Shown: positions 1 to 64,000 of the stretch, piece by piece
Position numbering within the stretch: the first letter of the stretch is position 1
Layout: the number at the start of each line of letters is the position of its first letter
Assembly (NCBI RefSeq): GCF_002741055.1
Contig: NZ_CP016809.1
Coordinates: 1,944,501-2,008,500 of the forward strand
Direction: 5' to 3'
Origin: Paenibacillus ihbetae
GTDB lineage: Bacteria > Bacillota > Bacilli > Paenibacillales > Paenibacillaceae
Length of the DNA stretch: 64,000 bases
Notes under the pieces: model-generated
Databases searched by the model: none
Seen by the model: only the letters and a program-made list of their open reading frames with translations
What the model was told of the DNA's origin: nothing
Made by a program: the position numbers and the translations under genes

Positions 1-113
1 TGCGGCTCCCGGCAGGCAATTTCGATGCCGTCAAAACCAAGCGAAGCACTGACCGCCATCGCTTCCTTCAAATCGTAATCGATCAGCGAACCGCTGAAGG
101 CGGCTATCCTCAT
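1..113 (-). CDS. Sugar phosphate isomerase/epimerase-like protein, 5' part only
   Basis: Only the first 37 codons lie in the window; the rest is beyond base 1. The reading begins at the ATG complementary to 111-113 and gives an N-terminus with a short beta strand (MRIAAFSGSLIDYDL) followed by a helix and 'LGFDGIEI', the usual opening of xylose-isomerase-like TIM barrels, where the first strand and the G(F/Y)DGIE motif recur. It lies just downstream of the ABC permease on the same strand, 56 bases away, so it probably belongs to the sugar-uptake operon and acts on the imported sugar. The substrate cannot be told from this fragment. Family assignment is moderate; that it is coding is fairly sure. 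Confidence 0.6.
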   Translation of the reverse strand, partial: MRIAAFSGSLIDYDLKEAMAVSASLGFDGIEIACREP

Positions 114-169
114 TGTAGATCCTTCCCTTCCGGCGGCCGCCGCCCAAGGCAATGCCTCTGGCGGGACCG

Positions 170-994
170 TTATTTGATGCCGGCCATATTGTGATTCTGC
201 ACGAAATATTTTTCCGCGAACAGGAACACCAGCAGAATCGGCACCAGACTGACCAGCGCCGCGGCAATCATCAGCTGCTCATTTCCCGTCCACTGTCCGG
301 ACAGCGACAGAATCCCGATCGGCAGCGTGTATTTCTCATTGGATGTCAGGTAAATGACCGGCGTCAAAATTTCATTCCACTTGCCCATGAAGGTGAAGAT
401 CGCCAGCGTCGCCAGCGTTGGCCTGGCCATCGGGATAAAAATCCGCCAGTAAATCTGAAACGGATTGCAGCCTTCCATCTTTGCCGCTTCCTCGTACTCT
501 TTAGGTATATTCATGAAAGCCTGCCGCATGAGAAATATTCCGAACGGCTGGGCCAGCCACTCGATCACCCACAAGGGAGTCAGCGTATCCAGCATGTTCA
601 GCTCATTAAAAATCATAAAGTGCGGAATGATGATCACGACCGCGGGAATCATCATCGTGCCGAGCACCATGACGAACAGCGCGCTTTTCAGCGGAAAACG
701 CAGCCGGGCGAACGCATACCCTACCATCGAGCACGACAGCAGCGCCCCCGCAACCGACAAGCCCGCCACGATCACGCTGTTCACCGTATAGCCGCCGATA
801 TTTCCGAGCTTGAATACAGCCGCATAGTTCGACCATTGGAATACTTCGGGGATCCATCGGGGCGGAACGGTCGTGTATTCCCGATAGGTCTTGAGCGAGT
901 TCATCAATGCCGTCGCGAACGGCACCAGCATGATAAGCGAGCTTATGCCGATCAACAGGTAAGCGATGCCTCGCCCCAGCAGCTTATACTTCAT
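170..994 (-). CDS. Carbohydrate ABC transporter permease (MalG/CUT1 type)
   Basis: A 274-residue inner-membrane permease, the usual length for the MalG-like half of a CUT1 importer. Six hydrophobic segments are visible, and the cytoplasmic EAA loop that contacts the ATPase is present as EEAAKMEGCNPFQIYWRI, with the conserved Gly and the following 'IFIPMARP'. The start is the ATG complementary to 992-994, because GAAAGGAGG sits just upstream; in-frame codons further upstream have no ribosome site. It follows the partner permease at 1173-2138, and the binding lipoprotein lies before that. No ATPase is encoded here; CUT1 systems in Paenibacillus commonly share an MsmX-type ATPase encoded elsewhere (known for relatives, inferred here). 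Confidence 0.93.
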   Translation of the reverse strand: MKYKLLGRGIAYLLIGISSLIMLVPFATALMNSLKTYREYTTVPPRWIPEVFQWSNYAAVFKLGNIGGYTVNSVIVAGLSVAGALLSCSMVGYAFARLRFPLKSALFVMVLGTMMIPAVVIIIPHFMIFNELNMLDTLTPLWVIEWLAQPFGIFLMRQAFMNIPKEYEEAAKMEGCNPFQIYWRIFIPMARPTLATLAIFTFMGKWNEILTPVIYLTSNEKYTLPIGILSLSGQWTGNEQLMIAAALVSLVPILLVFLFAEKYFVQNHNMAGIK

Positions 995-1172
995 GCGAGC
1001 CCCTCCTTTCTGCACCAGCTGACTGCATAACGATCCTCGCCGAAGAAGCTGAACCAAGGAACTCCATGGCTCGAAGCCCCATAACCCTTCTCTTTCCTTC
1101 CGTAAAATATACCCTTCCACCGCAAACCGATCGCCGAAGCATCTTCCGTACAGACACACAAGATTTGCTTTG

Positions 1173-2138
1173 TCATTCGTAATGCACCCACTTCTTCTGG
1201 CCCCACAGCTGGATCAGCGTCAGCAGGAACAGGATCATGAACAGCACCCACGCAATCGCGGAAGCATAGCCCATCCGCATAAACGTGAAGCCTTCGCGGT
1301 ACAGATACAGCATGAGCACCAGACTGGAATGGTTCGGTCCTCCGGCCGCGCTGATATCCCCTCTTCCCGTCAGGACGTAGATCTGCTCAAATGCCTGGAA
1401 GGTAGAGATCGTGCTCATGATCAAAACCAGGAAGGTGGTTGGCGAGATCAAAGGAATCGTAATGTACCGGAATTTGCGGAGCGCCCCTGCCCCGTCAATC
1501 TCGGACGCCTCATACAAGTCGCCTGGCACGCTCTGCAGGCCGGCCAAATAAATGACCATAATATAGCCGATCCCCTTCCACACCGCGATCATCACGAGGA
1601 GCGGGATTGCCAGCTTCGGGTCCTGCAGCCAGCCTTGACCGGCAAGGCCCAGCTTCTGCAGCAGCATGTTCGCCAGACCGAAGCGCGGATTGAATATCGC
1701 GTCCGCGACATACAGAATGACGGTCCAGGAGGAGATGACCGGTATAAAATGCGCCATGCGGAACCACTTCAGCCCCTTCAGGCGCTGATTCAGAGCAACC
1801 GCCAGCACCAGCGCGAGGAAGGTCTGGAGCGGCACGAACAGCCCGGTGAAATAAAGCGTGTTCCACAGTGAACGCCAGAACATCGGATCGTCCGCCATCC
1901 GGCGGAAATTATCGAGCCCCGTCCACTCAGGCGGGTTCAGCATGTCGTAATCGGAGAAGCTGAAGTACAGCGATGCCGCGAGCGGCCCCGCCACAAACAC
2001 GATAAAATGGAGAATGTAGGGGGATGCCATCAGCAGCCCCCATCGTCCTTCATGGTCCCAGGTCCGTTTTCGGGCGGGTTTGCCGGGCGGTAACAGCTCG
2101 GCTTTTGGCTTTGTCTTATCGATCAGCGTGTTGCCCAT
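1173..2138 (-). CDS. Carbohydrate ABC transporter permease (MalF/UgpA type)
   Basis: A 321-residue permease, partner of the MalG-type protein that follows it. After a basic cytoplasmic N-terminus (about 30 residues, Lys/Arg-rich) come six membrane segments. The EAA motif reads EASEIDGAGALRKFRYITIP, close to the family consensus. The start ATG at 2136-2138 is preceded by GGGAG at good spacing. It lies 33 bases after the binding-protein gene, so the three genes are very likely one transcript. The sugar is unknown. The kinase/regulator pair transcribed divergently at 3733 probably senses it, as in many Paenibacillus YesMN-CUT1 loci (inference from gene order). Confidence 0.93.
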   Translation of the reverse strand: MGNTLIDKTKPKAELLPPGKPARKRTWDHEGRWGLLMASPYILHFIVFVAGPLAASLYFSFSDYDMLNPPEWTGLDNFRRMADDPMFWRSLWNTLYFTGLFVPLQTFLALVLAVALNQRLKGLKWFRMAHFIPVISSWTVILYVADAIFNPRFGLANMLLQKLGLAGQGWLQDPKLAIPLLVMIAVWKGIGYIMVIYLAGLQSVPGDLYEASEIDGAGALRKFRYITIPLISPTTFLVLIMSTISTFQAFEQIYVLTGRGDISAAGGPNHSSLVLMLYLYREGFTFMRMGYASAIAWVLFMILFLLTLIQLWGQKKWVHYE

Positions 2139-2171
2139 AGTCGCTCCCGCCTTTCTTGAGCAGATCTTGCA

Positions 2172-3533
2172 TTATTTTTTATAAAAATCGTCCAGCACCG
2201 TTTGAACCGCCGCATCAGCATCGCTCAATGCCTGATCAATCGTCGCATCTCCCAGGAATGCCCGCTCCGCGTTCTCGTTGAATTTGCCGACCCATTCCTC
2301 CCATACGGCGTTATTGTCCAGCGTCTGCGCGAATTCCAGGCTGTCGAGGAACGCCTTGCGGTTCGCCGGCTGCTCGCCCGCTTTCAGGAACACATCCGAC
2401 TGCGCAACGGATTTCTTGACCGGCACCGCTTCGCCAAGCTCCGTCCACTGCTTCTGCACCTCGTCCTCGGTCGCCCAGTATTTGATCCATTCCCAGGCGG
2501 CTTCCGCTTTCTTGTCACTCGATTTCTGGTTGATGACCCAGGAGTTCGCGATCACCGGGGATACCCGTTTGCCGTCAGGACCCTTCGGCAGCAGCGTCAC
2601 GTCATAGTTCAGCCCTGCCTCGTTCGCCGCCTGCACCCTTGCGTAAATGCCGATCCGCATCGCTGCCGATCCGCTCGGGAATACGGCCGTATTGCTCTGG
2701 AAGCTCTTCAAATCCACCGGGTCGGTAATGATCCCGCGCTGCATGCCGTCTACCATCCATTCGAAAGCCTGCTTGTTCTCCGGCGTGTTGACGATCGAAT
2801 TCTCGGCCTTCTCGTCAAGAACTCCACCGCCGTACGACTTCATTACCGAGAACCAGCCCTCGGTAATACTGAAGAACGTCAGGCCGAACTGATTGACGCT
2901 TGCCGGATCGAAACCGGCATCCTCGGCCGTTTTCCCTGCGGCATCGACCGTCAGCTTGGCTGCCGTCGACTTCAAATCCTCCCAGGTCCAATCCTCGGTA
3001 GGATAATCGACGCCTGCCTTATCGAACAGATCCTTGTTGTAGAACAGCACGCCGACCTGGATGCCTTGGGGCACGCCCCAATATCGGCCCTCCGCGTCCT
3101 TGTTGAAATCCAGACCGTAATAATCCTCGGCCTTCAGATCGCGGACGATCCAGTCGGTCAGATCCTTGGCCGCGCCGCGCTGCGCGTATTTCATCACGTA
3201 GACGCCGTCGGAGAGCCATACGTCCGGTGCCTGACCGGCCGCAATCTGGGTGTCCAGCTTCTGGTAGAACTGGCCGTACGGCGCGCTCTGCGTCTTCACC
3301 TTAATATTCGGATGCTGCTCCTCGAACCGGTCGATCAGCTCCTTCATCTTCGCGTCGGAGCTGTCGCTGGAGTAGTAGCCCAGCAAAATCTCTACCTGCT
3401 TTCCGCCGTCTTCCCCCTTGGGAGGAGAGGCCGCTCCGCCCTCCTTTTGCCCGCCTCCGCTGCAACCGCTTGCAAACACGGTTACAAGCAGCAAAGCGGC
3501 AAGCCAGCTGTACAAGCCTTTTCTTTTTTTCAC
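2172..3533 (-). CDS. Extracellular sugar-binding lipoprotein (family 1 SBP)
   Basis: A 453-residue solute-binding protein for the adjacent permeases. It begins with a GTG codon (complement of 3531-3533) behind a GGGGG ribosome site. The signal peptide is Lys/Arg-rich then hydrophobic and ends in the lipobox FASGC, with lipid-bearing Cys at about residue 24, followed by a Gly/Ser/Glu/Lys-rich linker. The mature part has the family 1 hallmarks: 'RFEEQHPNIKVKTQ' near the N-terminus, 'QAPDVWLSDG', 'GVPQGIQVGVLFYNKDLFDKAGV' and a Trp-rich C-terminal lobe. Ligand cannot be predicted safely. It is the first gene of the minus-strand operon. Confidence 0.95.
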   Translation of the reverse strand: MKKRKGLYSWLAALLLVTVFASGCSGGGQKEGGAASPPKGEDGGKQVEILLGYYSSDSSDAKMKELIDRFEEQHPNIKVKTQSAPYGQFYQKLDTQIAAGQAPDVWLSDGVYVMKYAQRGAAKDLTDWIVRDLKAEDYYGLDFNKDAEGRYWGVPQGIQVGVLFYNKDLFDKAGVDYPTEDWTWEDLKSTAAKLTVDAAGKTAEDAGFDPASVNQFGLTFFSITEGWFSVMKSYGGGVLDEKAENSIVNTPENKQAFEWMVDGMQRGIITDPVDLKSFQSNTAVFPSGSAAMRIGIYARVQAANEAGLNYDVTLLPKGPDGKRVSPVIANSWVINQKSSDKKAEAAWEWIKYWATEDEVQKQWTELGEAVPVKKSVAQSDVFLKAGEQPANRKAFLDSLEFAQTLDNNAVWEEWVGKFNENAERAFLGDATIDQALSDADAAVQTVLDDFYKK

Positions 3534-3657
3534 GATCGATTAACCCCCTGTCTTGATATTGTTATGGATTACTAGCATTGTAATGAATATCCCGGCGGCG
3601 GCCCATGTGCTTTCTTGACTCACTTGTGTATTCTTGCTCCGGGCTGCTGTTCTTTTA

Positions 3658-3685
3658 TTTACAACTTGTGTTTTTTTGCTACAAT
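3658..3685 (+). promoter_or_regulatory. Predicted sigma-A promoter for the kinase/regulator pair
   Basis: A -35 box TTTACA (3658-3663) and a -10 box TACAAT (3680-3685) are separated by 16 bases, about 48 bases before the sensor kinase start. It lies in the 199-base divergent region shared with the sugar-binding protein gene. I see no cre site in this divergent region. Confidence 0.5.
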
Positions 3686-3732
3686 GTTCCTTACAATCCA
3701 CACTCCATAACTGAAGGAAGGCGGATCCATAG

Positions 3733-5598
3733 ATGAACAAGCAGCGGATGTCCTTTGGCAATCTGACCATCAACCAGCGACTGTTCGTACTGATTATTGT
3801 ATTCATCGCTCTTCCATTCTTTCTGCTCGGCAGCTTCTGGTACCAGTCCTCCACCGAAGCCATCGAGAAATTCGCCGTCGACACGAACAAGCGCATTATC
3901 GAGCAGACCAACGTGTCGCTGGATTCCTATATCAACAATCTGGAGAATTCTACGTATCCCTTCATCCATAATCCGCAGATTCAACAGCTTCTGTCCGCTG
4001 CGCACTTAACTCCCTACCAGTATTTCCAGCTCGCCAAGAAAGTCGAAGACGATCTGTTCGCCCAGATGATCTACGGCCGATCCGATATCATCGGCATCTC
4101 GCTGGTTGCCGGCCACCAACGGCAGATCACCGATTACGAACAGGCTCCCGGATTGCTCGATATGGCGGAGATCCGCAAACGCAACCTGTCCTATCTCTCC
4201 CGGATGGATCAGCTGAGCGACTTTCAGATCCTGGGACTGAGCAAGGTTGGACCCACGCCGTCCTTGACCATTGCCCGGAAGCTCTATGACAACTCGTCCT
4301 TTCTGTACAAGGGCCTGCTGGTCGTTGATCTCAATCTGCAGCAAATCGCTGCGATCTGCACCAATGATTCCCTGGGCGGCTTCAACGTCTGGATTATGGG
4401 AAGCGAGGGGCAAATCATGTATCATCCCGATTCCAGCCTCATCGGAACCAAGGTCGAAGAAAGTCTGCTGAGACGCTTGGAGAGCCGCGGCTCCTCCTCC
4501 TTCTTTCGCCACCAGGATCCCGTCTCTCCCGCAGAAAAGATGGTGATCCATGAGCAATCGCGGATTGCCGGCTGGACCGTCGTTGCCGATCTTCCGCTGA
4601 ACAGCCTGATCGGCAATCTGATCATGCAGCGGAATTATTCCTTGGCTGCGGCCGCTGTGCTTATCGGCATCTCGCTGGCTCTCGTGGGGGGGTTCTCCCT
4701 GTCGTTGACACGGCCGCTTGTGATGCTGCAGAAGCTGATGGCCCGAGTGGAAAAGGGTGACTTTGTTCTGCCTGCCAAGACGCATTCATTCCGGAACAAT
4801 GAAATGCGCGCGGTTTTCCATAGCTTTTACCGAATGACGGATGAGCTCAAGCGTCTGATCCGGGAGGTTCATACCTCGCAGCTCAAAGAGCGCGAGCTGA
4901 TCATCAAACAGAAGGAGTCGGCGCTGCGGTCGATGCAATCCCACATCAACCCGCATTTTCTGTACAATTCCTTGGAAATCATCAACTCTTACGCTATCGC
5001 GGACAATCATATGGAGATCAGCCGCATGACGCGCGCGCTTGCCCATATGTTCCGTTACAATATTAGCCACGCCGGATCCATCGTCCTGCTCCGAGAGGAA
5101 CTTGCGCATATCCAGGCCTATCTGGAACTTCAGCAAGCCCGTTTCCGCAAGCTTGAAGTCGAGCTGGACGTCGATGAACGCTTCGTCACCCGGGTCCAGG
5201 CCGTCAGGCTGACGCTTCAGCCGATCGTCGAGAATGTGTTCATTCACGGATATCGCGGCAGAAAGCCCCGGTATATCGGCATCAGCGCGCGGGCCGAGAG
5301 CAGCTGCTTCGTCATCGTCATCCGCGATGAAGGCAGCGGCATGCCGCCGGAGAAGCTGACCCGGATTCGGCGGGCTCTGCAATCGGCGGTGTATCCGGGA
5401 GGAGATCTGCATGCAGAGGAACCGCAAGGGGAAGCCACGAGCGGCATCGGCCTCATGAACGTTCATGAGCGGCTTGCGCTTACCTTCGGTTCCGGATATG
5501 GGCTGCAGCTGATCCATTCTGCGCCGGACGAAGGTACCATCTTCGAAATCCGTCTTCCCTATACTGCTGACGAGGAGGCTTCGGCATGTACAAATTGA
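3733..5598 (+). CDS. YesM-type sensor histidine kinase
   Basis: A 621-residue membrane kinase of the HPK7 (YesM/LytS-like) class. One membrane helix spans about residues 17-38 and a second about 300-322. Between them is a roughly 260-residue extracellular sensor region (dCache-like in this family), and a HAMP linker follows the second helix. The His-kinase box SHINPHFLYNSLEIIN contains the phospho-acceptor His408. The ATPase domain shows VENVFIHGY (N box), DEGSGMP and GIGLMNVHERL (G boxes). It overlaps the response regulator by 13 bases, so the two are translationally coupled. Divergent to a sugar ABC operon, it most likely detects that sugar or its oligomers outside the cell (inference). Confidence 0.95.
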   Translation: MNKQRMSFGNLTINQRLFVLIIVFIALPFFLLGSFWYQSSTEAIEKFAVDTNKRIIEQTNVSLDSYINNLENSTYPFIHNPQIQQLLSAAHLTPYQYFQLAKKVEDDLFAQMIYGRSDIIGISLVAGHQRQITDYEQAPGLLDMAEIRKRNLSYLSRMDQLSDFQILGLSKVGPTPSLTIARKLYDNSSFLYKGLLVVDLNLQQIAAICTNDSLGGFNVWIMGSEGQIMYHPDSSLIGTKVEESLLRRLESRGSSSFFRHQDPVSPAEKMVIHEQSRIAGWTVVADLPLNSLIGNLIMQRNYSLAAAAVLIGISLALVGGFSLSLTRPLVMLQKLMARVEKGDFVLPAKTHSFRNNEMRAVFHSFYRMTDELKRLIREVHTSQLKERELIIKQKESALRSMQSHINPHFLYNSLEIINSYAIADNHMEISRMTRALAHMFRYNISHAGSIVLLREELAHIQAYLELQQARFRKLEVELDVDERFVTRVQAVRLTLQPIVENVFIHGYRGRKPRYIGISARAESSCFVIVIRDEGSGMPPEKLTRIRRALQSAVYPGGDLHAEEPQGEATSGIGLMNVHERLALTFGSGYGLQLIHSAPDEGTIFEIRLPYTADEEASACTN

Positions 5599-6674
5599 TG
5601 ATCATCGATGACGAATATGCGATTCATTTGAGTCTAAGAAAACTGACGGAGGCGTCGGGTCTTGGGATTGAAGTGGTGGCTGAAGCGGAGGATGGCGCCG
5701 AAGCGATGAAATTGATGGAGGAGACCTCGCCCGATATTATCGTGACGGATATTTGCATGCCCGAAATGGACGGACTCGAGTTCATCCGCAGGGTTAGGGA
5801 GAGCCGCAAGCATACGTTTATCCTGATTCTGTCAGGTCACGACAATTTCGAGTATGCCCGGCAGGCAATGCGCAGCGGGGTGTCCGACTTTCTGCTGAAG
5901 CCGGTCGACCCTGCCCAGTTTCATGCGGCGCTGGTGAAAGCCTGCGAAGAGCTGGACCGCCGGGTGGAGCGATTCTCCCGTCAGACCGCTTGGACGCTTG
6001 CCCAGCAGCGGTCGAAGGCACAGCTCGTCGACCTGCTCTGGTCGGCGCAGGAGCGGGAAGCCTTGGCGCTTGCGGGCGACATGATCGCCCATTTCGAAAC
6101 AGGCGGACCGGCGGATGTCAGTCTGCCGCACTATGCTCGAATGCTTATGCAGGAATTGCTGCTTTTGCTGGAGGAACGGGGATTAAAGCTGCCGGACGCG
6201 GAGCTTAGGAACGGCATGCACACCCCGGACATCGCGCAGGACGATGACAAGGAAGCCTGTCGACAGCGTCTTCTTAAGAGCATAAGCGAGACCATTTGTT
6301 GGATAAAAGGCATGCGGAATCTCGGATCGCATCACAATATCGTGAAAGCCAAGCAGTATATCGAGGAGAATTATGCGGCTGAGGATCTGTCCTTGCAGGA
6401 GGTGGCCGACTCGCTCGGGATGTCGGTGACCTACTTAAGCAGGACTTTCAAGAACGAGACCAGTATGAATTTCGTCAAGTATGTAACGCAGGTACGGATG
6501 GATAAAGCGAAGGAGCTGCTCGCGCAAGGCGGCTTGTCGGCGCAGGAGGCCGCATATCGCGTCGGATACTCGGACTATGTCCACTTCAGCAAAACGTTTA
6601 AAAAGGTGCATGGCCTTACCCCGTCGGAATTCCGAAAGCAGAGCAAGACCATGACGCAGGACCCGGCCCGATAA
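5586..6674 (+). CDS. YesN-type response regulator with AraC DNA-binding domain
   Basis: A 362-residue regulator: receiver domain at residues 1-120 with phospho-acceptor Asp55 (in VTDICMPEMDG) and the conserved Lys in 'LLKPVD'; a short middle part; then a C-terminal AraC/XylS double helix-turn-helix (about 260-355) with 'LSLQEVADSLGMSVTYLSRTFK' split across the first HTH and 'AAYRVGYSDYVHFSKTFKK' as the second. YesN proteins in Paenibacillus are often near 500 residues, so the linker here is short; nothing suggests truncation. It starts inside the kinase gene and should activate the divergent ABC operon when phosphorylated (inferred). Confidence 0.94.
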   Translation: MYKLMIIDDEYAIHLSLRKLTEASGLGIEVVAEAEDGAEAMKLMEETSPDIIVTDICMPEMDGLEFIRRVRESRKHTFILILSGHDNFEYARQAMRSGVSDFLLKPVDPAQFHAALVKACEELDRRVERFSRQTAWTLAQQRSKAQLVDLLWSAQEREALALAGDMIAHFETGGPADVSLPHYARMLMQELLLLLEERGLKLPDAELRNGMHTPDIAQDDDKEACRQRLLKSISETICWIKGMRNLGSHHNIVKAKQYIEENYAAEDLSLQEVADSLGMSVTYLSRTFKNETSMNFVKYVTQVRMDKAKELLAQGGLSAQEAAYRVGYSDYVHFSKTFKKVHGLTPSEFRKQSKTMTQDPAR

Positions 6675-6890
6675 AGCAGGGTGCCATTTAGATTGGAACT
6701 GTTTGATTAAATCACAGATGGCCGGAAATTCGGAGGGCGACTCGTTCAGATGGAGCGTTACCGGGATTTGAACCAAGGGCCGCTCATTCGAATGGAACGC
6801 TATAGGAGGAGTCGGCCGGGTCAGCCAGCAGCGGCGAAAGCTTGCTGCAGCACGGCTGAACGGCCTATATTCACAAGGATAAATTTTTCA

Positions 6891-7412
6891 CTAAGCTCCG
6901 GCCCATGCTGCTGCCCGCTCCAGCAGTCCGCTCACAAATGCATGCTTCTGATCCGAGTAGGATAACAAGGTCTGCGCACCGCGTTCAAGGATGTGCTTCT
7001 TCATGTCGCTGTAGCGCTGCGCTTCCTCGGGATGCTCACTCAAATAATCGCGGAGCAGCAGGTTGTTGTTCCAAAGCTCCCCTCGATATTGAACGACGTG
7101 CACATTGTAATCATGGAGGCCTCTTTGGCGAAAATATCGCCTTCCGGGAATACCGGCTTCGCCCAAATGCTCATAGCCGATGCCCTTCAGACGCCGGATG
7201 ATCTCATCCGCTGCAACGGACGGGTCCTCTACACCCACCAATATATCGATGATCGGCTTGGCGGTCATTCCCGGCACGGACGTGCTTCCGAAATGTTCGA
7301 TGGCCTTCGTCAACCCGCCGACGGCAAGCAGCAGGCGCTTCCGCTCCGAACGGTATAGTTCATTCCAGCTCTCATCATACGGTTCAAGGTGAACCGGTTC
7401 ATCGATCTGCAT
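6891..7412 (-). CDS. GrpB/UPF0157 family protein (nucleotidyltransferase-like)
   Basis: A 173-residue protein of the GrpB family, which has a nucleotidyltransferase fold but no well established reaction in Firmicutes. Seen in the sequence: 'VHLEPYDESWNELYRSERKRL' in pieces at the start, then 'IEHFGSTSVPGMTAKPIIDILVGV', which is the family signature with the GS motif and the paired Asp. The ATG at 7410-7412 is chosen because GGAGGA lies six bases upstream; a TTG and an ATG slightly upstream overlap that ribosome site. No clear operon partners: the 216 bases after the regulator gene and the 147 before the next gene look non-coding. Confidence 0.88.
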   Translation of the reverse strand: MQIDEPVHLEPYDESWNELYRSERKRLLLAVGGLTKAIEHFGSTSVPGMTAKPIIDILVGVEDPSVAADEIIRRLKGIGYEHLGEAGIPGRRYFRQRGLHDYNVHVVQYRGELWNNNLLLRDYLSEHPEEAQRYSDMKKHILERGAQTLLSYSDQKHAFVSGLLERAAAWAGA

Positions 7413-7559
7413 CGTCATTCCTCCGATCAAGCTTGTCGTCGCTACGCTCGGTGCGGCGCTGACCCGAAGCGGACGATGTCGGCGACAGGCAGCTCAGGAA
7501 GCTGCCCGGTGCCCATTACCCTATCATGCCTTATTGGCGTTATGGCAGGCAAGTGGACG

Positions 7560-8099
7560 TTAGTGCACCAGCTGCTTGACCCCTGCCTGGATGTGCTCCG
7601 CATACCGGGCGGCCTGCTCCCGAAACTGCTGAGACGTCAGTCGGTCCGCATCATACATAGCATAGGGCGGGAGGAATTTCCCCTTGCAGCGGGTCATCGT
7701 GGCCTGAATCGGCCGCAGCAGCTCGCTGACCGTAAACCAGTTATCCCCGCCTGCACGGTACCCGTTCTCCGAGCCGCCTACCGTTGTGGCAACCATAAAC
7801 TCCTTATCCTTCAGATGATTGCCGTCAGGGCCGAATGCCCATCCTGGTACCAATACATCATCGAACCATTTTTTCAAAAGCGGTGTGCAGCTGTACCAGT
7901 AAAACGGAAACTGGAATACGATCCGCTCGTACCCGAGCAGGAGCTCCTGCTCCCGCTTTACATCAATATGCCAATCCGGATATTCTTTATACAGATCGTG
8001 GATATGCACATTTTCTAGTCCTTGGATTGCATCAAGGAGCGCCCGGTTCGCACGGGAATTCTCCAAATTCGGGTGAGCAGCAATAACCAATATATTCAT
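7560..8099 (-). CDS. Flavodoxin-fold NAD(P)H quinone oxidoreductase
   Basis: A 179-residue cytosolic flavoenzyme of the NQO1/KefF/YwrO family, reducing quinones or nitro compounds with NAD(P)H through FMN. The N-terminal 'MNILVIAAHPNLENSRANRAL' region (read in two parts) is the FMN phosphate loop; 'YERIVFQFPFYWYSCTPLLKKWFDDVL' is the typical FMN/dimer segment; 'GWAFGPDGNHLKDKEFMVATTVGG' follows. The start at 8097-8099 is preceded by GGAGAGA; an in-frame ATG 15 bases upstream overlaps the ribosome site. It stands alone. Such genes are often induced by electrophiles, but no operator was recognised here. Confidence 0.9.
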   Translation of the reverse strand: MNILVIAAHPNLENSRANRALLDAIQGLENVHIHDLYKEYPDWHIDVKREQELLLGYERIVFQFPFYWYSCTPLLKKWFDDVLVPGWAFGPDGNHLKDKEFMVATTVGGSENGYRAGGDNWFTVSELLRPIQATMTRCKGKFLPPYAMYDADRLTSQQFREQAARYAEHIQAGVKQLVH

Positions 8100-8283
8100 G
8101 CGTTCTCTCTCCATTCCGGTTAGATGTTGTAGACACCCTCATTATGGTTGCGACCGGGACGTTTGAAAAGTACGCTCTTTTTTCGTACATGGTCCGTTTT
8201 TATGTACCTGGCACGGTTTTAGACCGGCTTATTTCAGTCATCCGTTTAAAAAACTGTCCCGGCCTTTAGCCACTTAGCCGCAC

Positions 8284-8313
8284 AAACGGCGCCCCCGATT
8301 GGAAGCGCCGTTT
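8284..8313 (-). terminator. Weak hairpin after the GH88 gene
   Basis: A perfect 9-base stem AAACGGCGC/GCGCCGTTT with a 12-base loop lies 36 bases past the stop of the glucuronyl hydrolase gene. No real U-run follows on either strand, so it is a weak terminator or an mRNA end-protecting hairpin. Confidence 0.4.
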
Positions 8314-8348
8314 GGATGCAAATTCAAAATAAAATCCCTGGTTTATTA

Positions 8349-9467
8349 CTAATACCAATACCCCTTGATTCCACGCTCAAGGCGGACAAGTGCCTCCAGA
8401 TAATAATAATCGCCCCAGATCATATAATCATTCGGAGCCCGGTCCCCCCTTACATGGTACGAGCCATGCTTGAGCAGCCCTTCTGCGTCCGGCAAATCGA
8501 TCGTGGCATAGCGCTCAACGAGTGATTTCATGCTGCGGTTCAGCGCATCTTCAAACAGGGCCCGATCCGGATCGGTGTCACCCATCAACTCCAGCAGCTC
8601 AAGCAGGCCGCAGGCCGTAATCGCCGAGGCCGAGCTGTCGCGCGGTGTGCCGTCCTCAACCGGAACATCGAAATCCCAGTAAACCACCGCATCCTCAGGC
8701 AGACGATCGATAAAATAACGGGCCATACGCTTCGACGTTGCCAAGAAATCGGCTTGCTTCGTATATTTATAAGCCAGTGCAAAACCGTAAATTCCCCATG
8801 CCTGGCCGCGGGTCCATGTCGATCCGTCCCGGTAGCCCTGGTGGGTGCCTCCACGCAGAGCATTTCCATTGCCGGTGTCGAAGTAGAAGGTATGATAGGA
8901 AGACCCGTCTCCCCGTACCAGAAACTTTTGGCTCTTGAGAGCATGCTTCATTGCCACATCATAATACTTGGCATCGCCTGTCTGCTCATGCGCCCAGAAC
9001 AGAAGCGGGAGATTCAGCAGACAATCGATAATGATCCGTCCCCCATTTTCGGGATCATCCTCTTTCCCCCATGCCTGGATAACCCCGATCTTGGGCCTCC
9101 ACCGTGCTAATAAAGCATCGGCCGCCTGGAGCGCAAGCTCGCGCGCAGCCCGGCTCCTTGTTACACGCCACTGCGCAACCGCGGACAATGAGTATAAAAA
9201 TCCGATATCATGATGATCCAGCTCGATATGATGATCCAGACGATGCTTGAAGCTGGCTAAATAGGATTCGGCTGCTTCTTTATAGAACGGGTCCTGTCCA
9301 AACTCATAGGCGAGCCACATCATGCCGGTATAAAAGCCTTCGATCCAGTCGTCGTTATCCCCCCAGTCGTAGCGCTGCCCTTCGATGATGTGAGGCAACT
9401 TTCCAGGGTGCTTTTGAATATTTTGTTTGATTTTGACGAGGGCGTCCTCAATCGCAAACTTCCACAT
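8349..9467 (-). CDS. Unsaturated glucuronyl hydrolase, GH88
   Basis: A 372-residue cytoplasmic enzyme (no signal peptide) that hydrates and so cleaves the unsaturated uronic acid left at the non-reducing end by polysaccharide lyases. It has the alpha6/alpha6-barrel pattern and the two catalytic-site Asp regions of the Bacillus GL1 enzyme: 'LDHHDIGFLYSLSA' with Asp87 and 'NGGRIIIDCLLNLPLLFWA' with Asp148. 'GSTWTRGQAWGIYG' and 'YMIWGDYYYLEAL' near the end are also typical. The gene stands alone; no polysaccharide lyase or transporter is adjacent, so its oligosaccharide must come from elsewhere. A cre-like site about 100 bases upstream suggests glucose repression. Confidence 0.95.
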   Translation of the reverse strand: MWKFAIEDALVKIKQNIQKHPGKLPHIIEGQRYDWGDNDDWIEGFYTGMMWLAYEFGQDPFYKEAAESYLASFKHRLDHHIELDHHDIGFLYSLSAVAQWRVTRSRAARELALQAADALLARWRPKIGVIQAWGKEDDPENGGRIIIDCLLNLPLLFWAHEQTGDAKYYDVAMKHALKSQKFLVRGDGSSYHTFYFDTGNGNALRGGTHQGYRDGSTWTRGQAWGIYGFALAYKYTKQADFLATSKRMARYFIDRLPEDAVVYWDFDVPVEDGTPRDSSASAITACGLLELLELMGDTDPDRALFEDALNRSMKSLVERYATIDLPDAEGLLKHGSYHVRGDRAPNDYMIWGDYYYLEALVRLERGIKGYWY

Positions 9468-10069
9468 TTTACTCTCCCCTTGCTGATTATTCTGTCTTAT
9501 ATGACGCCCCTGTGAGACTTCCGTGATTCCATAGCTTCTCCAGGCGCAAGTTATATATCGGCGGATAAATGATAGCGCTTTCTGGTTTTATGATGTCTGA
9601 AGCCCCGTTATAGCAGAAGCGAGGAATTCGCATCTTAGCATCCTGCTGCTGTAGTGTGTCACACTCTCGCCTCAAAGCTGATTCATGGTGGTCTTGGGGT
9701 TAAAGGGTACAGCAGCAGCCGAGAATCGGGGCTCCATGATCTCGAATATCCACCAACTTTAAATAATTCAACCAGCCGTGCCATATTCCTGCTTAAGCTC
9801 ATCAGCGGTTCGAGTTTATTTTCGTCAATTTCTTTTCCCTCATGGTACGATAAACCGTACTAAGTACATTTTAGAATCGTACTGGGTCTAAACCGGATAT
9901 TGTGCTACATTACAATCATCAGCATTTCAAAAAAACGGGACGCTCGCCGGAAGGTATCTAAGCAGTCAGCATGCGTGCTACTGGGCTGGCTTAAACGGAT
10001 ATCTCCGCGGTTCAACTTATGATCGCGGGAGGATTTGAAGGGGTTAACCAATGTAGGGAGTGAAGGAAT
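9468..10069. other. 600-base region without a gene
   Basis: Between the divergent GH88 and HxlR genes. It holds the cre-like site at 9569-9583 and a small palindrome GTGTGTCACAC near 9655. Several broken inverted repeats around GTAC (9845-9885) could be operator half-sites for HxlR, but none is convincing. I find no credible reading frame. Confidence 0.4.
9569..9583 (-). promoter_or_regulatory. cre-like CcpA site before the GH88 gene
   Basis: ATGATAGCGCTTTCT matches the Bacillus consensus WTGNAANCGNWNNCW at all but one position (fifth). It lies 102 bases before the GH88 start, where CcpA binding would repress transcription when glucose is present. Confidence 0.45.
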
Positions 10070-10456
10070 TTGAGCAGATTTGAGCATAGACCGCCTGAAA
10101 CGGCCGGGATCTTGACAACCCTGCAGTTGATCGGCGGAAAGTGGAAGCCGCTGATTCTGTTTATTCTGCTTCAAGACGGAACCAAGCGCTTCGGTGAGCT
10201 GCGGCGGCTGCTCCCGGGTGTCACCCAGGGCATGCTGACGAACCAGCTGCGGGAGCTGGAGCAGGACGGACTCGTTGTGCGCACGGTATATCCCGAGATT
10301 CCGCCTAAGGTGGAATACTCGATTTCTGAGCATGGCAGGACGCTGGGAACGGTGCTTACGGACATGTGCAGTTGGGGATTTCAGCATCTGGACTACGCCG
10401 GGCGCATGGACAGCCGCGAAGAGGAGCAGGGCAGGAAGAACACCGGCAGCTCGTGA
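10070..10456 (+). CDS. HxlR-family transcriptional regulator
   Basis: A 128-residue winged helix-turn-helix regulator. The HxlR signature is clear: '[16 protein letters not shown]', '[44 protein letters not shown]' (read in parts) and 'LTEHGRTL'-like '[12 protein letters not shown]'. Translation must start at the TTG at 10070 since no in-frame ATG precedes the domain; GAAGGA lies close upstream. HxlR proteins usually control a neighbouring oxidoreductase in response to aldehydes or redox stress, but no divergent redox gene is next to it: GH88 lies 600 bases away. Its target is unknown. The tandem repeat array begins 22 bases after its stop. Confidence 0.9.
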
Positions 10457-10478
10457 CGCAAGATGCAAGCGGCTCTAG

Positions 10479-10780
10479 TCAGCGCTTCAAAATGGAGAGG
10501 CATACAGCTAAATGATTCTAGCTCAGCGCTGCGAAATGATGAGACATGCAGGTGAATGACTTTAGCTCAGCGCTTCAAAATGATGAGGCATGCAGGTAAA
10601 TGAGTCAAGTTCAGCGCTGCGAAATGATGAGGCATACTGCTAAATGACTCAAGTTCAGCGCTGCGAAATGATGAGGCATACTGCTAAATGACTCAAGTTC
10701 AGCGCTGCGAAATGATGAGGCATACTGCTAAATGACTCAAGTTCAGCGCTGCGAAATGATGAGGCATGCAGGTAAATTGC
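10479..10780. repeat. 44-bp tandem repeat array, nearly seven copies
   Basis: Copies begin at 10479, 10523, 10567, 10611, 10655, 10699 and 10743, exactly 44 bases apart. Each opens with TCAGCGCTGCGAAATGATGA or a close variant and contains the palindrome AGCGCT. Copies four to six are almost identical; the outer ones have drifted (for example GCTTCAAAATG for GCTGCGAAATG, and GCAGGTAAATG for ACTGCTAAATG). The period is not a multiple of three and there are no unique spacers, so it is neither a coding repeat nor a CRISPR array. Confidence 0.9.
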
Positions 10781-10821
10781 CGGAACATGACGGTGAGGGT
10801 TCCCCCTGCCGCCATGTTCCG
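10781..10821. terminator. Long hairpin after the repeat array
   Basis: CGGAACATG (10781-10789) pairs with CATGTTCCG (10813-10821), and the inner CGG/CCG and AGGG/CCCT also pair, making a 41-base stem-loop with minor bulges. There is only a short T-rich tail. It could end HxlR transcripts or insulate the PadR promoter that follows. Confidence 0.5.
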
Positions 10822-10878
10822 TATTCGTTATAGGGGCCTGTCCATAAATAGATGCCATGCGAGACGGTGTGTTCCGGC

Positions 10879-10907
10879 TTGATTAATATGTCGTATCGAT
10901 ATATATT
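10879..10907 (+). promoter_or_regulatory. Promoter of the PadR-MFS operon
   Basis: TTGATT (10879-10884) and TATATT (10902-10907) are spaced by 17 bases. The spacer carries the left arm of the PadR operator and the -10 box sits at the operator centre, so a bound repressor would block RNA polymerase. Confidence 0.6.
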
Positions 10908-10925
10908 TATATCGATACGACATAT
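10886..10925 (+). promoter_or_regulatory. Perfect 18-bp inverted repeat, PadR operator
   Basis: ATATGTCGTATCGATATA (10886-10903) is followed after TATT by its exact reverse complement (10908-10925). The element ends three bases before the AGGAGG of the padR gene. PadR regulators typically bind A/T-rich palindromes containing ATGT and ACAT halves, as here, and repress their own operon. Confidence 0.8.
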
Positions 10926-10938
10926 ATAGGAGGTGCTC

Positions 10939-11484
10939 ATGTACGAACTGTTTGTGTTAGGCGAACTGATGACCGGAGAGAAGCATGGCTATATGCTTCA
11001 GGAGATTCTTAAAAATGCCGGCGGCCCCTTTCGGCAGATCAGCTCCGGCACGCTGTACCCGCTGTTATCCCGAATGGTGGAGAACGGCTGGATTCACCTG
11101 ATCATGGAGGAAGTCCCCGCAAGCAAGCGGCCTCGCAAAATCTATCAGATCACCGAAACGGGGAGAATTCGGTTCTTAGAGCTGATGGAGAAGCCGCTGG
11201 AATACGGAGCGGATACTACTGAGCTATTCCATTACAAGATGGTGTACTTCCGCTATGTCCCGAAATCGGTCCGGCTCGACTGCCTGAACCAGTATTTGAA
11301 ATACCTCGAGACAAACCTCAAGCATGTCGGTGATTTTGAATCAGAGCTGATGTTCTATAAACCAGAGCCCGAGCAGCAGCGGACGCAGCTCCTGCGCGTG
11401 CTGGATCACCGAAAGCGGATCGGATCAGCCGATATCGAATGGGTAAGCGCTGAAATCGAGCGTCTCGTATCGGAACCGGAATAA
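10939..11484 (+). CDS. PadR-family transcriptional regulator
   Basis: A 181-residue repressor. The N-terminal winged helix shows 'YELFVLGELMTGEKHGYML', 'ISSGTLYPLLSRMVENGWI' and 'RKIYQITETG', typical of PadR; the C-terminal part is helical (PadR C2-type, with 'YLKYLETNLKHV') for dimerisation. The ATG at 10939 is used rather than a GTG six bases upstream because AGGAGG spans 10928-10933. A perfect inverted repeat overlaps its promoter, indicating autoregulation. Thirty-six bases after its stop comes an MFS efflux gene, so the pair is probably a drug-inducible repressor and pump. Confidence 0.93.
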   Translation: MYELFVLGELMTGEKHGYMLQEILKNAGGPFRQISSGTLYPLLSRMVENGWIHLIMEEVPASKRPRKIYQITETGRIRFLELMEKPLEYGADTTELFHYKMVYFRYVPKSVRLDCLNQYLKYLETNLKHVGDFESELMFYKPEPEQQRTQLLRVLDHRKRIGSADIEWVSAEIERLVSEPE

Positions 11485-11520
11485 GCTTACCTATTCAAGA
11501 TGATGGAGGAGGAATTGAGA

Positions 11521-12702
11521 GTGGAGCGTTTATGGACCAAGCCGTTTATTCAAATGACGGTTGGCATGCTGTTTCTGTTTACGGGCTTTTACCTGTTGCT
11601 TCCCACGATGCCCCTGTATATTAAGCATTTGGGAGGCACGGAATCCCAGGTAGGCCTTGCTGCAGGGCTGTTCACCTTGTCGGCGGTCGTTTTCCGCCCG
11701 TTCGTGGGAGCTCTCGTCGACCGTCACGGAAGACGTCCCTTTTATGTGTGGGGACTGCTACTGTTCGTCATTTCCATGGTCTTGTATGACTGGGTTGGCG
11801 GCATTCTGCTGCTGCTCCTCCTCCGGATGGTGCACGGCGTAAGCTGGGCTTTTGCCACGACGTCCGTGGGGACGGCCATCACGGATTTGATTCCTCCCTC
11901 GCGCCGGGGCGAAGGAATGGGCTGGTACGGCATGGCCATGACGGTTGCGATGGCGATCGGTCCGATGCTCGGCACCGCGCTTGCCTCCGGCGACTCTTTC
12001 CGCACCCTGTTCCTAGTTGCAGCCGGGCTTTCCCTAGCTGCATGGGTGCTCGCGTTTATGACCAAGGTTCCCTTTCAACCCAAGCCCTCTGCAGGGCGGA
12101 TTCGGCTAATCGAACCGTCGGTTCTGCCCGTAACGGTCGCTATCTTTTTTCTCGCCGTTGCATATGGGGGAATTACGACCTTCCTTCCATTGTTCGCTGC
12201 TTCCATCAGCGTCAATCCGGGAACCTTTTTTCTGGTCTATGCCATCGCGCTGACCTTGATCCGTCCCTTTGCCGGCAAGCTGTCGGACCGCTTCGGCGAA
12301 GCTGCCGTCATCATGCCGTCTCTCGTTATTACGGCGCTGTCGCTGCTTCTTCTCAGCCTTTCCGATGGGCTCGTCGGCCTGATCGCCGCCGCCATCCTCT
12401 ACGGGATCGGATTCGGATCGGCGCAGCCCGCACTGCAAGCGGCAACCCTGCGAATTGCTCCCGAGGACCGGCGGGGCGCAGCCAACGCCTCCTTTATGAC
12501 CGCATTCGATCTTGGCATTGGCCTTGGGGCCATTATCCTCGGCTGGGTGTCGGAGCAAACCGGTTATCCGCTGCTGTTCGCGATCGCCTCCGTCTCCGTC
12601 GTGGTGTCGCTCGTCATTTTTGCGCTATTTGTGAAAAGATTGCTCAGAACCGATGCGGTCTTAATAAGCTCTGCCGGAACACCGGCAAAGCATGGGGAAT
12701 AA
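11521..12702 (+). CDS. MFS multidrug-type efflux transporter
   Basis: A 393-residue transporter with twelve predicted membrane segments. 'PTMPLYIKHLGGTESQVGLAAG' at the start, 'RPFVGALVDRHGRRPFYVWG' in loop 2-3 (motif A) and 'RMVHGVSWAFATTSVGTAITDLIPPSRRGEGMG' (motif C region, read in parts) place it among drug/H+ antiporters. The GTG at 11521 is the likely start: GGAGGAGG is eight bases upstream, while an earlier in-frame ATG would lie before the ribosome site. Downstream of padR in the same transcript. The substrate is unknown. Confidence 0.9.
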   Translation: MERLWTKPFIQMTVGMLFLFTGFYLLLPTMPLYIKHLGGTESQVGLAAGLFTLSAVVFRPFVGALVDRHGRRPFYVWGLLLFVISMVLYDWVGGILLLLLLRMVHGVSWAFATTSVGTAITDLIPPSRRGEGMGWYGMAMTVAMAIGPMLGTALASGDSFRTLFLVAAGLSLAAWVLAFMTKVPFQPKPSAGRIRLIEPSVLPVTVAIFFLAVAYGGITTFLPLFAASISVNPGTFFLVYAIALTLIRPFAGKLSDRFGEAAVIMPSLVITALSLLLLSLSDGLVGLIAAAILYGIGFGSAQPALQAATLRIAPEDRRGAANASFMTAFDLGIGLGAIILGWVSEQTGYPLLFAIASVSVVVSLVIFALFVKRLLRTDAVLISSAGTPAKHGE

Positions 12703-12788
12703 GCAGGAGAGGCGAATATGAGCCTGCGATCAGCAAAGCTGCGCTTGCCCTAGCATCTCGTCTAAGTAAAATTATTCGTAACAAGAAA

Positions 12789-12845
12789 AAGACCCGACCG
12801 GCCCGGCGATTTTCGCCAGCTGATCGGGTCTTCCGTTATTTTTTT
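12789..12845. terminator. Bidirectional terminator between MFS gene and htpG
   Basis: AAGACCCGA (12789-12797) pairs with TCGGGTCTT (12824-12832); an inner GGCG/CGCC adds a second stem. T-rich sequence follows on the plus strand (ATTTTTTTG) and A5 precedes it, giving U-runs in both directions between the convergent genes. Confidence 0.8.
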
Positions 12846-12878
12846 GTTAGCTTCCCCCATGAACGGAGATCGCCGCTG

Positions 12879-14756
12879 TTACACCATAATTTTGCAGATG
12901 TCGTTCGTAAATTCGACCGGATCGGCAATCGGCAGCCCTTCGATGAGCAGCGCCTGGTTGTACAAGAGGTTGGTGTAAAGCGCCAGCTTATCCTGATCGT
13001 CCTTATGCGCCTTCAAGGCTTGGAACACCTCGTGGCCCGTGTTGATCTCAAGGACCTTATCGGCTTTCACGTCCTGCCCGTTCGGCATCGCCTTAAGGAT
13101 TTTCTCCATCTCGATGGACACTTCACCCTCCGCGGACAAGCAGACCGGATGGGATTTCAGACGTTTGGAGGCCTTGACGGATTTTACTTTGCCTGCCAAA
13201 ATGCCTTCCATCGCGGAGAACAGCTCTTTGTTGTCGTTCTCCTCCGCTTCGTTCTCCTTCTTGTCCGCATCCGATTCAATTCCGAGGTCACCGCTCGACA
13301 CGGATTTGAATTCCTTCTCCTTGTACTTCATCAGTATCTTGATGGCGAACTCATCGACATCGTCGGTAAAGTACAGAATTTCATAGCCTTTATCCAGCAC
13401 CATTTCCGTCTGCGGCAGCTTCTCGAGGCGGTCAATCGAATCGCCTGCGGCATAGTAAATATACTTCTGATCCTCCGGCATCCTGGACACATATTCATCC
13501 AGGGTAACCAGCTTCTTCTCTTTCGAGGAGGTGAACAGGAGCAGGTCTTGCAGATCGTCCTTGTGCATGCCGTAATCGTTATAAACGCCGAATTTCAGGC
13601 CGCGCCCGAATGACTGATAGAACTTCTCGTACTTCTCGCGCTCATCCTTGAGCATGCTCTGCAGCGCGCTCTTGATCTTATTCTTGATGTTCTTCGCAAT
13701 GAGCGTCAGCTGACGGTCATGCTGCAGCATTTCGCGGGAGATGTTGAGCGAGAGGTCCTCCGAATCGACCATCCCCTTCACGAAGCTGAAGTAATCCGGC
13801 AGCAGATCGCCGCATTTTTCCATAATAAGCACGCCGTTCGAGTACAGCTCCAGCCCTTTCTCATATTCCTTCGTGTAATAATCAAACGGCGTATGCTCAG
13901 GGATGAACAGAATCGCATTGTACACGACCGCACCGTCCGCCTTCACATGAATATGCTTCAGCGGCTTGTCGAAGCCGTAGCGCTTCTCGTTATAGAAGTT
14001 CTCGTAGTCCGCGTCGGTCAGCTCGCCCTTGTTCTTGCGCCAGATCGGCACCATGCTGTTGAGGGTCTGCTCTTCCTGAACCTCTTCGAATTCGTTGTCG
14101 GCGCCTTCCTTCGGACGCTGCGTCTTGACGTCCATCTTGATCGGATAACGGATGAAGTCGGAATACTTCTTGATGATCGCCCGCAGGCGGTACTCTTCCA
14201 GAAACTCGTCATATTGATCTTCTTCGGTGTTCGGTTTAATCTTGAGCACAATCTCCGTACCTACCGTATCCTTCTCGGCCGGAGTAATCGTATAGCCGTC
14301 CGCGCCTTTGGATTCCCACTGATAGGCCTCGTCGCTGCCAAGCGCCCGGCTGGTTACCGTTACGACGTCGGCGACCATGAATGCCGAATAGAAACCGACA
14401 CCGAACTGGCCGATGATGTTATGGCCGTCCTTCGCTTCAATTTCGTTCTTGAACGCGAGCGATCCGCTCTTCGCGATGACGCCGAGGTTGTTCTCCAGCT
14501 CTTCCTTCGTCATGCCGATCCCCGTATCGGTAATGGTCAGCGTACGGTCCGCTTTGTTCGGCGTAATCTTAATGAAATAATCGTCTTTATTAAACACCAG
14601 CTGATCGTCCGTCAGCGCCTTGTAGTAGATTTTATCGATAGCGTCGCTTGCATTCGAGATCAGCTCGCGCAGGAATATTTCGCGCTGCGTGTAGATGGAA
14701 TTGATCATCATCTCAAGCAGACGCTTGGATTCCGCTTTAAACTGTTTTTTCGCCAT
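12879..14756 (-). CDS. htpG: HtpG, Hsp90-family molecular chaperone
   Basis: A 625-residue protein, normal length for bacterial Hsp90. The N-terminal ATPase domain has '[12 protein letters not shown]' (metal/ATP Glu-Asn), '[13 protein letters not shown]' and '[14 protein letters not shown]'; the middle domain has '[22 protein letters not shown]' (read in parts) with the catalytic-loop Arg; the C-terminal dimerisation domain ends '[17 protein letters not shown]'. It helps fold client proteins in the cytosol during heat stress. The gene has its own promoter and a perfect CIRCE element in the leader, so HrcA should repress it. In B. subtilis htpG is not part of the HrcA regulon, which makes the control here notable. 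Confidence 0.98.
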
Positions 14757-14791
14757 GAGAAGAGGTCCCCTTTCCGTTATGAATCAGGATT

Positions 14792-14818
14792 TTAGCACTC
14801 CATCACATAGAGTGCTAA
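14792..14818 (-). promoter_or_regulatory. CIRCE element (HrcA operator) before htpG
   Basis: TTAGCACTC (14792-14800), nine bases, GAGTGCTAA (14810-14818): an exact match to the CIRCE consensus. It lies between the predicted -10 box and the htpG start, where HrcA blocks transcription until heat inactivates it. Confidence 0.95.
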
Positions 14819-14829
14819 CACTTCTTCTA

Positions 14830-14858
14830 TTTAAACATGTTCCAATTTTTCATGTCAA
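14830..14858 (-). promoter_or_regulatory. Sigma-A promoter of htpG
   Basis: On the minus strand TTGACA (complement of 14853-14858) and TTTAAA (14830-14835) are 17 bases apart, with CIRCE starting 11 bases further downstream. Confidence 0.75.
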
Positions 14859-14929
14859 CCTATTTGAGGACTTTTCGAGGCCAAAATAAAAGCGCTGTCT
14901 TTAACGTTATTCTGGTGTAATTCTGCCGT

Positions 14930-15060
14930 TATACTGCGGATTCCCTCCGGATCCGCTGTGGATGCACAGCGGATACATCGCTGATTCTCTGTGGATGCTC
15001 TGCAGATACTCTGCGGATAGTCTGTCTAGGCTCCACGGACACTCTGCGGAGCCTCCAACG
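14930..15060. repeat. Degenerate short repeats around CTCTGCGGATA
   Basis: Variants of CT(C)TG(C/T)GGAT(A/G) recur at about 14934, 14956, 14989, 15001, 15011 and 15045, and GGCTCC/GGAGCC (15029-15034, 15048-15053) can form a hairpin. No gene is seen. It lies between htpG and the MFS terminator. Confidence 0.45.
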
Positions 15061-15081
15061 GAAATCTCCGCATAAAACCTC

Positions 15082-15118
15082 ACCCCGGTCGCGCTGAAAT
15101 CCAGCCAGCAACCGGGGT
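15082..15118 (-). terminator. Terminator of the beta-galactosidase/MFS operon
   Basis: ACCCCGGT (15082-15089) pairs with ACCGGGGT (15111-15118), with a small inner GCTG/CAGC stem. In the minus direction it is followed by GAGGTTTTA. It lies seven bases after the MFS stop codon. Confidence 0.65.
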
Positions 15119-15124
15119 TAGATT

Positions 15125-16366
15125 TTACGTTTCCATGCTGCCGCCCAATCGCCTCGACAAGACCGGACGTATCCACAACACATAATACAGACCGCATATC
15201 AGCAGCGCTCCGGCCGTGGCAAGGAAGGGAAGCTGATAATCCTGCCTGGCCAGAATCAATCCCGAGACAAAGGTTGCCCCGGAAGATCCCAAGCTCCGAA
15301 ATACCGACCGCATGCCGGCATATAGATTCCGTTCCTGCTCGTTAAACGCGGACATCAGCAGGCTGTCAAGCAGATTGGACAGCATCGTTACGCCGCCGCC
15401 CCGCAGCAGGAACAGAGCGACAAACAGCCATACGGGAAGTACCGTATACAATGCCGTAAACAATAGAATATTGACGATAAATACCGAAACGATCGCCGTA
15501 TGATAACCGAACCGTTCCATGACGTAAGGCGTCATTAGGGAGCAGATAAAGAGCAGAATGGCACCGACGGCCAAGATGAGCGATACTTGATCATCCATCC
15601 AGTCCAGCCGGAATTTCACGATCACATTCAGGAAGGAGCCCGTCATCGCGATACACCCTCCCAAGAGTGCCATGAACACGGCGAACAGCCATAAGGTCCC
15701 GGAAAAGATGGGTGCCCTTAGCTTGGATGCCCCTTCGGAAAGCGGACGGCCCGGCGCTTCCTCCTCCCTGCCCACACGCTCGGCCGGCAACCAGAACGCC
15801 CGAACGGCTCCATGAATCACGAGAACCAGCCCGGTTAGCAGAAGGGAGGCTTCATACCCTCGACTGCCTTCGGCTCCCTCCGCGATATACCCGGCAACCA
15901 GCGTGCCGAGACCCGTAAAGGCGGTAAACACGGCAAACATCAGGGAGAAGGCACGGGCTTCCTCCTTGCGCGAACGGCAATAGTGGAAGAGAAGCTGGAT
16001 CTCCGTGGTTTCGACGAGCGTCAGCCCGGTCGACACGAGAATCTGGGCGGCATAGAACCAAAGCAATTGATCGCTGACGGCAAACAGCACATTCCCTGCG
16101 GCGATAAAGAACACGCCGGTAACCAGCAGTTTTTTTCTTCCCATCCGATTCGCGAGCAGAGAGACCGGAATGGCCAGGATCCCCATGATCAGAATGCCCA
16201 TCGACACCAGTGCGCCGATCTGATCCTCCCTCAGCCCCCGGAAGAGCAAATGCAAATTCAGAACCAGCGTATAAAGACCGATGCCTATGCCGTACAAGGC
16301 TTCGCTTATAAGGAATCGGCGTACGCCGATAGACAGCTGCAGCAGGTCTTTGATGTAAAAGGACAT
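15125..16366 (-). CDS. MFS transporter at the end of the galactoside locus
   Basis: A 413-residue major facilitator with twelve hydrophobic segments. 'LVSMGILIMGILAIPVSLLANRMGRKKLLV' (read in parts) carries the motif A loop with Arg-Met-Gly-Arg-Lys. The start is the ATG at 16364-16366, where AAGGGGA is well spaced; an upstream in-frame ATG lacks a ribosome site. It is 57 bases after the beta-galactosidase gene on the same strand and closes the operon before a terminator. It may export excess sugar or take up a galactoside; the sequence alone does not say which, and an unrelated efflux role is possible. Confidence 0.88.
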   Translation of the reverse strand: MSFYIKDLLQLSIGVRRFLISEALYGIGIGLYTLVLNLHLLFRGLREDQIGALVSMGILIMGILAIPVSLLANRMGRKKLLVTGVFFIAAGNVLFAVSDQLLWFYAAQILVSTGLTLVETTEIQLLFHYCRSRKEEARAFSLMFAVFTAFTGLGTLVAGYIAEGAEGSRGYEASLLLTGLVLVIHGAVRAFWLPAERVGREEEAPGRPLSEGASKLRAPIFSGTLWLFAVFMALLGGCIAMTGSFLNVIVKFRLDWMDDQVSLILAVGAILLFICSLMTPYVMERFGYHTAIVSVFIVNILLFTALYTVLPVWLFVALFLLRGGGVTMLSNLLDSLLMSAFNEQERNLYAGMRSVFRSLGSSGATFVSGLILARQDYQLPFLATAGALLICGLYYVLWIRPVLSRRLGGSMET

Positions 16367-16423
16367 GTGATTCCCCTTCTGTCGGAATATCCGAAACGAT
16401 ATGAATATGAGCAAAAACCAGGA

Positions 16424-20381
<3,958 letters not shown>

Positions 20382-20385
<4 letters not shown>

Positions 20386-21380
20386 GCGTCAACGCCCCTC
20401 TCTGCCGGTATCCGGCGTTTGACATGCTTCGGTTTCGCCTTCTTCATCTCGCCCTCATAGAACACCCAAGCCTCCGAGGACTTGAACACAAGGAACGTAA
20501 GCGTCAGGACGATCAGGAACATGAACCACGCATTCGCTGCGGAGTAGCCCATCTTGAAGTATTTGAACGCATTCTCGTACATGTACATCGCATAGAAAAA
20601 GGTGGATTTGAGCGGCCCCCCGCCCGTTAACAGGAGCGCCAGCGTCAGCTGCTGGAAGGCGGCGATGATGGACGTGATCAGGTTGAACAGCAGCGTCGGC
20701 GTAATCATCGGAACGGTCACATTGAAAAACTGCCTGATCTTGCCGGCTCCATCAATGGAAGCCGATTCGTACAGGTCCTTCGGGATGCCCTTGAGTCCCG
20801 CCAGAAAAATAAGCATCATCGAGCCCTGGCCCCACAGGCTTGCGATCACCATCGCGACCAGGGACCATTTCGTATCGTTCAGCCAGTCGGGGCCTTCAAT
20901 GCCGAATACCGACAAGAAGTAATTCAGGATCCCGTAATCCCCGCTGTAGACCCATGACCAGATCATGGCGAGGGCCACGCCGGAAATGACCGACGGCAGG
21001 TAGAAGGCGGTTCGGAAGAAGGCGCTGCCTTTTACCTTCTGGTTCAGCAGCATCGCCAGTCCCAAGGCGACGATAATATTAAGCGGCACGAATAAAGCGG
21101 CAAATTTCAGCGTGATCATCAGGGATTTCCAGAACAGCGGATCATCCGAGAACATCTCCACGTAATTGTCGAAACCGACGAAGGTGACTTGACCGACGAT
21201 CGGCCAGTCAAAAAAGGATATAACAAGGGAAAACAACAGCGGGCCCAGCGTGAAGACCAGGAAGCCGAATATCCATGGAAAAATGAAGAGGTAGGGCGCT
21301 GCCCCACCCCATCGTTTTCGTCCAAGCCGCTTCGGGGCCGCTGTCTGTTGCTGCGGGTTAAGCACATTGATCCGGGCCAT
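20382..21380 (-). CDS. Sugar ABC transporter permease (MalF/LacF type)
   Basis: A 332-residue CUT1 permease. A Lys/Arg-rich N-terminal tail of about 27 residues precedes 'APYLFIFPWIFGFLVFTLGPLL' (first helix, read in part). The EAA loop is YESASIDGAGKIRQFFNVTVP. 'GGPLKSTFFYAMYMYENAFKYFKMGYSAANAW' (in parts) is typical of the last third. It sits 24 bases after the binding protein and overlaps the next permease by four bases. Confidence 0.94.
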
Positions 21381-21404
21381 AGTCGCGAACCTTCTTTCTT
21401 TCGT

Positions 21405-22679
21405 TTATTTCAAATAGCGTTCGCTGTCCTTCACCGCTTGGTTCAGAGCCTCCTGCGCATCGCTGCCGAACATGACGGACTCCACGGCTGCCGACAGCTG
21501 GCGGTTGACTTCATTCCATTTCGGGTTGAGCAGGAAAGCCGGCGTATTGTCCGAACGCTCCAGCATCGTGTAATACGGCTTATAGAGCGGATCCTGATCC
21601 TTCTTCAGCTCATTGACGACGCTTGCCCGGACCGGAAGATCGGCTACGCGCATTTTGATCGCCTCATCGGACACATAGAACTTGATGAATTCCCAGGCCA
21701 GATCCTTATGCTTGGAGTCCTTCGCAATCGACAGCGCCGATTCGGCAAGAACTCCCTTGACCGGCTTGCCGGGGAAGGCCGGCATCTCGACGGTGCCCAC
21801 ATCGATTCCGGCTTCTCTGAACGATTCGAGCGGCCATATTCCGCTCTCCCACATCGCGATCTTTCCAGCCTTGAAGATGTCCTCCCCGCTCTGCTGTCCC
21901 TTGCCTCCGGCAAGCACGGCGGTACCGTTCTTCAGCATGTCGCCCAGCATCTGAATGGCTTCCGCCGTCTCCTTGCTGTTCATGTAGCCTTCAATCGTCG
22001 TGCCGTCCTCCGATATGAATGAGCCTCCGTTGCTCCATACCAGGCCTTGAAGGTCGTACGTGTCGTTCTCGGCGCGTACGCCGAAGCCGTACTGCTTCTT
22101 GGACGGGTCCGTCAGCCTCTTGGCGATGTCCTGAAAGTCGGTCCAGGTCCATCCGTCGGCCGGATAGGCAATGCCAGCCTCATCGAACAGCTTCTTGTTG
22201 TAATACACGACCCGCGTCGTAAATCCGGCCGGGATTCCGTACAGCTTATCCCCGATTTTGCCGTAGTTGAACAGGCCCTGGTAAAAATCATCAATGTTCA
22301 AATCCTTGTCCTTGGACGCGTAATCGTCCAGCGGCTCCAGCGACTGATGATACGTCGGGAAATCCCACATATACATCACATCCGGCGTGTTTGCAGCGCC
22401 GAAGCCGGCTGCCAGCTTTTGATCGAACCCGTCGGCATAGGCCTCTACCTGGACCTTCGTTCCGGGATGCGATTCCTCGAATTTTTTGGCGATATCCTGT
22501 TCAATCTTCAGCGCATCGCCGGTATCCCAAGTCGCGAACCGAAGCGTTGTAACCCCGGCTTGCGAGCCATTGTCCGGCTCCTTCGCCGTACCGGTGCCTC
22601 CGCCTCCGCAAGCGGCCAGCATGAATGCCATTAACGCCATCACGGATACCATAGCCATCCATGACCTTCTTCTCATCAT
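21405..22679 (-). CDS. Sugar-binding lipoprotein (family 1 SBP)
   Basis: A 424-residue extracellular binding protein tethered by lipid. Signal peptide with Arg-rich start and lipobox MLAAC (Cys24), then Gly-rich linker. Mature part: 'LRFATWDTGDALKIEQDIAKKFEESHPGTKV' (in parts), 'NTPDVMYMWDFPTY', 'GIPAGFTTRVVYYNKKLFDEAGIAYP' and 'AFPGKPVKGVLAESALSIAKDSKHKDLAWEFIKF' are classic family 1 features. It heads the transporter part of the locus, 141 bases after the response regulator, with a cre-like site just upstream. Likely ligand is a galactoside, by association with the GH2 gene. Confidence 0.95.
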   Translation of the reverse strand: MMRRRSWMAMVSVMALMAFMLAACGGGGTGTAKEPDNGSQAGVTTLRFATWDTGDALKIEQDIAKKFEESHPGTKVQVEAYADGFDQKLAAGFGAANTPDVMYMWDFPTYHQSLEPLDDYASKDKDLNIDDFYQGLFNYGKIGDKLYGIPAGFTTRVVYYNKKLFDEAGIAYPADGWTWTDFQDIAKRLTDPSKKQYGFGVRAENDTYDLQGLVWSNGGSFISEDGTTIEGYMNSKETAEAIQMLGDMLKNGTAVLAGGKGQQSGEDIFKAGKIAMWESGIWPLESFREAGIDVGTVEMPAFPGKPVKGVLAESALSIAKDSKHKDLAWEFIKFYVSDEAIKMRVADLPVRASVVNELKKDQDPLYKPYYTMLERSDNTPAFLLNPKWNEVNRQLSAAVESVMFGSDAQEALNQAVKDSERYLK

Positions 22680-22715
22680 GTCGATTCCCCCTAGAAAGAG
22701 TTGAGGTAATATGAA

Positions 22716-22730
22716 TTAAACCGCTTTCAT
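22716..22730 (-). promoter_or_regulatory. cre-like CcpA site before the sugar-binding protein gene
   Basis: On the minus strand ATGAAAGCGGTTTAA fits WTGNAANCGNWNNCW except at position 14 (A for C). It lies about 37-51 bases before the start codon. Two better sites with the same ATGAAAGCG core precede the kinase and the GH63-like gene. Confidence 0.5.
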
Positions 22731-22820
22731 CATAACCTGATGAAGAGCGGTTCAAAACGTGCGCTGATTTGCAGTTTACCGTGTTTTTGTTCGAAATGGT
22801 CTTTGTCGGTGTTCGTTTGT

Positions 22821-23996
22821 TTACGATGATTCCCCTTTTTGTTCGGTACGGTATTGGCTTGGCGTCTTCCCGGTGCAGCGCTTGAACCATTTGCTAAAAT
22901 ATTTGCTGTCCCCAAGACCTGTCCGCTCGGCGATTTCCTGCATGGTTAAGGAGGTTTCGCGCAGCAATCCGTAAGCGAGACGGAGCTTGCGCTTATATTG
23001 GAACGCGATGAAACTGTCGCCAACCGTTTTTTTGAACAAAATCGAAAAATGGCTGCGGCTTAATCCCACCTTCTGGGCCAGCTCCGCCGCCGACCATTCG
23101 GCCGACGGAAACGCGTGCAGCAGATGAACGGCTTGCAGAATCGGCTCGGGCCAATGCTCCGCGCTCAGTCCGTATGCCCGCTCCAATTCGGCTTCCTTAT
23201 GCAGCGATTGAAAGGCTTCCTGCACATCCTCCAGCTCTGCAAGGCCTCTCCGCGAATCCCACGTCAGCTTGCCGCACCGGCTCTTCATCTCGATCAGCAG
23301 GCTCTCAGCGGCGTCTTTCAGCCCGTCCGGCATGACCCAATAGCAGCTGTCCACACCGTAGGGAATCCGCTTGCCTCCGTGCATATCCGTCTTATCGGCT
23401 TCATGCTCCTGAAGCAGGCTCTCCCATGTGCTGTCACAGCCGGCCGTCTTGACCAAATACAGCGCCGCAGGCTGTCCTTTCATGCGCCAGCTGCCGCCCC
23501 AAAGCTTCCGCAGCACCCCCAGGAATTTGTCGTTATGCCCATTAAGCCAAGCATACAGATGCGTGGACAGCTGATCGTCCTGATCCTGCGAAGAGGTTGC
23601 CGTCTCAGACAGCTCCCGCTGAAATTTGCCCAGCAGGGCTTCGAGCTCTTCATCCTCGAAGGCGGTCTTCAACAAATAGGCCGAGGCTCCGAGCCGCATC
23701 CCCTCTTGGGCATATTCGAAGTCCCGATGGCAGCTGAGCAGAATGATTCTGGTCTCCGGCGCTGCTTCCTTGACCTTGCGGGACAGCTCGATCCCGTCCA
23801 TCTCCGGCATGACGATATCCGTGACGACAACCTGGGGCCGATGCTCCAGGAAAGCTTCCCAGGCTGCCTGACCGTTAGGGCTGTCCGCCACCACCTCCAT
23901 CCCGAAGCGGCCCCATGCCACCGTTGTGCGGAGTCCCTTGCGCACGATACTCTCGTCATCGGCAATCAGCACCTTAATTTTGTCTGTTTCCAACAT
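22821..23996 (-). CDS. YesN-type response regulator with AraC domain
   Basis: A 391-residue regulator. Receiver domain with acidic pair Asp13-Asp14 and phospho-acceptor Asp60 (VVVTDIVMPEMDG), conserved Lys in 'AYLLKTAF' (where Lys-Pro is usual, Lys-Thr here). The C-terminal AraC double HTH (about 285-385) shows 'SAAELAQKVGLSRSHFSILFKK' in parts and 'MQEIAERTGLGDSKYFSKWFKRCTGKTPSQYR' in parts. It overlaps the kinase gene by 23 bases. It should activate the downstream transporter/beta-galactosidase genes when phosphorylated (inferred from gene order). The missing Pro after the receiver Lys is unusual but not disabling by itself. Confidence 0.93.
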   Translation of the reverse strand: MLETDKIKVLIADDESIVRKGLRTTVAWGRFGMEVVADSPNGQAAWEAFLEHRPQVVVTDIVMPEMDGIELSRKVKEAAPETRIILLSCHRDFEYAQEGMRLGASAYLLKTAFEDEELEALLGKFQRELSETATSSQDQDDQLSTHLYAWLNGHNDKFLGVLRKLWGGSWRMKGQPAALYLVKTAGCDSTWESLLQEHEADKTDMHGGKRIPYGVDSCYWVMPDGLKDAAESLLIEMKSRCGKLTWDSRRGLAELEDVQEAFQSLHKEAELERAYGLSAEHWPEPILQAVHLLHAFPSAEWSAAELAQKVGLSRSHFSILFKKTVGDSFIAFQYKRKLRLAYGLLRETSLTMQEIAERTGLGDSKYFSKWFKRCTGKTPSQYRTEQKGESS

Positions 23997-25719
23997 CGTC
24001 AGACTCCTCCTTTTTCGGCCAGCGTATGGTGATCGCCGTTCCTTCTCCCTTCACGGAATGCACCGTGAGCCCGTACAGCGGGCCAAAATGCAGCTTGAAT
24101 TTTTGATCGGCGTTGCGTAGGCCGAGCCCGCCCCGTCCTTTGCGTTTCACCTCAGGCGAGAATAGCCTCGCCAGCTGCTCCTCCTTCATGCCTGCTCCGT
24201 TATCCCGGAGCGTAAGCACCAGATCATCGCCGTCTACCCTGATCTTCATGTCGATCTCCCCTTTGCCGTCCGTGAAGGCGTGGAAGAATATATTTTCGAA
24301 TAACGGCTGCAGCGTCATCCGCGGAATCAAATACGGCAGCAGCGACTCGTCACAGTCCAGGCGATAACGAAACACTTCCCCGTACCGGATTTCCTGGACC
24401 TTCAGAAAATGCTCGATCATGCGCAGCTCCCTGCGGAGCGTGACCAGCTCCTGGGAGATATCAAGATTTCCCTCGAGCACCATCGTCAGATGATACAGCA
24501 TCAGGCGGATGTCCTCGGCGCCTTCGAGCCTGGCTTTCCATTGGATCGAATTGAGTGTGTTGAACAGCAGATGGGGGTTGATCTGATAGTGAAATGCCCG
24601 CAGCTCGGCCTCCTTTTTCAGCCGCTCGCTTCTTTCCACTTCGCCGATCAATTCCTGAATCCCCGTAACCATGCGGTTGAAGCTCATATCCAGGCTGCCC
24701 AGCTCGTCTCTGCCATCGATCGGCGTCCGGGTGTCCAGCTTGCCGAAGCTTACCTTCTGCATCGAATCCTTCAATGTCCTGATCCTCGAGGTGAAGCGCG
24801 AGGAGAACAGGTACGCGATGCTGAAAGCGAGCAGGCAGGACAAGATGGCAACCTTCATCGTGTTCGCCCGGATGATGCCTGAGGATTGATAGAAGGCTTT
24901 CGCCGGAATCCGGGCCTCGAGCGTCCATTGATTGACGGCGAGCGTCCGGGACCAGGTTACGTCGCTGTCTTTGGGCGAGTAGGCGGCATCCGTCTCGTAG
25001 ATGACCGTGCCGTCCGGCGAGCTGATCTGCAGATGAGCATGGGTATCCTTCTCGAATTGGCGGAACATCTGCAGCAGCTCTTCCGCATACTCTTCGATGA
25101 GAATGATGCTGCCGTCCTGGGATTTGTCCGGATGATGGATCGGAACCGCCAGTCCGATGACGCTTCGGTTGCCGCTATCGCTGCTCTTGATGAAATGATC
25201 CTGCGGATAAAAGCCGAGCCAATAGGTTCCGGCATACGCCTTCGGCTTCGACCGCCATAAGGGAATACGGTCAAGCTTGGCTACGTCCAGATTGTTCTCC
25301 CCGTAGTAATAACCCGAGGTCGTAATAATGTAGATGCCGGCCGTTAGCTGGGTCCGAAGGGATTTCAGCAAGGATTCAAAATCATTCTTCTCCAAAATGT
25401 CGCGGTAGGTGGTAGGTGCCTGGTTTCCAATCCCCATCCGGCTCGGATCCAGCAGATAGGAGTAGATTGTTTCCGCCGTCTGCTTCATCCGGCTCAAGGT
25501 TGAGCTGGTTTGCTGTTCCAGCTGGGCGACGGCATTATCTCCGTACTTTCCGAATTGGGAGTTGATGATCCGGGCCGACTGGTAGTAGGACAACGCGCCA
25601 AGCGAAAACAACGGGATCAGGGTGACGATTAAAAACCACGAGAGCAGCTTGGCTCGTATGCTATGGTAGGCGCCGGCGAACATGCGCCCGGCTACCTTTT
25701 TGGTCCGTTGAAAGCCCAT
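23974..25719 (-). CDS. YesM-type sensor histidine kinase
   Basis: A 581-residue membrane kinase. First helix about residues 21-43 ('LLSWFLIVTLIPLFSLGAL'), extracellular sensor to about 285, second helix near 290-310, HAMP, then the HPK7 box 'FHYQINPHLLFNTLNSI' with phospho-acceptor His383 and ATPase motifs 'LFENIFFHAF', 'DNGAGMKEEQL' and 'GGLGLRNADQKFKL'. The ATG at 25717-25719 is chosen for its GGGGAGA ribosome site; an upstream in-frame ATG has none. Directly upstream is a perfect cre site. It senses the sugar handled by the locus (inference). Confidence 0.94.
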   Translation of the reverse strand: MGFQRTKKVAGRMFAGAYHSIRAKLLSWFLIVTLIPLFSLGALSYYQSARIINSQFGKYGDNAVAQLEQQTSSTLSRMKQTAETIYSYLLDPSRMGIGNQAPTTYRDILEKNDFESLLKSLRTQLTAGIYIITTSGYYYGENNLDVAKLDRIPLWRSKPKAYAGTYWLGFYPQDHFIKSSDSGNRSVIGLAVPIHHPDKSQDGSIILIEEYAEELLQMFRQFEKDTHAHLQISSPDGTVIYETDAAYSPKDSDVTWSRTLAVNQWTLEARIPAKAFYQSSGIIRANTMKVAILSCLLAFSIAYLFSSRFTSRIRTLKDSMQKVSFGKLDTRTPIDGRDELGSLDMSFNRMVTGIQELIGEVERSERLKKEAELRAFHYQINPHLLFNTLNSIQWKARLEGAEDIRLMLYHLTMVLEGNLDISQELVTLRRELRMIEHFLKVQEIRYGEVFRYRLDCDESLLPYLIPRMTLQPLFENIFFHAFTDGKGEIDMKIRVDGDDLVLTLRDNGAGMKEEQLARLFSPEVKRKGRGGLGLRNADQKFKLHFGPLYGLTVHSVKGEGTAITIRWPKKEESDDVGNRQN

Positions 25720-25799
25720 TATGATCTCCCCGCTGTCTTTTCGTCGTTTTTTCAAAAATAAGCTTCGAGCCTAAAGGCCATTTACGGCCCTGACAGCCT

Positions 25800-25814
25800 T
25801 GATACCGCTTTCAT
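25800..25814 (-). promoter_or_regulatory. cre (CcpA) site before the kinase/regulator genes
   Basis: ATGAAAGCGGTATCA on the minus strand matches WTGNAANCGNWNNCW at every position, 81-95 bases before the kinase start. It predicts CcpA repression of the two-component system and so of the entire galactoside locus. Confidence 0.7.
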
Positions 25815-25873
25815 TATAAACCCCAACCTAGGGCTTGTAATTAGGCGCCAACTGGAAAACTCAGGGGAAACGG

Positions 25874-25920
25874 AAAAAGCACCTCCCCCCAAGGCAAAAA
25901 ATGCCCGGGAAGAAGTGTTT
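25874..25920 (-). terminator. Terminator after the GH63-like gene
   Basis: In the minus direction an imperfect long stem (CAC..TC..CCC..GGCA paired with TGCC..GGG..GA..GTG) closes on a T6 loop and is followed by CTTTTTCCG. It separates the GH63-like gene from the kinase promoter. Confidence 0.6.
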
Positions 25921-25932
25921 CTCTAAGGTCGG

Positions 25933-27639
25933 TCAACGCGTGTATTCATGTCCAAGTATCAAAAATACGCTGGAGGTCCAGGTAAACGCCCGGTCTCTCA
26001 GCCCCGCTCCGGTCAGGGCGTCAAAATTCTCTGCCATGCCGCTGCTGCTCAGCATTCGGCAGAACCGCTGCGCCACCTCCGCCGCCAGCTCCTGATCACC
26101 GGCTGCCGCAACGCCTTCGACAAGCAGCATCGTCGAGGGAGCCCAGATCGGCCCGCGCCAGTATCCATCCGGCTTATAATAACGGCTGCTGACGCTCTCC
26201 GTCGCCCAGCCGTTCCAGGTCAGGAACCGGGTCTCATCCCGAAGTCCCGCAAGCAGCGCGGCACGGATATGCTCCGGCAGCCGCTTGCCGAGCAGGATGG
26301 GCACGAACAGCAGCAGGCTGTCGCCTTCCGACTCCTCATGCGTGCCTGAACGGCAGGCCGTGAATCTTCCGTCCTTCCAGAAATGGCGGAGCATGCGCTC
26401 AAGGGTATCGTCCGCTTTCAGTCTCCATGCAGCGGCATCCTCCGGCAACCCCAGACGGACGGCAATATCGGCCAGCACCTCCATCTGAATGATCAGGTAG
26501 GAGGAGAGGTCGGGACTTTCCACAGGGATGCCGTTATTGAACGCCGTGCTGTTATCCCAGCCCGAATCGTTGCCGTGGTTGTACTGGGGAATGCCGTCAC
26601 CGTCATGATCCCGGTACGTGAACCACCACTGCGTCCATTTGGAGAGCGGTCCGTACACCTCGCGCAGCTGCTCCTCTTGTATAAAATCGGTGCGCCGCAT
26701 CATCCACGACAGCGTCCAGCCGTGAATCGGCGGCTTGTTGCAGTTCCAGAGCTCGTATTTATCATTCACGAAATCCGGAATCAGCCCGCTCTCATCCTGC
26801 CGGTCGAAAAAGATCATAAACTGGTCCCAAGCCAGCTTCGGATTATGGCGCACCAAGGCCATTGCATTAAAGCAGTTGTCCCAGCTCCAAATGTTGGTCA
26901 TCCAGTTCTTTGACATATACATCGCCGGGCGGGTCAGGCAGCCTTCGGCGGGAACCAGGCAGGACCAGGTGATATAGGCGGCGAGCTCTCTGGCTTCCTG
27001 CCAACGCTCCGGGACCGTTAGGGTGCGGTTTAGCCAGCTGCCGTAATCCTCATGAACGAGCCGAACCGCCTCCTCGAAGCTCTCCCATTCGGAGCGCGGC
27101 GATAACACCGTCATAAACTCTTCCACGGCAAATTCCGCCGTGTCGGTCTCCTCATCCGCTGAAAATACGGCGGTTACCCGCGAGCTCTTGATCTCGTCCC
27201 ACGCAACCTCCATGCTCATGCGTCCCGCAAGCCTTGTCAGCATAAAGCGGCAGCCATGTGTGAAGCTGTTCACTTCCCAGCGGTCCGGATCCGTCTCATA
27301 AGCGTAATCATATGCGGCGGGAAAAAAGGTGAGGCGTATGCCGCATCCTTTCGACCGGAACCTGACGGTCCGGGAGTCGGATATGCAAATATCGGCGCGG
27401 CCCTCCGAGCCATCGATATTCAGCCTGATTGTTTCGGGGGAGGCCATAGGGTCAAATGAAACCGGCTCGTTGTTCCGGTCCAGCAGTTCAATCAGAAAGG
27501 CCTCGCCAAACTTGTCATCTCCTCCGCGGACCGTACGCAGGTAAAGTCCCTGCCTCCGTTCCTTAGCCGCAGGCAGAAGGGAGATCGCCAAGAAGGACTC
27601 TCTGCGGCTGAAAGGCACGATATTCAGATCAAAATTCAT
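25933..27639 (-). CDS. GH63/MGH-like alpha-glycosidase, cytoplasmic
   Basis: A 568-residue protein without a signal peptide. The C-terminal two thirds form a six-hairpin (alpha/alpha)6 barrel of the GH63/mannosylglycerate-hydrolase type: 'MYMSKNWMTNIWSWDNCFNAMAL' (in parts) with the WDN Asp typical of the catalytic acid, 'HGNDSGWDNSTAFNNG', 'GYWRGPIWAPSTMLLVEG', and 'GMAENFDALTGAGLRDRAFTWTSSVFL' (in parts), where the Glu of ENFDALTG corresponds to the family base. The first 180 residues are a beta-rich domain. It probably trims alpha-linked sugars from oligosaccharides used by this locus. Exact specificity is unknown; trehalase-like or amylo-1,6-glucosidase-like activity are alternatives. Confidence 0.82.
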   Translation of the reverse strand: MNFDLNIVPFSRRESFLAISLLPAAKERRQGLYLRTVRGGDDKFGEAFLIELLDRNNEPVSFDPMASPETIRLNIDGSEGRADICISDSRTVRFRSKGCGIRLTFFPAAYDYAYETDPDRWEVNSFTHGCRFMLTRLAGRMSMEVAWDEIKSSRVTAVFSADEETDTAEFAVEEFMTVLSPRSEWESFEEAVRLVHEDYGSWLNRTLTVPERWQEARELAAYITWSCLVPAEGCLTRPAMYMSKNWMTNIWSWDNCFNAMALVRHNPKLAWDQFMIFFDRQDESGLIPDFVNDKYELWNCNKPPIHGWTLSWMMRRTDFIQEEQLREVYGPLSKWTQWWFTYRDHDGDGIPQYNHGNDSGWDNSTAFNNGIPVESPDLSSYLIIQMEVLADIAVRLGLPEDAAAWRLKADDTLERMLRHFWKDGRFTACRSGTHEESEGDSLLLFVPILLGKRLPEHIRAALLAGLRDETRFLTWNGWATESVSSRYYKPDGYWRGPIWAPSTMLLVEGVAAAGDQELAAEVAQRFCRMLSSSGMAENFDALTGAGLRDRAFTWTSSVFLILGHEYTR

Positions 27640-27658
27640 AAGACATCTCCTTCGAGTG

Positions 27659-27673
27659 AGGTATCGCTTTCAT
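27659..27673 (-). promoter_or_regulatory. cre (CcpA) site before the GH63-like gene
   Basis: ATGAAAGCGATACCT on the minus strand is a full match to WTGNAANCGNWNNCW, 20-34 bases before the start codon, thus over or next to the promoter start site. Confidence 0.7.
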
Positions 27674-27846
27674 TGTAAAGCTTCTCTTCGAAGGAGAGGA
27701 CCGCCGGATGTCTTATCTCAAGAGGGAAAATTGTTTGCGAGAGCGGTGTAGGGTGTCTTTTTGTCAGATGGAAGGGGTTCTTTTGATTGATCGGGGCGGG
27801 ATGAGTAGCCTGACCTATCGCATAATATGAAAGCACCATGTACGCG

Positions 27847-28584
27847 TTATTCCGGCAGGCTGCCGCTTTCCGACTCCAGCCCCGATCGAAGCACCTGCTC
27901 CACCTTGGTCAGATGAGCCGCGATTCTCGCACCGGCCTGCTCATTATCCTGCCGTTCAATCGCATCAAATATCATTTGATGCTCCGTCAATAACCGGGCG
28001 GCGGTTGATTGTTCCTTGTAGAACCACAGCTCCCTGGACTTCTGTATGGTATCCGTTAAACGGTCGGATAGCGACTCCATCAGCTGAATCAGCAGCGAGT
28101 TGCCGGACGCAGCCGCAATTGCCATATGAAATGCGACATCCGCGCGCTCGCCTTCCCCCGTATCGTTCACCTTCAGCCCATGCTCCATCTGCGAAAGGGC
28201 CTCGCGCATTCGGTCAAGATCCTGCTCCGTTCTTCGTTCCGCAGCCAAAGAGGCGGTACCGGACTCCAGCACCTTGCGGACTTCAAGCAGCTCAATAAGA
28301 GATTCAGCCCCTTGGAACAATAAGTCGGCGCCGCTTCGGGGCTCGCTCGGAAGAACCGTCTTCACATACGTTCCGCCCCCCTGACGCACATCGACCCATC
28401 CCATGGCCTTGAGGGCGCTGACCGCCTCGCGGATCGTGGATCTTCCAACGCCATATGCAGCCGCCAATTCAACGACGGAGGGGAGCTTCTGGCCCGGCTT
28501 GAGATGCCCCTCCCGGATCTGCTGAAGCAGATGCTCTCCCACAATTTCATGCCCCTTCTGGTTCTCCACTTTGATCGTTCGCAT
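27847..28584 (-). CDS. FadR/GntR-family transcriptional regulator
   Basis: A 245-residue repressor: N-terminal winged helix (residues about 10-75: 'LLQQIREGHLKPGQKLPSVVELAAAYGVGRSTIREAVSALKAMGWV' in parts, 'RQGGGTYVK') and C-terminal FCD helical domain (about 95-225) with the metal/effector residues 'ADVAFHMAIAAASGN' and 'LLTEHQMIFDAIERQDNEQAGARIAAHL' (in parts). FCD regulators bind small organic acids such as lactate, glycolate or gluconate. It is divergent from the glycolate oxidase genes, with a 13-bp palindrome in the shared 108-base space, so it probably represses glcDF and responds to glycolate or lactate. A role for the GH63-like gene downstream is less likely. Confidence 0.93.
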   Translation of the reverse strand: MRTIKVENQKGHEIVGEHLLQQIREGHLKPGQKLPSVVELAAAYGVGRSTIREAVSALKAMGWVDVRQGGGTYVKTVLPSEPRSGADLLFQGAESLIELLEVRKVLESGTASLAAERRTEQDLDRMREALSQMEHGLKVNDTGEGERADVAFHMAIAAASGNSLLIQLMESLSDRLTDTIQKSRELWFYKEQSTAARLLTEHQMIFDAIERQDNEQAGARIAAHLTKVEQVLRSGLESESGSLPE

Positions 28585-28653
28585 GGTCCGTTTGCCTCCT
28601 GCTCATTTTTTGTACTATTCATTACTATAATCATGTCATATAATAAAACAAAA

Positions 28654-28666
28654 GTCATCAGATGAC
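28654..28666 (+). promoter_or_regulatory. Palindrome GTCATCAGATGAC, candidate GntR operator
   Basis: A perfect 13-bp palindrome lies between a TATAAT box (28639-28644) and the AGGAGGG of glcD. FadR/GntR operators are commonly short palindromes of this kind around the transcription start. It is in the right place to repress glcDF. Confidence 0.6.
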
Positions 28667-28692
28667 CTGATCAATTAGGAGGGAACTTGATT

Positions 28693-30108
28693 ATGTTACA
28701 CCCGTCTCTCGCCGCCCAGCTTCGCACCATCGTTGGCGATGCCTACTTCCGGGATGACCAAGAGGCGCTTATCGCGCATTCCTATGACGGCACTCCGATG
28801 CTGCAGGCTTTGCCTGACGCTGTAATCTATCCTGCCAGTACGGAGCAGGTCTCCGCCATTATGAAGGCGTTATCAGCCTATAAAGTCCCGCTCGTATCCA
28901 GAGGCTCCGGCTCCAATCTATGCGGCGGAACCGTTCCTGTCCAAGGCGGCGTCGTGATGGTGATGCACCGGATGAACCGGATTCTAGAGCTGGATCTGGA
29001 AAATTTGACGGCCACCGTTCAGCCCGGAATCATTACGGCCGACTTCATTCATCATATTGAATCCCTAGGCTTGTTCTATCCTCCGGACCCAAGCAGTATG
29101 CGCATCTCGACGATCGGCGGCAATATCGCCGAGTGCTCGGGCGGTCTGCGCGGTTTGAAATACGGCACGACGAAGGACTATGTGATCGGGCTCGAGGCCG
29201 TGCTCGCCAGCGGCGAAATTATCCGTACCGGCGGAAAGCTGATGAAGGATGTGGCCGGATATGATTTGACCAAGCTGCTGGTCGGATCGGAGGGCACGCT
29301 TGCGGTTATTACCGAAGCGACCTTGAAGCTGATTCCCCCGCCGAAGAGCAAAATGACGATGCTGGCCATGTACCGCGATCTGTATGGAGCGGCACGCACG
29401 GTGTCCGCCATTATCGAATCCAAGATCATTCCGGCCACGCTGGAATTCATGGATAACCCGACGATCCGCGTCGTCGACGATTTTGCCAAGCTTGGTCTTC
29501 CGCTGGATATGGAGGCGATCCTGTTGATCGAGCAGGACGGCGATCCCGAGACCGTAACCAGGGATATTGAGCAGATTCGCCAGATTTGCATGCGCGAGCA
29601 AGCCGACAGCATTCAGGTGGCAGCCACCCGGGAAGAGGCGGAGCGGCTGTTGACAGCGCGGAGAAGCGCCTTTACGGCGCTGGCACGGCTTCGTCCGACC
29701 ACGATTCTGGAGGACGCGACCGTTCCCCGGTCCAAAATCGCCGATATGGTCCGCAGAATCAATGACATTTCGGCCAAATACAATGTGACGATCGCTACCT
29801 TCGGCCATGCCGGCGACGGCAACCTGCATCCTACGGCGACGACCGATGCCCGGGATGCGGAGGAAATTCACCGGGTGGAGCAGGCCTTCGAGGAGATTTT
29901 CGCGGCGGCCCTTGAGCTTGGCGGCACCATTACCGGCGAGCACGGCGTGGGCATGGTGAAGGCCCCGTTCCTTGAGTGGAAGATCGGCGCTTCCGGCGTT
30001 TCGCTCATGAAAGGGATCAAGCACGTATTCGATCCTGATAATTTGTTGAATCCAGGCAAGGTGTTTGCCAAAGAATCACGAAAAAGGGTGGTAATTCATC
30101 ATGACTAG
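28693..30108 (+). CDS. glcD: Glycolate oxidase FAD subunit GlcD
   Basis: A 471-residue FAD-linked 2-hydroxyacid oxidase. FAD-binding PCMH domain with 'VSRGSGSNLCGGTVPVQGG', 'PSSMRISTIGGNIAECSGG' and 'GTTKDYVIGLEAV'; C-terminal oxidase domain ending 'TFGHAGDGNLHPT' and 'GGTITGEHGVGMVKAPFL', the FAD/substrate signature. It oxidises glycolate (or D-lactate) and passes electrons to GlcF. The ATG at 28693 is nine bases from AGGAGGG; a TTG six bases earlier is too close. It overlaps glcF by eight bases. No separate GlcE is present, as in other Firmicutes with two-gene versions. Confidence 0.93.
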   Translation: MLHPSLAAQLRTIVGDAYFRDDQEALIAHSYDGTPMLQALPDAVIYPASTEQVSAIMKALSAYKVPLVSRGSGSNLCGGTVPVQGGVVMVMHRMNRILELDLENLTATVQPGIITADFIHHIESLGLFYPPDPSSMRISTIGGNIAECSGGLRGLKYGTTKDYVIGLEAVLASGEIIRTGGKLMKDVAGYDLTKLLVGSEGTLAVITEATLKLIPPPKSKMTMLAMYRDLYGAARTVSAIIESKIIPATLEFMDNPTIRVVDDFAKLGLPLDMEAILLIEQDGDPETVTRDIEQIRQICMREQADSIQVAATREEAERLLTARRSAFTALARLRPTTILEDATVPRSKIADMVRRINDISAKYNVTIATFGHAGDGNLHPTATTDARDAEEIHRVEQAFEEIFAAALELGGTITGEHGVGMVKAPFLEWKIGASGVSLMKGIKHVFDPDNLLNPGKVFAKESRKRVVIHHD

Positions 30109-31471
30109 CCAAGCGAATATCGGGAAGAAGCCCCAGATCAACCACACCAATCCCCTGGCCCGTACCTTGTTCGAAAAGCTCGATTACGATCAACTGACCA
30201 ACTGCATGCGCTGCGGGTTTTGCCTCCCTGCCTGCCCCACGTTCAGGGAAACGGGCGTAGAGCCCGAATCTCCCCGCGGGCGCATTGCCTTAATGAAGGC
30301 CGTCGCCGACGGGCTGATGGAGCCGGATGATCGCTTCCGCGATCAGATGGACCATTGCCTGGGCTGCCGGGCCTGTGAGCCGGTATGTCCGGCAGACGTG
30401 AAGTACGGTCAACTGATTGAGCAGGCCCGGGACGCGATCGAGGACCATCCGGTCCATTCCATTCCTGTGAAGGGAGTGCGCAAGCTGTTCTTCAAGGGCG
30501 TTTTCCCGCACCGCAAACGTCTGAAGACGCTGGGAAGAACGCTGAAATTTTACCAAAAATCCGGCTTGCAGCGCGTGGCGAGAGGAACCGGCGTCATGCG
30601 CCTCTTCCCCAAGCATCTGCGGGACATGGAGCGGATCTTGCCGGACGCAACCGGAGATGGCGTCGTCGAACAGCTGGGAACCGTGTATCCGGCTAAAGGC
30701 ACTCCGATCGCCCGCGTCGCCCTTTTCAGGGGCTGCATCATGGATGTCATGTTCGCCGGCACCAACGTTAATACCGTTAAGCTGCTGTCGGAGGCCGGCT
30801 TCGAAGTGGTTATACCGCCGGAGCAGGTTTGCTGCGGCGCACTCCATGCCCACAGCGGAGAAATGGAGCTGGCAAGGGATATGGCACGAATCAACGTGAG
30901 GGTGTTCAAAGAGCTGGATGTGGATTACATCGTATCCAATGCGGGCGGCTGCGGCGCCCTGTTGGTGGAGTATGACCATCTGCTTCATGAGGATGAGGCT
31001 TGGAAGGAACAAGCCGCCTGGTTCGCGAGCCGGGTGGTGGACATCAGCAAGCTGCTCGTGGAGCATGGCAGACTGCCTGCATTCAGCGAATCTGCGGCGT
31101 CATCCACCGAGCCGGTCGTTGTGACCTATCAGGACTCCTGCCATTTACGGAATGTGATGCGCAGCGGGACGGCACCAAGACAGCTCATAAGCCAGGTGGC
31201 CAACGTCAGCTTCCAAGAGATGAGGGAAGCAGACCGCTGCTGCGGCTCGGCAGGCATATACAATGTGACGCAGCCGGAAATGGCGGGCCAAATTCTGGAG
31301 CATAAGATGGAGAACGTGAACGCCACCGGAGCCAGATACCTGCTGACCAGCAATCCGGGGTGTCTGCTGCAGATGAAGCTGGGCGTGGAACAGCACGGCT
31401 GCAGCGAAACGATGGAGGTCAAGCATGTGGTTGATTTCCTCTATGAACGAATGAATGGGCGCAACGCCTGA
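30101..31471 (+). CDS. glcF: Glycolate oxidase iron-sulfur subunit GlcF
   Basis: A 456-residue electron-transfer subunit. Two [4Fe-4S] ferredoxin motifs, 'CMRCGFCLPACPTF' (Cys35, 38, 41, 45) and 'CLGCRACEPVCPADVKYG', are followed by two CCG domains, seen as 'VCCGALHAHSG' and 'DRCCGSAGIYN'. These domains bind a further cluster in related heterodisulfide reductase-like subunits. It receives electrons from GlcD and feeds them to quinone. Its start overlaps glcD, so stoichiometric coupled translation is likely. D-lactate dehydrogenase activity for the pair remains a fair alternative. Confidence 0.94.
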   Translation: MTSQANIGKKPQINHTNPLARTLFEKLDYDQLTNCMRCGFCLPACPTFRETGVEPESPRGRIALMKAVADGLMEPDDRFRDQMDHCLGCRACEPVCPADVKYGQLIEQARDAIEDHPVHSIPVKGVRKLFFKGVFPHRKRLKTLGRTLKFYQKSGLQRVARGTGVMRLFPKHLRDMERILPDATGDGVVEQLGTVYPAKGTPIARVALFRGCIMDVMFAGTNVNTVKLLSEAGFEVVIPPEQVCCGALHAHSGEMELARDMARINVRVFKELDVDYIVSNAGGCGALLVEYDHLLHEDEAWKEQAAWFASRVVDISKLLVEHGRLPAFSESAASSTEPVVVTYQDSCHLRNVMRSGTAPRQLISQVANVSFQEMREADRCCGSAGIYNVTQPEMAGQILEHKMENVNATGARYLLTSNPGCLLQMKLGVEQHGCSETMEVKHVVDFLYERMNGRNA

Positions 31472-31508
31472 ATCGTAGGTGCACCGGCTGTCCAAGGCCA
31501 ATGCTTGT

Positions 31509-31581
31509 GCCGTTACTTTGCCACTGCCTGTTGACACGGCTATGCTCTCGCCGTCACTTTGCCACTGCCTGTTGACACGGC
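31509..31581. repeat. Two copies of a 32-bp direct repeat
   Basis: GCCGT(T/C)ACTTTGCCACTGC... occurs at 31509-31540 and 31550-31581, identical except for one base, with a 41-base period. It lies just after glcF and has no coding content that I can see. Confidence 0.8.
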
Positions 31582-31595
31582 AGCCTCGCTCAAAT

Positions 31596-31632
31596 TAAAA
31601 ATCGCCGGTGCCACTTTCTTGGCACCGGCGAT
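31596..31632 (-). terminator. Strong terminator for the sigma/repeat-protein operon
   Basis: A perfect 13-bp stem, ATCGCCGGTGCCA (31601-31613) with TGGCACCGGCGAT (31620-31632), six-base loop, followed in the minus direction by TTTTTAATTTG. It would stop transcripts coming from the 65-residue protein gene, and could stop glcF transcripts less efficiently. Confidence 0.75.
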
Positions 31633-31659
31633 CCATCCAATGGATGACTTTAAGAGGTT

Positions 31660-31826
31660 GTTCAAAAAATCGTCTTTTGATCACGAAGTGCGTCAAGAAG
31701 TAACTCGGCATCGAATCTTGAATTCAGCCGGGCCTTCCGGTGCTCACGTACCCAAAACGTACGCTCCGCTCCTCAGTCCCTACCTTCATCCAACCTTCTC
31801 GGTGCTGAAAAACCGACTTTTTGAAC
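31660..31826. mobile_element. MITE-like element, 167 bp, with 13-bp inverted ends
   Basis: GTTCAAAAAATCG at 31660-31672 and CGACTTTTTGAAC at 31814-31826 are inverted repeats with one mismatch. Between them is a compact non-coding body containing TACCCAAAACGTACGC and two GGTGCT motifs. It has no open frame for a transposase. Size, ends and lack of coding fit a non-autonomous element; I have the impression that similar sequences recur in Paenibacillus genomes but cannot check copy number here. Confidence 0.6.
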
Positions 31827-31837
31827 ACGCACTTTAA

Positions 31838-32035
31838 TTATAGTAATCGTCTTCCCATCATCATGATGGTATCCAGCAAAGCCTTCCATTTGCCTGCAGT
31901 CTTCGCGCTGCCTGCGGCAGCCGCTGCAGCTTCACTACGGCTGGCTTTCGTTTGTTGAGCCAACCTGCATCGTTCGAGTTCCTGGCGGAGATCGTTCACA
32001 TGCTGGATGGCAATATCTTCATTATTGATATTCAT
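31838..32035 (-). CDS. 65-residue hypothetical protein, third gene of sigma operon
   Basis: Not recognised. It begins at the ATG complementary to 32033-32035 with GAGGAA upstream, 19 bases after the stop of the repeat-protein gene, so it is probably in the same transcript. The N-terminal half (IQHVNDLRQELERCRLAQQ) looks like an amphipathic helix or short coiled coil. The middle is a run of seven alanines within 'SEAAAAAAAGSAKTAG'-type low complexity (exact run EAAAAAAG). The C-terminus is basic and Met-rich (TIMMMGRRLL). No signal peptide or membrane helix. Its presence at the end of the sigma operon is the only hint of function. Confidence 0.65.
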   Translation of the reverse strand: MNINNEDIAIQHVNDLRQELERCRLAQQTKASRSEAAAAAAGSAKTAGKWKALLDTIMMMGRRLL

Positions 32036-32054
32036 TTTATCTTCCTCATTTCTT

Positions 32055-33260
32055 TTATAGCGACAACATTCCGACATTACCGATACCTGCAAACTTCTCC
32101 TCCGTCCCCTTCACTATAATACTGCCACTCATGCTCCGAAGGTAAGGGTATAAAACACCTTTAATTCTTTTTTCCGCGATCATCACTTTCCCGAACAGAT
32201 CCAGGGAATGAAGCTTAGCCTCCAATACATCCTCCGTAACGTCGTCTTCCAGGATCAGCGTTCCTTCTACGATGAAGCTGGCCGGCTCCTTTAAGGCAAG
32301 CAATTGCTCCTTCGACCAGACTTCCTCTCCTTCTACGAATACGAACGCCTGCTCATAGCTGACGATTTCCGTATTCACATCCGGACAGCGTTCCCAGACC
32401 AGATCCTCGATATCTTCGCTGCAAATCACGATCGAGGACGATTGAATTCCGGCGATCGCGCGGCTGAACGCCTCCCTTGTCACGTCGGCATCAAGCACGA
32501 TGGGATGCTTGGTATATAATTTACGGTCCGCGAATCGGCGAATCGTTCGGGCGTTCAGTCTCAGCGTTTTCGTGACATGCTCGAACCCTGCAGGAATTAC
32601 TTTTACCTGGCCGTTGATCGACTTCATTTTGTCATAGAAATAGGGGCTCTGCTCCTCATGGATCATCGCCATGCCGTTCACATGGAGCGTTTCAAGCCGG
32701 GCGGCGAATTGTTCCATGTCCAAATCCTTCTCTAATTCAAGGACGCCGTTTACGACCAGATACCTGGGCTCCTTAAGCGAAGACAAATAAGCGTTGGTCA
32801 GCCGGAATTTCCCGGACTCGAACCGCAGCTCGGATTGATAAGCTTGAATGCTCGCTTCCGCTCCATCCATTTTGAGCAGCGATGCGGTGACGGCTCCCTC
32901 CAAATGCTTCGGAACATACACCTCGCCCCTAACTGCCATATGCAGCCCGCTATGCTCAAAAGCTTCAAGGCTGACATCCCGATCAATGATCACCGTGCCA
33001 TAAGTAAATACGTTCTCCGGCTGCTTGTGCTTAAAATACTCGGCGTTCAGTCTCAAAGTGCCTTTAAAAAAGCGGTAGCCTCTGGGAATCTCCAGCGTTT
33101 TGCCGATATTGCCGGCGTTCGTGAGCAGTGCCAGCAGATGGGCGGTCTCTGCCCGGTACAGCACCATGCCCACATTGTCGATCCGTTCAATGTTTTTCAC
33201 GCTTTCCTCAGTTGCCTCCGTAAGATCCAGCATACCCACATTGCCAATAATTCTGCTCAT
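32055..33260 (-). CDS. 401-residue protein made of five ~80-residue repeats, unknown function
   Basis: Not recognised as a named family. The protein opens with IIGNVGMLDL and closes with GIGNVGMLSL, and in between shows about five repeats of 75-82 residues. Each repeat has a core like 'VVNGVLELEKDLDMEQF', 'TYGTVIIDRDVSLEAF', 'HPIVLDADVTREAF' or 'VEGTLILEDDVTEDV', then an amphipathic stretch and 'G.(V/A)MI.E'. The pattern of short hydrophobic strands separated by Gly and Asp suggests a beta-rich scaffold. No signal peptide. Its ATG overlaps the stop of the sigma factor gene (ATGA), so it is translationally coupled to it; an anti-sigma or regulated structural role is conceivable but unproved. 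Confidence 0.8.
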   Translation of the reverse strand: MSRIIGNVGMLDLTEATEESVKNIERIDNVGMVLYRAETAHLLALLTNAGNIGKTLEIPRGYRFFKGTLRLNAEYFKHKQPENVFTYGTVIIDRDVSLEAFEHSGLHMAVRGEVYVPKHLEGAVTASLLKMDGAEASIQAYQSELRFESGKFRLTNAYLSSLKEPRYLVVNGVLELEKDLDMEQFAARLETLHVNGMAMIHEEQSPYFYDKMKSINGQVKVIPAGFEHVTKTLRLNARTIRRFADRKLYTKHPIVLDADVTREAFSRAIAGIQSSSIVICSEDIEDLVWERCPDVNTEIVSYEQAFVFVEGEEVWSKEQLLALKEPASFIVEGTLILEDDVTEDVLEAKLHSLDLFGKVMIAEKRIKGVLYPYLRSMSGSIIVKGTEEKFAGIGNVGMLSL

Positions 33261-33724
33261 TTCATATCTTCCTCCCAATAGGTTCTTAATTTCTTGATGG
33301 CAGCCTGCAGCTTGTAACGGACCGTGGCGGCTGGCAGCCCAAGCTGGTCACCGATCTCTTGACTGGACATGCCGAGCCAGTAGCGCTTAAACACAATATC
33401 GCTTTGGGACTGCGGCAGGCGGCCCAGCCATTCCGTGGTCTCCATATCAAGGTTCGGCACGGACAGCAATGTGGCATCCAGATCATCATCCCAGGGAAGC
33501 AGCCGTTTTTCCCGGCGGGTAATGTCGATCAGACGATTCTTGATGACCCTGAAAAACCAAGCCTTCTGCTTGTGGAGCGGCCACTGTGCCAGCTGCGGCT
33601 CCTTCATCGCCTTGATGAAGGCGTCCTGCACCAGATCGTCAGCTTCGTACGCGTGCTTTGCGACCGACCGGGCATAGCGCCGGACATCCTCCTTCAAATT
33701 TTCGTACAGCTCATTTACGTCCAT
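33257..33724 (-). CDS. RNA polymerase sigma factor, ECF-like sigma-70
   Basis: A 155-residue sigma factor with only regions 2 and 4. Region 2: 'ADDLVQDAFIKAMKEP', 'KAWFFRVIKNRLIDITRREKR' (in parts). Region 4: 'LPQSQSDIVFKRYWLGMSSQEIGDQLGLPAATVRYKLQAAIKKL' (in parts), a clear helix-turn-helix for the -35 box. The ATG at 33722-33724 is preferred because GAGG lies six bases before it; another ATG twelve bases earlier is too near its only ribosome-like site. Unlike most ECF genes it is not followed by a recognisable membrane anti-sigma gene but by the repeat protein. Its promoters are unknown. Confidence 0.9.
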   Translation of the reverse strand: MDVNELYENLKEDVRRYARSVAKHAYEADDLVQDAFIKAMKEPQLAQWPLHKQKAWFFRVIKNRLIDITRREKRLLPWDDDLDATLLSVPNLDMETTEWLGRLPQSQSDIVFKRYWLGMSSQEIGDQLGLPAATVRYKLQAAIKKLRTYWEEDMK

Positions 33725-33814
33725 AGCCGACCTCATATCTTCCGTTTTCGTCTTTCTTGTTAATATAACGTTTGAGCGACTGCAACTGATGGATGGATTT
33801 TAAATATTTTTTTG

Positions 33815-33847
33815 AAAAAAAAACACGCCAGCCCTTCGGCCAGCGCG
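33815..33847 (-). terminator. Terminator between the mini-peptide genes and the sigma gene
   Basis: CACGCCAGCC (33824-33833), loop CTTC, GGCCAGCGCG (33838-33847). In the minus-strand RNA the ten pairs (some G-U) are followed by nine U. The peptide genes therefore form their own short transcript, ending before the sigma factor gene. Confidence 0.8.
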
Positions 33848-33863
33848 CAAGCATTTTTTCACA

Positions 33864-33959
33864 CTAATCCCAGATAGAGAACAGTACCAACAAGATAGCG
33901 GCAATTCCGAGCCAAAGCGTATGCTTCGATGCCCAGGCGGAACGTAAATCTTCATTCAT
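33864..33959 (-). CDS. 31-residue membrane peptide ending in Trp-Asp
   Basis: A short frame with a strong GGAGG nine bases before its ATG (complement of 33957-33959). The peptide has a charged head (MNEDLRSAWASKH), one hydrophobic segment (LWLGIAAILLVLFSIW) and ends in Asp. Together with the 26-residue peptide 54 bases upstream it forms a transcript bounded by an operator-bearing promoter and a terminator. No known family is recognised. Good ribosome sites on both frames and the shared C-terminal Trp-Asp argue that they are real. Toxin, transporter helper or membrane stress sensor are all possible and none is shown. Confidence 0.65.
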   Translation of the reverse strand: MNEDLRSAWASKHTLWLGIAAILLVLFSIWD

Positions 33960-34013
33960 AGATCCAAGCCTCCTTTTCAATGATTTGTAATAGACTGCTG
34001 CCTTTGTAGCGTC

Positions 34014-34094
34014 TTAATCCCACCAGCTAAGCATTGACAGCAGAATGATGGCGGCCAGTACGCCGTCCACAAACTTCAATTGAAGTTTGGCCAT
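34014..34094 (-). CDS. 26-residue membrane peptide ending in Trp-Trp-Asp
   Basis: Begins at the ATG complementary to 34092-34094, eight bases after AAGGAGG; an ATG six bases earlier is too close. Short basic head (MAKLQLKF), hydrophobic stretch VDGVLAAIILLSMLSWW and final Asp. It shares layout and the terminal W-D with the 31-residue peptide that follows, although the rest differs. A promoter whose -35 box lies within a TetR-type operator is about 100 bases upstream. Too short for standard gene finders, so probably unannotated in databases. Confidence 0.65.
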   Translation of the reverse strand: MAKLQLKFVDGVLAAIILLSMLSWWD

Positions 34095-34127
34095 TCGCAT
34101 CACCTCCTTTTTAGAGTCAAGTAGTAG

Positions 34128-34188
34128 GTGAATAAGTGAATAGGTGAACAGGCTAAGCGCATAAAGTTCATAAGTTCATAAGTTCATT
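34128..34188. repeat. Two sets of triple 8-bp repeats in the mini-peptide leader
   Basis: GTGAATAA, GTGAATAG, GTGAACAG lie head to tail at 34128-34151, and AGTTCATA, AGTTCATA, AGTTCATT at 34165-34188. Both sets fall in the predicted 5' leader of the mini-peptide transcript, between promoter and ribosome site. The -10 box overlaps the end of the second set. Confidence 0.75.
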
Positions 34189-34213
34189 ATCCTTAGTATT
34201 ATTGATTGATCAA
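34186..34213 (-). promoter_or_regulatory. Promoter of the mini-peptide genes
   Basis: On the minus strand TTGATC (complement of 34208-34213) and GATAAT (34186-34191) are 16 bases apart. The -35 box lies within the TetR-type operator, so binding would exclude RNA polymerase. Confidence 0.55.
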
Positions 34214-34220
34214 TTACTAT
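34199..34220. promoter_or_regulatory. TetR-type operator, copy A (mini-peptides)
   Basis: TTATTGATTGATCAATTACT plus AT fits the palindrome TTAnTnATTGnnCAATnAnTAA shared by three sites, with one end mismatch. It lies 105 bases before the 26-residue peptide gene. Confidence 0.7.
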
Positions 34221-34272
34221 TAATGAAAATAAAAATGGGTATACATTACGCGTATGCTATAAGCTTGCTATT

Positions 34273-34309
34273 CGTACAATGCGTACAATGCATATTATTC
34301 GTACAATGC
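34273..34309. repeat. Three copies of CGTACAATGC
   Basis: Exact copies at 34273-34282, 34282-34291 and 34300-34309, just beyond the 3' end of the epimerase gene. Purpose unknown. Confidence 0.6.
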
Positions 34310-34311
34310 GT

Positions 34312-35274
34312 TCACTCTCCCTGCTTCTGCATCAGCCGCTGAATGGTCTCCTTAATCGCTTTTTCATGCGGCGTCCAAGATAAAGGTCCGATGAAGCGCT
34401 CGTATTTTTCCCCGCTCAGCACGAGCGGCTCTTCCGTAAGATACAGCATCTCCACGACCTCCTTCATTACGGGATTGAACAGGCCGATCAGGGATAACCC
34501 GATGCGTCCCAGCGGTATGACGGCTTTGCGGCTTCCGCTCGCCTCCTGAGCGATGCATACCAGTTCGCGGCCTGAAATGACACCAGGACCGGGAATGTGC
34601 CAGTTTTGCCCGTAAGCCTCCTCCTGAACGGCGATATCCAAAATCATCCGGGCCGCATCCGGCAAGTAGACATATTCGCGGGGAACCGTCATATTCCCGA
34701 TGAAGGCCGTAGGTTTGCCTGCTGCGATAGCCTCCATCGTCACGGATAGATAAGAAGCTTGCGCGGAGGGTCCGTAATAATCCGGTAACCGGGCGATCAA
34801 AGGGCGGGTACGCGGTTTCCAACGTGCCGAAAACAAAAGCTCCTCATAAGCGAGCCTTGTTTTGCCTTTTCGGGTATGCGGCCGCTTCGGATGCTCCTCC
34901 GTCGCTCTTTCCATCCTGCGTCGCCCATAGGGATAAATACCGTCCACGACCACCACTCTTGCATTCATCCGCTGCGCAGCCTTCATCACGGATTCCCCAA
35001 GTGGAAGCAGCCTCGATTCCATCTCGTGATACGGAATATTCGCGCTGTGAAAAATGACATCCGCGCCTTCGGCCGCCTGAATGATGTCCTCCGAATTAAA
35101 GGCATCCCCTGTGCGAAGCTTCAATAATGGGGAGCGGCCGAGCTCCTCGGCGAGCGCATTCAACTTGGTCATCGATCTGCCGAAGGCAATCGTTTCGATT
35201 CCTCTTTTGACCAATTCGGCTGTCAGTGGATTTCCTACTCCGCCCGTTGCACCCAGAACAATCGCTTTTTTCAT
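34312..35274 (-). CDS. NAD(P)-binding epimerase/dehydratase-like protein (extended SDR)
   Basis: A 320-residue protein with the Rossmann signature GATGGVGNPLTAEL close to the N-terminus and 'GADVIFHSANIPYHEM' and 'VVVDGIYPYGRR' further on; the catalytic Tyr-x-x-x-Lys pattern of classical SDRs is not obvious, so it is probably an atypical or NmrA-like member. Starts at the ATG at 35272-35274, nine bases after AAGGAGA; a TTG six bases earlier is too close. A TetR-type operator sits 27 bases upstream, identical in pattern to the one before the tetR gene. It is likely the main target of that repressor. Substrate unknown. Confidence 0.88.
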   Translation of the reverse strand: MKKAIVLGATGGVGNPLTAELVKRGIETIAFGRSMTKLNALAEELGRSPLLKLRTGDAFNSEDIIQAAEGADVIFHSANIPYHEMESRLLPLGESVMKAAQRMNARVVVVDGIYPYGRRRMERATEEHPKRPHTRKGKTRLAYEELLFSARWKPRTRPLIARLPDYYGPSAQASYLSVTMEAIAAGKPTAFIGNMTVPREYVYLPDAARMILDIAVQEEAYGQNWHIPGPGVISGRELVCIAQEASGSRKAVIPLGRIGLSLIGLFNPVMKEVVEMLYLTEEPLVLSGEKYERFIGPLSWTPHEKAIKETIQRLMQKQGE

Positions 35275-35300
35275 AATCAAACATCTCCTTTGTCGTGTTG

Positions 35301-35322
35301 TTATTGATTGACCAATTACTAA
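35301..35322. promoter_or_regulatory. TetR-type operator, copy B (epimerase gene)
   Basis: TTATTGATTGACCAATTACT followed by AA: a full match to TTAnTnATTGnnCAATnAnTAA, 27 bases before the epimerase start. Confidence 0.8.
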
Positions 35323-35499
35323 TGTTCAAAAAAATAATGCCGAACTCCAAATGACTGAAAAAACAGTGCTCTTACACTATAGTTGGGCAGACGTGACCTG
35401 CGGTTCGCTGTGCTCTCCGATAAAGCTGTTGCTGCAATCCGGGGGCGCCCCTCCCGATAAGGGGAAGGCATTCGCGGCGAGGCAAGCTTAGGACTCTCG

Positions 35500-35677
35500 C
35501 TGTACAGGGTGTGCATTAACGACGAATGAGTTTGGTACTCCTACTGTGCAGGGTGCGCATCGCGGTGAACGTAGCTTGCTCTCACTGTACGGGGCGCGCA
35601 TTCCGGGTGAACCTAACTTGGTGCTCCCACTGTACAGGAGCGCATTCGCGGTGAACGTAGCTTGCTCTCACGCAATT
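35500..35677. repeat. Degenerate tandem repeat, four copies of about 44 bp
   Basis: Copies starting with CTGT(A/G)C(A/G)GG at 35500, 35544, 35585 and 35630 (spacing 44, 41, 45). Typical body: GCGCATTCGCGGTGAACGTA then GCTTGCTCTCA. Copies two and four are most alike. The 450-base stretch between the epimerase and tetR genes holds this array and no gene that I can support. Confidence 0.7.
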
Positions 35678-35773
35678 ATGTCAGACCTTGCGGCTCGACG
35701 CTTTTGATGCCTCCATGGTGCAAAGCGCTGGGGCTGCACTCACCTTTACCCTTTCCCGGTGCCATCGGCAATC

Positions 35774-36289
35774 CTAACGCTTCGGCATGATGCTCGGCAT
35801 GTCCATGGCCATTGCGGCATTGCAGAGCATTCCCCTTGCAAGGAAATTGGAGACTCTCACTTCCGCATCCTGAAATCCGGCATGGATGAAGGCATTCTCC
35901 ACCAGCTCCTTTACCTCGCCCATTCCCTGCTGCATCGCTGCTCGAACAGGCGCATCCGAGATCGTTTGTGCCTGCATCTGCAGTAAGATTTCACTTCGAT
36001 GAGCAAGCATGATCTCCTCGTAAGCACGGATCAATCCCTCTTCGAGCTCCTGGGGCGGCGCCGAATCAATGACCTGTCGGAAGGCCTGAACAATCCGCTT
36101 CCAAGATACGGCCAGCGCTTCGACCAGCAGCGATTCCTTGGTGAAAAAACGGTACACGTAGGGCTGCGATATGGCTGCACGTTCGGCAACCTGTGCGGTT
36201 GTCGCACGATAATAGCCGATCTCTGCAAACACCTCGATTGCTGCTGCAACAATATCCTGACGTCGGTTCGCGGAGGCTTCGCGCGGCAT
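35774..36289 (-). CDS. TetR-family transcriptional repressor
   Basis: A 171-residue regulator. N-terminal helix-turn-helix: 'RRQDIVAAAIEVFAEIGYYRATTAQVAERAAISQPYVYRFFTKESLL' (in parts), fully typical of TetR. The C-terminal ligand domain (about 60-170) is helical and ends 'MAMDMPSIMPKR'. The ATG at 36287-36289 follows GGAG by eight bases. A 22-bp pseudo-palindrome just downstream of its own -10 box and two more copies before the epimerase and the mini-peptides define a small regulon. The inducer is not predictable; such repressors often sense hydrophobic drugs or fatty acids. Confidence 0.92.
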   Translation of the reverse strand: MPREASANRRQDIVAAAIEVFAEIGYYRATTAQVAERAAISQPYVYRFFTKESLLVEALAVSWKRIVQAFRQVIDSAPPQELEEGLIRAYEEIMLAHRSEILLQMQAQTISDAPVRAAMQQGMGEVKELVENAFIHAGFQDAEVRVSNFLARGMLCNAAMAMDMPSIMPKR

Positions 36290-36317
36290 ACGGATCACTC
36301 CTTTCAGAAGTTAATTA

Positions 36318-36339
36318 TTATTAATTGACCAATTACTAA
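36318..36339. promoter_or_regulatory. TetR-type operator, copy C (tetR gene)
   Basis: TTATTAATTGACCAATTACT followed by AA, a full match to TTAnTnATTGnnCAATnAnTAA. It lies about nine bases after the tetR -10 box, over the transcription start, so autorepression is expected. Confidence 0.8.
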
Positions 36340-36347
36340 CTGAAATC

Positions 36348-36376
36348 AGTATATGCGAATGAACCTCCAATTGCAA
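36348..36376 (-). promoter_or_regulatory. Promoter of the tetR gene
   Basis: On the minus strand TTGCAA (36371-36376) and TATACT (complement of 36348-36353) are 17 bases apart, immediately before operator copy C. Confidence 0.65.
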
Positions 36377-36643
36377 CAGTTATTTTTCATGATTTTCCAT
36401 TGGGTAAGGTTGCAGCTTGAGAACGAGATCCAAGCAAGGGGAATCGCTACTCAAATATTTCACTTTTAAATTTGCTATGTAACCACACCTAAATAAAGGA
36501 AATTCATGCGCGCTATCGAATGTTACTTACTATTACGCAATGCTTAAACCCCAATGCTCCTTAGACAGACAGTTGCGGAACAAAGGTGGGATAACAGTAG
36601 CAGCTCGAATCATTACTATGACAAATGAGGAGGAACTTTTGAA
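36377..36643. other. Intergenic stretch before the DinB gene, nothing recognised
   Basis: A/T-rich divergent region. I see no reading frame with a ribosome site, no clear palindrome and no cre site. It presumably carries the promoter of the DinB-family gene. Confidence 0.4.
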
Positions 36644-37114
36644 ATGTACTTGGAAACCGAACAACAGTTAAAGCGATGGCTCCGTCATCGGGGTGTGCTG
36701 CAACAGCTGCTTGAAGAAGTACGGGACGAGCAGCTGGAATATAAGCCTTGGCCGAATGCTATGACATTAGGAAAATTGATTGTCCACATGGCCGCGTCTT
36801 CCGATATGTTCCTGCAATCGATCAAGCACGGGGCCTTCTCCCCGCCAACGTTCCCGACAGCCTTCGAATCGATCGGTGATATCCGGAAGATCGTTCAAGC
36901 CTCAACCAAGGCTACGGAACAAGGCTTTGCCGAGCTGACGGAAGCCCACTTGGAGCAGCCGCTGGATTTTAACGGCTTCGTGGCCCCCGGCTCCGTCTGG
37001 CTTGGCAACATGGTCGATCATGAGATCCACCACAAGGGACAACTGTTTACTTACGCCAGATCGGTCGGCATTGAAAAGATACCGTTTTTCATTGTTCAAC
37101 CGCCTAGAGCATAA
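36644..37114 (+). CDS. DinB-family protein
   Basis: A 156-residue four-helix bundle protein of the DinB/YfiT superfamily. Metal-binding His residues are in the expected places: 'LGKLIVHMAASSDMFLQ' and, near the end, 'MVDHEIHHKGQLFTYARSVG' with the HxxxHHxGQ pattern. GAGGAGG lies about ten bases before the ATG. In bacteria related proteins act as thiol S-transferases (bacillithiol- or mycothiol-dependent) or are of unknown role. A strong terminator follows. It is monocistronic. Confidence 0.9.
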   Translation: MYLETEQQLKRWLRHRGVLQQLLEEVRDEQLEYKPWPNAMTLGKLIVHMAASSDMFLQSIKHGAFSPPTFPTAFESIGDIRKIVQASTKATEQGFAELTEAHLEQPLDFNGFVAPGSVWLGNMVDHEIHHKGQLFTYARSVGIEKIPFFIVQPPRA

Positions 37115-37167
37115 GGTGTGAATCTAGAAAAGCGGCCAGGGCTGGCAAGGTGGTGTCCTGGGTTGAT

Positions 37168-37236
37168 GGCTGCAAGTCCCTTTTGTTGGCCTCGCGGGCG
37201 CCCTTTTCCGGGCTGCAAGTCCCTTTTCGGGACTTG
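37168..37236. repeat. Duplicated GGCTGCAAGTCCCTTTT with hairpin
   Basis: Two copies at 37168-37184 and 37211-37227 (period 43). The second extends into the hairpin CAAGTCCC TTTTC GGGACTTG (37216-37236). It lies between the DinB gene and the terminator. Confidence 0.6.
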
Positions 37237-37280
37237 TCAGGCCCCGCGGGGGCGCCGCAAAGCGCTCTCGCGCCCCGCCA

Positions 37281-37321
37281 AAAAGCCGGTTATTCCCACG
37301 TCTCGGGAATAACCGGCTTTT
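37281..37321. terminator. Bidirectional terminator, 17-bp perfect stem
   Basis: AAAAGCCGGTTATTCCC (37281-37297) and its exact complement (37305-37321) with a seven-base loop and U-runs in both directions, between the convergent DinB and nucleoside phosphorylase genes. Confidence 0.9.
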
Positions 37322-37326
37322 ATCCA

Positions 37327-38058
37327 TCACCCTTGCTTGGCCAGCTTCGCAACGGCCATCAAGGCCGCGTGAATCTCGCGCTCCACGGCATCCGACACGA
37401 CATTCGTGTTCGGATCATACTCCGCCGCGAGATCCGCGTCCGCGAAGCCGTCGATCGCCACGATCGCACCGGCGCGGACGCCGCGGAGGGCGGCCACTAC
37501 ATAAAGCGCCGAGATTTCCATCTCTACGCCGAGCGCGCCGGCCGCCTTATATTTCGGATGGGGGAATTCCTCCACCCCGTTAAAGAATACATCCAGCGTC
37601 ACCGTCATCCCTTTGCGGACGACGCCCTCGCCTAACGAGAGCGCGGATTCGTACAGCGCCTCCGCGACCGCACTATCCGCCACAGCCGGGAAGCCTTCCG
37701 GCACCAGCTGCTTCGTCAGCCCGTCCGTGCGGATCGCCGCAGTGCTGACGACCAGGCTCCCCGCCGGCGTATCCGCCCGGTAGGAGCCGGCGGTGCCAAC
37801 GCGGATCAGCGTCTTCGCACCGGCGCGAATCAGCTCCTCGAAGCAGACGGCCGCCCCCGGGCAGCCGACGCCGTGGCTCGTCACGGCCAGCTCCACGCCT
37901 TCGTACGTCCCTACGAAGGTCCGGTACTCGCGGCTGAACGCCAGCTCGCGCGCGCCTTCCAGCTTGCGGGAGATGACTTCCGCGCGCTTCGGATCGCCGC
38001 AGACCACGACGAATTCGGGAATATCCTCCGAGTTCACTTGCAATATCGGCATCAACAT
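37327..38058 (-). CDS. Nucleoside phosphorylase (uridine phosphorylase-like)
   Basis: A 243-residue cytosolic PNP/UDP family enzyme that splits nucleosides with phosphate into base and ribose-1-phosphate. Visible motifs: 'VCGDPKRAEVISRKLEGAREL' in parts (phosphate-binding GDP-R), 'TSHGVGCPGAAVCFEELIRAGAKTLIRVGTAGSY' in parts (phosphate/ribose site), and 'GALGVEMEISALYVVAALRG' with the ribose-binding Met-Glu pair. The closest style is uridine phosphorylase/DeoD. The start at 38056-38058 is two bases from the preceding gene's stop and has AAGGAG upstream. It ends an operon that begins with a nucleoside-type BMP transporter, which supports nucleoside salvage. Confidence 0.9.
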   Translation of the reverse strand: MLMPILQVNSEDIPEFVVVCGDPKRAEVISRKLEGARELAFSREYRTFVGTYEGVELAVTSHGVGCPGAAVCFEELIRAGAKTLIRVGTAGSYRADTPAGSLVVSTAAIRTDGLTKQLVPEGFPAVADSAVAEALYESALSLGEGVVRKGMTVTLDVFFNGVEEFPHPKYKAAGALGVEMEISALYVVAALRGVRAGAIVAIDGFADADLAAEYDPNTNVVSDAVEREIHAALMAVAKLAKQG

Positions 38059-38059
38059 A

Positions 38060-38746
38060 TCAATCAAACTCCTTACGTGTCCATTCGTCTTCCGGTATAT
38101 CCAGCGCTTCGCCGCTAAACCGCTGCTCCTTGAACGGATCGGCTTCATTATGAAAGCCGTTGCGTTCCCAAAAGCCCGGCCGGTCCTCCGCCATAAACTC
38201 AATGCCGCGCAGCCACTTTGCGCTCTTCCAGAAATACCGATGCGGCACGACCGTGCGCAGCGGCCAGCCATGCTTGTCCGTCAGGGGCTCCCCGTTGAAG
38301 CGGTATGCAAGCAGCACATCGTCCCGGAGCAGATCCTCGATCGGCACGTTCGTGTCATAGTCCGGATCCGCATGGAACATTACGTACTTGGCTTCCGGCT
38401 TGACCTTCAGCTCCTTCAGGAAATCCCGAAACAGCACCCCTTCCCACACCGTATCGAATTTCGACCAGCGCGTGACGCAGTGAATATCGGTTTGGAGCGT
38501 TACCGTCTTCATCGCCATAATATCCTCATACGAAAATGTCCGCTCCTCCTCGACTTCGCCGAATACCCGCAGCGTCCATGCAGACATGTCATAAACCGGT
38601 ACCTCCCCTTCATGCAAAATGGGGAACTTCTCGGTCAGCGTCTGTCCGGGAGGCAGCTTGGCTCGCTGCTCCTCGGTCAGGTTGCCGGCCGCGACCGGCT
38701 TCATTTTTTTCAAACGTTCCGCTTTCTTGTGCACCTTTTCGTTCAT
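38060..38746 (-). CDS. Molybdopterin-dependent oxidoreductase (sulfite oxidase-like, YuiH type)
   Basis: A 228-residue protein of the oxidoreductase molybdopterin-binding domain. The Mo-ligating Cys is in 'TDIHCVTRWSKFDTVWEGV', and 'GWPLRTVVPHRYFWKSAKWLRGIEF' (in parts) is the conserved pterin pocket. No Tat or other signal peptide is seen, so it appears cytosolic, like B. subtilis YuiH. The start is uncertain: AAGGAG directly abuts the ATG at 38744-38746, so a downstream GTG or upstream TTG may be used. It lies between the ABC permease (53 bases) and the nucleoside phosphorylase (1 base). The substrate is unknown. Confidence 0.88.
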   Translation of the reverse strand: MNEKVHKKAERLKKMKPVAAGNLTEEQRAKLPPGQTLTEKFPILHEGEVPVYDMSAWTLRVFGEVEEERTFSYEDIMAMKTVTLQTDIHCVTRWSKFDTVWEGVLFRDFLKELKVKPEAKYVMFHADPDYDTNVPIEDLLRDDVLLAYRFNGEPLTDKHGWPLRTVVPHRYFWKSAKWLRGIEFMAEDRPGFWERNGFHNEADPFKEQRFSGEALDIPEDEWTRKEFD

Positions 38747-38799
38747 CTCCTTATGCAAAGTCTCGGGTCCACTTCCGAAAGATTACCGGGGCACCGGGC

Positions 38800-39723
38800 T
38801 TATCGCGAGCTCGAGCCCTGCTTCAGCGCATCCTTCTGGAAGCTCTTATCCTTGAAGAAGAACATCGCCAGGATCGTAACGACATACGGCAGCATTTGCG
38901 TGAAATGCGTCGGCAGCGCCAGTCCCTGGAACCGGATGCTGAGCGCATCCATGAACCCGAACAGCAGACTTGCCGCCGTTACGCCAAGCGGACCGGATTG
39001 GCCCAGCATTGTGGCAACCAGGGCGATGAAGCCGCGACCGGCGGTCATGCCTTCCGTAAACATCGTCACTTGTCCAAGCGACAGCTGCGCACCCGCAAGC
39101 GCGCACAGCACGCCGCTAGCCAGTACGGCGCCGTATTGATAACGGGCTACCCGAATCCCAACGCTCTTGGCCGCCAGCGGATTTTCACCTGCAGCCAGGA
39201 AGCGGAATCCGCTCTTCGTGCGATAAAAATAGTACCACATCAAGCCTGCAATCAAAAATGACAAGTACACAAGCGGCGTCAATCCCGCCAGAATCGGTCC
39301 AATCACGGGAATATCCTCAATGACGGGGATATTCCATTTCGGCAGCCCGACCATCGTGTTGTCGTAAAAGGCGCCCTTAACATCGAAAATCGCCCGCAGG
39401 CTGAACGTGGTAAGCCCGGCCGCCAGCGCATTCATGGCAATCCCGACGACGATGACGTTCGCCCGCAGGTTTATGCTCAAATAGGCAAATATCAACGAAA
39501 AGATCGATACAATCGCAATCGCAAACAATATCGCGTAAAACACGTTGCCGAAGTAGTAGTTCCCAACCACTGCGGAGAACGCACCCAGCAGCATAAAGCC
39601 TTCCAGGCCGACATTGAACAATCCGACGCGCGAGCAGAGGGCGCCGCCGAGGGCTGCGAGCAGAATCGGCGTCAGCACCCGGAGCGCCGAGTTAATCAGG
39701 GCAAGGTCAAACAGCTGTTCCAT
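38800..39723 (-). CDS. Nucleoside-type ABC transporter permease (NupQ-like)
   Basis: A 307-residue branched-chain/ribose-type permease (BPD_transp_2) with eight to ten hydrophobic segments. 'LGGALCSRVGLFNVGLEGFMLLGAF' (in parts) and 'LAAGENPLAAKSVGIRVARYQYGAVLASGVLCALAGA' (in parts) are hallmark motifs. Its ATG at 39721-39723 lies inside the end of the preceding permease gene (17-base overlap), with AAAGGAG upstream. It is the second permease of the BMP transporter, equivalent to B. subtilis NupQ. Confidence 0.93.
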   Translation of the reverse strand: MEQLFDLALINSALRVLTPILLAALGGALCSRVGLFNVGLEGFMLLGAFSAVVGNYYFGNVFYAILFAIAIVSIFSLIFAYLSINLRANVIVVGIAMNALAAGLTTFSLRAIFDVKGAFYDNTMVGLPKWNIPVIEDIPVIGPILAGLTPLVYLSFLIAGLMWYYFYRTKSGFRFLAAGENPLAAKSVGIRVARYQYGAVLASGVLCALAGAQLSLGQVTMFTEGMTAGRGFIALVATMLGQSGPLGVTAASLLFGFMDALSIRFQGLALPTHFTQMLPYVVTILAMFFFKDKSFQKDALKQGSSSR

Positions 39724-40774
39724 CGGATTTGTTCTCCTTTCTGCGCTTCAGGAAGCTATATGTGAATCGGGCGGAAATAAACAAGATCAGAACGGCTTGG
39801 ATGATATCTCCCACCTCAAGCGGCACTTCCGTATTCCGCTCGACGCCCATGCCGCCGGTCTGCAGCGCGGCCAGAAAGATCGCCGCAATCAGCGTGCCGA
39901 TCGGATTCGATCCGGCCAGCAGCGCTGCCATAATGCCTGTCCATGCATAATCCGCCGTGGATAATGCGCCGTCGATATAACGATACTGGGAGCCCAAAAT
40001 CTCGACAGCACCGCCGAGACCCGCAAGACCGCCGCTTGCAAACATGGCGCCGATCATCATCGGCCCGCGCTTCACCCCGCCGAACAAGGCGAACAGCGGG
40101 TTCCCGCCGAGCATCCGGATTTCATAACCGACCACCGTACGCTTCAGCACCACAAAAATGATCAAAGCCGCGAGGACGGCCAGCACAAACCCGACGTGGA
40201 GCGGCATGCCCGAGATCAGCTTCGGCAGCCAAACGCTGTTGTCAAGCATCTCCGACTGGGCCATCGCCGCCGAGCCTGAGCGGTCCTTCAGCGGGTAGGC
40301 AACCAAATAGCCGGCAAACAATACGGCCACATAGTTGAGCAGCAGCGTTGAGATCAGCAGGTTCACGCCGAATCTCGAATCGAAGTATCCGGCCATGACC
40401 GACCATAATCCGCCTGCGATAACGCCGGCGAGCAGAGCGGCAATGCACACGAGCCAGCCCGGTCCAGGCATATACAATCCGACCAATGCGGCGCAGAGCG
40501 CCCCGAACACCATCTGACCTTCCGCTCCAAGGTTAAAGAAGCCCGCGCGGAAGGCAAGCGCCGCGCCTAATCCGATCAGAATGATCGGCGTCGCCCGCGA
40601 GAGGGTATTCGTGAAGAAATACATTCCTCCGAACGCGCCTTTCCACATTTCCGCATACGTCTCTAAAATGTCGCCTCCGGCAATAATAATTGCAATCGCT
40701 CCAGCCAATAGACCCACGATAATGGCTGCGACCGGCTGAAGCAGCGGAAGCGTTAATTTTGTCCATTTGTTCAT
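39707..40774 (-). CDS. Nucleoside-type ABC transporter permease (NupP-like)
   Basis: A 355-residue membrane protein of the same permease family. 'LGAALAFRAGFFNLGAEGQMVFGAL' (in parts) is the typical central helix pair and 'IRMLGGNPLFALFGGVKRGPMMIGAMFASGGLAGLGGA' (in parts) the cytoplasmic loop. It overlaps the ATPase gene by four bases at its start and the next permease by 17 bases at its end, so the transporter genes are tightly coupled. Confidence 0.93.
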   Translation of the reverse strand: MNKWTKLTLPLLQPVAAIIVGLLAGAIAIIIAGGDILETYAEMWKGAFGGMYFFTNTLSRATPIILIGLGAALAFRAGFFNLGAEGQMVFGALCAALVGLYMPGPGWLVCIAALLAGVIAGGLWSVMAGYFDSRFGVNLLISTLLLNYVAVLFAGYLVAYPLKDRSGSAAMAQSEMLDNSVWLPKLISGMPLHVGFVLAVLAALIIFVVLKRTVVGYEIRMLGGNPLFALFGGVKRGPMMIGAMFASGGLAGLGGAVEILGSQYRYIDGALSTADYAWTGIMAALLAGSNPIGTLIAAIFLAALQTGGMGVERNTEVPLEVGDIIQAVLILFISARFTYSFLKRRKENKSDGTAV

Positions 40775-42267
40775 TGCAATGTTCCTCCCGCCATCAGCAG
40801 TCCCAGTTTTTCCTCCGTCGCTTCCTTCGCCGACAGCTCGCCTGCAATTCGGCCTTCATACATAACCAGAATCCGGTCAGAGAGCTTCAAGATCTCGGTC
40901 AGCTCGGAGGACACGAGCAAAATTCCCGTCCCCTCTTCGCGCCGTTTCAACAGCTCGCCGTGAATCGTCTCCATGGCGCCGATGTCGACGCCGCGCGTTG
41001 GCTCTGCCGCGATCAGAAACGGCGTGCCCTGCTCCAGCTCGCGGGCGACAATCAGCTTCTGCAGATTGCCCCCGGACAAATACTGCGTGCTCGTCTCCAG
41101 CGAGCCCGTCTTAATCGAGAATTTCTGCACCCATCCCGAAACGAGGGCACGGATGTCCTTCAGCTTGAGGAAGCCGCTCTTCTGCAGCCGGCGATGGTGA
41201 CCCATCAGTCCGGTATCCATCACCGTGGCCGTCCGGTTGGCCCCCCACACGTAACGGTCTTCCGGGATGTGCGCAAGGCCGCTCTCCCGAATCTCTCTGG
41301 GCGCCTTGCCTGTAACGTCCTTGCCGGCGACGGAGATCCGGCCTCCGTCCGGCTGGGCCAGACCCGAGATGAGCTGAAGCAGCTCGGATTGTCCGTTGCC
41401 GGATATGCCCGCTACTCCTACGATCTCGCCTGCGCGAACGCTAAGGCTAACCGCATCCAGCACCGGCTTGCCCTTCGTGCCGCGCAGCGAAAGGTCTGTT
41501 ACCTCCAGCACCTTATCGCCAGGCGTAAGCGGCTTGCGATCCAGCTCCAGCAGCTCACGTCCGACCATCAGCCGGGAGATTTCATGCGCGTCGGTAGCAT
41601 GCTTATCCACCACGCCTGTCACCGCTCCGTCCCGAAGGACGGTAATGCGGTCGGCGACATCAAGCACTTCATTCAGCTTGTGACTGATCAGAATAAAGCT
41701 TTTGCCCTGCTTCGACAGCTGTTTGATAGCCTCCAAGAGCTCCTGAACCTCCAGCGGTGTGAGAACCCCCGTCGGTTCGTCCAGGATAATGATGTCAGCC
41801 CCTTGATAGAGTACCTTTAAAATTTCGACCCGCTGCTGCACGCCGGGTGCGGTGCTGCTTACGATCGCCTGCGGATCCACCTTCATCCCGAATGTTTCGC
41901 ATAGCTCTTCCACCGTCTTCACGGCCTGCTTCCGGTCAAAGACGGCCCCTGCGCCCGGTTCGTTGCCGATGACAATGTTCTCCGCGATCGTAAAGGAAGG
42001 AAACAGCATGAAGTGCTGATGCACCATGCCGATTCCGCTCTGTATGGCATCCAGGGGACTGGCAAAGGACACTTCCTTGCCGTTCAGACGAATCGTACCC
42101 GAGGTCGGCTGCTCCATCCCGTACAAAATCCGCATCAGCGTTGTTTTACCTGCACCATTCTCTCCGACAATCGCATGAACTTCACCTGCGCGCAGCGAAA
42201 AATCAATGCCGCGGTTTGCGCTAAACTCGCCATACTTTTTCGTAATACTGTCCATCTGGAGTAGCAT
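40771..42267 (-). CDS. Nucleoside ABC transporter ATPase, duplicated domain (NupO-like)
   Basis: A 498-residue protein with two ABC domains, as in RbsA/NupO. Domain 1 (about 1-240): Walker A GENGAGKTTL, degenerate signature 'PGVQQRVEILKVL', Walker B 'IIILDEPTGVLT'. Domain 2 (about 250-498): degenerate Walker A 'GISGNGQSELLQL', signature 'YLSGGNLQKLIVAREL', Walker B-like 'FLIAAEPTRGVDIG'. The single polypeptide energises both permeases. It follows the BMP lipoprotein gene by 71 bases. Confidence 0.95.
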   Translation of the reverse strand: MLLQMDSITKKYGEFSANRGIDFSLRAGEVHAIVGENGAGKTTLMRILYGMEQPTSGTIRLNGKEVSFASPLDAIQSGIGMVHQHFMLFPSFTIAENIVIGNEPGAGAVFDRKQAVKTVEELCETFGMKVDPQAIVSSTAPGVQQRVEILKVLYQGADIIILDEPTGVLTPLEVQELLEAIKQLSKQGKSFILISHKLNEVLDVADRITVLRDGAVTGVVDKHATDAHEISRLMVGRELLELDRKPLTPGDKVLEVTDLSLRGTKGKPVLDAVSLSVRAGEIVGVAGISGNGQSELLQLISGLAQPDGGRISVAGKDVTGKAPREIRESGLAHIPEDRYVWGANRTATVMDTGLMGHHRRLQKSGFLKLKDIRALVSGWVQKFSIKTGSLETSTQYLSGGNLQKLIVARELEQGTPFLIAAEPTRGVDIGAMETIHGELLKRREEGTGILLVSSELTEILKLSDRILVMYEGRIAGELSAKEATEEKLGLLMAGGTLQ

Positions 42268-42338
42268 GTCGGTTATGCCTTCCTTTCGCTTCTGAATAAA
42301 AGACCGACTGCCCTATGCGCAGCCGGTCCAGGTGAGAA

Positions 42339-43382
42339 CTAGTTTTGTTCCAATGCGTTTGTTACTTTAATTTTCCCAGCGATTATATCGTCAGAAATCA
42401 CCTTGAGCTGGTCTACAATGTCTTGTCCAATGAACGGGTTCAGCGGAGTTTTGCTCTCATGCGTTACATAAGTGAGGCCTACGCCGCCTTCCTTCAAGCC
42501 ATACTCGCGAACATCAAAGGAAAATTTGCCTTCCACAAAGTCTTTGACCGTCTCGTATGCAACGGCGTCCGTTCCCTTCAGCTGAGCCAAGACAACATGC
42601 TCGGGATCGGTGCCGGTGTTGTCCGTATCTTGGCCGGACGTGTAGAAGCCCTTCTCTTTCGCAGCTTCAAATACACCCAGGTCGCCGACGGCGGACATGC
42701 CTGCTACGAAATCCGCGCCTTTGGAATTTTGCAGGAGCGCAAGCTCTTTCGCTTTCGCCGGATCGTCAAATCCGCCGACGAAGTTAACGAAGATTTCGAC
42801 ATTCGGGTTGACGGATTTCGCGCCTTCCTCAAACCCCTTGATATACTTATGCATAATCGGAATATCGTCTGCCACGACATTGCCGACCTTGTTCGTTTTC
42901 GTTGCCAATCCGGCAGCCGCTCCAAGGAGGTAAGCCGCCTCATGCTCGCGGAATCCGACGCTGCGAACGTTCGGTAAGTCGACAACGGTATCAATGATCG
43001 CGAACGGTACGTCCGGATTCTCCGGCGCAACCTTCTTCAGCGCATCCTCCATCTGGAATGTGGTTGTGATGATCAAGTCATATTTCTCTGCCACGGCTGT
43101 GCGCAGATTTTGCTCGATCGAGGCCGGGTCGGTCGATTCGATCGTCTTCACTTCCACGTCGAAATCGGCAGCCGCTTTCTTCAAGCCTTCGTCCATCAAG
43201 GAAAAGAATGGATTCACGCCGATCTTCTCAGGAAGAACGAGCGCAATGCGTTTCTTATCTTTAGACCCTTCAGCACCGCCAGCTGCAGCCCCTTTGTCGG
43301 TTGACTTATCATTGCTGCCGCAGCCTGCCAGCAGTCCAACGGAGAGTATGAGTGTTAATAGAATGGACCATGTCTTCTTCAT
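42339..43382 (-). CDS. BMP-family nucleoside-binding lipoprotein (NupN-like)
   Basis: A 347-residue extracellular binding lipoprotein of the basic membrane protein/PnrA family. Signal peptide ends in lipobox GLLAGC (Cys21), then a Ser/Gly/Ala/Lys linker. 'RIALVLPEKIGVNPFFSLMDEGLKKA' (in parts), 'YDLIITTTFQMEDAL', 'VRSVGFREHEAAYLLGAAAG' and 'GQDTDNTGTDPEHVVLAQLKG' match the family; the last is where the ribose/base-contacting Asp lies. Relatives bind purine and pyrimidine nucleosides. It heads the operon under a good sigma-A promoter; I looked for a purine riboswitch in the leader and found none. Confidence 0.94.
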   Translation of the reverse strand: MKKTWSILLTLILSVGLLAGCGSNDKSTDKGAAAGGAEGSKDKKRIALVLPEKIGVNPFFSLMDEGLKKAAADFDVEVKTIESTDPASIEQNLRTAVAEKYDLIITTTFQMEDALKKVAPENPDVPFAIIDTVVDLPNVRSVGFREHEAAYLLGAAAGLATKTNKVGNVVADDIPIMHKYIKGFEEGAKSVNPNVEIFVNFVGGFDDPAKAKELALLQNSKGADFVAGMSAVGDLGVFEAAKEKGFYTSGQDTDNTGTDPEHVVLAQLKGTDAVAYETVKDFVEGKFSFDVREYGLKEGGVGLTYVTHESKTPLNPFIGQDIVDQLKVISDDIIAGKIKVTNALEQN

Positions 43383-43424
43383 GTCGTGAGCTTATCCTCC
43401 TAAGTGAGCACGTTTTATACTATT

Positions 43425-43453
43425 ATCCTAGGGTATAGACAAGCAGATGTCAA
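43425..43453 (-). promoter_or_regulatory. Sigma-A promoter of the nucleoside transporter operon
   Basis: On the minus strand TTGACA (complement of 43448-43453) and TAGGAT (43425-43430) are separated by 17 bases, about 43 bases before the lipoprotein start. Confidence 0.6.
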
Positions 43454-43980
43454 AGCAAAAATTTTAGCGTTTTATGTAGTTTAATGTGTTTTTTAGCAAA
43501 ATTTTGGTCGAAAACTGTATATATCACAGAACATTGCCCAATAAAACTGTCGATAATGTTCGGAAAATGACAACATTTGATCAGGCTCTTTTACCATGGG
43601 AGCAGGATGAAAACGCATTAATTTCTAAATAGCCGGCATTCAACCACACCTCAGAGATAAATTCAGACCCAGATGTACCAAAAACGATATTTAACGCTCA
43701 GGCACTGGAAACTCAGAAATCCGATGTGTTGTGAATGTTGAGTTTTGGATCGATCCATATTATCCAGCAGGGCATCGATGAAGTATTGTTTAATAGAAAA
43801 CCAACCCAAATCCTTGACGAAGCTGAGCGGAGTGAAAAGATAAGGTCTTTAGTGAAGCATTAGATCATTATCCGTTTGTATTTATCCAGACTGTACGGCA
43901 AGCTCGGTTGTGACGACCCGAACGCAGGCCTTGGTTAAAGCCCAGTCGTTAAACCTGCTGGAGGAGTGAACGCAGCATCT
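43454..43980. other. Long intergenic region, no supported gene
   Basis: About 530 bases of A/T-rich sequence between the convergent-side ends of the MATE terminator and the nucleoside operon promoter. The longest plausible frame is a 43-codon stretch on the plus strand (about 43737-43862, beginning MLSFGSIHII and ending RSLVKH) with no ribosome site; it could be a gene remnant. Nothing else recognised. Confidence 0.4.
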
Positions 43981-44030
43981 AAAAAAAAGGAACCTCTGTC
44001 GGTCGTCCATTATGACCCGGGGTTCCTTTT
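43981..44030 (-). terminator. Terminator of the MATE gene
   Basis: AAAAGGAACC (43985-43994) pairs with GGTTCCTTTT (44021-44030). In the minus direction the hairpin is followed by T8, a textbook intrinsic terminator 36 bases past the MATE stop. Confidence 0.85.
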
Positions 44031-44065
44031 GCTTTATTGATTTTCTTAGAGTTTCCTTCTATCCA

Positions 44066-45418
44066 TCATGAGCTGAAGGATCGTATCCATTTAAACCGGT
44101 TGACCTTCACGATCGCCACGAAGCACTTCAAAATCTGATCCGATTTCAGGCAAATGAATACAATCAGCGGCGACATGCCGAACGCGAAAGCGCACAGCGC
44201 CGACGACGGCAGCACGATGAGCCACATAAAGATGAAGTCGTTGTACAGCACGAAGCGCGTGTCTCCTCCGCTGCGGACGATCCCTGTCAGGGCCGGCATC
44301 TGATAGGCGGTGCCGACGACCGTTATCGACAGCACGGTCATGAAATGTCCGGCAAGCGTCTTTGCTTCTTCAGAGATGGAGTAGAAGCCAAGGACGGGTC
44401 CTTTCAGGAGGAACAGGACCACGCCGGTCGCGAGGCCAAGAAACACATACAGAATCTGCAGCGTTTTGGCATAAGCAATGATTTTATCCATCATGCCCTC
44501 GCCGATCGTCTTCCCGATGAGCACCGCGGTCGCGCTGGCTGAAGCGTAGATGATGACCGTAACCATCTGGAAGATCGTGTTCGCAATGGAATTGGCCGCG
44601 ATCGCGGATTCCCCCATATGCCCCAGAATTGCGGTTTGTACGGCCATGGCCAGCCCCCAGATCGCATTAGACATCAGAATCGGGGAGCCGACCCGGATAT
44701 ACTGCTTGAACAGCTCCCGGTCGATATGCAGGAAATCCCGCAGCGCGAGCCTGATTTTGCGGTCAAACCGCTTGATATAGAAACAGACGATGATGCATTC
44801 CAGAATTCGCGCCGTTAGCGTGGCGATGGCCGACCCCTGAACGCCCAATTCGGGAAAGCCCAGATGACCGTAGATCAAAATATAATTCAGCACGATATTA
44901 ATCACCAGCGTGGATAACGACACGATAAAGCCGATCTTCACCGTCTCCACGCTCCGCAGCGAGGCAAGCAGCGAGCTGGTCACGGCAAAGAAGATGTAGG
45001 AGAAGCACATGATCCCCAAATACTCGACACCGGAGGCGATCACGTTCGCATCCTTCGTGAACAGGGACAGTACCTCTTGCGGGAAGAAGAATACCACCAG
45101 CCACATGATGAGACCGAGTGCGATCGACATCCGCATGCCGATGCTTGCGGCTTGTTTAATCGAATCGATCTGCTTTGCTCCCCAGAACCGGGAGGACATA
45201 ATAACGAGCCCCTCGCAGGCTCCCATCACAAGCATATGCAGCAGGAATTGAATCTGGTTAGCCAATGCGACCCCGGACAAAGCCGTTTCACTGTAGCCGC
45301 CAAGCATCATATTATCGGATAAATTCACGCCTACCGATATCAGGTTCTGCATCCCGATCACAAGCGTCAGCCAGAAAAATCGCCGGTAAAACCCGCTCTC
45401 GCGCACAAATAAACTCAT
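44066..45418 (-). CDS. MATE-family efflux transporter
   Basis: A 450-residue protein with twelve membrane segments. 'FFWLTLVIGMQNLISVGVNLSDNMMLGGYSETALSGVALANQIQF' (in parts) is the conserved N-terminal half signature of MATE exporters, and 'MSNAIWGLAMAVQTAILGHMGESAIAANSIANTIFQM' (in parts) the matching C-terminal repeat. It would export cationic drugs or metabolites in exchange for Na+ or H+. Monocistronic, with its own terminator. No regulator gene is adjacent. Confidence 0.94.
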   Translation of the reverse strand: MSLFVRESGFYRRFFWLTLVIGMQNLISVGVNLSDNMMLGGYSETALSGVALANQIQFLLHMLVMGACEGLVIMSSRFWGAKQIDSIKQAASIGMRMSIALGLIMWLVVFFFPQEVLSLFTKDANVIASGVEYLGIMCFSYIFFAVTSSLLASLRSVETVKIGFIVSLSTLVINIVLNYILIYGHLGFPELGVQGSAIATLTARILECIIVCFYIKRFDRKIRLALRDFLHIDRELFKQYIRVGSPILMSNAIWGLAMAVQTAILGHMGESAIAANSIANTIFQMVTVIIYASASATAVLIGKTIGEGMMDKIIAYAKTLQILYVFLGLATGVVLFLLKGPVLGFYSISEEAKTLAGHFMTVLSITVVGTAYQMPALTGIVRSGGDTRFVLYNDFIFMWLIVLPSSALCAFAFGMSPLIVFICLKSDQILKCFVAIVKVNRFKWIRSFSS

Positions 45419-45592
45419 GTCAGCTAACCTTCTTCGTCTATAAGATGTCTATCATTCCTTAAATATATATGAATTGCGGAAAATGAAAAGAACAATCGAG
45501 ATCGAAACTGGTGACGCAAACATGGCGATAGATTCATAGATTTGGAGCGGACATAATAACATTATAATGTTTTTGCGGTAAAAAACTAGTCG

Positions 45593-45633
45593 CGAAGACG
45601 GAGGGGACTGCGAATGGCAGCTGTCCGTCTTCG
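45593..45633. other. Hairpin in the chitinase upstream region
   Basis: CGAAGACGGA (45593-45602) is exactly complementary to TCCGTCTTCG (45624-45633), with a 21-base loop that itself contains CTGC and GCAG. It is 196 bases before the chitinase start. The rest of the 410-base region 45419-45828 shows no gene. It could be a leader hairpin or a terminator without a U-run. Confidence 0.4.
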
Positions 45634-45828
45634 ACGGCATCCCTCCCGATTCCACAGCATGCTCCCTGCCATACGTCATAGCAATCGGCAAGGATATGAA
45701 TCTACCTATGGATGAGGCAGCGCTCCGGTTGGCTTTCGTAGTCGCAACAGACTATGTACAAACCAACATACCGTAGATATGATGGCAATGGATTATCAAT
45801 CCAAATTATGGAACGAAGGAGAATGTGT

Positions 45829-47100
45829 ATGACCGTGTGGAAATATCCGTTATCCACCAAGATGATTCAACGCAGTATGATTGCCGTGCTGGGAACGGCG
45901 CTTCTCATCTCTCCGCTTGAAGCTTTCGCTGCCAATTCCGTGCCGGATGCCCCAGCTTCGCCGTCCAGCCCGTCCGAAAATACCAATACGGTTGCCCCTT
46001 CCGGGAAGGAATCAGTGTATGAAGGCAGCCTGCTGGATGTTGGTGAACACCGTTTTCTAAGCCGTAAGGAAATCGTGCGGGAATGGGATGATCTGGACCC
46101 GGAATATGCACCGGAGAAGGCCGTCGACGCTGTTCAATCATTGCTTTCGGAGGAAGATTTCGAGCAGCTGTTTCCTTACCGACTCGGCTCGGAAGCGTGG
46201 TTTCAGGTCGCCAAAGGGAAAGAATATTATAAGGCTGACCAAACGGATTATTTTTCATATGACAATCTCATTTCTGCGGTGGAGGACGTTTCGAATCTGA
46301 AGATCAAAATCAGCACAAGACAAGGAGTCCCTTCAGCCCAGGAAATTCACCGTTTGGACAAGGAAGCCCGGATCGAGTCGCTTGTGCTGCGTTCGGCGGA
46401 CTTCAACGCTCCGGAGCATCGCAGCAAACCGATCGAAACCGTTATCATCGACGGCGGTACGTTTCTGAAGGAAGGCTTCCGGAAGGACCGCAAACGCGAG
46501 CTGGCCGCCTTCCTCGCCAACCTGTCGCATGAGACGGGCGGCGGTTGGGCCACGGCCCCCGGAGGCCCGCTGCGCTGGGGACTGTTCTGGAATGAGAATA
46601 TTGCGGGCCGGACCGGGGCCAATCCGGATGCCTTCGTCGATCCTGCGTCTGCCGAGCTATACCCGGGAACGCCCGGCAAGCGTTATTACGGCCGCGGACC
46701 GATCATGCTCAGCTGGAATTTCAACTACGGCCTGTTCAGCTCCATCATTTACGGGGACAAAAGCGTGCTCCTTGACCAGCCGGAGATTGTCGCAGCCGAC
46801 GGAAAAATCGGGTATATGACCGCGATTCTATTCTGGATGACACCTCAGAATCCGAAGCCTTCGGCCCATGACGTCATGGTCGGCAAATGGAAGCCTTCCG
46901 CACTCGATAAATTTAGAGGCCTCGGCGACCCGGGCTTCGGCACAACGATTATCGTCTTGAACGGTCTGGAAGCAAACTTAGGTGAAACCGAAGGAAGTCC
47001 GGTCCAGCGGCGGGCAGGGCACTACCGCGATATTACCGCCCGGATGGGCGTCGATATTACGGGCGAAAAGGTGGATACGCTCGGCATGAAGCCTTTCTAA
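45829..47100 (+). CDS. Secreted GH19 chitinase
   Basis: A 423-residue secreted protein. The ATG at 45829 is seven bases after AAGGAG; earlier in-frame ATGs lie before or on that site. Signal peptide 'MIQRSMIAVLGTALLISPLEAFA' (in part) is probably cut after AFA (about residue 34). A Pro/Ser-rich linker and a 130-residue region of unknown type follow. The GH19 domain (about 165-415) shows 'LAAFLANLSHETGGGW' with catalytic Glu235, a second Glu at 256 (FWNENIAGR) 21 residues on as in plant chitinases, and 'KRYYGRGPIMLSWNFNYG'. It would hydrolyse chitin of fungi or insects. GH19 is less common in Firmicutes than GH18. Confidence 0.9.
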   Translation: MTVWKYPLSTKMIQRSMIAVLGTALLISPLEAFAANSVPDAPASPSSPSENTNTVAPSGKESVYEGSLLDVGEHRFLSRKEIVREWDDLDPEYAPEKAVDAVQSLLSEEDFEQLFPYRLGSEAWFQVAKGKEYYKADQTDYFSYDNLISAVEDVSNLKIKISTRQGVPSAQEIHRLDKEARIESLVLRSADFNAPEHRSKPIETVIIDGGTFLKEGFRKDRKRELAAFLANLSHETGGGWATAPGGPLRWGLFWNENIAGRTGANPDAFVDPASAELYPGTPGKRYYGRGPIMLSWNFNYGLFSSIIYGDKSVLLDQPEIVAADGKIGYMTAILFWMTPQNPKPSAHDVMVGKWKPSALDKFRGLGDPGFGTTIIVLNGLEANLGETEGSPVQRRAGHYRDITARMGVDITGEKVDTLGMKPF

Positions 47101-47131
47101 CCCTCTTCTCCATTGACGGGATAATACCCGG

Positions 47132-47166
47132 ACAAGCACCTCGATCTTCGGATCGGCGGTGCTTGT
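47132..47166 (+). terminator. Terminator hairpin after the chitinase gene
   Basis: ACAAGCACC (47132-47140) pairs with GGTGCTTGT (47158-47166), with an inner GATC-TTCG-GATC stem and tetraloop. The U-run is weak. The remaining bases to 47326 contain only diffuse repeats of GCAGATTACC and CGATCGAC(A/G)GG. Confidence 0.65.
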
Positions 47167-47326
47167 TGCAGATTACCATCGTGCGCAGGCTTGCATCCGA
47201 TAATGCCACCCCCTGCACGATCGACGGGCAGGGTGCCTGATGCAGCCTTCCGTCGTAAACTACCTTGCTGTCCTATAATCCAATCGCTGCGCGATCGACA
47301 GGCGCGATGCCTATGCAGATTACCGT

Positions 47327-47710
47327 TTACGTAGCCTGTCCATCCGATGACACCAAGCGCTGCGTAATCGCCAGTCGCTTTGCCTTCGGCAGCGTATTGA
47401 GCACCAGGTCGTAAGAATGATCAATCATGTCGTGCAGATCGGCTTCGCTCAAGGAACCGTCGAGGGTGACCGTATTCCAATGCTTTTTGTTCAGATGGTA
47501 TCCGGGCTGGACCGCTTCATGCTGTTCCCGCAAGTTCGCAGCAATCACCGGATCGCATTTCAAGGAAATATGGCTGACCTTGTGGTCCTCCATCGATAAC
47601 AGAGCGAACATTTTACCGCCGACCTTCATTACGACCGGAAGCGGACCGAACGGATAATCCTCCAGAGCTCCCTTCTTCGAAAGGCAGTAAGCCATAATCG
47701 GATCTCTCAA
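47327..47710 (-). CDS. MmcQ/YjbR-family protein
   Basis: A 127-residue CyaY-like fold protein of the MmcQ/YjbR family. 'YCLSKKGALEDYPFGPLPVVMKVGGKMFALLS' (in parts) and 'GYHLNKKHWNTVTLDGSLSEADLHDMIDHSYDLV' (in parts) are the two family motifs; the second has the KxHWN signature. A TTG at 47708-47710 with GGAG nine bases upstream is the likely start; an ATG five codons inside is an alternative. Function is not established; it may bind DNA or nucleotides. Monocistronic. Confidence 0.9.
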   Translation of the reverse strand: MRDPIMAYCLSKKGALEDYPFGPLPVVMKVGGKMFALLSMEDHKVSHISLKCDPVIAANLREQHEAVQPGYHLNKKHWNTVTLDGSLSEADLHDMIDHSYDLVLNTLPKAKRLAITQRLVSSDGQAT

Positions 47711-48054
47711 GCCGCCACTCTCCTCTGTTAAAATAGGCTCATAGGCACATTATCAAATCATGCGAATCGATAGATTCACGAAACTACCTTACATCATAAT
47801 TTTCCTTTCCGGTCTTGTCCATGATTTGTTCGTGGATTCCCCCTGTTCAATCCTGTTCGATCGCTTCCCGCATGGTTAAGCTCTTCATTCCCGCTGAAAT
47901 TCCTGCTCATCCCCCATGACATTATTTATCATCTTGCCATCATCCGATAAAAAATTATTCTCAATCTCATAGCTTGGCTCAAGGCCAACGTGGAGGCTTG
48001 CTCATCTTTCTCAGCATATGCTGAACAAAAAAAGAGGGGTGAGCCTCTAAGAAT
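47711..48054. other. Intergenic region, nothing recognised
   Basis: 344 bases between the divergent YjbR-like and YheC-like genes. No credible frame; GAGGGGTGAGCCTC just before 48055 could form a small hairpin over the ribosome site of the YheC-like gene. Confidence 0.35.
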
Positions 48055-48810
48055 ATGCCATATAAGAGCAGCACCATCAAAAGCAAATGGAAGAAAACGA
48101 AGTGGCTGTTAGAGGACGCCTATTTTCGGCGTTACGTCCCGCACACCTTGCCCTTTAGCAAAAAAAATCTGACCTCCATGCTGAACGACTATACCACCGT
48201 CTTCTTTAAGCCGACCGACGGGTCCGGCGGCAAGAACATTATTCGGATCCGCAAAACGGATGGAGGCTATCAAAAGCAGCTCAAAACGAAAAAAACGTAT
48301 TTTTCCGGCATCGATCAGCTGTACCAGGAGCTGCAGCGTTTTGCCGGCAATCGTTCCTACTTGCTTCAGAAAGGCATTCGCCTCGCAAAGAGCAACGGCA
48401 AGCCGTTCGATATCCGGGTGATGGTCCAGAAGACCAAGCAGGGAAGCTGGGTCGGCACCGCCTTGTTTACAAAGGTCGGCAGTCCCGGTAAAGTCGCCAC
48501 CAACTACAATCAGGGAGGGAAGATCGGCACGTTCCGGCATACGATGGAGGGCGCCGGCTTCAACGCCGCCTTCATCTCCCAGATGGAGGCCGAGCTGAAA
48601 CGGGTCGGCGTAGCGACAGGCCATAATTTTGACCGTCACTACAAAGGCTTCAAGGAGCTCGGACTCGACGTTGCGCTGGACTCCAGCGGGCGGCCATGGA
48701 TTCTCGAGGTTAACACGAGACCGCAGGTATACCCGCTTCTGACGCTGAAGGACAAGAGCCTGTATTACCGCGTTATTTCTTATGGTAAGCAGTACGGCCG
48801 ATATAAATAG
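48055..48810 (+). CDS. YheC/YheD-family ATP-grasp protein
   Basis: A 251-residue protein of the YheC/YheD family, found on or near the endospore coat in Bacillus. It has an ATP-grasp domain: 'YTTVFFKPTDGSGGKNIIRI' (the nucleotide-binding Lys and Gly-rich loop), 'YLLQKGIRLAKSNGKPFDIRVMVQK' in parts, and C-terminal 'WILEVNTRPQVYPL' with the metal-binding Glu-x-Asn. It starts with a Lys-rich segment and has no signal peptide. Shorter than the ~360-450-residue YheC/D proteins, matching the single-domain form common in Paenibacillus. A ligase role (peptide or polysaccharide modification) is assumed from the fold, not shown. Confidence 0.9.
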   Translation: MPYKSSTIKSKWKKTKWLLEDAYFRRYVPHTLPFSKKNLTSMLNDYTTVFFKPTDGSGGKNIIRIRKTDGGYQKQLKTKKTYFSGIDQLYQELQRFAGNRSYLLQKGIRLAKSNGKPFDIRVMVQKTKQGSWVGTALFTKVGSPGKVATNYNQGGKIGTFRHTMEGAGFNAAFISQMEAELKRVGVATGHNFDRHYKGFKELGLDVALDSSGRPWILEVNTRPQVYPLLTLKDKSLYYRVISYGKQYGRYK

Positions 48811-48846
48811 CGGAAAGACTTTTATAATCGGTGGGGCATACGAACA

Positions 48847-48875
48847 ACGGCCAGGCATTGTGCCCGGCCGTTTGT
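48847..48875 (+). terminator. Terminator after the YheC-like gene
   Basis: ACGGCC-A-GGCA, loop TTG, TGCC-C-GGCCGT (48847-48871), then TTTG. Located 36 bases past the stop codon. Confidence 0.7.
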
Positions 48876-48884
48876 CCGCTTATA

Positions 48885-48920
48885 TAAGCGGTTACCTAAG
48901 CGGTTACCTAAGCGGTTACC
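48885..48920. repeat. Three perfect copies of TAAGCGGTTACC
   Basis: Head-to-tail 12-bp repeats at 48885-48896, 48897-48908 and 48909-48920, right after the terminator and about 140 bases before the next gene. They could be regulator binding sites or simple slippage. Confidence 0.85.
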
Positions 48921-49062
48921 GTGAAGCGAGTTAACCAAGACTTGATCACCCACACGTTTTTTTATGATGGAAAATTCATTTTCGCTCTGGACATTAACGT
49001 TACGTTATCGTTTATCCTGTTAATACATATTCATGAAAACAGTTATGGGAGAGAGATAAGAC

Positions 49063-49506
49063 ATGGTTGACCATACGACGATAATGAGGAATGGACGGTG
49101 TATGGAATGCGGGGCACAGGAGCTTGATCAATATTCTTGCTACGAGCAGTTCGGCTTTCCTCTTGCCTGGGAGCAGCAGAATCCGGAATTATACGCCCTT
49201 CATTTCTGGCTTGTCTCCTGTTATATGATCCAGCACCCTTCCAATTATACCGATGCAGGCTACGACCAGTTAGTCGACCTATTTCGAGTTGCTTATGACC
49301 ACGATTGGGATGCGGCAACGATATTACGGGAAAACCGCGAACGGATTCAAACCGTTGGCAAAATAGCGAATCCTATTCCAAGCAATGAGAGATCTCGTAT
49401 CCCGAGAAGCTGGACACGCACGATCAATGATGTTTATATCGGCGGGGAAGCGATGGCAATCGACAACATCAAGAAATGGCGTGATGCCATACGAAATGAA
49501 CTCTAA
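49063..49506 (+). CDS. DUF5946-like protein of unknown function
   Basis: A 147-residue soluble protein. The N-terminus has a zinc-type pair CMECGA and a further Cys (YSCYEQFGFPLAWEQQNPELYALHFW, in parts), followed by 'VSCYMIQHPSNYTDAGYDQLVDLFRVAYDHDWD' (in parts). The order C-x2-C, C, H-x-W, C-Y-x-x-Q-H-P is what I associate with DUF5946 proteins. GGGAGAGAG lies upstream of the ATG. Function unknown; nothing nearby suggests one. Confidence 0.8.
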   Translation: MVDHTTIMRNGRCMECGAQELDQYSCYEQFGFPLAWEQQNPELYALHFWLVSCYMIQHPSNYTDAGYDQLVDLFRVAYDHDWDAATILRENRERIQTVGKIANPIPSNERSRIPRSWTRTINDVYIGGEAMAIDNIKKWRDAIRNEL

Positions 49507-49692
49507 CCGATCCACATGAACGGCACCCGCTTGCGAGACGCCACTCCCTTGGATCAGCCAAGCGCAAAGAAAGCCCCTTCCCGCCGGTCATTACTGACCT
49601 GTTGAAGAGGCTTTGCCGGATGCTGACCGGATATACCAAGCGGAAAGAGCAGCGATTCTCCGCTCCAACAGTCCGCATCGTCCTTGCCGGTA

Positions 49693-50196
49693 TCAGGCTT
49701 GGGAGCGTGCCTGGAGATCCCGCCACACCTTTTTATTACTATACTGTTTCTCCGTGCTGATGTCCTTGCCGAACCATGCCGGCGGCACGAACGCTTCCGC
49801 GTCTTCCAGCGAAGGAAACTCCACTTCGAGCACCATCAGGTCGATTTGGTTGTAATCATCGATTTCGATGATCCGCTCTCCCCAGCGTGCAGTGACTCTC
49901 CGCTTGGTCAGCGGGATCGCCCCGTGCGCCTTCACAACCTGTTCATACAGTCCTTCCGATATGGAATATTCGACTTCTTCCCTGGACAGTCCCCACCCTT
50001 TCTTAAAGGTATGCGTGAAATCCACCGCTCCGGTCTGCATGTCGACGATTCTGCGTACGCGCAGCTCTTGATCGCCGTCCAGGGCCAAATAGGTCTGCTC
50101 GATCTGCTGCTCCTTCTCGACGACAAGCGTCCCCTTCTCGATGAAAGCTGCAGGATATTCGTCCAGCAGGTATTTCCGTTCGATTTCAACCGCCAT
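49693..50196 (-). CDS. CYTH-domain protein
   Basis: A 167-residue triphosphate tunnel protein. The founding motif ExExK is present as 'VEIERKYLLDEYP' at the N-terminus; 'QELRVRRIVDMQTG', 'DFTHTFKKGWGLSREEVEYSIS' in parts, 'RRVTARWGERIIEIDDYN' and 'LMVLEVEFPSLEDAEAF' supply the remaining charged tunnel strands. CYTH proteins hydrolyse inorganic triphosphate or thiamine triphosphate, or make cAMP. Short length and absent CHAD domain favour a phosphatase. The start is one of two ATGs (50196 or 50214); the inner one keeps GGAGG upstream. Confidence 0.9.
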   Translation of the reverse strand: MAVEIERKYLLDEYPAAFIEKGTLVVEKEQQIEQTYLALDGDQELRVRRIVDMQTGAVDFTHTFKKGWGLSREEVEYSISEGLYEQVVKAHGAIPLTKRRVTARWGERIIEIDDYNQIDLMVLEVEFPSLEDAEAFVPPAWFGKDISTEKQYSNKKVWRDLQARSQA

Positions 50197-50278
50197 ATCT
50201 CCTGTTGCCTCCATTCGTTAAACTCTTGCTATCGTTTCTCAATTATAAAGACGAAAGGGCTAAGCTACAATTAAAAAA

Positions 50279-50316
50279 CGATAGTTGGAAACTGCGGTCA
50301 GGCAGCCCTACTATCG
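50279..50316 (-). terminator. Terminator of the second DinB gene
   Basis: CGATAGT (50279-50285) and ACTATCG (50310-50316) enclose an inner GCTGC/GCAG stem; in the minus direction T6 follows. It begins 13 bases after the DinB stop codon. Confidence 0.75.
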
Positions 50317-50328
50317 CTCTCGAATAGG

Positions 50329-50799
50329 TTACTTACGAATCAGCTTCTTGTAAGCTTTAATGTTCTGGGTATGCATTCCTTCATGAAACAAGCTGAACGA
50401 AAGAAACTCGCCAACCGTTTGAAGCGTGAGCGGACCAATGGTGACCGGATGCGCCGAGGATTGGTCCATGCGGCCTTGGAAGGTATCCCGAATCCGCTTG
50501 ATTTGGCCTTCCAGAAGCTCGATCAGTTCGGAGAGTGAAGGGGCCTTGGCGGTCCAATCGGCCGGTTTGGTCCCTGTCGCAAACCAAGCCTCGAATCCCT
50601 CCGGCAAATGCGGCTGCTCGCCTGCCGTTGCGAAAGCAAACTGTTCATGAACCGTGTAAATATGCCCAAGATTCCAGCGAATGCTGTTCGCGAATCCTTC
50701 CGGCACGATGTCGGCCTCCTGCTCCGTTACATCCTTCGCTACTGCAAGGGTCGATGCTCTGGCAAAATCCAGCTGATTCAGCAATGCTTCATTCATCAT
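50329..50799 (-). CDS. DinB-family protein
   Basis: A 156-residue four-helix protein of the DinB_2 type. 'SIRWNLGHIYTVHEQFAF' carries the first conserved His and 'LSFSLFHEGMHTQNIKAYKKL' the C-terminal HExxHxxxI-like pair that binds metal in this family. The ATG-ATG start is six bases after AGGAGA. It has the same length as the first DinB protein of the window but little similarity outside the metal-binding His positions. Likely a bacillithiol-dependent or uncharacterised transferase. Monocistronic. Confidence 0.9.
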   Translation of the reverse strand: MMNEALLNQLDFARASTLAVAKDVTEQEADIVPEGFANSIRWNLGHIYTVHEQFAFATAGEQPHLPEGFEAWFATGTKPADWTAKAPSLSELIELLEGQIKRIRDTFQGRMDQSSAHPVTIGPLTLQTVGEFLSFSLFHEGMHTQNIKAYKKLIRK

Positions 50800-50915
50800 C
50801 TGATATCTCCTTTCTAATCGTATGTAACTATCCTATCGAAATTCCATAGAGTTCGCAAGAATAGGCGTGTTCCCGTGAGGGGAGATACATTTCAGTCAGT
50901 CGATATCGAAAATAA

Positions 50916-50957
50916 AAAGCTTGTATCCCTTCTTTCTTGAGGGGTAATACAAGCTTT
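50916..50957 (-). terminator. Terminator of the small membrane protein gene
   Basis: AAAGCTTGTATCCCT (50916-50930) pairs with AGGGGTAATACAAGCTTT (50940-50957) with one bulge. In the minus direction it ends in CTTTTTATTTT. Confidence 0.85.
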
Positions 50958-50972
50958 ATTGCTCTACTATAA

Positions 50973-51293
50973 CTACGCCGCCGTTCTTGCGATGATTTGG
51001 CTGCGTTCCAAAGCGGTACGGGCTGAATCATCAGCAGGGCGGTAACCTTTTTCCAACAGCTCCTTGATATAAATCTTGTTGTAGACGAAGGAAAATACGA
51101 TTCCGCTAATCCATGCCCCGAGCCCGAGCGTAAATGAACCAAAAACTGCAGAAATAATAAACATAATCACTGCCCATTTCAAATCCCCGCGGAATAAAGC
51201 CGGAAGAAACGCGAAGAATAGGGTAGTCCAGCTAAACCCCAGCTTCACTCGTTTGGTGACCCCCGCATCATTCTTTAAATAAATCTTCACCAT
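50973..51293 (-). CDS. Small membrane protein, DUF2628-like
   Basis: A 106-residue protein with two or three hydrophobic segments (residues about 20-35 'FSWTTLFFAFLPALF' and 42-75 'WAVIMFIISAVFGSFTLGLGAWISGIVFSFVYNKIYI', in parts) followed by a charged C-terminus 'KELLEKGYRPADDSARTALERSQI' (in parts). The layout, short N-terminal strand then 'PALFRGD' and the final 'KGYRPA', resembles DUF2628/HrgC-like bacterial membrane proteins of unknown function. The ATG at 51291-51293 is preferred, with only a weak GGGA before it; an ATG four codons earlier is possible. Confidence 0.72.
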   Translation of the reverse strand: MVKIYLKNDAGVTKRVKLGFSWTTLFFAFLPALFRGDLKWAVIMFIISAVFGSFTLGLGAWISGIVFSFVYNKIYIKELLEKGYRPADDSARTALERSQIIARTAA

Positions 51294-51573
51294 TTCACAT
51301 CCCATGATTCATAGTGAAAAAAGCAGCAGTCTCTCATATTCTCGTGCAGTTCTTAGGTAGGAATCCGATAGACAAAACCACTTCTTTTATCCTATGACTA
51401 TATTACCATTTCATGACATGGAAGTTAATCTATATTTTTTCCTATGCCGCTAAAAAAGAATGTTTTTTGGGTAACCCCTCAGTCCCATGGCCCTCCCGAT
51501 GATTTGAACCCGTTCGGCGAAACTGTTTATACTAGTGAAAAGCGATACGATTACGTACATAAAGGAGTCGATC

Positions 51574-52551
51574 ATGATGAACTACCGTCGTCTTGGCAGC
51601 AGCGGCCTTAAGGTGTCGGAGCTTGGCCTGGGAACGAATGCGTTCGGCAAACGAGCCGACGAGAAGACCTCGATCCGCATTATCGAACACGCTCTCGACC
51701 ACGGCATTAACTTTATCGATACAGCCAACATCTACGCGGGTACCGAGTCGGAGCGAATGATCGGACAAGCGCTGGCCGGGAAGCGGCATAATGTCGTGCT
51801 GGCCACTAAAGCGGGGTTGGTAAAGGGTTCTGGCCCGAACGAACGCGGCTCCTCCCGCTATCATCTCCAGCAGGAGCTGGACAACAGCTTAAAGCGGCTC
51901 CAGACCGAGTATGTCGATCTTTACCAGATCCATACGTTCGATCCGCACACGCCGCTGGACGAAACGCTGCGCGCCTTGGACGATATGGTTTCTGCAGGCA
52001 AGGTCCGCTACATCGGCGCCTCCAATTACGCGGCTTGGGAGATGATGAAGGCCCTCGGCATCAGTGAGCTTAAGGGGTATGTCCGGTATATATCCGCTCA
52101 AGTAAGCTATTCGCTGGCCGACCGCACGCCTGAGCGGGAGCTTGTACCGCTGTGCCTGGATCAAGGTGTCGGCATTATCCCGTATTTTCCGCTGGCAGGC
52201 GGGATTCTTACCGGAAAATATAGCCAGGACAACCGGGTGCCGTCCGGTTCCCGGGCCGATACGGACCCGAATTTCCAGCGTTTTCTTGAGGATCACAATA
52301 TCAAGCTCGGCAACCAGGTCTCCCAGCTCGCCGCCGAGCATGGGCACTCCGCGAGCGCTTTGTCCCTGGCATGGCTGATCCATCGCCCTGCGGTTTCCAC
52401 GGTCATTGTCGGCGCCACGAAAACCCAGCAGCTTGATGATAATTTGAAGAGCCTGGACATTAAGATGGACGATTCGCTTGCACGCAGTCTGGATGAAATC
52501 AGCGAAAGGTTCGTTCATGGCAAGCCGTTTGCGACATACCGGCTCGATTGA
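51574..52551 (+). CDS. Aldo/keto reductase
   Basis: A 325-residue (beta/alpha)8 NAD(P)H-dependent reductase, close to YghZ/potassium-channel-beta-like AKRs. The catalytic tetrad is visible: Asp and Tyr in 'FIDTANIYAGTESE', Lys in 'VLATKAGL' and His in 'YQIHTFDP'. The cofactor site is 'STVIVGATKTQQLDDNLKSL' near the end. The first of two ATGs (51574) has AGGAG six bases upstream. It reduces aldehydes or ketones in the cytosol; the natural substrate is unknown. Monocistronic, with a strong terminator. Confidence 0.94.
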   Translation: MMNYRRLGSSGLKVSELGLGTNAFGKRADEKTSIRIIEHALDHGINFIDTANIYAGTESERMIGQALAGKRHNVVLATKAGLVKGSGPNERGSSRYHLQQELDNSLKRLQTEYVDLYQIHTFDPHTPLDETLRALDDMVSAGKVRYIGASNYAAWEMMKALGISELKGYVRYISAQVSYSLADRTPERELVPLCLDQGVGIIPYFPLAGGILTGKYSQDNRVPSGSRADTDPNFQRFLEDHNIKLGNQVSQLAAEHGHSASALSLAWLIHRPAVSTVIVGATKTQQLDDNLKSLDIKMDDSLARSLDEISERFVHGKPFATYRLD

Positions 52552-52639
52552 GAAGTCTCGGCTAGGAGCCATGCATTCAGCGTAACCAGCTTAAGGCACA
52601 AAGTATGCCTCAACGAATCACATGCAAGAGAACATAAAA

Positions 52640-52672
52640 CAGCGACCGTCCCCGGATCGGGAACGGTCGCTG
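52640..52672 (+). terminator. Terminator of the aldo/keto reductase gene
   Basis: CAGCGACCGT (52640-52649) pairs with ACGGTCGCTG (52663-52672), inner CCCG/CGGG, then ATTATTTA. Confidence 0.8.
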
Positions 52673-52755
52673 ATTATTTATACTGCATTGTTATCATCTA
52701 CTTCTATCGCTTCATCATTCGTGATTCCATGCCTCCTTAGCGGAGCAGGAGATCA

Positions 52756-52956
52756 TTAATCGTTATTGTTGCCGCGGGATTCTCCGCCCTTACGGCCGAT
52801 TTCCTCATAGAATTCCTTGTCATGCGATTTAGACGTGGCCTCGCCGCCCTTGCGGCCGATCTCCTGATAAAACTCCTTGTCGTGATTTCTGGCTGTTGCT
52901 TCGCCGCCTTTGCGTCCTGCTTCTTCCCTGCTCATTTTGTTATCGTTGTTAGCCAT
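52756..52956 (-). CDS. KGG-repeat general stress protein (GsiB-like)
   Basis: A 66-residue, highly hydrophilic protein with three copies of the KGG/con-10 motif: 'EEAGRKGGEATARNHDKEF', 'EIGRKGGEATSKSHDKEF' and 'EIGRKGGESRGNN'. Such LEA-like proteins are disordered and accumulate under desiccation, glucose starvation or sporulation (GsiB in B. subtilis). It lies about 100 bases after the Mn-catalase gene on the same strand but probably has its own promoter. I saw no sigma-B-type promoter directly before it. Confidence 0.93.
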   Translation of the reverse strand: MANNDNKMSREEAGRKGGEATARNHDKEFYQEIGRKGGEATSKSHDKEFYEEIGRKGGESRGNNND

Positions 52957-53052
52957 GTTTCATCACTCCTAGTCGTTTTATTGGTTACTGCTATGTCTCA
53001 TATTTAACCATTCTCCATGGGGTGAAACATCCGATATCCTTCGTTTTCCTGC

Positions 53053-53904
53053 TTAATTCTTCACGGTTTCGTTCACGACGTATGGCCCGGTTCCAAGCGT
53101 CGAATGCTGATGCTTGGCAGCCGGCTTCAGAACAGGCGCTTCCCCGTAGGCCGTCGGGTTCGCCACATACTCGAAGTTGCCCGTACCGTCCGGCAGCGGC
53201 CCGTTCGCCCAGCGCCCCATACTGCTCTCCTCCCCTACGGAGAAGTTCATGAATTGCCGTGTCGCCTCCGTAACCGTACGCTCCCGAGGGAATGACGCCG
53301 GTGCGATCGGTCCGTCGATTGCTTCGATCTCCTCGATGGCCGCCAGCCATTGATTCTGGTGCATAATATCACGCGCAATCATGAACGACAGCATATCCCG
53401 AACGCCAGGATCCGTCGTCTGTTCGTACAGTCGCACAACTTGAAGCAGCCCCTGGGATTCCGCATTCAGGTTGGCCCGGAAATCCGCCAGCAGGTTGCCG
53501 CTCGCGATAATATACTTGCTGTTCCACGGATAGCCGTTGCTGTCGGTCGGCATTGCGCCAAGTCCCGACACGATCGCATGCTGCGGATTCATACCGCCGA
53601 GCGCGGCAGCGATCGCCGGATCCTTGGCCGCTTCGTCGACTTGATCCGCCGGTGCACCGTCCAGCAGCTGAGCGATCATCGTGCTCAGCATTTCGACGTG
53701 CGCGATCTCCTCCGTCCCGATATCAAGCAGCATGTCCCGATATTTTTGCTCCGCACGGCAGTTGAAACCTTGGAAGAGGTACTGCATCATGACGGACATC
53801 TCGCCATACTGTCCACCCAGCACTTCCTGAAGCTTTCGGGCAAACACCGGATCCGGTCTTTCCGGTTTTGCGCGGTATTGAAGTTCTTTCATGTGAATAA
53901 ACAT
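53053..53904 (-). CDS. Manganese catalase
   Basis: A 283-residue di-manganese catalase. All ligands expected from structures of the Lactobacillus and Thermus enzymes are at matching positions: Glu35 (GGQYGEMSVMMQY), Glu66 and His69 (GTEEIAHVEML), Glu149 (NAESQGLLQVV) and His182 (ARDIMHQNQWL). It destroys hydrogen peroxide without heme. Homologues (CotJC, YjqC) are often spore-coat proteins. The ATG at 53902-53904 has GGAGG eight bases before it. Its upstream region has a GTTTAA-N13-GGGTAA arrangement, which may be a stress or sporulation promoter. Confidence 0.95.
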   Translation of the reverse strand: MFIHMKELQYRAKPERPDPVFARKLQEVLGGQYGEMSVMMQYLFQGFNCRAEQKYRDMLLDIGTEEIAHVEMLSTMIAQLLDGAPADQVDEAAKDPAIAAALGGMNPQHAIVSGLGAMPTDSNGYPWNSKYIIASGNLLADFRANLNAESQGLLQVVRLYEQTTDPGVRDMLSFMIARDIMHQNQWLAAIEEIEAIDGPIAPASFPRERTVTEATRQFMNFSVGEESSMGRWANGPLPDGTGNFEYVANPTAYGEAPVLKPAAKHQHSTLGTGPYVVNETVKN

Positions 53905-53954
53905 CGAGTCGTCCTCCTTCAGGGTTGGATTGATATGGATCGATCGATTATTTC

Positions 53955-53979
53955 TTACCCGGACCCGTCGATATTAAAC
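53955..53979 (-). promoter_or_regulatory. Possible alternative-sigma promoter before Mn-catalase
   Basis: GTTTAA and GGGTAA on the minus strand (complement of 53974-53979 and 53955-53960) are 13 bases apart, like sigma-B sites in Bacillus. Paenibacillus generally lacks sigma-B, so a sporulation sigma factor or coincidence is as likely. Confidence 0.3.
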
Positions 53980-54034
53980 AGATGTCGATATGATGTTGTT
54001 CAAAAAGCTCCTATGTACCATGTTAATGATAAAA

Positions 54035-54052
54035 AGCCGCGACCTCGCGGCT
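54035..54052 (-). terminator. Terminator of the C1q-like protein gene
   Basis: AGCCGCG (54035-54041), loop ACCT, CGCGGCT (54046-54052); in the minus direction T5 follows. Confidence 0.75.
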
Positions 54053-54073
54053 AAATGGCAAAGCTTATGCGTT

Positions 54074-54589
54074 TCAATTTATACGGATCCCTTCAAACCG
54101 GGTAGCTAATCCGCTGAGAATCGTACCGTTTTCACCGGTAGCTCTTGCGAATACCTCCACTCGATCGCGGGCCATTAGCTGGATGATACCGGCAGCATCA
54201 ATTTTTCCCGTTCTCGGCTCGAAATTTTCTTCGTCCGAAATTCTCGGTACGCCGTTGACCCGAATCTCCAAGTCCATTCGAACAGGCGTAAGCGTAATGG
54301 TTGTAAAGGAAACACTGGCCACCAGGGAATAGATGCCTCTTTGCTTGGGTGTGAAGGTCGAGGTAGATGAATTGTATTCATTGTTAAGATCCAATTCTTC
54401 AACCTGATATTGAACTTTGCTGAACACGCCGTCGCTGATGAGCTGGTCGATACCCGAAACCGCTTTAAACGCGGATTTTCTAACCTTCTTGCCGACACGC
54501 TTCTTCCCGGAAGTCTTCTTGGATATGGTATGCTTACAGATCGTTTTTTTGCAGACAAGCTTTCTGGACCATGAACGGTTCACTGTCAA
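54074..54589 (-). CDS. C1q/TNF-like surface protein with a basic N-terminus
   Basis: About 171 residues. The C-terminal 125 residues form a C1q/TNF-like jelly roll: 'SDGVFSKVQYQVEELDLNNEYNSSTSTFTPKQRGIYSLVASVSFT' (in parts), 'VRMDLEIRVNGVPR' and 'DRVEVFARATGENGTILSGLATRFEGIRI' (in parts), as in the C-terminal domain of BclA-type exosporium proteins. Instead of a collagen region the N-terminus is extremely Lys/Arg-rich with two Cys (KLVCKKTICKH, KKTSGKKRVGKKVRK). The start is uncertain: the TTG at 54587-54589 has GGAGGGG six bases upstream, whereas an ATG at 54626-54628 has no ribosome site. Likely a trimeric spore-surface protein (inference). Confidence 0.8.
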   Translation of the reverse strand: MTVNRSWSRKLVCKKTICKHTISKKTSGKKRVGKKVRKSAFKAVSGIDQLISDGVFSKVQYQVEELDLNNEYNSSTSTFTPKQRGIYSLVASVSFTTITLTPVRMDLEIRVNGVPRISDEENFEPRTGKIDAAGIIQLMARDRVEVFARATGENGTILSGLATRFEGIRIN

Positions 54590-54730
54590 TTCAATCCCCT
54601 CCTGTCTTTCTATCAATTCTGGTTTCATAGCAGTATATGATTGATAGAGTTAGTAGAAACGGTATATGCCTCAAATAACCTAAAAAAGGCAATCGCCCGC
54701 TGCTAAACGTGACAGGTGATGGCGCTAGTG

Positions 54731-55816
54731 CTACCGCTGCTTTTTCCGGCCGAGCTTCTCCTCCAGCAATTGTTTATTGTACAAAATGTCCGGATCATCC
54801 GGAGCGTACGCCAGCGCCCTCTCATTATGTTCATAAGCTTTCTCCAGCTGCCCGAGTTTTCCATAACAAAACGTCAGCTGCAGATGGGGAAACCATGTCC
54901 AGGCCGCCTGATTAACGCTGTATAATCGATTGCCCGGCTTATCCAGCTTGAGCGCCAGCTCGTACCAATGGACCGCTTTTTCAAAATCGTTGAGTTCTTG
55001 GAAATAGTACGCGATCCGGCACACATATTCGGCCCGCGGAACGTCGAAATGTAACGTCCTTAACAGGGATTGCAGCTCTTGTTCTTTTTGCCCGAGCTCG
55101 TGGTAACAATGCGCCATGCGATCACAAGCATCCAATTTTTCCTCATAATATCCGGTCGTATCACAAATCATCGTTTCATAGATTTCGATGGCCTTCTTAT
55201 AGTAGCCGTTCGCCGACAATTCCATTGCATAATGCAGTAATTGGCGTCTGGAAAGGGTAACTCCTTTGGCAAAAAGGTTCTCATAAATACGCAAGTTCCG
55301 CCCGGAATCCGCATGTACGCGGTCATGGCTGACGGCAATGTCCGATAATACAATATTTCCCGTAACCTCCAAAACCTCATGAACCGGGTCACGCCATTGA
55401 AAATGTTTGGATCGCTTGACCAGCCGGTTTCTTTTAACAACTGTCGTAGGCTTACCCAGGGGATCGAAGGAAATATAGTAATCCATGCATATGGAGTCCA
55501 CCGTTGGATCCAAATTTTGTTTGAGTGCCTTGAACTTTTCCAGATCGGCCGGCTGCAGCCAGTCGTCAGCATCCAGCCATAAAATATACTCCTTCGTGGC
55601 ATGAGAAAATGAATAGTTTCTTGCAGCTGAAAAATCATCAATCCAATCAAAGTGATAGATTCGATCCGTATATCTGGCTGCAATTTCGAGCGTATGGTCC
55701 GTTGACCCCGTATCGACGATGATAATTTCGTCAACAACCTCCTTTACCGAATGCAAGCACCGCTCCAGCACTTGCTCCTCATTTTTTACAATTAAGCACA
55801 AGCTGATTGTTACCAT
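54731..55816 (-). CDS. Family 2 glycosyltransferase with TPR tail
   Basis: A 361-residue cytosolic protein. The GT2 domain (1-190) starts 'MVTISLCLIVKNEEQVLERCL', then 'EIIIVDTGSTDHTLEIA' and 'ILWLDADDWLQP' with the metal-binding D-x-D, and 'RDPVHEVLE'. The second half has several TPR-like helices ('LLHYAMELSANGYYKKAIEIYE' in parts, 'HLQLTFCYGKLGQLEKAYEHNERAL' in parts). Such GT2-TPR proteins glycosylate surface or spore proteins. GGAGG precedes the ATG by eight bases. It lies 141 bases upstream of the C1q-like gene on the same strand, so that protein may be its acceptor. Confidence 0.92.
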   Translation of the reverse strand: MVTISLCLIVKNEEQVLERCLHSVKEVVDEIIIVDTGSTDHTLEIAARYTDRIYHFDWIDDFSAARNYSFSHATKEYILWLDADDWLQPADLEKFKALKQNLDPTVDSICMDYYISFDPLGKPTTVVKRNRLVKRSKHFQWRDPVHEVLEVTGNIVLSDIAVSHDRVHADSGRNLRIYENLFAKGVTLSRRQLLHYAMELSANGYYKKAIEIYETMICDTTGYYEEKLDACDRMAHCYHELGQKEQELQSLLRTLHFDVPRAEYVCRIAYYFQELNDFEKAVHWYELALKLDKPGNRLYSVNQAAWTWFPHLQLTFCYGKLGQLEKAYEHNERALAYAPDDPDILYNKQLLEEKLGRKKQR

Positions 55817-55897
55817 TCCTAGCACCTCCCACTACCTGTTTCCCAGTCATCATATGGAATTCCATCTCGTAATGTTACATACTAGACATAACAAAAT

Positions 55898-55916
55898 AGA
55901 CCGCGAAATGCGGTCT
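55898..55916 (-). terminator. Terminator of the AraC-type regulator gene
   Basis: AGACCGC (55898-55904), loop GAAAT, GCGGTCT (55910-55916); ATTTTGTT follows in the minus direction. Confidence 0.7.
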
Positions 55917-55945
55917 TGAATGATTAGCCGGTATGATTGATGTCA

Positions 55946-56725
55946 TTATACCGTCCGCGGACGCTCATGCAATAAATCCGACGGAGCGCTGCCCGTGATA
56001 CGCTTATGGATTCGATAGAAGTAGGAGAGGTCCTGATATCCTAGAAATACGGCAATCTCCTGTACCGTCAGCTGCGATTCCGTTAACAAATACGCTGCCC
56101 GTTTCATCCGCTGCGCGTGCACGTATTGGCTGATCGTCTGCCCCGTTACGCGCTTAAAGAGCGTCGCCGCGTAATTGGGGGTTTTGCCAATGACATCGCC
56201 CAGCTCCTCTTTTGTTATTTTTTCCCGGTAATGCCGCTCGATATAGGACTTCATCCGTTCGGCATGCAAGTGCTTTTCAGGCGGAATGACGCCCTTGTCG
56301 AGCTCGCGGCTGATATAAATCAATACTTCTGTCAATAATGCTTCTATCATCATGGCATAATACGATGGGCGCTCCTGCCATTGCTGATGGATCCAATTCA
56401 TGCGCTCCAAGAGCAGTTCGTAACAGCCCGGCTTATGCTTCAGAACCTCTTCCCGTCCGAGCACGGATAAAGTCTGGGGCGCGTCTTCCGTCCATTCAAC
56501 GACGAGCTGCGTATGCGTTACGGTCGGGATGCTTTTGGCATAAAACGGAACGCCTGCCGGAATAAGCAGAAGCTCCCCCTTCTTCATGATCTGCTTGTCT
56601 CCATTCATCCAATAAACGCATGTTCCATATGTCATAAGGCTTAACCGCCATGCTCTCTTCGTTAGATCCGCTTCCTCATACCAATCGGCGCCGCGAATTT
56701 GCCTTACATCTATCGGAGTGCCCAT
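55946..56725 (-). CDS. AraC-family transcriptional regulator (cupin type)
   Basis: A 259-residue regulator. The N-terminal half is a small beta-barrel sensing domain ('WRLSLMTYGTCVYWMNGDKQIMKKGELLLIPAGVPFYAKS' in parts). The C-terminal 100 residues hold the double HTH: 'ITKEELGDVIGKTPNYAATLFKR' (in parts) and 'TVQEIAVFLGYQDLSYFYRIHKRITGSAPSDLL' (in parts). AGGTGG lies before the ATG. It is divergent from the pyruvate kinase gene with 168 bases between them; whether it controls that gene or distant sugar genes is unknown. Confidence 0.92.
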   Translation of the reverse strand: MGTPIDVRQIRGADWYEEADLTKRAWRLSLMTYGTCVYWMNGDKQIMKKGELLLIPAGVPFYAKSIPTVTHTQLVVEWTEDAPQTLSVLGREEVLKHKPGCYELLLERMNWIHQQWQERPSYYAMMIEALLTEVLIYISRELDKGVIPPEKHLHAERMKSYIERHYREKITKEELGDVIGKTPNYAATLFKRVTGQTISQYVHAQRMKRAAYLLTESQLTVQEIAVFLGYQDLSYFYRIHKRITGSAPSDLLHERPRTV

Positions 56726-56893
56726 AATCCACCTCTTCGCAATACTATAATCTAATCATTGTACTATAGTTCCTATTACGATTCGACAAGACAGGCTACA
56801 ATGGCATCATTAAGAAAGTTTGAATTGAACTTGTATAACGGAAACAGACTGAAGGGTACAAAATAGTACAAATACTAAGGAGGAACCCATACC

Positions 56894-58309
56894 ATGCTCA
56901 AAACAAAAATCATTTGTACGATGGGACCTGCGTGCGATTCCATCGAGGTGTTGAAAGCTATGATTCAAGAGGGAATGACCGTTGCCCGTTTGAATATGGC
57001 CCACGGGGAGCTGGAAGATCACGTGGCCCGGATCCGGAATGTTCGTCAGGCCGCGTCCGAATTAAACAAGTATGTGCCTATCATGATGGACATTAAAGGA
57101 CCGGAAGTTCGGATCGGGAAGCTGAAAGAGCCTTCCTGCCTGCTGGAGCCGGGTCAGGAGCTCATCTTGACGACGGAGGAGATTCTAGGCGATGCCCGCC
57201 GCATCTCGGTCAACTATGCAGAGCTTCACCAAGTCGTTAAACCGGGAGACCGCATTCTCATCGATGATGGTCTCGTAGACCTGAACGTTCTCCATATCGA
57301 CGGGAAGGACATCCATTGCAAAATCATTAGCGGCGGCGTGCTCAAACCGCGCAAAGGCGTCAATTTGCCGGGCATAACAACGACGCTTCCCGGGGTCACC
57401 GAACGGGACGTGAAGCATATCGGCTTCGGTCTGGAGAACGGCATTGAGATCATTGCCGCCTCTTTCGTACGCCATGGCGACAACATTCGCGAGATTCGCC
57501 GCATCCTTAAAGAACGCGGCGCAGACCATGTGCAGATCATCGCCAAGATCGAGAATGAAGAGGGCATGCAGAACCTGGATGACATCATTGAAGCATCCGA
57601 CGGCATCATGGTGGCCCGGGGAGACCTTGGCGTCGAAGTGCCGGTTGAAGAAGTGCCTATGATGCAAAAAGAAATGATCGATAAATGCAACCTCGCCGGC
57701 AAACCGGTTATCGTGGCCACGCACATGCTTGAATCCATGCAGGTCAATCCCCGCCCAACCCGCTCCGAGGTGAGTGACGTTGCTAACGCGGTCATTCAAG
57801 GCGCAGACGTCGTCATGCTGTCCGGGGAATCCGCCGCGGGCAAATATCCGGTGGAATCCGTGCGCACAATGGCCGCCGTCGCCAGCCGCGCCGAGACGAT
57901 GATCGATTACAAAGATCAATTCGCCTTCAAATCCAGGCAGCAAGTGGCCAACATTACGGAAGTCATCAGCCAGGGAGCGGTCAGCTCTTCCCTTGTCTTG
58001 AATGCGAAAGCCATTATTACGGCGACGGAGAGCGGATTTACTGCACGGATGATATCGAAGTACCGGCCAAAAGCCCCGATCATCGCCGTCACGCAGCATG
58101 AAGAAGTGCTGGCCAAAATCTGCCTCCTCTCCGGCGTCATCCCGGTAAAAGGCGACAAGGTCACGACAACGGATGAAATGTTCGAATCCGCGACCCGCAA
58201 TGCCATTAAGACAGGCTACATCGAAAAAGGCGATATTATTGTATTGTCCGCCGGCGTGCCGATCGGCCAATCCGGCAACACGAATCTGATTAAGGTGCTG
58301 CAAGTTTAA
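56894..58309 (+). CDS. pyk: Pyruvate kinase, short divergent form
   Basis: A 471-residue pyruvate kinase lacking the extra C-terminal PEP-utiliser-like domain that makes the main Bacillus enzyme about 585 residues. Catalytic parts are present: Arg32 and Asn34 ('VARLNMAHGELEDH'), 'DIKGPEVRIG', the Lys/Glu loop 'IIAKIENEEGMQN', 'GIMVARGDLGVEVPVEEVP' (metal Glu/Asp) and 'GADVVMLSGESAAGKYPVE'. Two K+-site positions differ from the usual NFSHG and DTKGPE: Ala36 replaces Ser and Ile67 replaces Thr. It is not next to pfkA, accD or other glycolytic genes. It is probably a second, specialised pyruvate kinase with altered cation dependence (inference). Confidence 0.93.
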   Translation: MLKTKIICTMGPACDSIEVLKAMIQEGMTVARLNMAHGELEDHVARIRNVRQAASELNKYVPIMMDIKGPEVRIGKLKEPSCLLEPGQELILTTEEILGDARRISVNYAELHQVVKPGDRILIDDGLVDLNVLHIDGKDIHCKIISGGVLKPRKGVNLPGITTTLPGVTERDVKHIGFGLENGIEIIAASFVRHGDNIREIRRILKERGADHVQIIAKIENEEGMQNLDDIIEASDGIMVARGDLGVEVPVEEVPMMQKEMIDKCNLAGKPVIVATHMLESMQVNPRPTRSEVSDVANAVIQGADVVMLSGESAAGKYPVESVRTMAAVASRAETMIDYKDQFAFKSRQQVANITEVISQGAVSSSLVLNAKAIITATESGFTARMISKYRPKAPIIAVTQHEEVLAKICLLSGVIPVKGDKVTTTDEMFESATRNAIKTGYIEKGDIIVLSAGVPIGQSGNTNLIKVLQV

Positions 58310-58447
58310 TATTTTGACCTTTCGCGGTTGAACGGTGCCGTTTGCCCATTCAAGATAAGCATCAATCTAGAGAAATAAGAACAAATGATGTAAAAAGCCC
58401 CCATATTCCGGGCTTGGGAACGTCGGATTAGGATCGTTTACGATAAA

Positions 58448-58493
58448 AAAAGGGTTAGACAGTCGAGCTTTATGCCCTCTGCCTAACCCTTTT
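58448..58493. terminator. Bidirectional terminator between pyk and the YbjQ-like gene
   Basis: AAAAGGGTTAG (58448-58458) pairs with CTAACCCTTTT (58483-58493); A- and T-runs lie on both sides. The rest of the 300-base space (58310-58612) shows nothing else. Confidence 0.8.
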
Positions 58494-58612
58494 GTATTAT
58501 AGACGCAACTCCTGTCCCAGGGGCTGCCCCGAACCAAATGTTGATGATTGGCCGCAGACAGACCGGAATGAACCGGATTATCCGTATGGAACCACGGCCC
58601 TGATCCTCACGG

Positions 58613-58924
58613 TTAGACAACCACGGCTGTTCCGCTGACGGCGACCATCAGCATGCCTTCACGAATGACCTCGTAATCGATGTCGACAGCCAAAATCGCA
58701 TTGGCCCCCATATGGTCGGCTTGCTGTTTCATTTCGGCCATGGCTGCGTCCCTTGCTTCCTGCAGCTTGTTCTCATATGCACCCGAACGCCCTCCGACAA
58801 TGTCGGTGATCGAGGCGAGAAAATCCCTCACCACGTTAGCGCCCATAATCACTTCGCCTGTCACGACGCCGACATAACGTTGAACCGGGTAACCTTCAAG
58901 GGTAGATGTCGTTGAAATTATCAT
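58613..58924 (-). CDS. YbjQ/UPF0145 family protein
   Basis: A 103-residue protein of the YbjQ (heavy-metal-binding-domain-like) family, a pentameric fold with unknown role. The family motifs are intact: '[31 protein letters not shown]' (in parts), '[35 protein letters not shown]' (in parts) and the C-terminal '[13 protein letters not shown]'. The ATG at 58922-58924 is preferred since everything upstream is outside the family; AAGGA is seven bases before it. Monocistronic. Confidence 0.93.
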
Positions 58925-59161
58925 TACATGTTCCTTCTTTCGTATTGGTTTCCTTTTATTACGCTGGAGAAAGGAATCGGTTGCGGCCGCGATGCCGTTA
59001 AATGTACAAATCCCCATTTATTTTGGGTATTGCCGCTTGTTTCTATGTATTTGGGAGCGAAAAGGTTGTTCCCGGTCAAGAAAGCAGAAAGCTCGTGAGC
59101 AGCCTATTCCCCCGCTCATTCATGATCCGCTTACCGCACCAACCTAACCATCCGGAATAGA

Positions 59162-59191
59162 AAAACAAACGGCATTTCTGCCGCTTGTTTT
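59162..59191 (-). terminator. Terminator of the MerR-family gene
   Basis: AAAACAAACGGCA (59162-59174) pairs with TGCCGCTTGTTTT (59179-59191) with one mismatch and a TTTC loop. The stem carries its own U-run in the minus direction. Confidence 0.8.
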
Positions 59192-59224
59192 CGCGATTCT
59201 TCAGCTGTTTTGCGATACGCTTCG

Positions 59225-59980
59225 TTAGGCAAGGGCGGCATATTGCTCTCCCGCTGCATGAAGATAATAAGCAAGACCGGTCTGCTGCTCCTCCAGCATC
59301 CGAAGGTGGAAGTCATCCTGAAGAAAAAATTTCGTCTGCGCCGCAAAATCCGCGGGCGTTACTGAATGTCCGTGGGCGTTCAAGAATGCCAAATGCTTGC
59401 CGATCAGGCGCTGAACGCGCTCATCGTCATGCTTGATCCCGGATGTTAACGACTCGGCCATCGCTGTCATGAATGCGGAGGCCTCTGCCGCTTGCTCGTT
59501 CAGATCCGCAGCATTGACCTGTGTCTGCCCATCCTGAAGCAAATCGACGTCATAGGCGTCCTTCAAGTAATCATTTTGTTCCTTTAACGCTTCCTTCCAG
59601 GCTTCATCGCTATCAAAGCCTTTGAACATTTCTTCCGGCCTCATCGGCTGTCCTCCCTCCAGTTCGTTCATGGATTTCCTGAGCGTGCCCAATACCGCAC
59701 CTAGCCGGTCCAGGCGGGCTGCAAGCAGCTCCTCCTGCTCCGACAGGATGGTTCGGCGGTTCTGCGAGCCTTCCAGCAGCTCTTTGATTTTATCCAGCGG
59801 AATGTCGAGCTCCCGGTAGAATAAAATTTCCTGCAATCGTTCGAGCTCGCGCTTCCCGTACAATCGGTAGCCGGCGTCGCTGATTTCGGCGGGCATTAAA
59901 AGGCCGATTTTATGGTAATGGTGCAGTGCCTTGACGGTCACGCCCGACAGCGTCGACACCTCCTTTACCGTGTACAGCAT
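59225..59980 (-). CDS. MerR-family regulator with TipAS domain (TipA-like)
   Basis: A 251-residue activator. N-terminal MerR winged helix: 'YTVKEVSTLSGVTVKALHHYHKIGLLMPAEISDAGYRLYG' in parts, then the dimer helix. The C-terminal 140 residues are a TipAS-like domain ('DEAWKEALKEQNDYLKDAY', 'GHSVTPADFAAQTKFFLQDDFHLRMLEEQQTGLAYYLHAA' in parts), which in TipAL binds thiopeptide and other drugs. AAAGGAGG is nine bases before the ATG. Its own promoter has the 19-bp spacer and palindrome typical of MerR targets, so it should activate itself when a drug binds. No efflux gene follows. Confidence 0.93.
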   Translation of the reverse strand: MLYTVKEVSTLSGVTVKALHHYHKIGLLMPAEISDAGYRLYGKRELERLQEILFYRELDIPLDKIKELLEGSQNRRTILSEQEELLAARLDRLGAVLGTLRKSMNELEGGQPMRPEEMFKGFDSDEAWKEALKEQNDYLKDAYDVDLLQDGQTQVNAADLNEQAAEASAFMTAMAESLTSGIKHDDERVQRLIGKHLAFLNAHGHSVTPADFAAQTKFFLQDDFHLRMLEEQQTGLAYYLHAAGEQYAALA

Positions 59981-60004
59981 GCGGTTAACCTCCTTTCAGC
60001 TATC

Positions 60005-60035
60005 AGTCTAAGGCCTCCTCTAAGAGGAGAGTCAA
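60005..60035 (-). promoter_or_regulatory. MerR-type promoter with 19-bp spacer and palindrome
   Basis: On the minus strand TTGACT (complement of 60030-60035) and TAGACT (60005-60010) are exactly 19 bases apart. Inside lies the palindrome CTCCTCT-N-AGAGGAG (60015-60029), the geometry MerR regulators need to untwist DNA and activate. Confidence 0.85.
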
Positions 60036-60102
60036 ACGTTATTTGGATTCCGGAAATTTGAAGCAAACGGTTATTATTATGTATTATCCCTTATGAATGA
60101 AC

Positions 60103-60140
60103 AAAGCCAAGACCTGTCTTTAAAAACAAGTCTCGGCTTT
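60103..60140 (-). terminator. Hairpin between MerR promoter and phosphotransferase remnant
   Basis: AAAGCC-A-AGAC (60103-60113) pairs with GTCT-C-GGCTTT (60130-60140). It probably ends transcripts arriving from the remnant. A 23-base-period repeat of TTCACTTC(A/C)CC(C/A)TGATTG at 60171 and 60194 follows. Confidence 0.55.
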
Positions 60141-60295
60141 CCACTTCAGTATTATCGCCCCGTCGTGCCCTTCACTTCACCCTGATTGGGCTCTTCACTT
60201 CCCCATGATTGCAATTCGAGGTTGACGCTGATCATCGTGCAGCAGTTAGCATTACAGCGCACGACAGGAGAAGCAGGGCAAAACAGAGCCTCGAT

Positions 60296-60730
60296 TTACC
60301 ATGGTTCACTGAAGCTGCGGCGATCGTCGTCGCAATAGGCAATCCGTTTATCTCGAAGCCCCTTATACCAAAAGGGCGCATCGTCAAGAACGAGATCGCT
60401 ATGCCCCAAGGAACGCAGAATTCTGGCAAAGCTATACAAGCGTCCAAACCGTCGAAACCTCGGCAGCTCCTCTTCGGTCTCCGGCTCCAGGCTCCGGATG
60501 GAGCGATAGCCTTCAAGAAACGCCTCCTGCTGGATCCGGCAATCCGTGTCCGCCAGCGCAGATGCGATATCCATGGCATACCAATGATACATCGAGTCGT
60601 CAAAATCGATAACTTGGAACAAGCGCTGATCCGCTCGATAGAATACGTTATCTAATTGAAAATCATAGTGGATCAAGCCGAAGCTCTGTCTGGACGCACC
60701 TTGCCAGGAATGCACAAACCCCGCCAACTC
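60296..60730 (-). pseudogene. C-terminal remnant of an aminoglycoside/choline phosphotransferase-like gene
   Basis: About 145 codons encode only the C-terminal lobe of an APH/choline-kinase fold: 'ELAGFVHSWQGASRQSFGLIHYDFQLDNVFYR' (in parts) with the Brenner motif H-x-D-x4-N, and 'LFQVIDFDDSMYHWYAMDIASALAD' (in parts) with the metal-binding Asp. The N-lobe with the ATP-binding Lys is missing, there is no start codon with a ribosome site, and the frame runs upstream into the end of the neighbouring coiled-coil protein gene. Intact relatives are roughly twice as long. It is a decayed gene fragment, perhaps left by a deletion. Confidence 0.75.
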
Positions 60731-60740
60731 GCGGGGCTTG
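60715..60740 (-). terminator. Hairpin overlapping the phosphotransferase remnant
   Basis: In the minus-strand RNA CAAGCCCCGC pairs with GCGGGGUUUG around a six-base loop, 19 bases after the coiled-coil protein stop. There is no clear U-run. The hairpin lies in what was coding sequence of the remnant. Confidence 0.5.
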
Positions 60741-60758
60741 TGCCTTGCTTTGTGCTGC

Positions 60759-61106
60759 TTACTTTTTTTCCACTTGCAGTATCGTAATGCGCTTTGCCGC
60801 ATAGGTATCCTTGATGGCGTCTTCGGAAATCACGTTCAATTTGATAAGTCCGGCAATCTTGGACGCATCCGGCTTGGAGAGCAGCCGCCATACATCCGGA
60901 TCCGGCAGCGCTTCGTAAAGCTTTTGCTCATCGAACTCCTTCCGGTCCTGAAGGACCAGCTTGGCCCGATACGTTCCCGCTTCCAGCTCCTGAACCCCCT
61001 GCTCCTGGCAATGCTCTATGATTTGCCCGCGCAGCTCCGATAATTCCTGCTCCAGCTCTTTTTGCTTTTGCTTGAGCTGATAGTATCTTCGCAACTTCAC
61101 ATCCAT
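60759..61106 (-). CDS. 115-residue coiled-coil hypothetical protein
   Basis: Not recognised. The N-terminal 45 residues are a strong coiled coil (YYQLKQKQKELEQELSELRG then IIEHCQEQG), followed by a small mixed domain 'GTYRAKLVLQDRKEFDEQKLYEALPDPDVW' (in parts) and 'ASKIAGLIKLNVISEDAIKD'. It is rich in Lys, Glu and Gln, with no signal peptide. AGGAG lies 11 bases before the ATG. The pattern resembles small phage-derived or regulatory proteins that bind nucleic acid or other proteins, but nothing around it is phage-like. Confidence 0.72.
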   Translation of the reverse strand: MDVKLRRYYQLKQKQKELEQELSELRGQIIEHCQEQGVQELEAGTYRAKLVLQDRKEFDEQKLYEALPDPDVWRLLSKPDASKIAGLIKLNVISEDAIKDTYAAKRITILQVEKK

Positions 61107-61196
61107 CCCATCTCACGCTCCTCTACACAACATATGTATGCAGAAGGGCGGTACAATTAGGATAATTTTAAGCAATTGGGGTCATTCGTTGCATTA

Positions 61197-62132
61197 TTAA
61201 GCGTTGACACGGTGGTCCTGCAGCAGGGCGCAATTCCGATAGAAATCATCAATCCCCCGCCTTTCCCCATCCGTCAGCTGCTTCAAAGGCAGGCGTATCT
61301 TCGGGGAGCGCAGTACCCCTTGGAGGTATAAAATATACTTTTCATACGCAATAACTTCGTATTGGATCATGTGCGAGATCACCGCATTGGCCTCCGTCTG
61401 CAAAGACTGTAGGAGGCTCATATCAGGCCTTTGGGCAGTGCTGATATGATCGTGCATTTGAATGAATGGTCCCGGCATCATATTGAAGGTGCTCCCGATC
61501 GCGCCGTCGGCTCCGGCACAAGCCCCGCTTAAATATACCTCGTCATGCCCGTTAAAGATCATGAACCGCTCATGGCATAAGGCGCGGATTTGCTGCATCT
61601 CAAACAGGTTCATGGACGTAAATTTCACGCCGATACATTGGGAATGACTGCTCATGTCCGTGTAAAAATCCATCGTCAGACTCACGCTGGTAGCACCCGG
61701 GTAATGATAGACCAGCATGGGCAGCGGCACGGCGGACATGATCGTTTCATAATGCTCCCGGATCTCTTTCGTCGTTACTTTATAATAGAACGGGACGACG
61801 GCCGATACGGCATCTACGCCAAGCTCTTCCGCGTGGCGGGCAAGCTTAACCGATTCCATGGTGCTGATGCAGCCGATATGCGCGATCACGATCACCCGGC
61901 CGTTCACCGTCTTGACGACGGACTCAAGCACCTGCTTCCGTTCTTCCGTCGTCAAAATAAACGCTTCTCCGGTGCTTCCTCCAACATAGAAGCCCGTAAT
62001 TCCCAGCGAGATCTGATGCTCCACCAAACGCGATAACGACTCGAAATCGATGGATCCGTCCTCGTGCATAGGGGTCAATAATGCGGTAAATATGCCTTTA
62101 AACTTGCTTCGTTCTCCAGTTACCAGGTTCAA
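61197..62132 (-). CDS. nanA: N-acetylneuraminate lyase (NanA-like)
   Basis: A 311-residue class I aldolase of the DapA/NAL family that splits sialic acid into N-acetylmannosamine and pyruvate. 'GFYVGGSTGEAFILTTEER' has the carboxylate-binding GGSTGE of NAL; Tyr142 (VYHYPGATSV) and the Schiff-base Lys170 (IGVKFTSMNLFEMQQI) are in place; 'FNGHDEVYLSGACAGADGAIGSTFN' (in parts) is typical of NAL rather than of DHDPS. Starts at a TTG (complement of 62130-62132) eight bases after AAGGAGGG. It follows the sialidase gene by 14 bases. A related sugar-acid aldolase remains possible. Confidence 0.87.
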   Translation of the reverse strand: MNLVTGERSKFKGIFTALLTPMHEDGSIDFESLSRLVEHQISLGITGFYVGGSTGEAFILTTEERKQVLESVVKTVNGRVIVIAHIGCISTMESVKLARHAEELGVDAVSAVVPFYYKVTTKEIREHYETIMSAVPLPMLVYHYPGATSVSLTMDFYTDMSSHSQCIGVKFTSMNLFEMQQIRALCHERFMIFNGHDEVYLSGACAGADGAIGSTFNMMPGPFIQMHDHISTAQRPDMSLLQSLQTEANAVISHMIQYEVIAYEKYILYLQGVLRSPKIRLPLKQLTDGERRGIDDFYRNCALLQDHRVNA

Positions 62133-62146
62133 GGGGAGTTCCCTCC

Positions 62147-63187
62147 TTATGGATTAGGTCTTAACAGAAAATCATCCTCATAAAAGCTGTACCCGCGGAT
62201 TTGCGCTTTCGGCGCATCGTCGGCAATATATTGGACAACATAGATCTCCCCATCTTCAAATTGCACCCATCCCGAATAACCGAGATCGGCTGCCGGGCTG
62301 CGGTCATAATCGATGGGCATGATTCTCGTCCACTGCTCCCGCCGCTCGGCCGCCTTTGCCGATTCCTGATCCGTCAGTGCGACAAAGAAGTTCTGCGTCC
62401 AGGTGCCGAGCCAGCCTTTGCCGCCTTGCATGAAACGGTATGCGATCATAATGTTTCCGCTCTGCAGCATCCCCGCAACCGGACGATGACAACCGGGGAT
62501 GGGGACGCGGTAGGGTCCGCTCCAGGTCTCGCCTTGGTCATAGGAAATCGATTTGTAACAATCGAGCCCCTGTCCGGAGTTCTCCCGCAGGAAGGCGACC
62601 AGGGTTCCATCCGGAAGCGGGAGTATGCTTCCTTCGCACAGCTTCAGATCCGGATGCGAGGCCACAGTAACCGGTCCGTACCAATCTTCGCCTTGGTTAT
62701 CCGAGTACCATAGACGCTGCTCGCTGACGCCTGTCTCCGCATTTCGCTCATGGGCGGACAGCAGCCACCGCCCGGATGCAAGCTCGCACAGCTTATCCGG
62801 CACGATACCGGTAACCGGCGTCTCGATTGGCCCGGACCAGCGGTTCCCTTCGGCATCTCCAATCCATATATAATTCCGTCCCCCGTTCTCCTTCTTCTCC
62901 CTAATCTCATCTGCGACGATAACGAGCCGGTCATCCCGCAGCCTCGAAATCCGGGCGCAATTCCAATAGGGAAGTCCTTTCGTCCATGCCGTGAACGGCT
63001 TTTTATCACTCCAGGTTCTTCCTTTATCCGTACTTTCAGTCAGCATCAGCCGCGTAGCCGACCGGTCGCCGTGATGCGTGCATTGGGAAAATACGCATAC
63101 CAGCTTGCCTGCTGCAGTAAGCGTGACATCGGGCCATGCCTCATACCATTCCTCGTCTCTGCTGATCGCAAACCTTTCAATCGCCAT
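62147..63187 (-). CDS. Sialidase-like BNR-repeat glycosidase, no signal peptide
   Basis: A 346-residue six-bladed propeller of the sialidase superfamily. Asp-box/BNR motifs are visible as 'STDKGRTWSDK', 'SDNQGEDWYGP' and 'SYDQGETWSGP'. 'CEGSILPLPDGTLVAFLREN' holds the conserved Glu, and Arg residues of a carboxylate-binding triad are plausible (R in 'CARISRLRDD', 'AYRFMQGG'). There is no export signal, so it is either cytosolic, acting on imported sialosides, or released another way. Its ATG overlaps the stop of the LamG protein gene (TAATG), and nanA follows by 14 bases, so the three are one operon. Confidence 0.85.
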   Translation of the reverse strand: MAIERFAISRDEEWYEAWPDVTLTAAGKLVCVFSQCTHHGDRSATRLMLTESTDKGRTWSDKKPFTAWTKGLPYWNCARISRLRDDRLVIVADEIREKKENGGRNYIWIGDAEGNRWSGPIETPVTGIVPDKLCELASGRWLLSAHERNAETGVSEQRLWYSDNQGEDWYGPVTVASHPDLKLCEGSILPLPDGTLVAFLRENSGQGLDCYKSISYDQGETWSGPYRVPIPGCHRPVAGMLQSGNIMIAYRFMQGGKGWLGTWTQNFFVALTDQESAKAAERREQWTRIMPIDYDRSPAADLGYSGWVQFEDGEIYVVQYIADDAPKAQIRGYSFYEDDFLLRPNP

Positions 63188-64000
63188 TAACGTTCATCCT
63201 CCTTAACTGTTCTCGTCACTTCCACAGTTATTGTCTTCGTGGTTGAATGCCCGGCCTTATCCCTTGCTTCATAGGTAATGATGTACGCCCGCTTCGCTCC
63301 GCGCCGATGGTTTGCGGCCAACAGCTGAAAGGACGTATCCGCTGTTCCGATGTCCGCATCCCGAATCCCTTCAAGACGGTCCGGCGTGCCTTCGGTTGTG
63401 ACAGACACCAATGCAATCGAAGCGATTCCGGATGATTCATCCTTGGTGTCGAGCGTCATCTCGATCGGCACCCATTTGCGATTTGGCGGCCAGAGGGCGT
63501 CCAGGTTCGGATTGACCGTAAGCTCCGGCTCCGTCTTGTCGATGGGAATCACTAAGGACCGGGTCTCTTCCACATTGCCGGCTCCGTCCCGGCTCCGGTA
63601 CTCCATTGTGGTGATTCCTTCCGCAGAGACCGAGACAGCTCCTGTATAATTCGTCCATTCCCCGCCGTTCAGCCGATATTCCGTGTCAGTCACCTTGGAG
63701 TCTTGATCCGCTGCCGTAAACTCCACCGTCACATCGGACGTATACCAGCCATTCATTCCGTCCGGCTCATTCGGCGTAATGACAGCCTTCGTAACCGGTG
63801 CGGCTGCGTCGAACGGAAGCTGATACAGCTTCCTGATGTCGGATGGATCCAAAGCATGGTGATATATCCTTACATCGTCCAGACTGCCGTTCCAATCCCG
63901 ATTGGCAACTGCGCCTTTATCAAAGCCGACCAGCGGCGGAGCGTCTTCGTTCGTCACATTCATAGCAGCACCGTCAAATTGGGCCGACGTTGCAGCCAGT
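63187..64000 (-). CDS. Large LamG/Ig-like domain protein, C-terminal 270 residues
   Basis: The frame is open to the window edge, so the N-terminal part is missing. Seen here: end of a LamG/concanavalin-like domain ('AQFDGAAMNV', 'NRDWNGSLDDVRIYHHALDPSDIRKLYQ' in parts), an Ig-like domain of the 'TDTEYRLNGGEWTNYTGAVSVSAEGITTMEYRSRDGAGNVE' type (in parts), and a further beta domain starting 'KTEPELTVNPNLDALWPPNRKWVPIEM' (in parts). This architecture is common in secreted Paenibacillus glycosidases, including sialidases. No sortase signal or S-layer domain follows; it ends in Lys/Glu. It is coupled to the downstream sialidase-like gene by a stop-start overlap. Confidence 0.85.
   Translation of the reverse strand, partial: LAATSAQFDGAAMNVTNEDAPPLVGFDKGAVANRDWNGSLDDVRIYHHALDPSDIRKLYQLPFDAAAPVTKAVITPNEPDGMNGWYTSDVTVEFTAADQDSKVTDTEYRLNGGEWTNYTGAVSVSAEGITTMEYRSRDGAGNVEETRSLVIPIDKTEPELTVNPNLDALWPPNRKWVPIEMTLDTKDESSGIASIALVSVTTEGTPDRLEGIRDADIGTADTSFQLLAANHRRGAKRAYIITYEARDKAGHSTTKTITVEVTRTVKEDER

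Follow-up and report, generated by a model that had tools for sequence, protein, structure and literature searches.

SoxR is a MerR-type regulator, Act is the redox-active antibiotic actinorhodin, and LmrB is a DHA2-type pump. The SoxR regulon of Streptomyces coelicolor, whose expression depends on SoxR and Act, includes the NAD-dependent epimerase/dehydratase EcaC, a quinone oxidoreductase, a flavoprotein reductase and an ABC transporter, according to the portion of the source covered here (PMC4146615). In Bacillus subtilis, QdoR and LmrA (YxaF/LmrA) are flavonoid-responsive TetR repressors, with quercetin dioxygenase (qdoI) and lmrAB as the targets named in the excerpt consulted (PMC8481877). 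Small proteins that modulate transporters form a further group, from which the cited extract gives MgtR (30 aa), MgtU (28 aa), MgtS (31 aa) and AcrZ (49 aa) (PMC10710835).

In the window studied here (the whole 64,000-nt stretch of Paenibacillus ihbetae DNA), one TetR protein quite likely regulates itself, a detoxification-type enzyme and two peptides via three predicted operators, an estimate that covers the regulatory core including both peptides but not peptide function. A detoxification regulon is of an already known kind, and the new part is the paired peptides; proteins of fewer than 40 residues are easily overlooked. The features are as follows.

36348..36376, minus strand: tetR promoter TTGCAA-N17-TATACT, recognisable by reading in 11/11 close loci with a few single-base changes
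36318-36339, no strand assigned: predicted operator 1, 0 mismatches, over the tetR transcription start region; 0-1 mismatch in 11/11 close loci
35774..36289, minus strand: tetR, TetR_N repressor, 171 aa from an SD-led ATG
35301-35322, no strand assigned: predicted operator 2, 0 mismatches, preceding the epimerase gene
34312..35280, minus strand: NAD-dependent epimerase/dehydratase-type SDR, TTG at 35280, MKKAIVLG start at 35274
34199-34220, no strand assigned: predicted operator 3, 1 mismatch (at the end), preceding the peptide pair
34014..34094, minus strand: peptide 2 (pep2), first in the operon, 26 aa, MAKLQLKFVDGVLAAIILLSMLSWWD
33864..33959, minus strand: peptide 1 (pep1), second in the operon, 31 aa, MNEDLRSAWASKHTLWLGIAAILLVLFSIWD
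33823..33848, minus strand: predicted intrinsic terminator closing the peptide operon; 1 predicted where shuffles expect 2.9 in the region, and so not significant alone

Compared by promoter architecture only, the locus is like QdoR/LmrA in having a predicted TetR autoregulator whose own promoter carries a single operator after the -10 (PMC8481877). Two operators precede many SDR genes in the relatives of our locus, as they do at the qdoI promoter, and DHA2 pumps stand beside operators in relatives, as the QdoR/LmrA regulon includes lmrAB; the SDR and the peptide pair, however, are both absent from the QdoR/LmrA targets in the excerpt consulted (PMC8481877). Gene content, judged by description and not by enzyme homology, resembles that of the S. 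coelicolor SoxR regulon, which is described without peptides in the portion of the source covered (PMC4146615), whereas a peptide pair is found here; moreover, the regulator is a TetR_N protein, which places the locus outside the SoxR class. The peptides belong to the size class of MgtR, MgtU, MgtS and AcrZ, but those proteins are under other regulators as far as the extract goes (PMC10710835), and the transporter link here is gene neighbourhood in a single genome of another genus (G337). FadR-type TetR repressors (Bacillus 3whb and 5gp9, Clostridium 6azh) are 13-17% identical to our TetR protein, and assignment to the Bacillus FadR equivalog was rejected, the NF053878 score being 39.9 bits where 200 are required. 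Among the matches listed in a literature search that covered subscription journals thinly, apparently no paper concerned this system or the operator core.

The first question is whether the operators could have arisen by chance. The initial annotation had placed three palindromes in the window, one with an end mismatch, and a scan with the 22-bp operator pattern, TTAnTnATTGnnCAATnAnTAA, agreed on all three positions. At ≤3 mismatches, shuffled windows gave a mean of 0.14 matches, and three matches occurred in 0/100 shuffles. At ≤2 mismatches, the three window operators are the only sites in the whole 6.59-Mb genome, where a reversed control pattern has 2 sites (0 at ≤1 mismatch), and flanking DNA of the loci compared holds 2 sites per 943,647 bp. 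Chance origin is ruled out by these three backgrounds.

The gene identities described earlier (TetR, NAD-dependent epimerase/dehydratase-type SDR, two micro-ORFs) were also borne out. A TetR_N domain was detected in the Pfam search (PF00440, 39 bits against a cut-off of 24), and the AlphaFold2 model has a TetR fold with a mean pLDDT of 92.6; structure comparison of this model returned many tied TetR rows, with no ligand class indicated. An alternative 174-aa form of the protein would begin at a GTG at 36298. A palindromic operator lies at the gene's own promoter, as expected of a putative autoregulator; it begins 8 bp past the -10, and this geometry is kept in 11/11 close loci. The operator placement proposed earlier holds over the tetR start region, but an operator on the -35 of the peptide operon is not general. 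The peptide promoter TTGATC-N16-GATAAT is present in the window, is partly kept by eye in G030 and G010 and was not seen in the other four intact-peptide loci, and the operator-on-minus-35 arrangement is not conserved in the sequences compared. No conserved promoter was recognised at operators 2 and 3 in the close loci.

How far does this regulatory core extend? Among 122 tetR loci, picked by similarity and by the analyst and hence non-random, 111 show an operator with ≤2 mismatches in the interval -200..+1000 relative to tetR, and 11 have no near-consensus operator there. An SDR more than 50% identical to ours follows tetR in 77 loci, and in 70 of these the SDR gene is preceded, at a distance of up to 120 bp, by an operator with ≤3 mismatches. 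As judged from these predicted sites, the TetR-operator-epimerase/SDR core is widespread in the family and hence not unique to the window. Matches to this TetR group at E≤1e-20 occur in 255/394 sampled family genomes, and a precise 22-bp operator is now defined for the group. Flavodoxin-type reductases, a multicopper oxidase, SDRs and DHA2 pumps are encoded beside such operators elsewhere, a DinB-like protein is a further neighbour in relatives, and because of these neighbours the regulon appears to be of the xenobiotic or quinone detoxification type, a known kind. The epimerase can be dispensed with: the G065 locus no longer has it, and the peptides there come directly after tetR, and a DHA2-type pump occupies its place in G337. 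Pump control by the distal operator in G051 (L118) was rejected, as this site lies 540 bp past the MFS gene on its 3' side.

Another important question is whether the two micro-ORFs are genes or chance ORFs in a leader/terminator region. The latter explanation would suit their very short length and the fact that no Pfam or NCBIfam match was obtained for the peptides (38- and 29-aa forms), although proteins this short are poorly covered. However, pooled pN/pS over seven genomes is 0.15 within and 0.25 between clades for pep2 and 0.33 in both comparisons for pep1, which argues for selection on both peptides at the amino-acid level. Both ORFs have perfect ribosome-binding sites (AAGGAGGT and AAGGAGGC). 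When a perfect SD was required in 82 loci, 16 matching micro-ORFs were found, forming exactly 8 pairs with a spacing of 52-58 nt, against 0.2 ORFs and 0 pairs per shuffled set; the filter was derived from the peptide family itself. At the position of the predicted terminator, a stem is visible by eye in the relatives compared. With pN/pS well below 1, the paired spacing set against shuffles and a pair in a second genus, chance origin is strongly disfavoured, to the point that we rule it out. On this comparative evidence, the micro-ORFs look like real, uncharacterised genes that accompany this kind of repressor as a pair.

The co-occurrence in relatives on which the initial annotation had staked its proposal was found: both peptides occur in 7/100 genomes of the genus (window included), always adjoining this tetR, and in each of the seven an operator with no more than 2 mismatches precedes pep2. 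A diverged pair is present at one locus outside the genus, G337, where it belongs to a TetR cluster; a perfect operator sits between the two peptide genes, and the first peptide ORF overlaps a DHA2 multidrug-type MFS transporter gene at that gene's end. In the profile search, 8/15 pep2-positive genomes (E 0.009-0.048), numerous pep1 hits to residues 2-23 or 3-23 of frames that were mostly 93 aa long, other weak pep1 matches and the candidates in G088, G251, G352 and G365 were dropped as chance or unrelated. Forty further tetR loci had single chance-like micro-ORFs and no pair, phage and plasmid collections searched with pep1 only gave no match of use, and an order-wide sample yielded nothing informative.

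An intact pair is missing in 4/11 of the closest loci (G051 and G069 retain a 3' fragment of pep1; G070 and G061 have no recognisable peptide), and the peptides are absent from 114/122 examined tetR loci, so they are dispensable. Operator 3 persists at ≤2 mismatches in three of these four close loci and has more than 3 mismatches in G069; the pair has probably been lost on two or more occasions while the operator stayed. Those three loci would also fit an operator 3 that is the leftover of a duplicated operator, with the peptide operon under other control, and recombination may occur at operators (G065). Such an origin is nevertheless improbable, given the operator before pep2 in all seven genus pairs and the perfect operator inside the G337 pair, against a background of only 2 sites per 0.94 Mb. 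The proposal that one signal induces the enzyme and two membrane peptides stands in part: sequence and co-occurrence are consistent with a TetR regulon that is local and comprises three transcription units, but epimerase and peptides are both optional.

In the regulon that we propose, the TetR repressor would bind the three 22-bp palindromes, at its own promoter, before the SDR/epimerase gene and before the operon of the two peptide genes. Its release would be caused by a hydrophobic ligand (probably a xenobiotic of the quinone, phenolic or antibiotic-like type), and all three units would then be expressed together, in a presumed detoxification role. Each peptide has a single hydrophobic stretch, and 6/7 pep2 (one ends WWG) and 7/7 pep1 end in WD. 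Rather tentatively, we suggest that they are single-pass membrane peptides with the N-terminus inside that bind a membrane protein (for example, an efflux pump) and modulate or protect it during exposure. By an equally tentative extension, the paired WD-tailed peptides may constitute a new family of small membrane proteins, induced by drugs or quinones, which act jointly on a membrane target (an efflux pump or another one), belong to one TetR-regulon group and have been repeatedly discarded.

Small size, a single hydrophobic stretch and recurrent loss of the pair but not of the operator would suit growth-arresting type I toxin-like peptides, silenced by TetR and released under stress. We regard this as unlikely: the two are conserved partners at fixed spacing, not a toxin with an antisense RNA, they are predicted to be co-regulated with detoxification-type genes, and no Rfam match at E≤0.1 was found in 32000-38500, although an undescribed RNA would escape such a search. 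A double-tryptophan motif is characteristic of ComS/XIP, and pep2 ends in SWWD; together with the lengths of 26 and 31 aa, the hydrophobicity and the C-terminal tryptophan, this recalls exported signals of the short-hydrophobic-peptide type. An exported signal is a still more remote prospect than a toxin, since no Rgg-type gene came to notice in the neighbourhood, as far as gene families were checked there, and a membrane anchor would account at least equally well for the kept C-terminal WD and the G337 ends SWID and TFWD.

Under the membrane-modulator reading, the partner pump would lie outside the local regulon, because none of the three operators of this genome (≤2 mismatches) is at a transporter gene. 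Selection, a shared operator, fixed spacing and the adjoining end of a drug-pump-type gene in the second genus make the peptides' role directly testable. In a profile comparison of pep1 with pep2, only the C-terminal 10 residues align (probability 13.8%, E 0.002).

The initial annotation had described a TetR regulon with three 22-bp palindromic operators, and all three sites and the genes attributed to it were recovered, namely a tetR (TetR_N domain), an epimerase-type SDR gene (PF01370) and two micro-ORFs preceded by the SD sequences AAGGAGGT and AAGGAGGC. The elements are as follows:

36318-36339, operator 1, before tetR, no mismatch
35774-36289 (-), tetR
35301-35322, operator 2, before the SDR gene, no mismatch
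34312-35280 (-), SDR/epimerase gene
34199-34220, operator 3, before the peptide pair, one end mismatch
34014-34094 (-), pep2, first peptide of the operon, 26 aa
33864-33959 (-), pep1, second peptide, 31 aa

Dinucleotide shuffles of the window gave a chance expectation of 0.14 matches at up to 3 mismatches, and none of 100 shuffles reached three. No further sites with up to 2 mismatches occur in the genome, which is complete as one contig of 6,593,819 bases; a reversed control pattern has two. A terminator-like stem ends the peptide operon; as the shuffled region yields 2.9 such sites, the scan is at chance level and the terminator is backed by conservation instead. Two repeats lie in the same region: a 9-nt-period repeat at 34260-34314, made up of five overlapping 19-nt copies, which sits where the epimerase gene ends, directly before operator 3, and imperfect 26-27-nt direct repeats, each in three copies, between tetR and the epimerase gene (35463-35671). 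This gap is longer in the window and in genomes G030 and G010 than in the remainder of the 11 closest tetR loci (window included).

Comparison with relatives indicates that the operator and TetR belong together. TetR was detected at E ≤ 1e-10 in 78 and the operator at up to 1 mismatch in 53 of 100 genus genomes, with 93 forward sites versus 26 for the reversed control; in a family sample, TetR was present at E ≤ 1e-20 in 255 of 394 genomes. The 122 tetR loci examined (82 + 40, window included; some genomes supply two) were picked by similarity and diversity rather than at random, leaving out eight further tetR-bearing stretches, one of them coinciding with locus L093, and short search-derived ones; in 111 of the 122 the 22-bp pattern occurs with up to 2 mismatches between -200 and +1000 of tetR (79 of 122 at up to 1 mismatch), against a background of 2 sites per 943,647 bp outside -200 to +2300. 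Downstream of tetR, 77 loci have an SDR with more than 50% identity, and in 70 of these an operator (up to 3 mismatches) stands no more than 120 bp ahead of that gene. Many relatives have two operators, 40-50 bp apart, before the SDR gene. The per-position majority base over 212 sites is TTAGTGATTGATCAATCACTAA, and all of the 11 closest loci show a recognisable tetR promoter-operator spacing.

Other genes stand beside the operator or tetR in the following compared stretches (L numbers):

L115, L116, L119 and, by eye, L089: Flavodoxin_2 reductase after operator
L158: Flavodoxin_2 reductase directly after tetR
L120: operator, SDR paralogue, further operator, multicopper oxidase
L113: operator, SDR paralogue, further operator, SRPBCC protein
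L122: operator before an SDR-DHA2 MFS pair
L155: operator before a cluster of DHA2 MFS, multicopper oxidase and SDR genes, immediately downstream of tetR
L089: DinB-like protein after operator (by eye)

In genome G065, a single TetR passes E ≤ 1e-10, and the three sites with up to 1 mismatch genome-wide are located before tetR, 245 bp before a flavodoxin reductase and at an SDR-oxidase pair; its peptides have an additional operator with 2 mismatches. Taken together, these genes look like a response to quinones, phenolics or antibiotic-like compounds, a ligand class that we infer from the genes themselves, of the type seen with SoxR in S. coelicolor (PMC4146615) and QdoR in B. subtilis (PMC8481877). 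The detoxification-type TetR-SDR core is of a known kind, and the peptide pair is the new element within it. In L124:3163-4729 (genome G013), a distant TetR (34%) is accompanied by operators with a single mismatch, which precede both tetR and the gene of a 303-aa protein lacking Pfam matches, and a PD40 beta-propeller protein takes the place of the SDR after tetR in L163:4524-6314 (Pfam) and L164:599-2035 (by eye).

Several lines of comparison argue that both peptides are genes. Among 100 genus genomes, pep1 was found in 8 (truncated in G069) and pep2 in 7; a ninth listed pep1 match was dismissed as chance. The predicted co-occurrence with tetR held, every genus copy being no more than 2.5 kb away from the start of one of the closest tetR orthologues. 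In a search of one genome per species (84,980 species; entries close to the window may be missing), 4 of 36 pattern-matched stretches were confirmed, from P. lactis, P. campinasensis, P. lautus and P. glucanolyticus. For pep2, pooled pN/pS is 0.15 within clades and 0.25 between them; for pep1 both values are 0.33, and single pairs reach a dN/dS of 0.58. A scan of 82 loci (857 kb, both strands) for hydrophobic micro-ORFs ending in [WFYI][DNEG], a filter derived from the peptide family itself, returned with a perfect SD 16 ORFs that form exactly eight pairs spaced 52-58 nt apart, compared with 0.2 ORFs and zero pairs per shuffled set; a looser SD gave 22 sense and 2 antisense ORFs. The pair thus occurs in 8 of 122 tetR loci, and an order-wide sample (6 of 305 positive, all within the clade of the window) added no further occurrence.

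The eighth pair belongs to another genus (genome G337, locus L136), where the peptides are diverged (39% and 42% identity) and were initially a weak profile match (E 0.02). The gene order is operator, TetR (47%), two operators (2 mismatches), DHA2-type MFS (TIGR00711 above cut-off), pep2-like ORF overlapping the end of the MFS gene, perfect operator, pep1-like ORF and SDR. With its sequence included in the profile, its pep1 is the sole convincing match in 51 genomes of that genus.

A single hydrophobic segment is present in each peptide, with best 15-residue Kyte-Doolittle means of 2.3-3.1 across the four peptides computed; basic residues lie near the N-terminal end, a WD tail is usual, and pep1 and pep2 are both predicted to be single-pass membrane peptides with the N-terminus inside. 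Transporters are known to be adjusted by small proteins of 28-49 aa, among them MgtR, MgtU, MgtS and AcrZ (PMC10710835). Because of this precedent and the DHA2 overlap in G337, modulation of a membrane protein ranks first as a single role, albeit tentatively; a toxin-like activity, ranked behind it, is unlikely, and an exported signal is decidedly improbable, roles beyond these three having roughly an even chance.

Losses accompany the pair. In G051 and G069 pep1 is reduced to 3' fragments, and in G070 and G061 no recognisable peptide is left at the locus; operator 3 has 0 mismatches in G051, 1 in G070, 2 in G061 and more than 3 in G069, and, by eye, a terminator-like stem follows its position in all four, lacking the T-run in G061. 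A tree built from five concatenated proteins places G069 with G070 (support 91), joins G051 to them (75) and leaves G061 apart. Two or more losses are therefore likely, though not proved: support is 51-64 on the other branches, and two of the five proteins represent G061. The G065 locus lacks an SDR gene between operators 2 and 3 and has the peptides immediately after tetR. Genome G096, in which TetR was not found at E ≤ 1e-10, retains the end of pep1 with an operator-like remnant (by eye), and in G177 a pep1 remnant is out of frame and distant from tetR. Such losses and remnants mean that the peptides, though useful at times, are dispensable.

Divergent from tetR lies a DinB-family gene (36644-37114, +), present in 9 of the 11 closest loci when the window is counted and without an operator of its own, in contrast to the DinB-like gene of L089. 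Downstream of the peptides, an ECF sigma factor gene (33257-33736, -) is followed by that of a 407-aa protein (32055-33278, -), which carries NVGM-type repeats and matches no Pfam or NCBIfam model; counting the window, 9 of the 11 closest loci have the two together at this position, the exceptions being G010 and G061.
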